From NCBI GenBank assembly GCA_015231265.1, contig JADGBX010000006.1:1-46526 (forward strand): DNA of 46,526 nt. Direction: 5' to 3'. Shown here piece by piece: positions 1 to 46,526 of the stretch; the first letter of the stretch is position 1; each line of letters opens with the position of its first letter. The translations under genes and the position numbers were made by a program. The stretch comes from Magnetococcales bacterium. GTDB taxonomy: Bacteria > Pseudomonadota > Magnetococcia > Magnetococcales > JADGBX01. The notes beneath the pieces were generated by a model, which worked only from the letters and a program-made list of their open reading frames with translations, had not been told where the DNA came from and did no database searches.

Positions 1-99
1 CACATTGAAGTGTGTAAGTGGCACCGGACCTAAAGCCGCACAAACCCTCCGTCCCCAAAAAAGACACCGCGGAACCCATGGTTCCACACCTCCTTTTAG

Positions 100-468
<369 letters not shown>

Positions 469-679
469 AGAATCAACACAGTTGCTGGACCTGGGGAGAT
501 CACCCCTTCGGGGCTTGGTCAAAGTCCAAAAATCTGTTGGTTACATGTACAGATTTGAGTTTGAACAACTATAATAATAGATTTGTAAGGACGCGTTGTT
601 GTGGTGCATGAAGAGCCAAACCATTCCGATTGACCAAAGACTCCGTGCACCAAGGCAGAAATGTATTCCTGATTCAGGG

Positions 680-2476
680 TTAGAGGCACTGCATGAGGCG
701 TTGATTCAATGTGGTAAGAGTGTCTGAGGGACGTGTGCTGAGGATACTTTCCGTGAGGGCGCTGTAGGCATTAAAAAGTGTTGTTGCATCGTTTGGTCTG
801 TTCAGCTGTTCCAGGCAGAGCATTGTTTGATGACATAACTCTTCAGAGAGCGGGGCGACTTCTCGTGCCCGTTGCAGGTATTCAAGGGCATGATCATAGC
901 GGTTGGTGTCCATCAACACTTTCCCGAGTCTCTGAGCATGACGAATATACTTGCGCTCAAGGGTGTCACGAAAGACCTCAGTGAAAGGCGAATTGTCCAA
1001 TGTATCTAAAAAATGCCCTCCATAGAGCGTTATCATGGCACTGCCCAGTGCGATAATCTGCTCAATTGTCTCCTCTTTGCTTGTTCCAGAGATGTGTTGT
1101 GCCAACAGGGGCGATAGGGTCTTGAAGGTGGACTCTAATGCCCATGTATCCAGCCAAAACAGAGAAGGGTTGATGGAGATGCGGCCACTTTTCAGAATCA
1201 ATGCCTCATGCTTTCCAATCACCTTTCTCAAGCGGTGCAGCGTACTATCAAACACCCGTTTCGCATTGTCTCCTTCTGAGTCGGGCCAGATCTGATCCAT
1301 AATGGTTTCGGCAGGGACTTCACGTCCTCCACGGGCAATAATGGAAAGCAGTAATTGCATGGGTCTTCCCATACCCATTTTGCCTTTTTGTAAGGGCTGA
1401 CCCTGACACTCAATGATGAAATTGCCAAGAGTACGCACTGTAAATTCAGGGAGGGTGTGTCCTGGATTCAGTGTTTGAAACAGAAGGGTCGGCGATGTGT
1501 TATCGCGATCAAAGAGAGTGTTACTGTCAGTAGATGTTGGAGGGGGCGCAATAGTAGGAGGGGAGGTTATGGATTGTGGTGTTGCATCAATCACGGTTGC
1601 AAGATGGAGCCAGAGTGTTCCCGAGAGTGAACCGTTAAAAGAAGCTGGAGAGAATAGAACATGTTCCTGAATAACCTTTAGATTATTCTGGCTATCTTTC
1701 AGTGATAAGTGATGCGATTTTGAGAGTATTGCGTCCCGCGTCACGTCCTTACCACCAGAAATGTCTGAGTTCTGCAATTCTGAGATGGCGTTCTGGCCAT
1801 CGGCATGTGTGATGGTTGCCGCAAGTTGAGAATACCTTCTGGGGCTGCTGTCCCCTCCGCCAGTATCGAAGACGCGATACACTTCATCTAAGAGTTTGCC
1901 GCAGGCCTGCTCTGACGACCAGCCGGTAATCTGTTCTGCTGTTGTATTGATGAAGACGATTCTACCGTTGGCAGGATCGACGGCAATGACACCGGTAGGG
2001 CTGATTTGAAGGTTGCGCTGCAATGCGTTACGTTCGCTGAAGAGACGATGTCGTTTTCCGTGATTGATCAAGGCCAATTCAATATTGGTGGAGAGTTCCG
2101 TCTCATCAATGGGTTTGATCAAATAGGAATAGGGCTCTGTGAAGGTTGCCCGTTTGCGTGTATCCCTATCAGAAAAGGCCGTCAAATAGATGATTGGGAT
2201 ATCAATCTGTTTCAGAATATGCATGGCTGCATCAGTACCACGCATCTTGCCTTGCAGTTGGATATCCATGAGGATGATATCCGGTTTGGTGCGCAATGCG
2301 ACGTCAACGGCCCGCTCTCCTTCTGCGACAATATCAATAATTGCATACCCAAGATCTTCCAATGTTACCTGAAGATCCATGGCAACGATGGACTCGTCTT
2401 CGACAATCAAAATGCGCTTTTTATGGGTCTGTTCCACAGCGTATCTCTTCCTGTCCTGGCTCACCTGTAATCTCAA
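680..2476 (-). CDS. Response regulator with REC, PAS, winged-helix and BTAD-like domains
   Basis: N-term RILIVEDESIVAMDLQ...DIILMDIQL (REC); middle ISPTGVIAVDPANGRIVFINTTAEQITGW (PAS); C-term FTVRTLGNFIIECQGQPLQKGKMGMGRPMQLLLSIIARGGREVPAETIMDQIWPDSEGDNAKRVFDSTLHRLRKVIG (SARP-type wHTH), then BTAD-like helices. Confidence 0.85.
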   Translation of the reverse strand: MRLQVSQDRKRYAVEQTHKKRILIVEDESIVAMDLQVTLEDLGYAIIDIVAEGERAVDVALRTKPDIILMDIQLQGKMRGTDAAMHILKQIDIPIIYLTAFSDRDTRKRATFTEPYSYLIKPIDETELSTNIELALINHGKRHRLFSERNALQRNLQISPTGVIAVDPANGRIVFINTTAEQITGWSSEQACGKLLDEVYRVFDTGGGDSSPRRYSQLAATITHADGQNAISELQNSDISGGKDVTRDAILSKSHHLSLKDSQNNLKVIQEHVLFSPASFNGSLSGTLWLHLATVIDATPQSITSPPTIAPPPTSTDSNTLFDRDNTSPTLLFQTLNPGHTLPEFTVRTLGNFIIECQGQPLQKGKMGMGRPMQLLLSIIARGGREVPAETIMDQIWPDSEGDNAKRVFDSTLHRLRKVIGKHEALILKSGRISINPSLFWLDTWALESTFKTLSPLLAQHISGTSKEETIEQIIALGSAMITLYGGHFLDTLDNSPFTEVFRDTLERKYIRHAQRLGKVLMDTNRYDHALEYLQRAREVAPLSEELCHQTMLCLEQLNRPNDATTLFNAYSALTESILSTRPSDTLTTLNQRLMQCL

Positions 2477-2738
2477 GCACGAATAGGATCATCTGAAGGT
2501 GTGCAATCGGGCGCCTACAGCAGCGGACACGTGTGAAGGTGATCGTTGCGTTTGGCATAAATATGGTGTGTTTGTCATCTGAGCGGTAAATGGAAACGTA
2601 CATTTCCAATATATATTTAAAATGAACGCTCTATGCCCATATAGACGGTATGTATAGACAATAATGATGGGATATTGATCAGGTGGCGTCAATCGAAATT
2701 TGTAGTATTCCGATAACAAAGATGAGGATGGAAAGCAT

Positions 2739-2776
2739 AAAAAAAACTCCGCCAGAAATGCCTGACGGAGTTTTTC
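2739..2776 (-). terminator. Rho-independent terminator downstream of the F0 operon
   Basis: Near-perfect stem ACTCCGCCAG...CTGACGGAGT flanked by A7/T5 runs, immediately 3' of atpF. Confidence 0.85.
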
Positions 2777-2802
2777 CGAGTGCTTCAACAACAGAACTAA
2801 GC

Positions 2803-3378
2803 TTAGTGGATGGCTTTGTCGCCTTCTTTAAGCTCAGTGATGGCTTCATTCACCATCTTGTTGGCGTCGGTTTTGTTGACGCTTTTGTTGATCAGCTTCT
2901 CAGTCGCCAGCATGGCGATGTCAACGGCCATGGTTTTGATCTCTTCCACGGCTTTACGTTTTTCTTGATCAATGGCAGCAAGAGCCTGATCCTTGGTTTT
3001 TGCAAGCTCCTGATCAAGCTCACTGAGTGCCTGATCACGATGCTTCGAAGCTTCCTGACGGGCCTGTTCCAGAGTTTCAGCGGACTCTTTGGCAGCATCT
3101 GTGAGCTTCTGTTTATATTCGGTCAGAACCTTGTCCGCCTCTTCCCGCATGGATTTGGCGTTGGTAATTTCGTCCTCAATGGTTTTGCCGCGTGCGTCGA
3201 GGACTTGATTGACCGCTGGGATGACGTGCTTATTCAGAAGGTACATCAGGACCACGAACGAAACGACGGCCCAGAAAGCCTGTGAGCTGAAAAAGTTTGC
3301 GTCAAACTGTGGGAAACCTCCGGAGGAGGCCTCCGCATGTCCCTCAGCGGCCGCGGCTGCGTGCGCGATGGAGATCAT
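2803..3378 (-). CDS. atpF: F0F1 ATP synthase subunit b/b'-type
   Basis: FPQFDANFFSSQAFWAVVSFVVLMYLLNKHVIPAVNQVLDARGKTIEDEI plus long coiled coil; follows atpE. Confidence 0.9.
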   Translation of the reverse strand: MISIAHAAAAAEGHAEASSGGFPQFDANFFSSQAFWAVVSFVVLMYLLNKHVIPAVNQVLDARGKTIEDEITNAKSMREEADKVLTEYKQKLTDAAKESAETLEQARQEASKHRDQALSELDQELAKTKDQALAAIDQEKRKAVEEIKTMAVDIAMLATEKLINKSVNKTDANKMVNEAITELKEGDKAIH

Positions 3379-3380
3379 GA

Positions 3381-3611
3381 TCAGCCGCCTTTACCCATGA
3401 TGATGAAGGCAACGACCAGACCGTAGAGAGCAACCGCTTCCACGAACGCGGCGCCGATCCAGACGTACTTGGACAGTGAGGATTCAGCGGAAGGCTGACG
3501 GGAGAAGGACTCGATCGCTTTACCAAAGATGTAACCGAGGCCGACACCGGTACCCGCAAAGCCAGCGGCTGCGAGACCCATACCAACAAGAGAAGCGGAG
3601 AGGCTATCCAT
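3381..3611 (-). CDS. atpE: F0F1 ATP synthase subunit c
   Basis: 76 aa, two TM helices, GTGVGLGYIFGKAIESFSRQP and FVEAVALYGLVVAF. Confidence 0.95.
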   Translation of the reverse strand: MDSLSASLVGMGLAAAGFAGTGVGLGYIFGKAIESFSRQPSAESSLSKYVWIGAAFVEAVALYGLVVAFIIMGKGG

Positions 3612-3700
3612 GATTGTATTCCTCCAAAGCGGGGTAAATCGGAAATCGAATTTCCTGTGAGTTCAGATGACCGGCACGGTGTCACGCGTGACCGGGCGTG

Positions 3701-4510
3701 TCAATGCATGTGAATTGCATCGTTGATGTAGACGCAGGTCAGAATGGTGAAGATGTAGGCCTGGACCAGTCCGATGAAGATCTCAAACGCGTTGAACACG
3801 ATGGAAAATCCGAACGGAATGATGCCACCCCAGATGGGCAGAGTCGCACAGTAGAAAAAGAGAATGCCCAACACGGTATGACCGGCTGTCATGTTTGCGA
3901 ACAGACGAACAGAGAGAGAAACAGGGCGTGCCAGATAAGAGATTACCTCAATGGTGACCATCAGGGGCAAGAGCACCACCGGCAGTCCCGAGGGGACAAA
4001 GAAGCCGAGGAACTTGACGCCGTGCTTGTAGAAACCGAGTCCTGTGGAGAAGATGAACACCCCCATGGCCAGGGTTCCTGTCACAATCAACTGTGATGTG
4101 GATGTAAACGATCCTGGAATCAAGCCGATCAGGTTACAGAACATCACGAAGAAGAAGAGAGTGAGGATGCCGGGAAAGAACTTCTTGCCCTCCTCACCGA
4201 TGACCGAGTCCACCATCCCTTTGACCAGCAGATAGAAGATCTCTACCAGACTCTGAAAGCGTCCGGGGACCACGGTCGCGTTGCGAAAAGCGAAAAAGAA
4301 GAAGGCAAAACAGGCGGCGACGGCGGCCCACATCCAGACAACTGAGTTGGAGATGGAGATATCGACGCCGAAAAGGCTCAGATCGACATAGTTCTTAATC
4401 AAAAAGTGGTGCAGTGGATCCAGTTTCGGTTCACCGCCGCCACTGGCCAGTGCCGGAGTGGCAGCCAGTGTGGTCAGGGAAAAGAGAGTCGTTGAGAGTA
4501 CGTTGCGCAT
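3701..4510 (-). CDS. atpB: F0F1 ATP synthase subunit a
   Basis: VSLSVRLFANMTAGHTVLGIL and FEIFIGLVQAYIFTILTCVYINDAIHMH are signatures of subunit a. Confidence 0.95.
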   Translation of the reverse strand: MRNVLSTTLFSLTTLAATPALASGGGEPKLDPLHHFLIKNYVDLSLFGVDISISNSVVWMWAAVAACFAFFFFAFRNATVVPGRFQSLVEIFYLLVKGMVDSVIGEEGKKFFPGILTLFFFVMFCNLIGLIPGSFTSTSQLIVTGTLAMGVFIFSTGLGFYKHGVKFLGFFVPSGLPVVLLPLMVTIEVISYLARPVSLSVRLFANMTAGHTVLGILFFYCATLPIWGGIIPFGFSIVFNAFEIFIGLVQAYIFTILTCVYINDAIHMH

Positions 4511-4632
4511 CCTGTGTTCCCACTCGTTCTTTCCGTTGATCCTGCCTTTAGAAGACCGTCAGGGTCGTTCAGTGGCTGGGATTGGGTGGCGTTGTATCGT
4601 CAACAGCAACAGCAGTGCTGTCTTACTATATA

Positions 4633-4944
4633 TTATTCCGTACCGGATTTCGGTGTATCGGAACTTTTTTCCGTTGCTGACGTCTCATCATCAGCAGAAG
4701 CCGAAAACTGTCGGGCTTTGTCCGGGTTGGCCATGCGATAGACATTCAGCATGCCAGCCGCGAATCCAAGAAACGAAAACAGAGCGATGAACCAGGGTGT
4801 GGTATCGAGTGTTTCGTCCAGCCAGTAGCCTATGCCACAGGCGACAAGCACGGCGGAACCCATCTCTGTTGCGAGGCGAACAGCAAGTTGGCCTCCGGAT
4901 AGCCCCGAGTTCTTCTGCGGTGCCTGGGTTTCAGTTTCTTTCAT
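4633..4944 (-). CDS. atpI: AtpI/AtpZ-like ATP synthase assembly protein
   Basis: Two-TM 103 aa protein first in the F0 operon: GGQLAVRLATEMGSAVLVACGIGYWLDETLDTTPWFIALFSFLGFAAGMLNVYR. Confidence 0.8.
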   Translation of the reverse strand: MKETETQAPQKNSGLSGGQLAVRLATEMGSAVLVACGIGYWLDETLDTTPWFIALFSFLGFAAGMLNVYRMANPDKARQFSASADDETSATEKSSDTPKSGTE

Positions 4945-4995
4945 GGCTCCCGTCCAATCAAATCGGAGTTATGCTAAATAATGCGGGCAAAAGTG

Positions 4996-6549
4996 TCAAC
5001 GTTTCGACCGACTGTTTTTGGGTTCCAGGCCCAGATCAGCCATTTTTTTTCGCAGCGTGTTGCGGTTGATGCCCAGAACGGAGGCGGCTTTCAAGCGATT
5101 GCCGCGTGTCTCCGTCAGAACGCGTCCGATCATGGCGTGTTCAACCTGACGCAGGATTGCTGCATGCAATCCCGTGGCTTCAAGGCCATCCAGTGTTGAG
5201 AAAAAACGATCTAATTCAAAGAGAATCGCCTGTTTGATCGATGGGGGTTCATTGGCGGAGATGGGTTGGGACTGGGTGGAGGTCTCGGAGGATTCGGGTT
5301 GGGTTCTGCGTTGAGGGCCGCTGAACAGGATGCGATCGGCAGCGATATTTTCGTCAGGGACCAGGACCATCAGTCGGTGAACAAGATTTTCCAGCTCTCG
5401 CACATTCCCGGGCCAATCGTGCCCCAGCATCCGTTGCATCGCCTCTCCGGAGAACCGTTTCGGGGGAAGAGCCAGCTCCCTGGCCGCCTTAGCGATGAAG
5501 TGTTCGACGAGCAGAGGGATATCTTCGGTGCGTGACCGCAGCGACGGGACGTGGAGGGGGATCACATTCAGCCGGTAGAAGAGATCTTCCCGGAACCGCC
5601 CTTCAGTGATGGCGGCCGGGAGATCCTGATGGGTAGCAGCGATGATGCGCACATTGCCGCGCAGAGTCTCCGTACCGCCGATCCGAGTGTAGGTACCCTC
5701 CTGCAGCACGCGCAGCAGACGAGTCTGGGCATCCATGGGCATGTCGCCGATCTCATCCAGAAACAGCGTGCCCGATTCAGCCCGTTCAAAGTGACCGGGG
5801 CGTCGTGTGACTGCGCCGGTAAATGCTCCCTTCTCGTGACCAAACAGTTCACTTTCGATCAGGTCACGGGGAATCGCCGCCATGTTGATGGCCGTGAACG
5901 GTCCTGAGCGGCGGGGGCTATAGGCGTGGACAGCACGGGCCACCAGCTCCTTACCCGTGCCCGATTCACCGTGGATGAGAACGGTCATCTCGGTGTTGGA
6001 GAGTCGACCGATGGTACGAAACAGCTCCTGAACGGCGCGGGAGGAGCCGATGAAGCCGTGGGAGCGGTCCGACTCAACCACCCGTCGCGACCGCTGTTTG
6101 GGGCTGGCTTTGGTGCGGGTGAGTGCCCGTTTGACCAGATCCACCAGTTTCGTGATGTCGAACGGTTTCGACAGATATTCGAAGGCGCCGCCTTCAAAGG
6201 CGTTGACCGCGTTGGAGAGGGTGCTCTGGGCGGTGATCACGAGGACGGGAAGATCCGGATGGCCCGCCTTGATCTCTTTGAGCAGGTCGAGACCGGAGCC
6301 GTTGGGCATGACGATATCGGTGATCACCAGATCGCCGCCGTGACGGGTAAGATGATCCAGAAGTCCCCGGCTGTCGGGAAAGGCGGCAACCTGATAACCG
6401 GCACGGCTCAACGCCTGTTCCAGAACAAAGCGGATCGCCTTGTCATCGTCGGCTACCAGAATGGTCTTGCCGGTGGTTTTGGTGTCCAGTTCGGACAGGG
6501 AGGAGGCGTAGTTGGGGTCGCTCTCATCGCGGGTACTTGGGTTGATCAT
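4996..6549 (-). CDS. ntrC: Nitrogen regulation response regulator NtrC (NR(I)), sigma-54 dependent
   Basis: REC, AAA+ with GESGTGKELVARAVH and ELFGHEKGAFTGA, C-terminal Fis HTH (LGINRNTLRKKMADLGL). Start set at MINPSTRDESD; the ORF extends to 6645. Confidence 0.93.
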   Translation of the reverse strand: MINPSTRDESDPNYASSLSELDTKTTGKTILVADDDKAIRFVLEQALSRAGYQVAAFPDSRGLLDHLTRHGGDLVITDIVMPNGSGLDLLKEIKAGHPDLPVLVITAQSTLSNAVNAFEGGAFEYLSKPFDITKLVDLVKRALTRTKASPKQRSRRVVESDRSHGFIGSSRAVQELFRTIGRLSNTEMTVLIHGESGTGKELVARAVHAYSPRRSGPFTAINMAAIPRDLIESELFGHEKGAFTGAVTRRPGHFERAESGTLFLDEIGDMPMDAQTRLLRVLQEGTYTRIGGTETLRGNVRIIAATHQDLPAAITEGRFREDLFYRLNVIPLHVPSLRSRTEDIPLLVEHFIAKAARELALPPKRFSGEAMQRMLGHDWPGNVRELENLVHRLMVLVPDENIAADRILFSGPQRRTQPESSETSTQSQPISANEPPSIKQAILFELDRFFSTLDGLEATGLHAAILRQVEHAMIGRVLTETRGNRLKAASVLGINRNTLRKKMADLGLEPKNSRSKR

Positions 6550-6757
6550 GGCAGCGGGCTCCGATTGGCAGCGGGCAGACGCAGAACAGATACAGGATGG
6601 TGGTTCTATTCCGAGCAGGTCTCCGTTCCCGACCCGCTCTCTCAACCGATGAGGCCGTCTGTCGGCCCGGTTTTCTTACAGGAGACGTCTACCCCGTCAT
6701 TCTCACCGGTTGCAGACAGCCTCGGAAATCATCGAAGCGACCGGTGAGAGATGCGGG

Positions 6758-7891
6758 CTACCCGCCCGGTGGGACGAGTGGGAAGAAGATTCGGAAGGCT
6801 GTCCGGCCACTTCGACTCTCCACTTCCAGGAGTCCGCCGTGGTCGTGAACGATCTTCTGGGCGATGGCCAGCCCCAGCCCGGTTCCCCGAGACTTGGTGG
6901 TAACGAACGGTAGAAACACCCGTTTGCGCAGTTCCGGGGGAATGCCCGGCCCATCATCACGCACCTCGGCAACCACATGACGGCTGCGTCGTCCCTGTTC
7001 AAAGCGCACTCGGTTGGAGATGCGTGTATGAAGGGAGACATGCGCTTCTCCTTCCGAGGCCTCTTGGGCATTCTTGACCAGATTGAGAAAGAGTTGGATC
7101 AGTCGATCCCGGTCCCCTCGAATCGGCGGCAGAGAGGGGTCATAGTCCCGGCTGGGTGATGGGCACCCTTGGGAGGTGATCCTGATCACGTGATCGAGAA
7201 TCTCGTGGATATTGATCTCATCCTCGGAGGTGGCGTGCTCTTCGGCCAGGCCCAGCAGATTGTCCAGCAGTCGGCTGACCCGATCCACTTCGGTACGGAT
7301 CAGATCGGTGCAGGCGGTACCCGTCTCCGAGTTGGCTTCCATCTCCAGAAGTTGTGCGGCGCCGCGAATGCCGGTGAGCGGATTCTTCACCTCATGAGCA
7401 ACGGCCAGGGCGAGACTGCCCATGGAGTCCATGGTGTCGTGCAGGCGTTGGCCCTCTTCCAGACGTTCGGCAGCGCCCACCTCTTCCAGTTGCAGAAGGG
7501 TACCGACCGGGCTGCCGGAGTCATCATCGAGCAGGGGAACTGCGGTGAGCGAGACGGAGAGTCTCTGACCCGGACCGGGGCTGAGGCTGGCGTTACGCGC
7601 CCGGCAAGGCATCAGCAGCTTGCCGGCCCGTTCGATCAGATCGAGGGCGACGGGGTGGCCGGGCAGGATATGGTTCAGCGAACGTCCCATCAGGTGTCGT
7701 CTGGGTTTGCCCAACAGGCGCTCAGCGGCACTGTTGATGCGACAGATGCACCCGGTGCCATCTACGGCGACGATCCCGGTGGTCATGTGGTCTAGGAGAA
7801 AATCCAGCGGCAGGTCGGAAGAGGGGTTCGATGAGGATGATGGCGCGGGAAGATCATTATCGAAATCGAAGGGGTCGGAGATGGCGGTCAT
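6758..7891 (-). CDS. ntrB: Nitrogen regulation sensor histidine kinase NtrB
   Basis: PAS domain, H-box ALAVAHEVKNPLTGIRGAAQLLE, HATPase GTGLGLAIAQKIVHDHGG. Start at MTAISDPFDF (7891); the ORF extends to 7945. Confidence 0.9.
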   Translation of the reverse strand: MTAISDPFDFDNDLPAPSSSSNPSSDLPLDFLLDHMTTGIVAVDGTGCICRINSAAERLLGKPRRHLMGRSLNHILPGHPVALDLIERAGKLLMPCRARNASLSPGPGQRLSVSLTAVPLLDDDSGSPVGTLLQLEEVGAAERLEEGQRLHDTMDSMGSLALAVAHEVKNPLTGIRGAAQLLEMEANSETGTACTDLIRTEVDRVSRLLDNLLGLAEEHATSEDEINIHEILDHVIRITSQGCPSPSRDYDPSLPPIRGDRDRLIQLFLNLVKNAQEASEGEAHVSLHTRISNRVRFEQGRRSRHVVAEVRDDGPGIPPELRKRVFLPFVTTKSRGTGLGLAIAQKIVHDHGGLLEVESRSGRTAFRIFFPLVPPGG

Positions 7892-7925
7892 GGCTGGTGC
7901 GCTCCAAAAAGGTTGGAGATGGCGG

Positions 7926-9017
7926 TCATGGCTGGGGCGCTCCATTCCGGAGAGGGGGTGTCTGTGCGGTTGGCTGCCGGGGCGGTGTCACTGAGATAGT
8001 GTCGAGGATTTCCAGTGTCTCTTCCGGTGTGCGTGTGCGGTTGATACGGTTACGCAGAGTGGCGGCGTTGGGCAGCCCTTTCAGATGCCAGGCGAGATGT
8101 TTGCGGGCCAGGCGATTGCCGGTCACCGGACCGTGGAAGGCCAACAGCGCCATGAAGTGCTCCCGCCCCACGGCGAGACGCTCTTCGGGAGTGATCGGGG
8201 TCGGCTCTGTTCCATCGTTCAGAAAGTGGGCGATATCGCGGAAGATCCACGGATACCCCATGGCAGCGCGTCCCACCATCACGGCGTCGGCGTTGCTGGT
8301 GTCAAGCAGGGAGCGTGCATCGTGGGGAGTGCGCACATCGCCGTTGCCGATCACCGGGATGGAGAGACTGTTCTTGACTTCGCCGATCGCTTGCCAGTCG
8401 GCAGAACCTCGATACATCTGTGCCCGGGTACGACCATGGACGGTGAGTGCGGCGACACCGCACTGCTCCAGCCGTTTGCCGATCTCCATATAGTTTTTGC
8501 TGGAGGCGTCCCAACCCAGACGAATCTTGACCGTGACCGGTGTCTTGACCTCACTGCGCACCGCCTCCACAATCGCCGTGATGCGGTCGGGGTCGCGCAG
8601 CAGGGCGGCACCGGCACCGTTTTTAATGATCTTCTTGACCGGACAGCCCATATTGATGTCGATGATATCGGCACCACGCTCCACATTGAGGCGGGCGGCC
8701 TGGGCCATGATCTCGGGGTCGGAGCCGGCAATCTGAACCCAGAGCGGCTCTCCCTCCAGGGAGACCGATGCTTTCAGGCTACGCTCCGTGTGACGGATCA
8801 TCGCTTGCGATGCGACCATCTCCGAAACGGTGAAATCGGCCCCGAAGCGGCGACACAAGGCACGGAACGGTGGATCCGTGACCCCGGCCATCGGCGCGAG
8901 AATTAAAGGTTTTTTCTTGTCATTGCACAAGAGTTGTGCAATATCGTCTCTGGTAAGATGGTTCACCGCATCCCGTCCACACATTTGTGCATCGAATCTA
9001 ATCACTTTGTACCACAA
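7926..9017 (-). CDS. dusB: tRNA-dihydrouridine synthase (NifR3/DusB family)
   Basis: LAPMAGVTDPPFRALCRRFGADFTVSEMV, NMGCPVKKI, GNGDVRTPHDAR, MVGRAAMGYPWIFRDI. Start may be internal (8984). Confidence 0.92.
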   Translation of the reverse strand: MWYKVIRFDAQMCGRDAVNHLTRDDIAQLLCNDKKKPLILAPMAGVTDPPFRALCRRFGADFTVSEMVASQAMIRHTERSLKASVSLEGEPLWVQIAGSDPEIMAQAARLNVERGADIIDINMGCPVKKIIKNGAGAALLRDPDRITAIVEAVRSEVKTPVTVKIRLGWDASSKNYMEIGKRLEQCGVAALTVHGRTRAQMYRGSADWQAIGEVKNSLSIPVIGNGDVRTPHDARSLLDTSNADAVMVGRAAMGYPWIFRDIAHFLNDGTEPTPITPEERLAVGREHFMALLAFHGPVTGNRLARKHLAWHLKGLPNAATLRNRINRTRTPEETLEILDTISVTPPRQPTAQTPPLRNGAPQP

Positions 9018-9039
9018 CAGAAACGGTATTCAAAACAAA

Positions 9040-9843
9040 ATGCACAGAAATAAACCAAAAAAGCGTAACAAGGCGCAGAGGAAAACCGGCACAATACGCT
9101 ATGATGGTCTTAAGAAACGCCATGATAAGAAAGATAAAATTCCATCATGGGCGGCAGATGTCCGCTTTGAACTCGGGGCGGCGAGGCCGGAGCAGTTTCC
9201 CGAGGAGACTGAGCCGGAAATTGCGTTTGCCGGACGCTCCAATGTGGGGAAATCGTCGCTCCTCAACCGCCTTTTCAATCGCCGCAAGATGGTGCGGGTG
9301 AGTCGAACGCCGGGATGCACACGAGAGGTGAACTTCTTTCGGGTTGGAGAGGTGTGGCGCTTCGTCGATCTGCCGGGATATGGGTTTGCCCGCGTTAACC
9401 TTAGCCGTCGTCAGGCGTGGGAAGAGGTGATGCAGGCCTATCTTGGCAGTCGTGGTGTGCTGCGCTTAGTGGTCGTTCTGATCGATATCAGACGCGGGGT
9501 GACCGATCTGGATCAGGAGATGTTGGCGTTTCTGGCGCATCATGGACTTCCAGCCCTTGTGGTGTGTACCAAGATGGATGCGGAACGCGGCAACGCCCGC
9601 CGCGCTACTCTGGACCGGATTCGCCGTGAACTGCCGGAGCTGGCACCGACGCTGGTGGGTCCGCCTCTTGCGGTCTCCGCTCGGACCGGAGAGGGGATGG
9701 GGCCGTTGTGGCACCGTTTGTCCGGGTTGCTGAATGTGGAGACCTCTTCCGAGTCGGTTACCGGCTCTGATCCGATCCAGGAGGAGGAGCCTTCCGAGTC
9801 GGTTACCGGTTCTGATCCGATCCAGGAGGAGGAGCCGTCCTGA
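9040..9843 (+). CDS. engB: Ribosome biogenesis GTPase YsxC/EngB
   Basis: IAFAGRSNVGKSSLLNRLFNRRKMVRVSRTPGCTREVNFF (G1/G2), DLPGYGFARV (G3), CTKMD (G4). Start set at MHRNKPKK. Confidence 0.93.
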   Translation: MHRNKPKKRNKAQRKTGTIRYDGLKKRHDKKDKIPSWAADVRFELGAARPEQFPEETEPEIAFAGRSNVGKSSLLNRLFNRRKMVRVSRTPGCTREVNFFRVGEVWRFVDLPGYGFARVNLSRRQAWEEVMQAYLGSRGVLRLVVVLIDIRRGVTDLDQEMLAFLAHHGLPALVVCTKMDAERGNARRATLDRIRRELPELAPTLVGPPLAVSARTGEGMGPLWHRLSGLLNVETSSESVTGSDPIQEEEPSESVTGSDPIQEEEPS

Positions 9844-10982
9844 TGTCCCGACCGGATCAGCCCCCCAACTCCGTGAAGTGTGAGATTCCGCTTCAGCGTC
9901 CGGATCTGACCCGTAAGGATCTGGAGGCGGTGGCGCGAGCGGTACGGAGTCGGCGCTGGACCGATGCTGCCGCCGTTGAGATGTTGGAAGCGGCGTGGGC
10001 CGCTGCATGGGATGGAGAGTCGGGAGACGATGGAGAAAGTGGTGTTTCGGGATCGATGAGATGCGTCGCTTTTGCCACGCCTCAGGCACTGGTGCAGGCG
10101 TTGAAGGAGAGTCTTGGTTGGCAGGATGGGGCGTATGTTGTCTCCGGTCCGCTGCTGCACCCTGCGTGGCGGGAAGCGTTTTCGGCTGCCTGGATCCGGT
10201 TGGCTTATCGGGATCTTCAGCCTGAGAGTGGGATTCAGCAGGGTGAAATCGTTGCCCAAGAGGGGGGAGAGTGTGGTGGCGTTGTCGCCGGGATGCGCTC
10301 TTACCCGTTCGGGCAGGTTGCCGAGACGGTGGCGCCGACATCTCCTCTCCGCAGGGATGACGCATTCACGGTTCTTGATGATCTCTCCGGGGTGGTCACT
10401 CTGGATGAAGAAGGCGTTTTACCGGCGACGCCGTCGGGTGCACACCATCTTCGTCTGATGCTGATGACCGGGGACTCTCCGGTTCCGGTCGGTAATCTCT
10501 GTCTGGTGGCCGGGCGGGATTCCATCGTAATGGAGCGTCTGCAGCGGGCGCGGCGTCAACTGCCCTCCGTGGCATCGACGGCACTGGCTATCTCTCTGAT
10601 ACGGAACTGGCCGGAGCGGGCCGCCCGACGTCGGGCGCTGGCGAGCCGTTACACGGGGCTGATTCGCACCCGGGGATTGATCACGCTACCGGCAGCGGTC
10701 GAGCAGCGCCGCTGGCCGCTCTATCCGATTCTGGCTGCTGACGAGAAGATGTGTGATGCTTTGCGTGCCTTTCTACTGCGGGGTGGTGTCGCTTCCGGAG
10801 CCGTGAGCGGTTTCCGGATGCCTGACGTTTGTCGCGACGCCATGTTAATGAATCATATGCCGGGTGTGCGACATTTGGCATCGCACGGATTGCTCATTCC
10901 GCTCTACGCCTCCCTGACGGAGAGTCGGCAGAAACGCATCATCAATCGTCTCAATCGCTGGTTACAGAGAGCATCTTCATAA
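9843..10982 (+). CDS. DegT/DnrJ/EryC1-like protein, probably degenerate
   Basis: N-term IPLQRPDLTRKDLEAVARAVRSRRWTDAAAVEMLEAAWA and C-term ASHGLLIPLYASLTESRQKRIINRL match the ends of the DegT fold; no recognisable PLP-lysine block. Confidence 0.6.
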   Translation: MSRPDQPPNSVKCEIPLQRPDLTRKDLEAVARAVRSRRWTDAAAVEMLEAAWAAAWDGESGDDGESGVSGSMRCVAFATPQALVQALKESLGWQDGAYVVSGPLLHPAWREAFSAAWIRLAYRDLQPESGIQQGEIVAQEGGECGGVVAGMRSYPFGQVAETVAPTSPLRRDDAFTVLDDLSGVVTLDEEGVLPATPSGAHHLRLMLMTGDSPVPVGNLCLVAGRDSIVMERLQRARRQLPSVASTALAISLIRNWPERAARRRALASRYTGLIRTRGLITLPAAVEQRRWPLYPILAADEKMCDALRAFLLRGGVASGAVSGFRMPDVCRDAMLMNHMPGVRHLASHGLLIPLYASLTESRQKRIINRLNRWLQRASS

Positions 10983-11009
10983 GAGTGTGCGAGATGGGAG
11001 TGGGGAGTG

Positions 11010-11942
11010 TCACCGGTTCCGGTCGGAATCGGCGCTCCTCTCCTCTTGAGCAAGCAGGTCATCCACCTTCTGTTTCGCCTGGGTGAGATCACAGCCGTAG
11101 ACTGCCCGAGCCATCTCCATGGCGGCGATCATCCCGCCTTCTCTGGCCAGTTGGACGATCTGGGCATCGGCCTCCTTGCCGGGTTGGCGCACCATGGGTC
11201 GCTCCTGCTCACTGTAACGGAGTCGACCCGGAAACAGCCGGTTCAGTATCTCTGCCGCTTCGGTGATCTTCGGGTGGATACGGCTCTCCGGGCTGGACCA
11301 GGTGATCTTCAGGCGATCGCTGCCTTCCATCGTCACCGGATAGTGCTTGACGATGAAGGAGCCGGTCCGGGTGGTGATGCGTCGTTTTCTCTCGGCGTTC
11401 AGATGCCTCTCCAGGGCGGGGATTTCCAGAGCGGACAGGGTCACCAGCAGCGAGATGTGTGTATCGGTGCGGGTGGCCGTATTGAATTTCCGGTCCGCAT
11501 TATCGGCAAAATTATCGATCACCTCCCGTTTCTCCTGCTGGATGGTGAGTCCGAGAACCGCCTCGCGGGGGATCAGGATCACACAGTCATCCTCTTCCGG
11601 CAGGCGGTGATTGCGATAGGAGCGAAATTTGACCGCCAGCCCTTTTTCTGAAGCGCGCAGAAGCCAGTTGGAGTCCCGAAAGAGCGCCGTCACCGTGCCG
11701 CGAAACAGGAGAAACAGCATGAAGGCAAACCCGGCTCCCAGCCCATAGGGCCAGACTGTCTGCAGGGGTTTCAGATCGGGATGGAGTTGATGAACGATGG
11801 GGATCAGCAGCAGAGCGAGAGCACTGCCGCCGAACAGCAGCGCAAAGAGAATCGGGGCAAAGGGGCGCTCGCGGAAGATCACCTCTCCCTGCTCATGGGG
11901 TGTCTGTTTCTCAGGGATAACGGTGAGTGGAGCTGTTGCCAT
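11010..11942 (-). CDS. Hypothetical two-TM membrane protein
   Basis: FAPILFALLFGGSALALLLIPIV and YGLGAGFAFMLFLLFRG TM segments; soluble C-terminal domain. Start taken at MATAPLTV. Confidence 0.7.
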   Translation of the reverse strand: MATAPLTVIPEKQTPHEQGEVIFRERPFAPILFALLFGGSALALLLIPIVHQLHPDLKPLQTVWPYGLGAGFAFMLFLLFRGTVTALFRDSNWLLRASEKGLAVKFRSYRNHRLPEEDDCVILIPREAVLGLTIQQEKREVIDNFADNADRKFNTATRTDTHISLLVTLSALEIPALERHLNAERKRRITTRTGSFIVKHYPVTMEGSDRLKITWSSPESRIHPKITEAAEILNRLFPGRLRYSEQERPMVRQPGKEADAQIVQLAREGGMIAAMEMARAVYGCDLTQAKQKVDDLLAQEERSADSDRNR

Positions 11943-12145
11943 GGGATCTCTCCGGTCCGTTAATGATGCGGCCACCACCTCACTGTTGCACAATTGGTGA
12001 GAAGAAGTGGATGGTATTGATAACGGGTTGGTAACGATCATGCGTTAATCCATGATAGCATGGCGCACGCATAAAACGGCAAAAAGGGTTCGGCAACAGG
12101 CCTTGGTCATCGCACGAATCGTAGCGTGAGTTTCAGCAGATCGTC

Positions 12146-14857
12146 ATGGATGAGGAGGAAGCGCTAGTGTTATGCAACCGAAGAGAGCGACAGGTCAAGA
12201 ATCGGGTACGGTTCGTTGTTCTGTGTATGGTCTTTCTGATCGGGGGCGCTGCCCCTTCCCAGGCGGTGGAACAGGCGGAGGCTCGCTCTATTTCTCTGCG
12301 TCTGCAACTGAAGTGGAAGCATCAGTTTCAATTTGCCGGATACTATGCTGCACTGGAAAAAGGGTATTATAAACAGTCAGGTCTCAGCGTTACTCTGGTC
12401 GAGGCGCAGGCGGGTGAAGAGCCGGTGGAGGCGGTGCTGCACGGCAATGCGGAGTTCGGGGTCGGTTCGTCGGATCTCATCCTGCAACGCAGCCGTGGCA
12501 AACCGGTGGTGGCGCTGGCTGCCCTCTATCAGCACTCGCCGCTGGTGCTGCTGGCGCGTCGTGATGCCGGGATCGAATCCATCCACGATATTCCCGGCAA
12601 GCGGGTGATGCTGGAGCACCAGGCAGGCGCTCTGCACGCCTATATGCGTCAGGAAGGGGTGAGGCTCGACAGTGTGATCCGCCATCCCCACACCTTCAAT
12701 CCCCAATCTCTCATCGATCGCAAGGTGGATGCGCTGTCGGCCTACTCGACGGATGAGCGCTATCTGCTGGATAAATCCGATCTGGACTATCGTCTCTTCA
12801 CCCCCCGTTCCGCCGGGATCGACTTCTATGCCGAAGTGCTGTTCACCACCCAGAACATGGTGGAAAACTCCCCTGATGTGGTGCGCGATTTCCGCCGAGC
12901 CTCGCTCAAAGGGTGGCGCTATGCCGTGGACAACCCCGAGGAGATCATCGAGCTGATTCTTACCCGCTATTCACAGCGACACAGCCGGGATCATCTCCGC
13001 TTCGAAGCGCGCAACGCGGCCCGTCTCATGGCTGCGGATCTGGTGGATGTGGGCTATATGAGTGAGGGGCGCTGGCGCCATATTGCCCAGACCTATGCAG
13101 ACCTGGGGATGATGCCCGGTGGGTTCGATCCGGAGGACTTTCTCTATGATCCCGAGTACGATCCCAATCTGGTACGCCTCTACCTGGCACTGGGTGGCGC
13201 GTTGGCACTGCTGTTTTTGATCGGCGGAACCGCCTTCTATCATCGACGCCTCAACCAGCGGCTGCGGCAGGAGATCGCACAGAGGACAGTGCTCTCCGAT
13301 AAGCTGGTGAAAAGTGAGGAGCAGTATCGGCACATGATCGCCTGGGCACCCTTTCCGGTGATTGTGGTCCAACACGATTCGGCACGCATCGTCTTTGCCA
13401 ACGCCCAGGCGGAGTCGGTGTTGCAGATCGAAGAGCAGGTTCTGCTACAACAAGCGCTGAATGATCTCTTCGACAACCACGATGAGAAGGACCGCCTCTT
13501 CGATCTCTTATGTCAGAAGGATCATGTTACCGAGTATGAAGCGTGCATTCGCACCCCTGCACAACGACGTATCTGGGCCTATCTGTCTGCCAGCCTGATC
13601 ATCTACAACAGTGAGCGGGCGGTGCTGTTGGCGTTCAATGACATCAGTGAACGCAAGGTGATGGAGGAGGCACTGCGCAACGCCAAGGAGGAGGCGGAGT
13701 TCGCCAGTCGGGCCAAGGCGGAGTTTCTGGCCACCATGAGCCACGAGATCCGCACCCCGATGAATGTGGTGATCGGACTGAGTGATCTTCTGCTGGAGAC
13801 ATCTCTGGATGAGGAGCAGGACGCCTTCGTGCGCAAGCTGCGCCATGCCGGTTCGACTCTGCTGGAGTTGATCGACAACATCCTCGATCTGTCGCGCATC
13901 GAAGCGGGCAGAATGGCGCTGGAGGTGGTGCCCTTCAACCTTGTCGAACTGCTCAGAGAGACCGCTTCTGTGGGGGAGATTCATGCCCGGAGTAAAGGGC
14001 TCTCCTTCCATCTCGAACTGCCGGAGAGGGCGCCGGAGTGGGTGAAGGGGGATCGCCTGCGACTGCGGCAGATCTTGCTGAATCTGCTTGGCAACGCCGT
14101 TAAATTCACCGAGTCCGGGAGTATTGAGCTCTCTCTGAAAGTGCGCGAGGAGGAGAGTCACAATCTTCTAATCTGCCTGACCGATACCGGTGTCGGCATC
14201 GGTCCTGAGCATCTGGAGACCATTTTCGACCGGTTCACCCAAGTGGAGTCCCACATGGGCCGACGCCATGGAGGGACCGGTCTTGGTCTGGCCATCTCCC
14301 GGCGACTGGCACAGTTGATGGAGGGACGGCTCTGGGTGGAGAGTGATGTGGATGTGGGCAGTACATTCCATCTGAGTCTGCCGCTGCCGGGGTGTTCCGA
14401 ACCCGTTTCCAAAGCAGGTGAGGGTGTGGATGCGATAGAGGTGTCCAGTGCAACGGCTGCGCAGGGGATCAAAAGATTGCGCATTCTGTTGGTGGAGGAT
14501 TCCGAGGATAACCGGGCGCTGATCCAGGCCTATCTGTCGGGTACGCCCCATGCGTTGAGTATCGCCACCAATGGTGAGGAAGCGGTGACACTGGTCAAAC
14601 AGGAGACGTTCGATCTGGTTTTGATGGATGTGCAGATGCCGGTGATGGATGGGCATGCGGCCACCCGTGCCATCCGCCACTGGGAGCGGCAGCAAGGCCG
14701 AGCTCCTCTCACCATTATTGCTCTGACCGCCTTCGCCCTGGAGGGGGATCGGGAACGCAGTCTGCGCGCCGGGTGTAACGAACACCTGACCAAGCCGATC
14801 CGCAAAGAGCGCCTGCTGAATACTATTGCTGCCCATGCGAATCGTGGCGCTGACTGA
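12146..14857 (+). CDS. Hybrid histidine kinase with NMT1/THI5-type periplasmic domain, PAS, HisKA, HATPase and REC
   Basis: LRLQLKWKHQFQFAGYYAALEKGYYKQSGLSVTLVEA (NMT1/THI5 SBP-like), TM ~13180, H-box FLATMSHEIRTPMNVVIGLSDLL, GGTGLGLAISRRLAQLMEG, receiver LVLMDVQMPVMDG. Confidence 0.93.
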   Translation: MDEEEALVLCNRRERQVKNRVRFVVLCMVFLIGGAAPSQAVEQAEARSISLRLQLKWKHQFQFAGYYAALEKGYYKQSGLSVTLVEAQAGEEPVEAVLHGNAEFGVGSSDLILQRSRGKPVVALAALYQHSPLVLLARRDAGIESIHDIPGKRVMLEHQAGALHAYMRQEGVRLDSVIRHPHTFNPQSLIDRKVDALSAYSTDERYLLDKSDLDYRLFTPRSAGIDFYAEVLFTTQNMVENSPDVVRDFRRASLKGWRYAVDNPEEIIELILTRYSQRHSRDHLRFEARNAARLMAADLVDVGYMSEGRWRHIAQTYADLGMMPGGFDPEDFLYDPEYDPNLVRLYLALGGALALLFLIGGTAFYHRRLNQRLRQEIAQRTVLSDKLVKSEEQYRHMIAWAPFPVIVVQHDSARIVFANAQAESVLQIEEQVLLQQALNDLFDNHDEKDRLFDLLCQKDHVTEYEACIRTPAQRRIWAYLSASLIIYNSERAVLLAFNDISERKVMEEALRNAKEEAEFASRAKAEFLATMSHEIRTPMNVVIGLSDLLLETSLDEEQDAFVRKLRHAGSTLLELIDNILDLSRIEAGRMALEVVPFNLVELLRETASVGEIHARSKGLSFHLELPERAPEWVKGDRLRLRQILLNLLGNAVKFTESGSIELSLKVREEESHNLLICLTDTGVGIGPEHLETIFDRFTQVESHMGRRHGGTGLGLAISRRLAQLMEGRLWVESDVDVGSTFHLSLPLPGCSEPVSKAGEGVDAIEVSSATAAQGIKRLRILLVEDSEDNRALIQAYLSGTPHALSIATNGEEAVTLVKQETFDLVLMDVQMPVMDGHAATRAIRHWERQQGRAPLTIIALTAFALEGDRERSLRAGCNEHLTKPIRKERLLNTIAAHANRGAD

Positions 14858-15195
14858 CATCCCACTGCAACTCCGCACCATGGTGTAACGCATTTTTTAC
14901 GCCCGCACGCCATTGCTATTCATGCGAATGGTGCCAAGTGTGGAGCATCCATCTGTAAAATAACGCATTCTAGTGTAAATATTTTTTTCCACAATCATTG
15001 GTATTGTGAGGCTTGTGTAATCGTAATACAATGATTTTATTGTGATTGTTGAGTTGGTGCGGTTTTCGCTTTACTCTAAGAAGAAACTGTAGAGGCCGTT
15101 CCAAACTGCAGGGTGTTCGGTTGGTTGATTTCAGATGGTTGGCACATGTTGCTTCTTTGCCATGTCTGAGAGGGCTGCCGTAAAGGGGAATTCAG

Positions 15196-15795
15196 ATGCA
15201 TGACTCTTTCCACAGGATGGATCGTTGCAGGGCCGGAGGCTTCTCTCTGGTCGAAGTGATGATCACGCTGTTCATCGCTGCCACCTTCATCACCATGGCG
15301 GTGCCAGCGTTTCAGGAAGTTATCGAGGATACCCGAGCAACATCACAGATCAACACGGTGTCGGCGGCGCTCAATCTGGCGCGCAGCGAAGCCAACAAGC
15401 GAGGGGATGCCGTCTCCATCTGCAAAACGGACGACCAGTCCAGTTGCGGTGATGACACCGTCTCCTGGGCGGAAGGTTATGTGCTCTTTCTCAACAAGGA
15501 TCGAGACGATCCGCCGGAGATCGATGCCGATGAAGAGATCATCCGCTATTTTCCCGCCCTTCCCGGCACCAGCACCCTGGAAGGGGACTGGGGCGGTTTT
15601 GCGGAAGGGGTTACCTTCCTGCCGGACGGCTCAGTGACTGAAACCGGGGTGTTCGTGGTGTGTCAGAACTGGGACCCTCACACGGCCAAAGGGGTGTTGG
15701 TGTCGTTGGTGGGACGTATCCGAACGGCTCGGGACAGCAACGGCGACGGCTATTTGGAAGACTCTTCAGGGAATGTCATGTCATGTTGGCCGTAA
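15196..15795 (+). CDS. fimT: Type IV minor pilin, GspH/FimT family (cassette A)
   Basis: Prepilin motif GGFSLVEVMITLFIAATFITMAVPAF; GspH-like NLARSEANKRGDAVSICK. Confidence 0.88.
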   Translation: MHDSFHRMDRCRAGGFSLVEVMITLFIAATFITMAVPAFQEVIEDTRATSQINTVSAALNLARSEANKRGDAVSICKTDDQSSCGDDTVSWAEGYVLFLNKDRDDPPEIDADEEIIRYFPALPGTSTLEGDWGGFAEGVTFLPDGSVTETGVFVVCQNWDPHTAKGVLVSLVGRIRTARDSNGDGYLEDSSGNVMSCWP

Positions 15796-16298
15796 TTCGA
15801 AACAGACTGCCGGTGCATCGCCGGTCTCATGCCTCTGATGGAGAGGCGGGTTTCTCGCTGCTTGAGATTCTGATGACCCTGACGCTTCTCTCCATCGGTT
15901 TTCTGGGTATTGCCAAGCTGCAGTTCACCAGTCTGCGCTATACGCAATCCTCCATGGCGCGCAGTCAGGCGGCGGTTCTGGCGGATGATATTCTCGACCG
16001 GATGCGTGCCAACCGTGACGTGGCCCAGGATACGGACGTGGCGGATGACGACTGTCTCTATGCCATCGCTCTGGCGGAGAGCGTGACCGATCCCCCTGAC
16101 TGTATCAACGGCACCTGTACGGCAGCCAACATGGCCAGTTTCGACCTCTCGGAGTGGAAGACTGCCGTTGCCGATGCTCTGCCCAGTGGTGATGGATCGG
16201 TCAGCCGTAACGGCTCGGTCTTTACCATCACCGTCCAGTGGGACGACTCCCGGGGGCAACAGGCCGCCGCCACCTTTACCAGCACCTCGGAGTTGTGA
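15783..16298 (+). CDS. pilV: Type IV minor pilin PilV (cassette A)
   Basis: AGFSLLEILMTLTLLSIGFLGIAKLQFTSLRYTQSSMARSQAAVLADDILDRMRANR. Start set at MLAVIRNRL. Confidence 0.88.
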   Translation: MLAVIRNRLPVHRRSHASDGEAGFSLLEILMTLTLLSIGFLGIAKLQFTSLRYTQSSMARSQAAVLADDILDRMRANRDVAQDTDVADDDCLYAIALAESVTDPPDCINGTCTAANMASFDLSEWKTAVADALPSGDGSVSRNGSVFTITVQWDDSRGQQAAATFTSTSEL

Positions 16299-16300
16299 GC

Positions 16301-17476
16301 ATGAACACTCTGATACCCAAGCGCTGCGTCGGACGCGCTTCCAGCGAGAGTGGGTTTTCGTTGGTGGAGTTCATGGTGGCCTCGGCCATCGGCCTCTTCA
16401 TGTTGCTGGGAATCATCCAGGCCATGGTGGGGATACGCACCACCACCCGTTTCAATGATGCCATCGAGTATATTCAGGAGGGGGGGCGTTTCGTGCTGTC
16501 GCAGATGACCAAGGAGGTGCGCATGGGAGGCTATGCCGGCTGTGTGCCCAACCTCGCCTGCGACAGCGGTGATACCCGTTGCGTCAACTCCCTGATCAAC
16601 ACTGCGGGAGTTGATTATACCGGTACCATGTTTGATCTGACGGTGGGAATCGGCGGTTGGGACTATGCCGCCACCTCTCCGGGGAACACCATCGATGTTT
16701 CGGATCTGGACCCTGAGGATGAACCGCTGGACAACTGGAACGACATGGATGCCAATCCGCTGCACTCCAGCCTCCAGGATCTGGTGGTTCCCGGCAGTGA
16801 TGTGCTGGTGGTGAAGTACCTCTCCGAACTCTCGGCGTTGACGCTCTCCGCAGCACCCGGCATCAACGACACGCTCTTCTCTCTGACCAGTGCCAGTGAT
16901 GTGGAGGACGGGACGCTCGTCGCCATTTCCGACTGCACCGGAACCAACATTTTTCAGAACCGCAGCGACAGCACCGAGAGCCAGCTCTCCCGGGCGTTCT
17001 CCACCGATTCACCCAGTCCCGGCAATGTAGATCCCACTGCCAATGCCCTGACCCACAGTCCGACCACCACGGCGGAGATCCATCAGTTCATCGTCAAGAT
17101 CTTCTATGTGGGGGAGGGGGGATCCGGAGAGCCGACACTCTACCGGACGACCTATGAAGGGGGAACGCTCAGTGATCCGGTAGAGATCGTCGAGGGGGTG
17201 GAGTCGTTGCAGATTCTTTTCGGCATCGATACCGATTCCGACGGGGTGCCCAATCAATATGTGGATCCCGACGGCGTGGGGGCCGGTGATGTGATCATCT
17301 CTGTCCGTCTCAGCTATCTGGTGCGCAGTCTGGACGCCGTTCGGGACGATGTGGATACGAACACCTACCGGCTCGGGGGCTCTTCAGTCGCCACCGGTGT
17401 CACTGTCAATCCGGCTGATGATCAGCGCCTTCGGCGCATCTTCAGCACAACGATCCAGGTGAGGAATACGGAATGA
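16301..17476 (+). CDS. pilW: Type IV minor pilin PilW (cassette A)
   Basis: SGFSLVEFMVASAIGLFMLLGIIQAMVGI...; C-term RRIFSTTIQVRNTE typical of PilW. Start set at MNTLIPKR. Confidence 0.88.
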   Translation: MNTLIPKRCVGRASSESGFSLVEFMVASAIGLFMLLGIIQAMVGIRTTTRFNDAIEYIQEGGRFVLSQMTKEVRMGGYAGCVPNLACDSGDTRCVNSLINTAGVDYTGTMFDLTVGIGGWDYAATSPGNTIDVSDLDPEDEPLDNWNDMDANPLHSSLQDLVVPGSDVLVVKYLSELSALTLSAAPGINDTLFSLTSASDVEDGTLVAISDCTGTNIFQNRSDSTESQLSRAFSTDSPSPGNVDPTANALTHSPTTTAEIHQFIVKIFYVGEGGSGEPTLYRTTYEGGTLSDPVEIVEGVESLQILFGIDTDSDGVPNQYVDPDGVGAGDVIISVRLSYLVRSLDAVRDDVDTNTYRLGGSSVATGVTVNPADDQRLRRIFSTTIQVRNTE

Positions 17477-18051
17477 GCACCATCCCTGACAGCCATCGCC
17501 CGGATTGCGGGAGCCGGGAGCAGAGTGATCAGCAGGGCTCCGTCCTGGTGATCAGCGTTGTGGTGTTGATGATCCTGTCGATCATCGGCATGCAGAATAT
17601 GTCCACCTCCGTGGTCCAGGAACGCATGGCCGGTAACGAACGCCAGGTTCGACGGGCGTTCCAGGAGGCTGAAACCGCGCTGCGTGCCGGGGAGGAGTGG
17701 CTGGATACTCAGCTCTCGGAACCGATCGCCGTCGACAGTTGTGGCGAACCGCCCTGCTCGGTGTTCACCATCGACAGCGCCGACTACGACACCCACTACA
17801 CCGATGGTGATTGGTGGAGCACCAACACCAACACCTACGACGATACCGATACCAACGCACCGCGCTATGTCATCGAAGAGCTGGATCAGGTGGAGCTGGA
17901 GGCCTCGTCCGGTGGGACTCTGACCATCGGCCAGGGCACCAGCAAACCTACGGGGACTACGCTCTACACCTATCGGGTCACTTCACGGGGGACGAGTCCT
18001 TCGGGCAATGCCGTCATCGTCGTGCAGTCCGTCTATGCGAGGGGGTTCTGA
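17473..18051 (+). CDS. pilX: Type IV pilus assembly protein PilX (cassette A)
   Basis: QQGSVLVISVVVLMILSIIGMQNMSTSVVQERMAGNERQVRRAFQEAETALRAGE. Confidence 0.9.
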   Translation: MSTIPDSHRPDCGSREQSDQQGSVLVISVVVLMILSIIGMQNMSTSVVQERMAGNERQVRRAFQEAETALRAGEEWLDTQLSEPIAVDSCGEPPCSVFTIDSADYDTHYTDGDWWSTNTNTYDDTDTNAPRYVIEELDQVELEASSGGTLTIGQGTSKPTGTTLYTYRVTSRGTSPSGNAVIVVQSVYARGF

Positions 18052-21000
18052 TGGACGACGTAGCGAAGAGACCTTTACCGAACCGATACGATGATCATTT
18101 GAGGGAGAGTGCCATGTTTGCCATGTTCTCACCACACCGATCACTCCGTTCCGCCGCAACGGCGATCGTGGCACTGTTTGCCATCGTCGCACCGGCACAG
18201 GCGTTGGACCTTGCCGACAGACCGCTCTATCTTCAGACACGGGTCGACCCCAACGTCTTCTTCGAAGTGGACGATTCCGGCTCCATGGACTGGACCATTC
18301 TGACCACACCCTACTGGTACTACAGCAGTTATTGGAACTCGGGGGATACCACCTACGTCAGTAATGGCCTGTGGCGGGCCTACGACGGCTCCAGTAGACG
18401 GAGCTACACCTACTGGAAGGATATGGCGGACAACGCCTACGACAGCAGCAGCTATCCGGCATGGGATGGGGATAACGATCCCATCGACCGGGATTGGCGC
18501 GGTCGGGCCTCGGCGATGAATGTGCTCTACTACAATCCGCAGGTCACCTATGAACCGTGGCCCGGATTCCCCGACGCCAATTTCTATGCCGCCAGAAGCG
18601 ATCCGGAACCGAGCTCTTCGGGTTACACCCGTACGGTGGATCTTACGGGATTCATCTATGAACTGGTCACGGATGATGCAGGATTCACCGGCGATAATCC
18701 AGCAGGCCCCACCAGCTACTCCAGTGGCGCCAACGATCTGGTGGATCTCTGGGATACCCATATCCGCTTCACGGTCAACGCCGCTTCAGTCACTCAGGAC
18801 AGCTACGACTACACCGCCCAGACTGTGGGTGCCTGTAGCGGTGTCGACTGCATTACACCCACCATCACCAGCGTGACCAATACCGATGCCAGTACCACCA
18901 ACGATGTGGATACCATCGGTCGCACGGTGGCTGAGGTGCAGCAGAATGTGGCCAACTGGTTCCAGTATCATCGTCGGCGCTCCTTCGCCACCAAGGCGGC
19001 CATCGCCAGTGTGATCACTACTTATCCCGACTATCGCTATGGTCTCAGTGTGATCAACAATCCCGGCACGCTGTTTAAAGAGATGCCGGCGGAAGGTGTG
19101 GAGGATTTCACCACCCACAACGATGAACTTCTGGAAGAGCTCTACGAATATAACTGGCCCGCCTCCGGTACGCCGTTACGAGAGGGGTTGCAGAATGTCG
19201 GCGAGTACTATGAAGGGGATCTGACCGACAGGGACAGCCCCATCACAGCCACCTGTCAGCAGAACTTCGCCGTACTCTTCACCGATGGTTACTGGAATGG
19301 CGATACCCCGTCTCTCAATCCCGATGATCAGGATGGAGATGGTGCCGACAATACCCTGGCCGACGTTGCCTATCGTTACTACATCAACGACCTGCGCGAC
19401 GACTTGGCTGATGAGGTGCCCACCAGTGCCTTCGACGGTGCCAGCCACCAGCACATGGTCACCTTCGGAGTGGCCTTTGGTGTGACCGGGCTGCTGTCGG
19501 ATACAGACAGTGATGGCTGGCCGGACGATGCCTCCACCGATGTCACGGGGGATGGTTTTCCCGATACCGATGGTGACTGGGGTGATCCCAACAGCAGCTG
19601 CTCCGACTGCGGCAAGAAGATCGATGATCTCTGGCACGCCTCGTTCAATGGTCGCGGTACGTTCGTCTCGGCCCGGACACCCCAGGCGGTGAAGAACGCG
19701 CTCAGTGATGCCTTGGCGGATATCGCCGATCGTACGAGTTCCTCTTCCAGTGCGGCGTTGAACTCCGGCTCCCTGAGCGATCTCTCCCGGCTCTATCAGG
19801 CCCGGTTCGACAGCGGCGACTGGAGCGGCAACGTGGTGGCCTTTCCCATCAGCACCGTCACCGGTGAGTTGGACGAGGATAACCCGGCCTGGGAGGCGCG
19901 GGATGTGCTTAATGGCCAGGATTGGAACACCGGTCGCGTGATGTACACGTACAACACGGAGGTCGGACAGGGTATCGCCTTCCGTTGGCCGGAAGATCCG
20001 TCCGATCCGGGTGGCTCCGAACTGACCACCACTCAGATGGCGCTTCTTGAGGATGACCCCGACACCGCGGTCGTCGATGACGATAACAAAGGGGATGAGC
20101 GTCTGGAGTGGATCCGGGGTAACCGAGATGACGAAGGGGTCGCCAGTGGCAAGTTCCGCCCACGCACCTATGTTCTGGGAGACTTGATTCACTCGGCGCC
20201 CACCTATGTATCCCCACCCTCTCTGGACTATCCCGAGTCTCTGGAGAGCTCGTCCTATGCCGAATATAAGGAGAGCTACGCCTCCCGTGATGCGGTGATC
20301 TATGTGGGCGGAAACGACGGAATGATGCATGGCTTCAAAGCCGAAGACGGTACCGAAGTGATGGCCTATCTGCCCAACGAGACCTTCCCCATTCTCAACG
20401 ATCTCACCTCGAACTCCTATGGACACGCCTACAGTGTCGACGGTCAGGTGACGGCGGCGGACGTTTACGGAACGTACCCCGGCTGTACCGATGGGTCCAG
20501 TTGCTGGAGAACGATTCTGGTGGGTGGTCTCGGATCCGGTGGACAGGGGATCTATGCTCTGGATGTGACCGATCCGACCGATTATGTGGAGTCCAACGCC
20601 AACGAGATCGCCTTGTGGGAGTTTACCGACAGCGACGACTGCGTGGGGGTATGCGGGACCGACGCCGACCGCTATAAGATGGGCTATACGTTCAGCGGTA
20701 TCTCCATCGTCAAAGCGGCCAACGGTGACTGGGTGGCCATTTTCGGCAACGGTTATAACAGTACCGACAACGACGGAGCCACGGCGTTGGAAGATGATGC
20801 GGTGCTCTACATCGTCAAGATCGAAGATGGTACGCTACTCAAGCGGATCACCACCGGTGGCAACGGACTGGCCACACCCGCCGTGGTGGATGTGGACAAC
20901 GACTACATCGCCGACTACGCCTATGCCGGTGATCTCAACGGCAACCTCTGGAAGTTCGATCTCACCGATGCCGACCCCTCCAACTGGCAGGTTGCCAACG

Positions 21001-22256
21001 GCGGATCGGCGCTCTTCGTGACCGAAGCACCGGCTGGCGGCGAGTCCGGCTGTGTGTCTGAGGTGACCAGTGGCGCTTCACAGGTGGTGGATAACCGGGA
21101 CTACAGCAATGTCAGCTCCACCGGGTCGTGGTCGGAAACCAGCACCTCCAACGCCTATAACACCTACTATCGCTATCACTATCCCGGCAGTGATGCGACC
21201 TTCACCTTCAATTTCGATCCCGTCTCCCAGACCGGAACCTACTCGGTTTATGGGTGGTGGAGAGGGTACTACAGACGGCACACCAGCTTGCCGATCGAGA
21301 TCTATGTGATGTCCGGTTCCAGTACCGAGATCTCCAGTACCACGGCCACCGTCAACCAGAGTACCGATGGCCGACAGTGGAACTACATGGCCGATGTGGA
21401 AGTGGATTCGGGACAGTGGGTGAAGATCGTGGTGCCCAGCCGCAGTGAGTTCGCCGGTGACTCCTCCGAAGCCGATGCGTTCAAGATCCAGTTGACCGGT
21501 CTGTCGGGTACGGCGGACGGTATTCAACCCATCACCGTGCGGCCGGAAGTGAGTTCACACCCGGTGGAAGGGAGTTCCGGGTATATGATCTACTTCGGCA
21601 CCGGCAAGTATCTGGAGGAGGATGACGCCTCTCAGACCTGCGTCTCCACCCAGAGCTTCTACGGGGTGCTGGATGAGGGATCACCAGTAACCCGGGATCA
21701 ACTGCTTGGGCAGTCGATCGAGAGCGAACAGACGAATGTCACGTTCGGGACGCAGGTGAACGATGTGCGTACCACCAGCTCCAACGAGATCGACTGGTCG
21801 ACGCAGAAGGGGTGGGTGCTCGATTTCGTCAATCCCACCGACAGTTTGAACCATGGTGAAAAATCGGTGCACTCACCGATTCTCTCCAACGGTCGGGTGA
21901 TTTTCACCACCACCATCGCCTCCCAGGATGTGTGTTCGACGGAGGAGTCCGGTTGGCTCTATGAGCTCAACTGGGCGGATGGCGGCGTGCTTGAGTCCAC
22001 CTTCGATCTCGATGAGGACAGTGAGTTCGATGATGACGACAAGACCACCGTCGACGGTGTCACCAAAACCGTGACCGCCAAGAGAAGTACGGTGGGTATC
22101 CCCACCACACCGAGTGTGCTTGAAGATCCCAATGCGGATCAGCAGTACAAGTACATCAGCGGATCACTGGGTGGTGCGCCTGAGAAAACCCGTAACTACT
22201 CGCCCAAGGTGGTGCCGGATGCCGGGCGGCAGTCGTGGCGGCAGATCTTCTTCTAA
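18051..22256 (+). CDS. pilY1: Type IV pilus tip/biogenesis protein PilY1 (cassette A)
   Basis: VWA MIDAS VFFEVDDSGSMDW; PilC/PilY1 propeller IYVGGNDGMMHGF, VDVDNDYIADYAYAGDLNGNLWKFDL. Start assigned at 18051, overlapping the pilX end. Confidence 0.9.
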   Translation: MDDVAKRPLPNRYDDHLRESAMFAMFSPHRSLRSAATAIVALFAIVAPAQALDLADRPLYLQTRVDPNVFFEVDDSGSMDWTILTTPYWYYSSYWNSGDTTYVSNGLWRAYDGSSRRSYTYWKDMADNAYDSSSYPAWDGDNDPIDRDWRGRASAMNVLYYNPQVTYEPWPGFPDANFYAARSDPEPSSSGYTRTVDLTGFIYELVTDDAGFTGDNPAGPTSYSSGANDLVDLWDTHIRFTVNAASVTQDSYDYTAQTVGACSGVDCITPTITSVTNTDASTTNDVDTIGRTVAEVQQNVANWFQYHRRRSFATKAAIASVITTYPDYRYGLSVINNPGTLFKEMPAEGVEDFTTHNDELLEELYEYNWPASGTPLREGLQNVGEYYEGDLTDRDSPITATCQQNFAVLFTDGYWNGDTPSLNPDDQDGDGADNTLADVAYRYYINDLRDDLADEVPTSAFDGASHQHMVTFGVAFGVTGLLSDTDSDGWPDDASTDVTGDGFPDTDGDWGDPNSSCSDCGKKIDDLWHASFNGRGTFVSARTPQAVKNALSDALADIADRTSSSSSAALNSGSLSDLSRLYQARFDSGDWSGNVVAFPISTVTGELDEDNPAWEARDVLNGQDWNTGRVMYTYNTEVGQGIAFRWPEDPSDPGGSELTTTQMALLEDDPDTAVVDDDNKGDERLEWIRGNRDDEGVASGKFRPRTYVLGDLIHSAPTYVSPPSLDYPESLESSSYAEYKESYASRDAVIYVGGNDGMMHGFKAEDGTEVMAYLPNETFPILNDLTSNSYGHAYSVDGQVTAADVYGTYPGCTDGSSCWRTILVGGLGSGGQGIYALDVTDPTDYVESNANEIALWEFTDSDDCVGVCGTDADRYKMGYTFSGISIVKAANGDWVAIFGNGYNSTDNDGATALEDDAVLYIVKIEDGTLLKRITTGGNGLATPAVVDVDNDYIADYAYAGDLNGNLWKFDLTDADPSNWQVANGGSALFVTEAPAGGESGCVSEVTSGASQVVDNRDYSNVSSTGSWSETSTSNAYNTYYRYHYPGSDATFTFNFDPVSQTGTYSVYGWWRGYYRRHTSLPIEIYVMSGSSTEISSTTATVNQSTDGRQWNYMADVEVDSGQWVKIVVPSRSEFAGDSSEADAFKIQLTGLSGTADGIQPITVRPEVSSHPVEGSSGYMIYFGTGKYLEEDDASQTCVSTQSFYGVLDEGSPVTRDQLLGQSIESEQTNVTFGTQVNDVRTTSSNEIDWSTQKGWVLDFVNPTDSLNHGEKSVHSPILSNGRVIFTTTIASQDVCSTEESGWLYELNWADGGVLESTFDLDEDSEFDDDDKTTVDGVTKTVTAKRSTVGIPTTPSVLEDPNADQQYKYISGSLGGAPEKTRNYSPKVVPDAGRQSWRQIFF

Positions 22257-22270
22257 GGGGTGTGATTGGC

Positions 22271-22294
22271 GGCACAGGGACCGTTCCCTGTGCC
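22271..22294. other. Perfect 10-bp-stem hairpin in the pilY1-A 3' intergenic region
   Basis: GGCACAGGGA-CCGT-TCCCTGTGCC; no T tract follows. Confidence 0.75.
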
Positions 22295-22373
22295 GTCAGC
22301 GCCACGTGAAAGGCCCCATGTTGACGGGCTTGAACGGTATGAAATGACGACGACCAACAGCGAGGTCCAAACC

Positions 22374-22751
22374 ATGCGTAACGCATCTCCATCGAGGATC
22401 TTACTCAGCGTTCTGATCACGATGATCTGTCTCTGGAGCGTTCCGAAAGCGCACGCGGATGAACATAAGGGAATCATCGATCACATGGACTATCAGACGG
22501 ATCTGATCGTCGTGCGCGAAGGCGATACCGGATCCGAGAGTGACTACCGAAGCTATATGCTTGATCCGGCCGGGTCGGTTATCAGGAACAGCTCGGGGTA
22601 TCCCCTGACATCGGGGGATATCGGGGTTGGTGATCTGATCCGGTTTGAAAGCCGTGCCGGGGTGACAGGTGCGGAGAAGGGGCGGACGATCATTACATCG
22701 ATCCATGTCATCACGGCAGTGGATCGACCCGCCATACCCAAACAAGATTGA
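22374..22751 (+). CDS. Small secreted protein of unknown function within the pilus cassette
   Basis: Signal peptide MRNASPSRILLSVLITMICLWSVPKAHA; lies between pilY1-A and pilE in the same orientation. Confidence 0.7.
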   Translation: MRNASPSRILLSVLITMICLWSVPKAHADEHKGIIDHMDYQTDLIVVREGDTGSESDYRSYMLDPAGSVIRNSSGYPLTSGDIGVGDLIRFESRAGVTGAEKGRTIITSIHVITAVDRPAIPKQD

Positions 22752-22803
22752 ATCTGAAGAGAATCCGGGCGCTCCAGGATGTGTCGTGATACACACGCTG
22801 GAG

Positions 22804-22863
22804 GCCCAAGTGTAATGCCCATCGCCCAAGTGTGATGCCAATCGCCCAAGTGTGATGTCAATC
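22804..22863. repeat. Three tandem copies of a 20-bp unit upstream of the PilE-like gene
   Basis: GCCCAAGTGTAATGCCCATC / GCCCAAGTGTGATGCCAATC / GCCCAAGTGTGATGTCAATC. Confidence 0.9.
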
Positions 22864-22893
22864 GATAGTAAACTGAGGGAGTGATGACGTCCC

Positions 22894-23358
22894 ATGATGA
22901 ATAACGATACCACCTCATCCAGAGGATTTACCCTGCTGGAGCTCCTGATTGCTCTGGCCCTGATCGGAATTCTGACCGCTATCGCGCTGCCCTCCTATCG
23001 GTCACATGTTACGGATGCCCGTCGGAACGACGCTCAAGGGGCGCTGGTTCAGTTCGCTGCGGCCATGGAACGGTACTATACGGTGAACGACTCTTATCTG
23101 GGCGCTGCCGATGGCGGAGCCGATACCGGAGCGCCGGATGCTACTGTTTTTGCAAACGAAGCTCCCCTGGATGGTTCAAACAAGTACTACGACCTGACCA
23201 TCGATGCCGCCACGGCCAGTTCGTTTACCCTGCGGGCAACGCCCAAGGGAGATCAGGACGGAAACGGATTTGTCGAGATGGATCACACCGGTGTCCGCCG
23301 CTGGGATGTCAATGACAATGGCGATGCAACGGAGGCGGGTGAGGACTCCTGGGAGTGA
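22894..23358 (+). CDS. pilE: Type IV pilin PilE-like
   Basis: RGFTLLELLIALALIGILTAIALPSYRSHVTDARRNDAQGALVQFAAAMERYYTVN. Confidence 0.88.
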   Translation: MMNNDTTSSRGFTLLELLIALALIGILTAIALPSYRSHVTDARRNDAQGALVQFAAAMERYYTVNDSYLGAADGGADTGAPDATVFANEAPLDGSNKYYDLTIDAATASSFTLRATPKGDQDGNGFVEMDHTGVRRWDVNDNGDATEAGEDSWE

Positions 23359-23403
23359 TGCTTCTCATGACTGATCGATAGGGTTCAATAACGCTTGATT
23401 CTC

Positions 23404-23443
23404 ACGCCCGATTGTTGAGAGGGTCTCAATGGTCGGGCGTTTT
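23404..23443 (+). terminator. Putative rho-independent terminator after pilE
   Basis: ACGCCCGA...TTGAGAGGGTCTCAA...TCGGGCGTTTT. Confidence 0.7.
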
Positions 23444-23659
23444 GCGGTCTGCTGCATCCCCTTGACGACGCGTCTCTCCTGCCTCTTAATGCCCCAAAGG
23501 ACGTGACGAGCACGCTCCAGGTGTGTGTGATATGACGCAGTATGCTGTGTCATATCACTTATAATCACGTCGAGTGACTATAAAACACTTTTAAAAACAA
23601 TGGTGTCTGAGTGGCCCGGACATTGCTCACGGTTACCAGGAATCGGAGGAGAAGCAGCG

Positions 23660-24325
23660 ATGACCTCGCGTAAATTCAAAGTGATCTATTGGGGCCTGGC
23701 CCTTGTCGGTATTATTGTTGCCGGTGTCGCCTGGATGGAGATGAGCGCACTGGAAAAACGTCGGGCAGCGTCCGTGTCGTTGATACCCAAGGATCTGGCC
23801 GAGACACTGCTGCCCAAGGCCCGCCCACTCAAACCGTTTGCGTTGCAGAACCACGACGGTGGCCCCTTTACGGAGAATCAGTTCAAGGGTAAATGGGACG
23901 TTGTCTTTTTTGGCTACACCCAGTGCCCGGATGTGTGCCCGCTCTCACTGAGCATCATGGCGGAGGTGTTCAATAGCCTGGAGAAGAGTGATCCCCAGGT
24001 TGCCGAACACTATCGAGGGGTGTTCGTCTCGGTGGATCCCAAACGGGACGATCTCAAGATTCTCAAGGATTATGCCGTCTATTTTCATCCCAAACTGACC
24101 GGCGTGACGGGTAAACCGAAGCAGCTTCAGAACATAGCCCGGCAGATGAATGTCGCTTACATGGTCGAGCCGGGAGACAGACCGGACAACTATCTGGTCA
24201 ATCACACCGCAACCATGTTTCTTGTGGATCCCCAGGGACGCTATGCCGGTGTGCTTCAGACCCCACATGAAGCGGATCAGATCATTGCCAAGTTGAAAAA
24301 GGTCATCGCATTTTCTCAACAATGA
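23660..24325 (+). CDS. SCO1/SenC family copper chaperone
   Basis: VVFFGYTQCPDVCPLSLSIMAEV (CxxxC) and downstream conserved His in VNHTATMFLVDPQGRYAG; N-terminal TM anchor. Confidence 0.92.
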   Translation: MTSRKFKVIYWGLALVGIIVAGVAWMEMSALEKRRAASVSLIPKDLAETLLPKARPLKPFALQNHDGGPFTENQFKGKWDVVFFGYTQCPDVCPLSLSIMAEVFNSLEKSDPQVAEHYRGVFVSVDPKRDDLKILKDYAVYFHPKLTGVTGKPKQLQNIARQMNVAYMVEPGDRPDNYLVNHTATMFLVDPQGRYAGVLQTPHEADQIIAKLKKVIAFSQQ

Positions 24326-24939
24326 AGTGGTATCTGAACTACCTGAACAGGAGAGAGATCATCGTGAATACATGGCGTGAATATGGACGTTCTCTGCGTC
24401 TATTGACAGCAGTTGTTGCACTGGGTGGCGTCTTTGCCATCGGTACGGTCCAGGCCGGCAGCCATGGTGGTCATGGGGGTCATGAAGGACACAAAAAGGC
24501 AGGGCATAACTCCCACAAGGGTGTGCAAGTTCATGATGCCTGGGTTCGTGAAGCGCCGCCCACTGCCCGTGTTCTGGCTGCCTATATGAGTCTTGATAAC
24601 AGCAGCGACAAAGCGTGTGCGCTGGTCTCCGTGGAGAGTCCCGATTTCGAACGGGTGGAGTTGCACAACACCGTGGTACACAACGGTATGGCGCACATGA
24701 TGAAACAGGACGCCATCGACATTCCCGCCAATGCGTGGGCGCTTCTGGAGCCGGGTGGGTATCACATGATGCTGATCGGACGCAAACGCGCTCTGAAGGC
24801 AGGGGATACCGTTCCCTTGAAGCTCACCTTCCGTAACGGTAAAAGCCAAGAGGTGACCGCTACGGTGCGCAAGACCGTCGGTGGTGGGGGCATGAAGCAC
24901 GGTTCCCATGCCGATCACAGTGGCCACATGGGGCACTGA
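24322..24939 (+). CDS. PCuAC-type periplasmic copper chaperone with His-rich ends
   Basis: HDAWVREAPPTARVLAAYMSLDN, VELHNTVVHNGMAHMMKQ...GGYHMMLIG; ATGA overlap with the SCO1 stop. An internal start is possible. Confidence 0.88.
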   Translation: MKWYLNYLNRREIIVNTWREYGRSLRLLTAVVALGGVFAIGTVQAGSHGGHGGHEGHKKAGHNSHKGVQVHDAWVREAPPTARVLAAYMSLDNSSDKACALVSVESPDFERVELHNTVVHNGMAHMMKQDAIDIPANAWALLEPGGYHMMLIGRKRALKAGDTVPLKLTFRNGKSQEVTATVRKTVGGGGMKHGSHADHSGHMGH

Positions 24940-24970
24940 TTCAGACGTTGAGACAGGTGTCGGGGAAATG

Positions 24971-25002
24971 GACCGGAGTGTTGAACGCTCCGGTCTTTTT
25001 TT
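24971..25002 (+). terminator. Rho-independent terminator after the SCO1/PCuAC operon
   Basis: GACCGGAG-tgttgaacg-CTCCGGTC followed by T7. Confidence 0.9.
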
Positions 25003-25102
25003 GGCGACGGTGTATGTGTGCTGTTTTAGGTCCGGTGCCGATTACTCACTTCAGTATGATGCCCGACATGCGGTGCCATCTCCGTACTCTTCCTCTCCAG
25101 AA
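24995..25102. repeat. Direct repeat copy 1 (~107 bp)
   Basis: cttttttTGGCGACGGTGTATGTGTGCTGTTTTAGGTCCGGTGCCGATTACTC...CTCTTCCTCTCCAGA, nearly identical to 25118-25224 (offset 122). Confidence 0.95.
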
Positions 25103-25117
25103 ATAACACCATCAGAT

Positions 25118-25224
25118 CTTTTTTGGCGACGGTGTATGTGTGCTGTTTTAGGTCCGGTGCCGATTACTCGCTTCTGTATGATGCCGGACATGCGGTGCCA
25201 TCTCCGTACTCTTCCTCTCCAGAT
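25118..25224. repeat. Direct repeat copy 2 (~107 bp)
   Basis: See copy 1; a few substitutions (ACTTCAG/GCTTCTG, CCCGAC/CCGGAC). Confidence 0.95.
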
Positions 25225-25314
25225 ATGAACACCCCATATCTCTTTGAGAAAAGAAGATCGCCAGTAGTGTACAGATTTGAGTTGGAACGGCTATACCGTT
25301 CGAAAAAAGATGGG

Positions 25315-26991
25315 TCAGAGTACCGTTGAGCGTTTGGAGAGCAGTTCACGCTGTCTGCGCACGATGTGCACGTGCAGCACGTCCAGGGAGGCGGTAGACA
25401 TGTGCGTCGTCTGGCAGGCGATGCGGTAGCGACCATCCTCTTCCGGGGGCAACACGATGACCACTCGGGCCAGGACCGGGTGCAGGGTGTGTTCGGTCCC
25501 TTTCTCACTGAGCCCAAGCTGCATCAGAAGCGGAGCACCGGCTGGAATGATGTTGGAGTCCTTGAGAGTGCGGAATGCAATACCCGTGGCACTGATATTG
25601 ACCGGATAGATGGTCATCAGCGGCAGGTTGGTGCGGTTGGAGACCACCGAGCGATCCAGATGGGTGAAATCCACCTTGCCCATGTCATCGAGAAGCTGCA
25701 TCAGCACTTTGGCCAGATCCGGCTCCTTGCCCTGCTGTTTGCCGATCAGAGACGGGATCTGCTCCTGCAACCGCTCTGCCGAGACACGAATGCGTTCCCG
25801 TCCCTGGGCGGAGAGCAGGCGCCCTGTTCCGGCACTCTGGCGCAGAGCGGTCAGATACTCCCGCATTCTGATGATGATCATGGCGGATTCCGGCGAGAAT
25901 CTCCGCATCTCGGTGATTTTCGACAGACGGAGCAGCATCCGGTAGAAGAGCGTCTCCTCCTGTTCGGTATTGGCGGCATGGACAAGCTGATGGATACGAT
26001 CCCGCATGGCCGCCAACGGCTCCAGAGCCCGGGTACGGGTCGGACGCAGACGCTTGAGATTGCCGTCCAGAGTGGTGAGCAGATCGTCGAACTCATCCAG
26101 TTGAGCCCGTTCGGGAATCTCGTCATGCTCCTGAAACGCTGCTGCTGCTTTGCTGAACTCCTGCTCGGAGATCAGATGCCAGCCAAAGGGCAGATCGTCG
26201 TTGACCCGAAACGCTTCACGTCGGTTGGCACCATCCGTGGGAGGGGCGGGTTTCGGTTGTGGAGGAGGTGGGGCAGGGGAGACGACTGTCGGTTTTTGTG
26301 CCGGTTCGGGTTTTGGTAGGGGTTTGGGAGTGGGTTTCGGGACCGGTTTAGCCGCTGCAGCCTGGGCACGCGCCCGTCGCCGCATTGCAGTGACATGCCG
26401 GAGAATACGTCGTTTATTATCGCCCTCGGCCGAGGCGTAGGAGAGATCGACCCGTGTCAAGCGTTTCGGCCCTTGATCCGGAACCGTGCGCAACACCGTG
26501 GCGAAACAGCGCAGCGGCAGCGCCGCGTCACCCGTCAGGTAGATGTGGCACTCCAGATGATCCCCTTTGGTCGGGGCGTCCTCTTTCGTCAACCAGAGTG
26601 TGAAGCCGTTGGGCCCCACGCGGGCCGGCAGAGGCGTTGGTGTGGGGTTGGGCGATTCGGCCAGACCCGGTGTGAGCGTTGATACCAGATGGTCCAGCTT
26701 GTGATCCAGGGACTCCAAGGCGTGCTGAAGATGTTCTTGACTCTCATCACCGACTCGACCGCTTCGGGGCAGTTCCGCAGGGGTCAGGGCCGTCAGAGTA
26801 GTGACGTCCAGTGGAATGGTGCGCGCCAGGGGCATGTGGCCGTCATGGCGATAGCGACGACGCACGGTGGTCAGTGCCCGTTTTCCCGATAGACGCCGCC
26901 ACCAGACGGGTAGAGTCACCCGAGAGACGGGTGATTTGGTCTCTTTGGAGGGTTTGGCGGTGCGTCGAGGGGGCCAGCGTCGTGATGTCAT
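25315..26991 (-). CDS. Large PilZ-type protein (putative c-di-GMP effector)
   Basis: NRREAFRVNDDLPFGWHLI (RxxxR-like) ... long helical segment ... YPVNISATGIAF ((D/N)xSxxG motif); Pro-rich linker and an extra N-terminal PilZ-like block. Confidence 0.75.
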   Translation of the reverse strand: MTSRRWPPRRTAKPSKETKSPVSRVTLPVWWRRLSGKRALTTVRRRYRHDGHMPLARTIPLDVTTLTALTPAELPRSGRVGDESQEHLQHALESLDHKLDHLVSTLTPGLAESPNPTPTPLPARVGPNGFTLWLTKEDAPTKGDHLECHIYLTGDAALPLRCFATVLRTVPDQGPKRLTRVDLSYASAEGDNKRRILRHVTAMRRRARAQAAAAKPVPKPTPKPLPKPEPAQKPTVVSPAPPPPQPKPAPPTDGANRREAFRVNDDLPFGWHLISEQEFSKAAAAFQEHDEIPERAQLDEFDDLLTTLDGNLKRLRPTRTRALEPLAAMRDRIHQLVHAANTEQEETLFYRMLLRLSKITEMRRFSPESAMIIIRMREYLTALRQSAGTGRLLSAQGRERIRVSAERLQEQIPSLIGKQQGKEPDLAKVLMQLLDDMGKVDFTHLDRSVVSNRTNLPLMTIYPVNISATGIAFRTLKDSNIIPAGAPLLMQLGLSEKGTEHTLHPVLARVVIVLPPEEDGRYRIACQTTHMSTASLDVLHVHIVRRQRELLSKRSTVL

Positions 26992-27011
26992 GGCAGCGCC
27001 AGTGTCTGAAC

Positions 27012-27626
27012 TCAGGTGGTGGTGCGTCGACTGCGCAACTGCTCAGCCTGCCGTTGAAAGATGTGTGAGATGAGACGCTCCCGATCAGGGCCGAGAATCG
27101 GTTCGAATTGACACGCCACCTTGGTCAGCCCCTCCCGGTTGTTGGGGGCAACATGGACCACGCGTGCATAACAGTCAATAGCCGCCAAGCCATCAGGGCT
27201 CAGCGCAATGCGTACCGATAGAACCTCGCCGTTCTTAACGTCCGGGTTCTCCTCCCAGAAAGCAAGGCCATTACCACTCAGATTGACCGGTGTCGGCACC
27301 ATGGGTTGATCTTTGTCACTGGGATGAAACAGCTTGATGATCATGTTCAGCTTCACATCCAGACGACCGAGAATCGTCGCCATGTTGGGATCGCTGCGTT
27401 CGAGCTGTTTCAGGTTCGTGCCGATATCCAGTGAGGAGAGGAGGGCATCCACATCGTTGGCTTCCGTGGGGAAGGTGCCGTGCTTTTGAAAATGCGACAT
27501 CACATCAGCGATCTCACCGGCATTCACCACCCGCCACGCCAGTGGCAGTTGGTCATCAACACGGACGAACTCGCGTTGCTGCTTGGCAGGGCCTTTCGGC
27601 GTGCTCTTACGGGGTTTTTTTGCCAT
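27012..27626 (-). CDS. PilZ-type protein, paralogous to the preceding gene
   Basis: QREFVRVDDQLPLAWRVV ... PTPVNLSGNGLAFWEE ... LSVRIALSPDG. Confidence 0.75.
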   Translation of the reverse strand: MAKKPRKSTPKGPAKQQREFVRVDDQLPLAWRVVNAGEIADVMSHFQKHGTFPTEANDVDALLSSLDIGTNLKQLERSDPNMATILGRLDVKLNMIIKLFHPSDKDQPMVPTPVNLSGNGLAFWEENPDVKNGEVLSVRIALSPDGLAAIDCYARVVHVAPNNREGLTKVACQFEPILGPDRERLISHIFQRQAEQLRSRRTTT

Positions 27627-27644
27627 CAGTCACTGCTCCACGGC

Positions 27645-28400
27645 TCAGCCCAGTGCCGGGGCCGTCAAAAAGGTGTTGGGAGCGGTCGGGGCGGTCTCGC
27701 GGGAGATCAGAACCTCGATTCTCCGGTTGCGGTTACGGCCCTCGGCAGTCTCATTGCTATCGACAGGGGCGTAGGCACCCATACCACGGACTTGCAGACG
27801 TTCCGGCGCGATGTTCCCCTTTTGGATGAAGTAGTTCACCATAGCCGCCGCCTGGGCTGCTGAGATCGACCAGTTGCTGGGGTAGGGGCTGTTGGGATCG
27901 GTCGGGCTGTTATCGGTGTGACCGGTGACGCGAATCAACTGGTCCGATTCGCTCAACAGATTGCCGATCTGCTGCAGTGTTGCCTCTACTTCCTTGCGTA
28001 CCCGAATAGCGCCTTCCGTGAAGAGCGTATCGTTGTTGAGACGGACGAGAAAACCCTCTTCCAGCTCCAGAACCTCAGCTTCTCCGTTGTCGATCATGTT
28101 GACGAGCATCACTTGGAGCTTCTCTTTCAGATGCACCAACACAACCTCTTGATTGAAGTCGGTGGTGATCATCCGCTCTCCAGTGGGCAGGGGATCGATC
28201 TGTTCGACACGCTGAATACCGAAGGCGTCACGCATGGAGCCCGCCGCTTCTTCGAACTTGACGATATCCAGCTGGGCAAAGGAGAGCAGCAGCACGAAGA
28301 AGGTGAGCAGGAGGGACATGAGGTCGCCGAAGGTCACCATCCAACCAGGCGCACCCTTTTTACATTTTTTGCATTTAACCGGGGGTGGACAGTCAGACAT
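27645..28400 (-). CDS. motB: Flagellar motor stator protein MotB/PomB
   Basis: GAPGWMVTFGDLMSLLLTFFVLLLSFAQLD; OmpA-like IRVTGHTDNSPTDPNSPYPSNWSISAAQAAAMVNYF. Confidence 0.92.
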   Translation of the reverse strand: MSDCPPPVKCKKCKKGAPGWMVTFGDLMSLLLTFFVLLLSFAQLDIVKFEEAAGSMRDAFGIQRVEQIDPLPTGERMITTDFNQEVVLVHLKEKLQVMLVNMIDNGEAEVLELEEGFLVRLNNDTLFTEGAIRVRKEVEATLQQIGNLLSESDQLIRVTGHTDNSPTDPNSPYPSNWSISAAQAAAMVNYFIQKGNIAPERLQVRGMGAYAPVDSNETAEGRNRNRRIEVLISRETAPTAPNTFLTAPALG

Positions 28401-28542
28401 GACCGGATACCTTCACGTACGGTAGGGAGAGGGAAGAAACGGGCTCTCCGGGTTGAACAATCAGGTTCGTCAACAGGGTGGGGAGGGGACCGGTGTCATG
28501 ATGACGACAGCCGATGCCCACTCCCGTTCGCATACGAATAAC

Positions 28543-29295
28543 TCAATCGATATCGCGCAGTCTGGGAGGCAGAGCAGCTTTCAGAGCCTCCTGGAGCATG
28601 CGGGGGTTGACACCTTTCTGGATACCGATCATGCCGTCGATGATGATCCGGCGCGACATCTGCTCTTCAGCGCTATAGGCGGAGAGCTTGACCGCAATCG
28701 GCAAGGCAATCACGTTGGCGATGATGGAGCCGTAAAGAGTCGTCAGGAGCGCCACAGCCATGGCAGGACCGATGGCTGAGGGGTCATCCATGGTAGCAAG
28801 CATCTGCACCAGACCGATGAGTGTTCCGATCATGCCGAAGGCGGGAGCCGCATCGCCCACACCTTCCCAGATGGCCACACCCTTTTCGTGTCGTTCACCC
28901 AGATAGTCCAGCTCCTTGTTGAGAACCGCTTCAAGGAACTCGGGATCAGCACCGTCAACGCAGTGGTTGACCGCGCCCTGGAGGAATGGGTCGTCGGATT
29001 TGACCCGTTCCAAGGCGAGGATGCCGTCCTTGCGGGCGATATTGGCCATATCGATCAATTGGCTGATCATCTGTTCAGGATTCTCCTGTTTGATGATGAT
29101 CGCCTTCATGAGAACGCCAACGGAGCCGAACACTTCGCTCATCTTATGCTTGATGAACATCGTCGACACCGTCCCGCCAATCACGATAAGCAAGCTTGGC
29201 GGGTTGACGAACATGCCAAAATCACCCCCTAGCACAATAGCCAGGATGATGAGGGTGAACCCCATTACAATTCCGCCGATGGTAGCCAGATCCAT
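28543..29295 (-). CDS. motA: Flagellar motor stator protein MotA/PomA
   Basis: MDLATIGGIVMGFTLIILAIVLGGDFGMFVNPPSLLIVIGGT..., GDAAPAFGMIGTLIGLVQMLATMDDPSAIGPAMAVALLTTLYG. Confidence 0.94.
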   Translation of the reverse strand: MDLATIGGIVMGFTLIILAIVLGGDFGMFVNPPSLLIVIGGTVSTMFIKHKMSEVFGSVGVLMKAIIIKQENPEQMISQLIDMANIARKDGILALERVKSDDPFLQGAVNHCVDGADPEFLEAVLNKELDYLGERHEKGVAIWEGVGDAAPAFGMIGTLIGLVQMLATMDDPSAIGPAMAVALLTTLYGSIIANVIALPIAVKLSAYSAEEQMSRRIIIDGMIGIQKGVNPRMLQEALKAALPPRLRDID

Positions 29296-29725
29296 ACCAC
29301 GGTTTCCCTAAGTTAAGACGTTAGTGCTGACGGCGCCAGACCAGATCTCCTTAACCGGAGCTGGTGACGACGACGGCTGTCGGGTGCCAAGAGTACGACG
29401 GCACACAACGCGTTGTCCTGATGTCTGCAAGGAGCGGGCCACTTTTGTCGTGTGTGCATGCTCCCAATGCCATATGGCTTGATGACAGTGTATATATTCT
29501 CAGTTTTGTTGAAAATACAAAGGGTTGCATTTTCTGTTCATGCAACCGTTCTTACAATGGAGTCAGAGGTGTACCTCAGCCAATATCCCGACGGTTTGCT
29601 CTGTGATCAAGCATTTCAATGATCAAGGAGATTCACTGCAACTGATGATTATGCGACAGTTGCTCCAGGAGTCAAACCATTGATCATGTAAACTGGGCCA
29701 TTGACGCCCATATGACCAGTGTCGA

Positions 29726-30787
29726 TCACTCGAACAGCGTATCAATTCCTTCTTTCGAAGGGGGGTGTACAGCCCCTTTTTCAGTAACGAGGGCCGTGAT
29801 CAGCTCGGCTGGGGTCACATCGAAAGCAGGGTGGCGGACCTTGACGTTTGCCGGTGCGATAGGTTTGTCGAAAATCTCCGTGACCTCTTTGGCATCACGA
29901 TCTTCGATGGCAATGCCACTGCCGGATGCCGTCTCCCTGTCGATAGTGGAGAGGGGACAGGCCACAAAGAACGGTATGCCATGTCGCTTGGCCAATACCG
30001 AGTGGGTATACGTTCCGATTTTGTTGGCGGCATCTCCATTACCGGCAACTCGATCAGCACCAACGACGATGGCATCGATCTCACCACACTGCATGAGCCA
30101 TCCTGCCATGTTGTCGGTGATCAGAGTGGTGTCGATCCCATCTTCAAGCAGTTCCCACGCCGTGAGACGGGCACCCTGGAGGTAAGGGCGGGTCTCGTTG
30201 GCAATCACATGTACCGAACGACCCATCTCAACAGCCCCACGAATTACGCCCAGAGCCGTGCCGTATCCCGCCGTGGCCAGAGCGCCGGCGTTGCAGTGGG
30301 TCATGATGGTAATGGGCCGATCACCGGTATCCGGAAGCAGTTGTGCACCGATGCGCCCCATCGCCTTACAGGAGGCAACATCGTCGTCAAAGATCTTCTG
30401 CGCGGCAGCCAGGAGTCTTTCCGGCAGCGTTGCCGGGTCAGCTGATCTCTCCTCCACAAGCGGTTTCAGTTCATCCAGTGCCCACATGAGATTGACCGCT
30501 GTGGGTCGGCTGTTGCGGAGAGTCTCCATACCGGGAGCCAGTGCATCGCTCCAGGAGTTCGGAATACCACGACTCTTCATAATGGTGAACGCTTCGGAGG
30601 CCAAACCGTATGCCGCCGTACAGCCGATCGCCGGAGCACCACGAACCACCATGTCACGGATGGCATCAGCAGTCTCACGGGCGCCTTGATAATCCTTATA
30701 ATGCTCCCGGTGTGGCAGATCCCTCTGTTCGAGAAGGCGCACAGCACCATCGTTCCAGGAGACGGCTTGATAGGTTGGCGATGCCAT
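29726..30787 (-). CDS. mtnA: Methylthioribose-1-phosphate isomerase
   Basis: VVRGAPAIGCTAAYGLA, MTHCNAGALATAGYGTALGVI, ANETRPYLQGARLTAWEL, VGADRVAGNGDAANKIGTY. Start at MASPTYQAVSW. Confidence 0.94.
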   Translation of the reverse strand: MASPTYQAVSWNDGAVRLLEQRDLPHREHYKDYQGARETADAIRDMVVRGAPAIGCTAAYGLASEAFTIMKSRGIPNSWSDALAPGMETLRNSRPTAVNLMWALDELKPLVEERSADPATLPERLLAAAQKIFDDDVASCKAMGRIGAQLLPDTGDRPITIMTHCNAGALATAGYGTALGVIRGAVEMGRSVHVIANETRPYLQGARLTAWELLEDGIDTTLITDNMAGWLMQCGEIDAIVVGADRVAGNGDAANKIGTYTHSVLAKRHGIPFFVACPLSTIDRETASGSGIAIEDRDAKEVTEIFDKPIAPANVKVRHPAFDVTPAELITALVTEKGAVHPPSKEGIDTLFE

Positions 30788-30879
30788 GGTCAACTCCTCA
30801 CAGTTGTGTTCGGTAGTGTGAAAATAACGTTCAATAATATGTGTATCTTCAAAGGACTCTGGTGTCGATTCTGAAGGGT

Positions 30880-31836
30880 TTACCCCGAGGGTGCCATTGC
30901 TGTCAGAATCACCCAATCCCCTTTGGTTATCGATTGAATAGTAACAAGGCCCGCTTCTGAACACGCTTCCTGAATCGACTCTTTCTGTTCGACGAGTATG
31001 CCCGAGAGTACAAGGACTCCACCTGGTTGTAGGACATCCGGCAGTGTTCGAGACGCATCCTTCCCGTTGGTATCGGTAACAGGGCGCAAGAACTGAAGCA
31101 GTGTTGATGCCAGAATGTTGGCGACAACCGTGTTGAAGAGGCCATCGGGAATCTGCTCCATCAGGCGAAAGTCGATGGTGTTCAGAGAGGTGTGGTGTTG
31201 CACATTATCTCTATTGAGGGTTCGATTCTCTTCAGCAGTGTCGATGGCGACCGGGTCATTATCAGTCGCCACGACCTCTGTCGCGCCCAGGAGAGCGGAA
31301 GCGATCGCCAGAATCCCCGAGCCGGTTCCCAGATCCAACACTCTGCCCAGTGAATCGGAGCCGGACAGCGCTTCCAATACCTCCAGACATCCCAACGTTG
31401 TTTCGTGACTTCCGGATCCAAAGGCCATTTTGGGATCCAATTGCAGAACCTTACGGTTTGCGTGTTCGCTCGGTATCTCCAACCAGGATGGAAGTATGAG
31501 AAGCCTCTGCCCAATGGGTATGGGGTGATAGTCGGCTTTCCACGCTTCACTCCAATCCTGCTGTTCAATCAATCGCGCATTGACAGGGGCGTGTTCAAGG
31601 CCGGAGGCGGCCAGCATCAACCGTACACGTGTTTCCAATACACCGATCTCGGACTCCTCAATCTGAGCAAACAGACCACGTACACGACACCGCTCAAACC
31701 GCTCCTGTTCGGAAACGACCTGAAGATGTCCGGCATTTTCAATAGTTACAGTTACAGCACCAATCTTAGTCAATGCATCGGAAACTCTCTCAACAAAACA
31801 GTCGTCCACGGTGCATACACATTCCCAAAGAGCCAT
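30880..31836 (-). CDS. prmA: Ribosomal protein L11 methyltransferase
   Basis: LQLDPKMAFGSGSHETTLGCLEVLE, VLDLGTGSGILAIASALLGATEVVATDNDPVAI, VANILASTLLQF. Start at MALWECVC. Confidence 0.92.
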   Translation of the reverse strand: MALWECVCTVDDCFVERVSDALTKIGAVTVTIENAGHLQVVSEQERFERCRVRGLFAQIEESEIGVLETRVRLMLAASGLEHAPVNARLIEQQDWSEAWKADYHPIPIGQRLLILPSWLEIPSEHANRKVLQLDPKMAFGSGSHETTLGCLEVLEALSGSDSLGRVLDLGTGSGILAIASALLGATEVVATDNDPVAIDTAEENRTLNRDNVQHHTSLNTIDFRLMEQIPDGLFNTVVANILASTLLQFLRPVTDTNGKDASRTLPDVLQPGGVLVLSGILVEQKESIQEACSEAGLVTIQSITKGDWVILTAMAPSG

Positions 31837-31936
31837 CTGCGATTCCCCGGTTGACAGACCAAAAACAAAGCCAGTATAGTATGCGCCTTCAGACCGCCAA
31901 GGGATTATCATTCTCCCACATGGCAAGCATGAGGAT

Positions 31937-32012
<76 letters not shown>

Positions 32013-32122
32013 CTTCTTTCCTTAGTAAATTCAAGATATATACACAATCGACTGCCTTGCTCCCTGATCACGTTGTATACTGAATCAGCACAAATTCAGC
32101 ACACCTACGAATCGGAAGAGAG

Positions 32123-33166
32123 ATGGCAACCATCCGCAAGACACCTTCTGGCACCTGGCAGTGTCAGGTACGGAAACGTGGATACCCTTCTGTTACGAAA
32201 ACGTTCAGAAGGAAGCGTGATGCCGAAGATTGGTCCCGGCAAACCGAGGATGAGATGGCACGCGGACTCTACATAGACCGCAGCCGAGCCGAACGATTGA
32301 CGGTTAGTGAAGCCGTTACCCGTTATCTGAAAGAGGTCTCCCCGACCAAGTCACCAGAGACATCCAGGTCCGAACACTCCAAAGCAAAACATATCATCAG
32401 AGAATTGGGTGGATACTCGCTTGCCGGGCTCCTGCCCGAACGCGTCGCTCACTATCGGGATTCGCGATTGGAAGCGGCCAGTCAGAATCAAGTGCGCCTC
32501 GAGCTTGCTCTGCTCTCGCATGTGTTCACGACTGCGATGATGGACTGGTCCCTTGGGCTGCCTTTCAATCCAGTCGCCTCAATTCGGAAACCTTCCCCAG
32601 GGAAAGGGAGAAACCGACGCCTGACGGGAGACGAGGAAGAGCGTCTCATTACTGCCTGTACCCAACATAGTAATCCGATGCTCGGATGGATCGTCAGGAT
32701 CGCCCTCACCACCGCCATGAGGAAGTCGGAGATTCTGACGCTGGAGCGATCTCAGGTAGACTTGGGGAAGCGAGTTGTCACGCTAACACGCACCAAGAAT
32801 GGGGATACACGAGCGGTTCCTCTGAGCAAAGAAGCGCTGACTGCTTTTCAGGAAGCGTTACATTGGCCGGTACGGGTAATGGGGACAGACCTCCTTTTCC
32901 CCGGAGACCCCGGCAAGGATAGACAGCGCCGACCCTACGTCATCAACAAGGTCTGGCAGACTGCATTGAAGCGTGCAGGAATCGACGGGTTGAGATTCCA
33001 TGACTTGCGACACGAAGCAACATCACGTTTTGTCGAGGCAGGGTTATCGGATCAAGAGGTGTCTTCAATCACGGGGCACCGCTCTATGCAGATGCTGAAA
33101 AGATATACTCATCTTCGCGGGGAAGATCTCGTCAACCGACTCGATCACCTACAAGGAGCTGGTTGA
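32123..33166 (+). CDS. Tyrosine recombinase / phage-type integrase
   Basis: N-term core-binding domain; catalytic region TTAMRKSEILTL, GLRFHDLRHEATSRFVEAGLSDQEVSSITGHRSMQMLKRYTHL (R, HxxR, H, Y). Directly downstream of tRNA-Phe. Confidence 0.95.
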   Translation: MATIRKTPSGTWQCQVRKRGYPSVTKTFRRKRDAEDWSRQTEDEMARGLYIDRSRAERLTVSEAVTRYLKEVSPTKSPETSRSEHSKAKHIIRELGGYSLAGLLPERVAHYRDSRLEAASQNQVRLELALLSHVFTTAMMDWSLGLPFNPVASIRKPSPGKGRNRRLTGDEEERLITACTQHSNPMLGWIVRIALTTAMRKSEILTLERSQVDLGKRVVTLTRTKNGDTRAVPLSKEALTAFQEALHWPVRVMGTDLLFPGDPGKDRQRRPYVINKVWQTALKRAGIDGLRFHDLRHEATSRFVEAGLSDQEVSSITGHRSMQMLKRYTHLRGEDLVNRLDHLQGAG

Positions 33167-33353
33167 TCGTTGCCAGAGGATATCGATAGGATCGTCCGAC
33201 TCTGATACGAGAATCGTAAATCGCTTTCCAGAAGGGGTCCGGTTTGATGCCGATGGCCCGGTTCCGAAGGAATGCGGAAAAGGAAGAGACTTTTCCAGTA
33301 TACCCAACCAGTTCACACAGTTCTTTAGCGTTGAGAAACATACTCCTGCTCAT
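33132..33353 (-). CDS. Small putative DNA-binding/excisionase-like protein
   Basis: 73 aa; MFLNAKELCELVGYTGKVSSFSAFLRNRAIGIKPDPFWKAIYDSRIRVGRSYRYPLATINQLL; GGAGAG ribosome site 4 nt before the ATG. Confidence 0.5.
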   Translation of the reverse strand: MSRSMFLNAKELCELVGYTGKVSSFSAFLRNRAIGIKPDPFWKAIYDSRIRVGRSYRYPLATINQLLVGDRVG

Positions 33354-33536
33354 GTTGCTCTCCAGATTCCTTCTTTCGACTCATATGATGGATCAAGCGA
33401 ACCAACAACGCTGTAATCATTCGACACAGTGCGTTCTCCAATCCGGTCGCGTGCTTTCCAAAATGGTGGTCCAATGTTGCCACATGGTCTGCCGAAATGT
33501 GACTGATATATAATCTAGCACGCCAATGCTGTATCG

Positions 33537-34067
33537 TCAACAACATATTGATATTAAAGGCAATGTATACGTACACGATTGTAATATACGACGAACGGGC
33601 GATACATCTCTTAAATGAATTTTTTTCATCAACCACGTGCATCTGCACCTGAGCTCATGAGAGGAATAATTGTAAGGATGTGGTGGTCCACAGTGAGAGA
33701 CACTGTTCACCACTCCGTTCGGGAGAATGGCTTGGTCTGACTGAGGATCACCCCCAACCTCGTCGTCTTCGCTGTTGCCTGTATTGCCCTTGTAAGCACG
33801 CTGGCGGATATGATGATCAACCAGATATTGGAGAGCCAACGGGGATTCGACTGCCACGACTCCTGTGGCATCGGCTTCGGTGAAACCATCGAGAAGTCTC
33901 ACTCTCCACCTTTTGCCTTGAGAATGTCCGACCTTGGCACGGAGCAAACCTGCGCAGATGGTTACAGATGATACGGGAGCAGAGGATTTACATGCAGCTT
34001 TGTCCAGCTGGAGATATTCACAGATGAGGTCCTGGAGAACATCAATCAGGAGGACCTCTGGCCACAC
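33537..34067 (-). CDS. Hypothetical protein of the integrated element
   Basis: 176 aa ORF (GTG start) in line with the minus-strand element genes; no recognised family, no clear ribosome site. Confidence 0.35.
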   Translation of the reverse strand: MWPEVLLIDVLQDLICEYLQLDKAACKSSAPVSSVTICAGLLRAKVGHSQGKRWRVRLLDGFTEADATGVVAVESPLALQYLVDHHIRQRAYKGNTGNSEDDEVGGDPQSDQAILPNGVVNSVSHCGPPHPYNYSSHELRCRCTWLMKKIHLRDVSPVRRILQSCTYTLPLISICC

Positions 34068-34272
34068 TTTATGGAGGAGTGTGGCGCGCTGTTCAAGTAG
34101 CGGATGAGACGGTAATCGTTCGTGCCGACAGGGGGCTCACGGGCTTCTGTTGGACTCGGGATCGGAATGCGTTCCCCCACGCCACGCACTCCAACACCAG
34201 CCAGCGCAATGCCCTCTCTCTTGCCCGGATTGCGGACATCAGCAGGTTGGATGTTACCTATGTCACACGCAC

Positions 34273-34521
34273 CTATTGGACTCGGCATAGTAGCGGACTG
34301 TTCCCTGCTGAGATGCCTCTCCTGCCCGGTGTGAACATGCTGACGAGACCAATCGCCCACCCCCTATCAAGGAACACTATGCTACGCTTGGTTGAATCTC
34401 GACCGCCTGGGGTTCCCTCTGATAGCGGATCTGAATATACACCACTGGCATACTTGCCAGCCCCGCTCTTGCGTTCACTTGAATGGACCAACGTTCGGAA
34501 CAGGTCGGAGTGCACAGTCAT
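34273..34521 (-). CDS. Small hypothetical protein
   Basis: Start overlaps the upstream stop (ATGA), suggesting translational coupling; no family recognised. Confidence 0.3.
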   Translation of the reverse strand: MTVHSDLFRTLVHSSERKSGAGKYASGVYSDPLSEGTPGGRDSTKRSIVFLDRGWAIGLVSMFTPGRRGISAGNSPLLCRVQ

Positions 34522-35126
34522 GACAGATTGGAACGGTTCAATACGTCGCCTTTTGCATGTATCGTGTCACAACAGGTTTGCTCGTATTTAGGGACAAGGC
34601 GGCGATACTTGTCGAGGAGTCTCTGAGCGTCTTCGTAACAGTATCCACGATCCAACAAATGTTTGCGAGCAACCACACATGATTTATCCCTTGGGTGGAT
34701 TGCGGCACCCTTGACCCTTTTCACGGCAACACCCCGACCAAAAAGGCAGGATCTATTCTCCTTCCTTTCATGGAGAATCAGGAATACCAATGCTTCATCA
34801 GCGTGGGCATCACGAATATCACGTCTGAGGATTCTGTTGGCTTCTGCCTCTGAACGGACCGTCTTGTCCGGCAATGCCCCTCCCAAAGCAACCGTAAGGG
34901 ATGGTGTCTTCCTGCCTGCACAAGTGAAATGCTTCGAGATCTCCCCGGCTTTGTCCCAGGGTCCTTGGAACTGAATGATGCCCTTGTTCTCATACACGTT
35001 TATGATGACGCCGTTGTCGGCGCGAAACTGCTGCAAATCTTCGATCTCCTTCCAGTATCCGGCAATGCCCAACTCCTTTATGCGTTTCCGAACTGGGCAA
35101 CCCAGCTCACTTAATGGAACTATCAT
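34518..35126 (-). CDS. Hypothetical protein of the integrated element
   Basis: GGAGG-acaag-ATG start at 35126 (MIVPLSELGCPVRKRIKELG...); no recognised family. Confidence 0.65.
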   Translation of the reverse strand: MIVPLSELGCPVRKRIKELGIAGYWKEIEDLQQFRADNGVIINVYENKGIIQFQGPWDKAGEISKHFTCAGRKTPSLTVALGGALPDKTVRSEAEANRILRRDIRDAHADEALVFLILHERKENRSCLFGRGVAVKRVKGAAIHPRDKSCVVARKHLLDRGYCYEDAQRLLDKYRRLVPKYEQTCCDTIHAKGDVLNRSNLS

Positions 35127-35479
35127 CTTGTCCTCCGATATGCTGAGTCCCGTACCAGGTCTCACTGTTATGATTCGTTGAGAATCTGCTCTTCCAATGG
35201 AATCCCTCCCAACTGTCGGATCCCAAATTTCATCGCACCATCAGCTAAGTCGAAAATCAGATCGACTGGGCTCTGCTGACTTCCACATATGATCAGGATT
35301 TACCTATTGCCGCCCTACAGGTGACAGCCTTTGATTGGTTGTTGATCCCCACCAGCTGCACAAAAATCAGCCCCTTCAGATTCCGACAACCGAGTGCAAA
35401 TAATATCGTCTATGTTTGGTTCAGGAGGAGAGTGTTCCCCATGAACCTGGATTAGAGATATTGATCACTGGGAACGCTT

Positions 35480-36490
35480 TCAGGTGTCTGAAACGTCATC
35501 ATCTTTGCCTTCGGTTTCAGTATTCAAATCTTCGGTCTCGTCATCAGTTTCTGAGAACTCAATCCCAAAAGCGTGTTCTGCAAACTCGTAAAAGTCCTCC
35601 TCTCCATCGAAGTCCTCATCAATGACCTGCTTCAAGGCCTTGCCAAACATGACCAACGTACTTTTCTGTGCTTGATCATTCCCTGAGAACCGTGCCAGAA
35701 ACTGTCTAACTTCGTGTTTGTACGACTCCACTTCAAGGACGTCATTTGTGCTGATCCTGTCATGCACCGTCGGCATCAGATCGACAATTGCTCTGTGGAT
35801 AGATTCCTTCTCTTCCGGGACGAGTCCCTCAGCTTTGAGAATCCGCTTCTCCAGGTTGCCAACAGCAGTGAGAATCGCCTCTGCCGGCGATCTCTTCTGT
35901 TGCTCCTCGTCATTCCGTTGAGGTTCGCTCTTCTCATCCAACTTCCTCTTGTATCCGTTGATAATGCGACGCTGCTCCTTCGGGTCCTTGGCCCTTGCCG
36001 CCTTGACCAGAAGCTTCTGAGGTATGTTGTTGTCTTTCCTGAATTCCTGCTTGATCTCGTCTGGCAACTTGGCGAGAGAGTTCAACTCGGAGACCGTCTC
36101 TGGTGATCTATTGATGAGACCAGCCATCTCTATTTGCTTAAGTCCACGACTCTCCATCAACGAGTGCAACGCCTCTCCCATTTCAATGGCCGATAGGTCT
36201 TCCCGTTGGAAGTTCTCGATGATGGCAATCACCGCGGGATCCTTATCGGTGAAATGCACTGGTACTTCCTTCAAGCCGATACGTTTGGCAGCCTCCATCC
36301 TGCGATATCCGCACACAAGGACAATGTCGTCCCCCTCTTTCCGGCAGCCGACTGGATTGATAATCCCGTGATTTTTTATTGAACTGACCATCCCATCGAT
36401 CTTCTCCCATCCCGACTCCTTTCTGGGGTTCACGTCTGCATCAATCCGAATATCCGCAAGCGGGACCATGGCGAGTTTGCTGTCTTTCAT
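35480..36490 (-). CDS. ParB/Spo0J-family DNA-binding protein (orphan, no ParA seen)
   Basis: VCGYRRMEAAKRIGL (GxRR), IAIIENFQREDLSAIEMGEALHSLMESRGLKQIEMAGLINRSPETVSELNSLAKLP (ParB HTH); GGAGGT ribosome site. Confidence 0.9.
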   Translation of the reverse strand: MKDSKLAMVPLADIRIDADVNPRKESGWEKIDGMVSSIKNHGIINPVGCRKEGDDIVLVCGYRRMEAAKRIGLKEVPVHFTDKDPAVIAIIENFQREDLSAIEMGEALHSLMESRGLKQIEMAGLINRSPETVSELNSLAKLPDEIKQEFRKDNNIPQKLLVKAARAKDPKEQRRIINGYKRKLDEKSEPQRNDEEQQKRSPAEAILTAVGNLEKRILKAEGLVPEEKESIHRAIVDLMPTVHDRISTNDVLEVESYKHEVRQFLARFSGNDQAQKSTLVMFGKALKQVIDEDFDGEEDFYEFAEHAFGIEFSETDDETEDLNTETEGKDDDVSDT

Positions 36491-36573
36491 TGGATAATAC
36501 CTCCTGAATCAATCATCCGATGTTGTTGGGTCTCTTCTGCACGCACTGCGTGACGAAACGTCCTTTCCTACTA

Positions 36574-37959
36574 TTAATTACGATTGCGACGACGTGGTGT
36601 GTTCCTGCACTTCTGAAGAACGGCGAGCAGAAATGCCTGAATGGTTCGGGCGGACACTCCCTCATCGCTGGAAACGACGTTGAGAGCAGCAATACGTTCG
36701 CGCCTGATCCAGTTGGCAACGGTGGTGACGTTTCTTGATGAATAGGGGATGCGAACGCGTCTGCACGGCGCATCCCATTCACCCAGACGCTGCAATACGT
36801 GCTGCGTCATGGGGTGACGATTTGCCTCGGGATTCAGGAGTACGATGGTTCCGGTGGCAGCATGGATGTTCAGTTCATGGGCCATGACAAGCCGCTTATG
36901 GGCATCCTTGATCCTCCTGTCTACTGGCTTGAGATCAGGGGTTCTGGTATCGCGGACCCGGGCTGTCCAGCCGGTGACGCGCACCTGCTCTTCTGCTCCG
37001 ACTCTCTGAACGACTCTGCCGACAGGGTGGGTGGAGTCCGCGATCAGGCAGACGGGATAGGTATTGATGGGGAGCAGTTCCGCAAGCAGCGTGGGCCACT
37101 GTTGCCACAGGGATTCGTTCTGCACCCACCAGTGGGCACTCTGCCGCAGACGGTGACGGTAGAGTTTCTCGGTCTTCGGTTCCATACTCTTCAGGCGACG
37201 CATGGCGCTGAGCGGACCTCGCAGCCGACAAGCATCCAGGAAGTTGAGAAAGTGGATGTCGTTACTGGAAGTGTCACTGCCGATCTCGCCTATAGAAACC
37301 TTGTCAAAGGGATTGCGTATGGAGAACAACTCATGGTACTTGAGGCCGGTTCCACGTCCGATGACCTCCACCCGTGTAACATCATGAGGGGGAACAGACT
37401 TACGCTTGGACAAGAGGCACTGCCGACGGTTGTAGACAGTGACTCCCCACTTGCTGTTTTTGGAACCAGGATAGATTGTTTCCACACGCCCGAACCGATC
37501 CGAGTAGAGACCTGTGGCTTGCTTCTGTTTGACGTAGACTCGCAAGTTATCCAGGAGCACAGTGGCAATGTCGATGTAGATCTCAATCCTGAGAATCCGT
37601 GCACGAGTCAGTATCCCGATAGGGTCTATGAGGATGCGCTTGAGTTTCGACAGTATGTGAGAGATTACTCGGCTATCGCATGAGGTATGGTTCCACTCCA
37701 GCTTGAGGAAAGCCTTGGAGGAGCGGTAGGGATCACATGCTATTTCGATGGGTGTGGAGAACTCATCGCCATTCATCTTTCCTTGGATAGAGCGAAGGCA
37801 ACGATACCCCCGATGATTCCATGGTGCGGATACTTCTTCGGAGAGCTTTTTGTCTTCCTGTAACCAAGTCAGGATTCCCTCTGCCTCCTCTTCGGTATCC
37901 ACGTCGATACCAATGGAGACTCTGTCTATACCGAGTGTGAGATCAGGTGTTCCAGTCAT
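36574..37959 (-). CDS. Putative replication initiation protein (Rep_trans / filamentous-phage-type Rep-like)
   Basis: LRIEIYIDIATVLLDN ... GRVETIYPGSKNSKWGVTVYNRRQ ... DVTRVEVIGRG resembles pfam02486-like initiators. GGAGG-aacag-ATG gives start 37959 (MTGTPDLT). Confidence 0.5.
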   Translation of the reverse strand: MTGTPDLTLGIDRVSIGIDVDTEEEAEGILTWLQEDKKLSEEVSAPWNHRGYRCLRSIQGKMNGDEFSTPIEIACDPYRSSKAFLKLEWNHTSCDSRVISHILSKLKRILIDPIGILTRARILRIEIYIDIATVLLDNLRVYVKQKQATGLYSDRFGRVETIYPGSKNSKWGVTVYNRRQCLLSKRKSVPPHDVTRVEVIGRGTGLKYHELFSIRNPFDKVSIGEIGSDTSSNDIHFLNFLDACRLRGPLSAMRRLKSMEPKTEKLYRHRLRQSAHWWVQNESLWQQWPTLLAELLPINTYPVCLIADSTHPVGRVVQRVGAEEQVRVTGWTARVRDTRTPDLKPVDRRIKDAHKRLVMAHELNIHAATGTIVLLNPEANRHPMTQHVLQRLGEWDAPCRRVRIPYSSRNVTTVANWIRRERIAALNVVSSDEGVSARTIQAFLLAVLQKCRNTPRRRNRN

Positions 37960-37964
37960 CTGTT

Positions 37965-37996
37965 CCTCCAATCACGAGAGTTGCTTCGATTGGAGG
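37965..37996 (-). promoter_or_regulatory. Hairpin sequestering the Shine-Dalgarno of the putative rep gene
   Basis: Minus strand CCTCCAATC-gaagcaactctcgt-GATTGGAGG-aacag-ATG; the 9-bp perfect stem contains GGAGG. Confidence 0.65.
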
Positions 37997-38122
37997 CAAA
38001 TTAGTAACGAGGGAACTTTGCCCTATTATTAAAAGATATGATGGAATCTGTGGGGGGAATTCCTCACGCCGGTAACCGACGTATCCCACGACAGGAGAGA
38101 GTCAGCGACCCACTCAGGAAGT

Positions 38123-38260
38123 ACCGTCACATGACGGTTTGGAATGAGTTCGGCGCGCCGAACTTTCCTCCCATTGATTGCGAAGAGATCGTGGGGAACA
38201 ACACCGAGTTCGGCGCGCCGAACTTTTCTCTGCGTATACGACATTGCTTTGCGTATACGC
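38123..38260. promoter_or_regulatory. Palindrome/iteron cluster upstream of rep (candidate origin, operator or parS-like region)
   Basis: ACCGTCA-ca-TGACGGT (38123-38138); AGTTCGGCGCGCCGAACT at 38147-38164 and 38207-38224; GCGTATACG at 38232-38240 and GCGTATACGC at 38251-38260. Confidence 0.75.
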
Positions 38261-38905
38261 CCTCATATCGACACCCTAGCGGAATCGGGAACTCTAAGGG
38301 TATTGTCCGACGCGGGGATGTGCTGGTCGCCGATGTTCGAGAGCAACACTTTTTGGCTCCATCCTCCACGGGAGCAGGCGCTCAAAGTCGTCTCTGGTCT
38401 AAGCTGTGGCCAGCCCATCAAAGACGTACAGATAGGCGAACGATTCCGTGATCTGAATACAGCATGCCGTACTTTTCTTGCACCATGCGGCAATAGGCTC
38501 GGCAGGATCATCCGTAAAGCCATGAAGGCTGTGATTGAGTCGGAGCATGGCAGAGAGAGAGGAAGGCGTTCACGACTATCTCAAAGAGGCATTCGAGATC
38601 ACGAATATCGATGGCGACTGAATCATGATTTCAAGATAGTGTATTTGCATGAGGGTACTGATGATTGAATGTCCGCCCAAAACGGAAGCGTCGGATGGCA
38701 CCATCCTCCGGAACATCGGCACCCTGATGAACACGGAGCCGACAACAGCTGTATGAGGCTGCTTTACACCCGATGAGTCACCAAGGGCAGTGTCGGGTAC
38801 TTTGAAGGCGATACAGAAGCGCTCAGCGCCAGGAATCGATAGTCACTGCCATGGTGGTGAAGGACGGACTCAAAAAGGCACACCTTCATTTGGGAAACCG
38901 TATCG

Positions 38906-38972
38906 AAGTTGCAACCATCTTCGAAGGGGGAGTATTCACCAAACACCCAGCCTTCGGAGATGGTTGCAACTT
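38906..38972. other. Long inverted repeat (22-bp arms, 1 mismatch, 23-nt loop)
   Basis: AAGTTGCAACCATCTTCGAAGG ... CCTTCGGAGATGGTTGCAACTT. Confidence 0.85.
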
Positions 38973-39029
38973 GGACCCCCACCCCCATGCCGCCAGGACT
39001 TAGAAGGCCTTGTAGGCGCAAACAGACCA

Positions 39030-39863
39030 ATGAAAATGATGACCATGTCCTCATCCTCTCATAAACATCATCTTGCCGACAAACAGCCGACACCATCCGT
39101 TTCTCCCGATGTTGTTGCGGATCGGCTTGCACGTGTGACACACCATATCGAGCAACAGAGGGTCATTGAGAATACGCGCAGGCGCAGGATTAGAATGGTG
39201 GTGGCTCTTGTTTTGATAGGGCTTATCGGTGGAGCCGGATATATCGCCAAAGCCCTCCACACAGCCATGGCAGCTCCCGACTTAAACCTGAAACCGGGCG
39301 TCTGGTGGGGACACTCCGACCGTCGTATCGGCAAGGATAGTGCGCAACCACTCTACGATGCCTATGCCTGTCTGCACATTGGTGCTCTGTCCGAAACACC
39401 CGGTCGAGGCACGCTGGCCCCTTCACCGACGTGCAGTTGTGGAGAGTTGGTGCGAAAGGTCTATGCGAAAGCCTCACCAACCCTCCAGACTCAACGTGTC
39501 CGTCAACTTTGTACCCAACCGGACCGACCGAACAGCGTCATTATCTACGATGTTAGACAGAAGCATACCGTGCACGGACAGGGTCGACCTCTACGCTTCA
39601 AGGGCGATCGCATCCACGCTTGGCATGAAGAGATCCCCTTGCGTCGTAACCAGTTTGTCCAGAACCTGTCTCAAACAGACGGCCACAGAGTGGCAGGGCA
39701 CATCACCGAGGCGTCGTCGGCCAAAGTGGCCTACCAGGTGCTCTTGAATGGGGGAGAGGGGGCTGGGAAAAGTGGATGGAGTCTTAAACGTGATGAGTAC
39801 TATAATCTGATCGCTTTGACGATCCAGCCCCAGGAGCTGAGTGGGGGTCGTTCAACTGAATAA
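39030..39863 (+). CDS. Hypothetical single-TM membrane protein
   Basis: RRIRMVVALVLIGLIGGAGYIAKAL TM helix; Cys-containing extracytoplasmic domain. Start set at MKMMTMSSSS. Confidence 0.6.
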   Translation: MKMMTMSSSSHKHHLADKQPTPSVSPDVVADRLARVTHHIEQQRVIENTRRRRIRMVVALVLIGLIGGAGYIAKALHTAMAAPDLNLKPGVWWGHSDRRIGKDSAQPLYDAYACLHIGALSETPGRGTLAPSPTCSCGELVRKVYAKASPTLQTQRVRQLCTQPDRPNSVIIYDVRQKHTVHGQGRPLRFKGDRIHAWHEEIPLRRNQFVQNLSQTDGHRVAGHITEASSAKVAYQVLLNGGEGAGKSGWSLKRDEYYNLIALTIQPQELSGGRSTE

Positions 39864-39884
39864 CGATGGTAACAGACGTAAGAG

Positions 39885-40271
39885 GTGACAGTGATGAAGA
39901 AGGGAACAGGTATCATTTTGATGGGGTTGATTCTGACGCAGGGCATCCCTCTGCCGTCATTGGCAGGGTCGCTCTCCTGTGCGCCTTGCACCATCCGTGA
40001 GGGCATTACTTGGCAACCCGACACCTGTCAACGCCCGGAGCCTCCAAAACCTGTCACTGGTGACACGGATGAGGCCAAGCGGCAAAACATCCTTGCCTTC
40101 AATTCTTATGCCGGTCAGGTCAAGAGCTATCTCGACTGCATGGTCAATGAGGCGGAAGCCGATCTCAACACACTCGCTTCCAACATCAATGGCTCCCTTA
40201 AGCAAGCTCAAACCGATCTGCTGCAAGAAGCTGACCGCCAAAAGTCCTTGCTTGTGCCCCAGAAGCCCTAA
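39885..40271 (+). CDS. Hypothetical secreted protein
   Basis: Signal peptide MKKGTGIILMGLILTQGIPLPSLAGS (annotated ORF starts at 39885; the ATG of MKKGTG is near 39894), then CAPC..C and a helical tail. Confidence 0.6.
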   Translation: MTVMKKGTGIILMGLILTQGIPLPSLAGSLSCAPCTIREGITWQPDTCQRPEPPKPVTGDTDEAKRQNILAFNSYAGQVKSYLDCMVNEAEADLNTLASNINGSLKQAQTDLLQEADRQKSLLVPQKP

Positions 40272-40363
40272 CCCCTCCTCCCCACCACAAGATCCGTCCC
40301 TTTCTAGAATATTAGCACTTTCTGATCCTCGTGTGATACACTCGGTCTGTGCATGATCCCGTC

Positions 40364-40375
40364 GGGGGGGGGGGG
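40364..40375. repeat. 12-nt homopolymeric G tract
   Basis: gtcGGGGGGGGGGGGcgtgt in the region upstream of pilus cassette B. Confidence 0.9.
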
Positions 40376-40598
40376 CGTGTAAAGAATATTTTACATGCGC
40401 CATTCTTATGTAACTATAATTACATCTGATTGATAATACATTTTTTATTTATTGTGGTACAGGATTCAAAACCCTTGCACGGCCGATAATGCGTTAAGAA
40501 TAGACAACAAGTGGCCGATAGGTAGTGTAACAGGGTGTCTTTGAATAGTTTCGGAACGTTGGGGATGATTCCGAGCCCGAGAGAACAAACGGGGGACA

Positions 40599-41171
40599 AT
40601 GGGCATGAAGAGACAAACCTCGCCATCTTCCCAAGGCGGCTTCACGCTGGTGGAACTGATCATGGGGGTCGCCATCGTCGCAATTCTAGTGACGGTTGCC
40701 GTTCCCAGTTACAACGAGATGCTCAAGCTCAACCGCCACCGCGTTCAAACCAGTACGCTGGTGCGGGATCTCGGCATGGCGCGCAGTGAAGCGGCGACCC
40801 GCAAGGCCAGAGTGGTGGTGTGTCGCAAAGATCTGGGCACGCAATGCAGTGTTGATGCCTCCCTCGATTGGGAGAACGGCTGGTTGGTGTTCATTGATGC
40901 CGATCTCGATGATGACTACGGGGCCGGCGATACACTGATCTCGCAGATGGATGCCCTGGAAGGCACGTCAAACACCCTGCGTGCCGACAACACCGACTTC
41001 GACGACCTCTTCTATTATGAACCTGACGGCACGGCGGTCTCTACTACCGGCACCCGTGGTGTTACGTTCAATTTTTGTGATGACCGGGGTGCCAGCTCGG
41101 GTATGACCGTCGAAATCAGCCAGTCCGGACGTCCCAAGATCGGCTCCGGGACGCCGTCGGGATGCCCCTGA
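40599..41171 (+). CDS. fimT: Type IV minor pilin, GspH/FimT family (cassette B)
   Basis: GGFTLVELIMGVAIVAILVTVAVPSYNEM ... LGMARSEAATRKARVVVCRKD. Confidence 0.88.
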   Translation: MGMKRQTSPSSQGGFTLVELIMGVAIVAILVTVAVPSYNEMLKLNRHRVQTSTLVRDLGMARSEAATRKARVVVCRKDLGTQCSVDASLDWENGWLVFIDADLDDDYGAGDTLISQMDALEGTSNTLRADNTDFDDLFYYEPDGTAVSTTGTRGVTFNFCDDRGASSGMTVEISQSGRPKIGSGTPSGCP

Positions 41172-41761
41172 TGATGGGCGGTGAAACCGATAACCGACAG
41201 TCGGGTTTTACCCTGCTGGAGATCCTTATTGCTCTGATCATCCTGGTGATCGGCACCTTTGCCGTCGTTAAGTTGCAGATGACCAGCCGCTCAAGCAACT
41301 ACGACTCCATGCAGCGGGGCATCGCCGGCATCCTGGTGCACGATATCACCGAGCGCATGCGGGCCAATAACGACGCTCTGGAGAGTTACGAAGCCACCGA
41401 TCTCGGCAGCGGCAGTCTCGGCAGCGAACCCTCGCCCGGTTGCACCAACAGCCTCGACTCCTGCTCCGGCAGTCAACTGGCTGCCCACGACCTCTGGGAG
41501 TGGGAGCAGCTTCTGGATGGAGCCTCGGAACTCAGTGCAGGTGGCAACAGTACCGGTGGACTGCTCAAACCCACGGCCTGTATCGCCGGTCCGGGAGGCG
41601 GGGTGTCGGGTACCTACACGGTGGCCATAGCGTGGCGGGGAAAACGGGCGTTGAGCAACCCCACCAGCACCACCTGCGGCGAAGGTAGCGGCAATTATGG
41701 AGCCAGTGACGAGTTTCGGCGGGTCATGGTTCTGGATACCTACATCTCAACCGCGAATTGA
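41162..41761 (+). CDS. pilV: Type IV minor pilin PilV (cassette B)
   Basis: SGFTLLEILIALIILVIGTFAVVKLQMTSRSSNYDSMQRGIAGILVHDITERMRANN. Confidence 0.88.
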   Translation: MPLMMGGETDNRQSGFTLLEILIALIILVIGTFAVVKLQMTSRSSNYDSMQRGIAGILVHDITERMRANNDALESYEATDLGSGSLGSEPSPGCTNSLDSCSGSQLAAHDLWEWEQLLDGASELSAGGNSTGGLLKPTACIAGPGGGVSGTYTVAIAWRGKRALSNPTSTTCGEGSGNYGASDEFRRVMVLDTYISTAN

Positions 41762-41765
41762 TCTC

Positions 41766-42788
41766 ATGATGCCATCTCCCGCACGCCACCCGGTTTACAG
41801 ACACTCGGAATATCCGGCGCATGCGCGAAGATCAAGCGTGTCCGGGTTCTCTTTGATCGAGCTGATGGTCTCTATGGCGTTGGGGCTGTTTTTGACCATC
41901 ATCGCCTTCACGCTCTACTCCAGTACGGCAGAGATCTACGCCCAGAACGAGCAGTCTGCAACCTTGCTGGAGGATACCCGTTATGCGATGCAGTTGCTCT
42001 CCAGCGAACTGAAGATGACCGGTTTCTATGGTAACGTCACCAGTCCCACCGATGTCGATGATACCGAGATGGATGATGCAAGCATGATCACCACCGACTG
42101 TGGCACACTCGACGATAAGGCGACCTGGGCATTCGATCTCGACCCACCCGTCGAGACACTCTCCTACGCCTCTCAAGGAGAGGTGATCACCACCTATCCC
42201 TGCATCGATGCCGCAGAAGTGACCAGTTCCGGGATGATCCTGGCGATCAAACGGGTGTTGGGAACAGAGCAGGCGTTTGCGGATCTCGATAACGGTTCGG
42301 TCTATGTCGGCGGCACCGGCACCAGCGGCACGCTCTTCCACATGGATGTTGCCACGGCGGATCTCGGCGCAGACTACACCTATTGGGAGTACGCAGTCAG
42401 CATCTTCTACGTTGACGACTCCAGCGGCACGCCGATGCTCTATCGCAAGGTGTTGCAGTCGGGCACCCCCAATACCATGACAACGGAGTCCAGCCCGGTC
42501 GCCGAAGGGGTCGAGCGACTCCACGTCACCTTCGGCATCGACAGCGATGACGATGGTTCCGCCAACTACTATCTGTCGACGCCCACCGACACCGAGCGGG
42601 AGACAGCCGTCTCCGCCCGGATCTTCATTCTCTCACGCAGTCTGGACGCCGATACGGACTACACCAATACCAAGACCTACGTCCTGGGCGATACCAGCGT
42701 CGGTCCATTCAATGACAACTACTACCGCAAGGTCTTCTCGACCACGGTGATGTTGCGCAACCCGCGCAACTACATGACATCCACCTGA
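41766..42788 (+). CDS. pilW: Type IV minor pilin PilW (cassette B)
   Basis: SGFSLIELMVSMALGLFLTIIAFTLYSSTAEIYAQNEQSATLLEDTRYAMQLLSSELKMTGFYGN; C-term YRKVFSTTVMLRNPRNYM. Confidence 0.88.
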   Translation: MMPSPARHPVYRHSEYPAHARRSSVSGFSLIELMVSMALGLFLTIIAFTLYSSTAEIYAQNEQSATLLEDTRYAMQLLSSELKMTGFYGNVTSPTDVDDTEMDDASMITTDCGTLDDKATWAFDLDPPVETLSYASQGEVITTYPCIDAAEVTSSGMILAIKRVLGTEQAFADLDNGSVYVGGTGTSGTLFHMDVATADLGADYTYWEYAVSIFYVDDSSGTPMLYRKVLQSGTPNTMTTESSPVAEGVERLHVTFGIDSDDDGSANYYLSTPTDTERETAVSARIFILSRSLDADTDYTNTKTYVLGDTSVGPFNDNYYRKVFSTTVMLRNPRNYMTST

Positions 42789-42803
42789 CACGGAGGGGTA
42801 ACG

Positions 42804-43355
42804 ATGAAGAGACAACGGCACGTTGAATCGTCTTCTCCACCATCTCGTGATGCTCGCGGCATGGCCCACCCGGAACGGGGGGCGGTCGTCATCCTCTCCA
42901 TCATGTTTCTGATGATGTTCGTGACCATGTTGGGGTTGACTGCGTCCAACAGCAGTGTGCAGGACTTGCGCATGTCCAGTAACGCCATTGATCGCGTGGT
43001 CGCCCACGAGACTGCTCAGGCGGGCGTGGATGTGATCGTTTCGGATACCAGCTACTTCACCACCTCCGGTGGATCAGGATACACCGTGTGCAGCACCCAT
43101 CATCCAAGTGCCGCCGATACCGATGTTTGCGATGTAGCCGACTTGACCGTGGATGAGGCGGCTCTTTCGGATGATCTCACCTACATCGAGATCAAACAGA
43201 CCGCCACCGGAAGTTCCGCCGCCCGCTCCATGGGCACCAGCGCCGAACTCTACGAGATCTACAGCTATCAGGTCACCAGCACCTACGATGCCACCGCCAA
43301 CAAAGGGGGCAAGACCGGCATCGTTCAGGGTATTCAACTGGTGGTGTCGAAATGA
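42804..43355 (+). CDS. pilX: Type IV pilus assembly protein PilX (cassette B)
   Basis: ERGAVVILSIMFLMMFVTMLGLTASNSSVQDLRMSSNAIDRVVAHETAQAGVD. Confidence 0.85.
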   Translation: MKRQRHVESSSPPSRDARGMAHPERGAVVILSIMFLMMFVTMLGLTASNSSVQDLRMSSNAIDRVVAHETAQAGVDVIVSDTSYFTTSGGSGYTVCSTHHPSAADTDVCDVADLTVDEAALSDDLTYIEIKQTATGSSAARSMGTSAELYEIYSYQVTSTYDATANKGGKTGIVQGIQLVVSK

Positions 43356-43383
43356 GGAGTCTATCCGAACCGGGGAGCAGGCC

Positions 43384-46300
43384 CATGAGATCACAACGCC
43401 GACAGGGACGAATCATCACCGGAATCACGCTTCTGATTGCGTCGATTCTCTGCCTCACCCCGGCCCCCATGGGCAGCCGGGCTGACGATACCGACATCTA
43501 CATCAACGGCGACTTCTCCGGCGGGTCGGAACCGCTGGTGATGTTCCATCTCGACTACCGCTCCAACCTGGGCTCCACGGTCTGTAGTGGTGGCGACCTG
43601 GCCGGATGTCAGACGCTCCACACTGAAGGCTACATGGTCAAGGATCCGGCCACCGAGACCATCGACTTTTTCGACCTGATGCGGGCAGTGCTGCGCAAGG
43701 TGTTCGACTCGCTGGACGGCATGAAGGTCGGCTTAATGATCAACCATGCCAACAGTAACAACTGTGAAGGTCCCACCGTCGCCAACCGCTGCTCCAACGG
43801 CGGCTATATCATGTACGGCTTCGAGTCGATGGTGGACGGCGACAGCAACGGTAACAAGGCGGCGTTCCTGAACCTGTTGGATAACATCCCGTCACCGGGC
43901 GGATCTGGTTCCCACTCCTACCAGGGCAAGGAGACCTATTTCGAGTTCTTCCGCTATATCACCGGCCAGGCCATCCTCAACGGCCACGTCGGCGAACTGG
44001 ACTACACCGGCAACACCAACCCAGAGAAGAACCAGAATCTCAATGAAGAGGCGGCCCTCATCCCCATCATGTGGGATGAGGACATCGAGTCTGGCGTTGA
44101 CTACATCTCACCCCTGGATGCCAGCTCGGACTGCGGCCAGATCTACGTCATCAACATCATGTTCGGCGTCACCAACCAGGATGCTGATTCTGATGACTTT
44201 ATCGAAGACACCAAAGCTAACGGCGGCCTGGATTCCATCACCCTCTCCGGCGGTTCTGATGCTCAGTTTGAACAAGTTCTGACCTGGTTGCACGACAACG
44301 ACCTGGGCGATGGAACCTATGGCACCGTGCCCGAACTCTCCGGCAACCAGAACGTCACCTCCTACTTCGTCTCTGACCACTCTAAAGCAGACGACTTTGC
44401 CGCTTCCGGTGGAACCGGCAATGCGTATTCACTGGGCACTGACCCCGACGCCATGGTGAGTGTGTTCCAAAACATCTTCAACTCGATCCTGAGCGTCAGC
44501 ACCACCATGGTCTCGGCGACGGTGCCGGTGAACGTCTTCAACCGCTCCCAGGCGTTGGATCGTGTTTACATCGCTCTGTTCAAACCGGATGAGGATCGTT
44601 TTCCCATTTGGAAAGGGAATATCAAAAAGCTGAAGCTGGTGGATCTCAGCGAGGACGAATCGATCCTGGTTGATACCTCTGAAACCGATGCTGTCGCCAC
44701 CGATGGTCGTATCGACAACAACGCTCTGACCTACTGGACCGATGCCGACACCCTGCCCACTGCCGACACCGACGAAGGCGAGGTGGAGGGTAAGGACGGA
44801 CGGTTCGTCTATCGTGGTGGTGTGGGACAGAAGATCCCGGGCTTCACGACCAATGATCTCTCCACGGCCAACTCCGACGGTTACCGAGTCATCTACACGG
44901 AACCCAGCAGCTTTACCAACGGCACTCCGACTGCCTTGCGTGATCTGAACTGGACAACCGGCTCTGCCTCCGACATCAAGAGTGCATTCGGCGGGGTTAC
45001 GACGACGGTTTCCCGGACCTTGATCAAGTTCATTCGAGGCGAGGACGTGGAAGACCATGACGCCGATGGCTCCACCAGCGATATGCGGCCCTGGCTCCTT
45101 GGAGACCCCCTGCACTCCAAGCCGGTGGCGGTCAACTACGGAGCCCGTGGTCTCTTTACTGAAGCCAGCCCGGACATCCGCCTCTTCTTCGGCAACAACG
45201 ATGGCATGATCCGGATGATCGAGGATGTGGACAGCGGCGGCACCCATCAAGGCAGCGAAGGGTGGGCCTTCATGCCGCTGGACGCCATGGGGATTCAACC
45301 GACGCTGCGGGATAACATCGTCAGCGATCCGGTTCACCCCTATGGCGTGGACGGTGCACCGGCGGTCTGGGTCAACGATACCGACAACGACGGCACTATC
45401 GAAGCTGGCGAGACGGCCTATCTCTACATGGGCATGCGTCGGGGGGGGGACTCCTACTATGCATTGGATATTTCAGATCCCGACGACCCGCAGATGCTCT
45501 GGAAAATCACGAAAACCACAGGTGGTGATTTCGACGAGTTGGGGCTCACATTCTCCACACCTCGCTTAACCAGCATCGCCTACGATGATGGCGGCACCAT
45601 CACCACCAAAGTCGTGGTGTTTGCTGGTGGCTACGACACCAACAAGGATGATCGTACAGGCGTTGGAACCGACGACTCCGTTGGCAATGCTATCTACATC
45701 GTCAATGCTTCCGATGGCAGCCTGATCTGGAAAGGGTACTACGGCGCCTCAACCGGACCCGATGCCGGTGATGAGCGGCTTTACACCCATTCAGGATTGG
45801 TAGACAGTATCCCCTCCGAGGTCGCGATATTCGACTCCGACGGTGATGGTCTTTTGGATCGCATCTATGTGGGAGACACTGGCGGCAGTGTTTGGCGCGG
45901 CGACTTCTCCGGCACCGACCGGGCTAACTGGTCCTTGATGAAATTTGCCAATTTCGGGCGCCACGACAGCGCTGCAGCAGCCGATGATCGTCGCTTCTTT
46001 CACCGGCCCGATATCGTTAAGAGTCAGGACTCCACCGGCTCCTTTGATGGCGTCGTTATGGGATCCGGTGATCGCGCCTATCCCCGCGGCGAGACCGTGG
46101 TTAACTGGATGTACATGATCAAGGACCGCAACATCACCAGCGGCTCGCCACCAGGCTCCACTATCGCCCAGGCCGATATGGGTGACGTCACCGACAACTG
46201 TCTTCAGGATGACACCTGTTTCGTGGAACCCAATCTGGTCAATGGCTGGAAACTCCAGATGGAGATCTCCGGTGAGAAGGTACTCTCAACCCCCCTGACC

Positions 46301-46526
46301 ATCGCCAACATCGTCTTTCTGACCAGCTTCCAACCTCCGGGTGGTAGCATCGATACAGCCACCTGTGCCCCCTCCGAGGGGACGGGAACCGTCTGGGCGT
46401 TGGATCTTCAAGAGGCCACTGCGGTCCGCAACTACGATGAAGAGAATGATGGTGACGACGGCTCCATCAACTATTCCAAGACCGACCGGGGTGACTCCCT
46501 CTCCTCTGCGGGCATCCCGTCAGAAG
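43384..46526 (+). CDS. pilY1: PilY1-like pilus tip protein (cassette B), incomplete at window end
   Basis: Open frame from MRSQRRQGRIITGITLLIASILCLTP... to the window end; LLGDPLHSKPVAVNYG, IRLFFGNNDGMIRMI, IFDSDGDGLLDRIYVGDTGGSVWRGDF (propeller and Ca-binding-like loop). Confidence 0.88.

Follow-up and report, generated by a model that had tools for sequence, protein, structure and literature searches.

Two perfect 18-bp palindromes lying upstream of a putative replication gene, in an integrated element of a Magnetococcales bacterium, are very probably the cognate sites of the ParB protein that the same element encodes, and would constitute a non-canonical 18-bp parS. The stretch of DNA that was analysed, referred to here as the window, is 46,526 nucleotides long and comes from a genome that is 80% complete. 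The wider explanation, in which the palindromes are the loading sites of ParB and the protein then controls its own operon as a clamp, is considered likely from comparative sequence analysis, and the chance that this regulatory clamp on rep-parB is the main role of the protein and its sites is put at about even. The features concerned are:

35480 to 36490, minus strand: orphan ParB of 336 amino acids, open frame confirmed, with ParB_N and HTH_ParB domains
36574 to 37959, minus strand: Rep, 461 amino acids, open frame confirmed, N-terminal half distantly Rep_trans-like
37965 to 37996, minus strand: 9-bp inverted repeat with a 14-nt gap, whose pairing in the mRNA takes in GGAGG, the ribosome-binding site of rep
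38123 to 38138, no strand assigned: inverted repeat ACCGTCA-CA-TGACGGT, a candidate operator or Rep site
38147 to 38164, no strand assigned: ParB-site candidate 1 (putative non-canonical parS), perfect 18-bp palindrome AGTTCGGCGCGCCGAACT
38207 to 38224, no strand assigned: ParB-site candidate 2, the palindrome AGTTCGGCGCGCCGAACT again
38232 to 38260, no strand assigned: two GCGTATACG units, at 38232-38240 and 38251-38259, 19 bp apart

The two copies of AGTTCGGCGCGCCGAACT start exactly 60 bp apart and both sit in the context GAGTTCGGCGCGCCGAACTTTYCTC. They are real and far above chance, since third-order shuffling gives an expectation of 0.075 perfect 18-bp palindromes per window against the two observed. 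No further copy with three or fewer mismatches is present in the window (shuffled sequences give 0), no other exact copy is found in the organism's own genome, and a degenerate third copy at 38455-38479 (68%) is not separable from chance. The first-pass annotation had placed the palindromes, the ACCGTCA repeat and the two GCGTATACG units correctly. Its iteron label does not suit the cluster, as an iteron origin would be built of multiple direct repeats, each some 18-22 bp long, and only the two short GCGTATACG units are found; because CGTATACG is itself palindromic, an alternative reading of this pair is an inverted repeat of 9 bp, spanning 38232-38260, whose arms are separated by 11 bp. Its view that the site is not the canonical chromosomal parS is borne out, with AGTTCGGCGCGCCGAACT failing to match TGTTTCACGTGAAACA. 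Tight inverted repeats found between 31.9 and 41.0 kb are confined to three, all in this cluster, and the region 38100-38280 has a strong predicted single-strand DNA fold (z = -6.7).

Measured from rep, the palindromes lie 188-265 bp upstream, nearer to that gene than to parB, which is about 1.7 kb away; parB itself is downstream of rep on the same strand after an 83-bp gap. A simple scan gave no sigma-70-like promoter upstream of rep, and the term promoter region, as applied to rep, therefore derives from position. Closer to the gene, the hairpin over the rep ribosome-binding site at 37965-37996 is weak (z -1.9) and is a possible element of translational control of rep.

The association of the palindrome with ParB emerges from its distribution within the class to which the host belongs. 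A pattern, AGTTCNGCNNGCNGAACT, was drawn from the sites of the window and of a locus in genome G007 and was searched in 48 genomes of the class, where it matched only the two window sites, G007:C397:9056-9073 and G011:C51:3456-3473. The three best relatives of the window ParB in the class are those of G011:C51, G011:C63 and G007:C397. At G007:C397 the site (AGTTCTGCACGCAGAACT) lies 110 bp upstream of the parB start, at G011:C51 (AGTTCTGCGCGCCGAACT) it lies 5 bp beyond the parB stop, and at G011:C63 a near-match (TATTCTGCGCGCAGAACT) lies 7 bp beyond the stop, giving a consensus across the loci of AGTTCkGCrCGCmGAACT. Because the pattern came from the window and G007, the G011:C51 site is independent of its design; the evidence base is four loci in one class, and the pattern was made after two of them had been seen. 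A laxer core yields 14 distinct sites in the class, five of which fall at the four parB loci and are all intergenic, whereas of the remaining nine none is near a ParB and eight are inside open reading frames. Outside the class, some 350 further genomes of the phylum gave only two matches, both inside one conserved coding sequence, that of an oxidoreductase, and these were taken as chance. A palindromic site is thus conserved beside parB among its relatives. The first-pass annotation had named as grounds for refutation that homologous islands keep rep and parB but lose the sites; in the islands found, parB and the site are retained but this rep is absent.

The gene for ParB is the only one common to all four loci. 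Otherwise, two of them have a distantly related helicase in common, and a recombinase of G007 is distantly similar to the window integrase. Their replication genes differ, with Prim-Pol and D5-like genes in G007 and DUF5906 and RepB_primase in G011:C63, while no replication gene was recognised at G011:C51. This bears directly on the idea that the palindromes are the double-strand origin of Rep, extruding as cruciforms at which Rep nicks the DNA for rolling-circle replication. Nicking by Rep_trans initiators does take place at a hairpin (PMC4797284), and a cluster placed directly upstream of rep, with a strong single-strand fold, is what such an origin would look like, but the same palindrome occurs at siblings that replicate with other genes. 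Moreover, the two best Rep relatives (L254/L268 and L255/L269) have neither parB nor palindrome, so that the site is not conserved with rep across relatives as it should be for a Rep_trans double-strand origin, and the inverted repeats at 38123-38138 and 38232-38260 remain free as candidate Rep sites. An origin at the palindromes is regarded as improbable. On these three grounds, namely the single shared gene, the differing replication genes and the absence of parB and motif alike from the two distant Rep relatives, the palindrome is best read as a ParB site and, as far as sequence can exclude it, is not the site of Rep. Of the alternatives originally put forward for the cluster, an origin/operator or a non-canonical parS, it is the parS that gains, as the palindrome follows parB across unrelated elements, and the replication origin that loses.

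The Rep protein has no relatives in the phage, plasmid, viral_contigs, genome_contigs or class-genome collections, and a search of the phylum produced two weak ones. It gives no direct profile match to Rep_trans (PF02486), and its relative L255 reaches an E-value of 5.5e-4, which is below the cut-off. The aligned region contains Y-N/D-R/K (a catalytic-tyrosine-like V-Y-N-R) and R-x-E motifs like those of the Rep_trans family, whose catalytic-region residues have been described (PMC4797284). The protein is likely to be a Rep_trans-like initiator, and the earlier designation as a putative Rep is retained, albeit weakly, on this distant likeness. The C-terminal part resembles the cpYpsA SLOG domain at an E-value of about 0.013-0.028 (0.026 for the whole protein and 0.013 for the part), again below the cut-off, and Rep may be fused to a SLOG-like domain of this kind, which would put an initiator and a nucleotide sensor in one protein, an uncommon combination. 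A structure predicted from the single sequence had a mean pLDDT of 39 and was not used for a fold search. The Rep relative in L268 lies beside tmRNA, together with a terminase small subunit, between two TTGCACTTGAGTGCAA copies (9060 and 10831; 1.8 kb apart), in what looks like a satellite-like element.

Further afield, Nitrosococcus plasmids with parA-parB contain an 18-bp palindrome twice, once inside parB and once just after it:

L221, 6435 and 6850, and L222, 5435 and 5859: Nitrosococcus parS candidate GAGTCGGACGTCCGACTC, one copy inside parB

Among the more distant ParB relatives, some have other palindromes in or near parB: Indioceanicola has TGTAAAACGTTTTACA twice before parA, and an Aphanizomenon phage has GTGTTCAGACGTCTGAACAC inside parB. 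In many others no such palindrome was seen. A search of genome_contigs with an alignment of the four ParBs retrieved mostly Firmicutes chromosomal ParB/Noc proteins and was of no use for the site.

The 16-bp core of the palindrome also occurs as a dispersed repeat in tailed-phage contigs, with no ParB relative in the loci fetched. The contig IMGVR_UViG_3300028837_000945 (L225, L226, L229) has six exact GTTCTGCGCGCAGAAC copies in 32 kb and a second one, 3300028837_002030 (L234, L239), has more; some of these copies are found at gene starts or ends, and they resemble a dispersed operator-type repeat. Given that no ParB relative turned up in the phage loci examined, a sequence of this kind can probably also be bound by proteins other than ParB. 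In viral contigs, the exact 18-mer was found at one site (L007), in a Mu-like tail-gene region and consistent with chance, and the degenerate motif fell nearly always within open reading frames with no ParB; both were set aside.

The phage repeats lend some substance to a plainer account, according to which the palindromes are the operator of another rep repressor or a terminator-like hairpin, the link to parB being a coincidence of mobile-element history. The location upstream of rep would agree with the former and a terminator-like hairpin predicted by a scan at the second palindrome, on the minus strand, with the latter. Coincidence is nevertheless hard to reconcile with a site that recurs within about 110 bp of parB at three loci sharing no other gene with the window element, and positions both before and after parB fit neither single role; this account is given little credence. 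Two sibling sites lie beyond the end of parB, so neither a promoter nor an operator role can hold for the palindrome in general.

The element in which rep and parB reside is bounded by, and carries, the following features:

31937 to 32012, plus strand: tRNA-Phe(GAA), the integration site, with the att core formed by its final 49 bp (31964-32012)
32123 to 33166, plus strand: tyrosine integrase, adjoining tRNA-Phe
40599 to 46525, plus strand: fimT-pilV-pilW-pilX-pilY1 minor pilin operon, interrupted by the contig end

No second copy of the 49-bp att core is present within the window, but it is copied exactly on another contig of the same genome (G000:C447:5085-5133), where it is followed by a terminator-like hairpin, as is tRNA-Phe in three relatives. 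The nearest relative of the integrase, in G044, is 64% identical and likewise located at tRNA-Phe, and a second att copy follows there at a distance of 12.2 kb. An integrase beside a tRNA gene together with a second att copy is the arrangement of a tRNA-integrated element, as the first-pass annotation had supposed. The element probably spans from 31964 to beyond the contig end and terminates in C447, on an inferred joining of contigs (C426-C447). The C447 copy (L300) is the probable right end, and phage-like genes (AntA, TniB-like) lie beyond it. With no other att copy than the one on C447, the minor pilin operon probably lies inside the element as cargo. PilW is rare among the class genomes; a second PilW-like gene is found in the window at 17042-17473, to the left of the tRNA.

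The ParB protein is assigned by its domains, with Pfam E-values for ParB_N and HTH_ParB of 9.7e-13 and 1.7e-6, over the cut-offs, and a TIGR00180 score of 99.7 bits against a cut-off of 58. The CTPase motifs GxRR and ENxQR are kept (as CGYRR and ENFQRED), and the protein begins right at the CTPase domain. No ParA-type Walker motif (KGGxGKT-type) is found in the element or the three sibling loci, and the ParA-binding motif LG-R/K-GL is absent from the ParBs of the window, G007 and G011, although this pattern also misses several ParA-linked ParBs and is a weak criterion alone. The description of ParB as an orphan stands on both counts. In the recognition helix, the ParBs of the window and G007, both of those in G011 and both from Nitrosococcus have a Glu where the alignable chromosomal ParBs of the class have an Asn, at a position (N178) that is among the parS contacts (PMC7383237). 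As a predictor of the site this Glu fails, since L141, L142 and L176 possess the residue but lack a perfect palindrome.

It is possible, though the less favoured view, that the palindromes are a classical partition centromere, with a ParA acting in trans from the host chromosome or a helper plasmid to move the ParB bound to them, so that the excised circle is kept in both daughter cells. Rep and the integrase imply a circular form, the related Nitrosococcus plasmids have a ParA adjoining parB and the same kind of palindrome, and SGI1, which is also integrative, uses parS sites with the ParA and ParB of a plasmid (PMC10954446). Against this are the Walker motif missing from the element and the sibling loci, the missing LG-R/K-GL motif and the start of the window ParB at its CTPase domain, although with the genome 80% complete a ParA may be encoded elsewhere. 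The regulatory clamp is favoured because the element shows no ParA and its ParB has no ParA-binding motif. Proteins of the ParB family slide as CTP clamps from the site at which they load. In this mechanism, ParB dimers would recognise the palindrome through the helix-turn-helix, close as a CTP-dependent clamp and slide into the rep-parB promoter region. The first job of such a KorB/VirB-like clamp would be control of the rep-parB operon, that is, of how the excised circle replicates or in how many copies it is present, and partition of the circle through a host or helper ParA may be a second role.

More tentatively, ParB and its site may form a ParB-parS pair that operates without ParA, is exchanged among unrelated integrated elements and acts here as a CTP-clamp switch of a Rep_trans-like, possibly SLOG-fused, initiator. 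If so, the copy number of the element would respond to CTP or other nucleotides. Orphan ParBs are common on mobile elements and are mostly uncharacterised (PMC12704722). Comparative genomics here points to a specific 18-bp site for one orphan-ParB clade and provides a small, testable set of protein-DNA pairs (the window, G007, the two in G011 and Nitrosococcus), opening direct questions as to the job of a ParB without ParA and how site specificity changes as the pair moves between elements.

Of the known systems, the closest is the parAB of the Nitrosococcus plasmids (N. oceani plasmid A, pNHAL01 and the N. watsonii plasmid), whose ParB is about 31% identical to that of the window and 42% to the G007 sibling. 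They resemble the window system in having, at parB, two copies of a perfect 18-bp palindrome, in its inner TCGG...CCGA and in the recognition-helix Glu, but differ in having a ParA, an N-terminal extension of ParB and the palindrome GAGTCGGACGTCCGACTC, with one copy inside parB, and in being free plasmids. The parS of the Burkholderiales secondary replicons (Bsr) and the canonical chromosomal parS are likewise short perfect palindromes near par genes, bound by a ParB-family protein, whose sequence has diversified between replicons (PMC5450999). However, these are 16 bp long with T-rich ends, as in the chromosomal TGTTTCACGTGAAACA, and are accompanied by ParA, whereas the window site is 18 bp, G+C-rich and without ParA. 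For Rep, the closest systems are the Rep_trans initiators and MOBT relaxases (PMC4797284, PMC6499999). The N-terminal half of the window protein has the catalytic-tyrosine-like V-Y-N-R region and an R-x-E motif and is distantly similar to proteins with weak Rep_trans matches, but it gives no direct Pfam match and may have an extra C-terminal SLOG-like domain. SGI1, also integrative, contains two inverted repeats resembling parS, one of them adjoining its replication operon, yet it lacks a complete Par system and relies on the ParB of a helper plasmid, whereas the window element encodes its own (PMC10954446). The model for the proposed clamp is provided by KorB-OB of RK2 (PMC11790492) and VirB-virS (PMC10770331). 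Both proteins are CTP clamps with a ParB fold, each loading at its own specific site and controlling plasmid genes from a distance, and KorB silences plasmid promoters as a sliding CTP clamp (PMC11790492). Their site sequences are different from that of the window, and the locking of the KorB clamp needs KorA.
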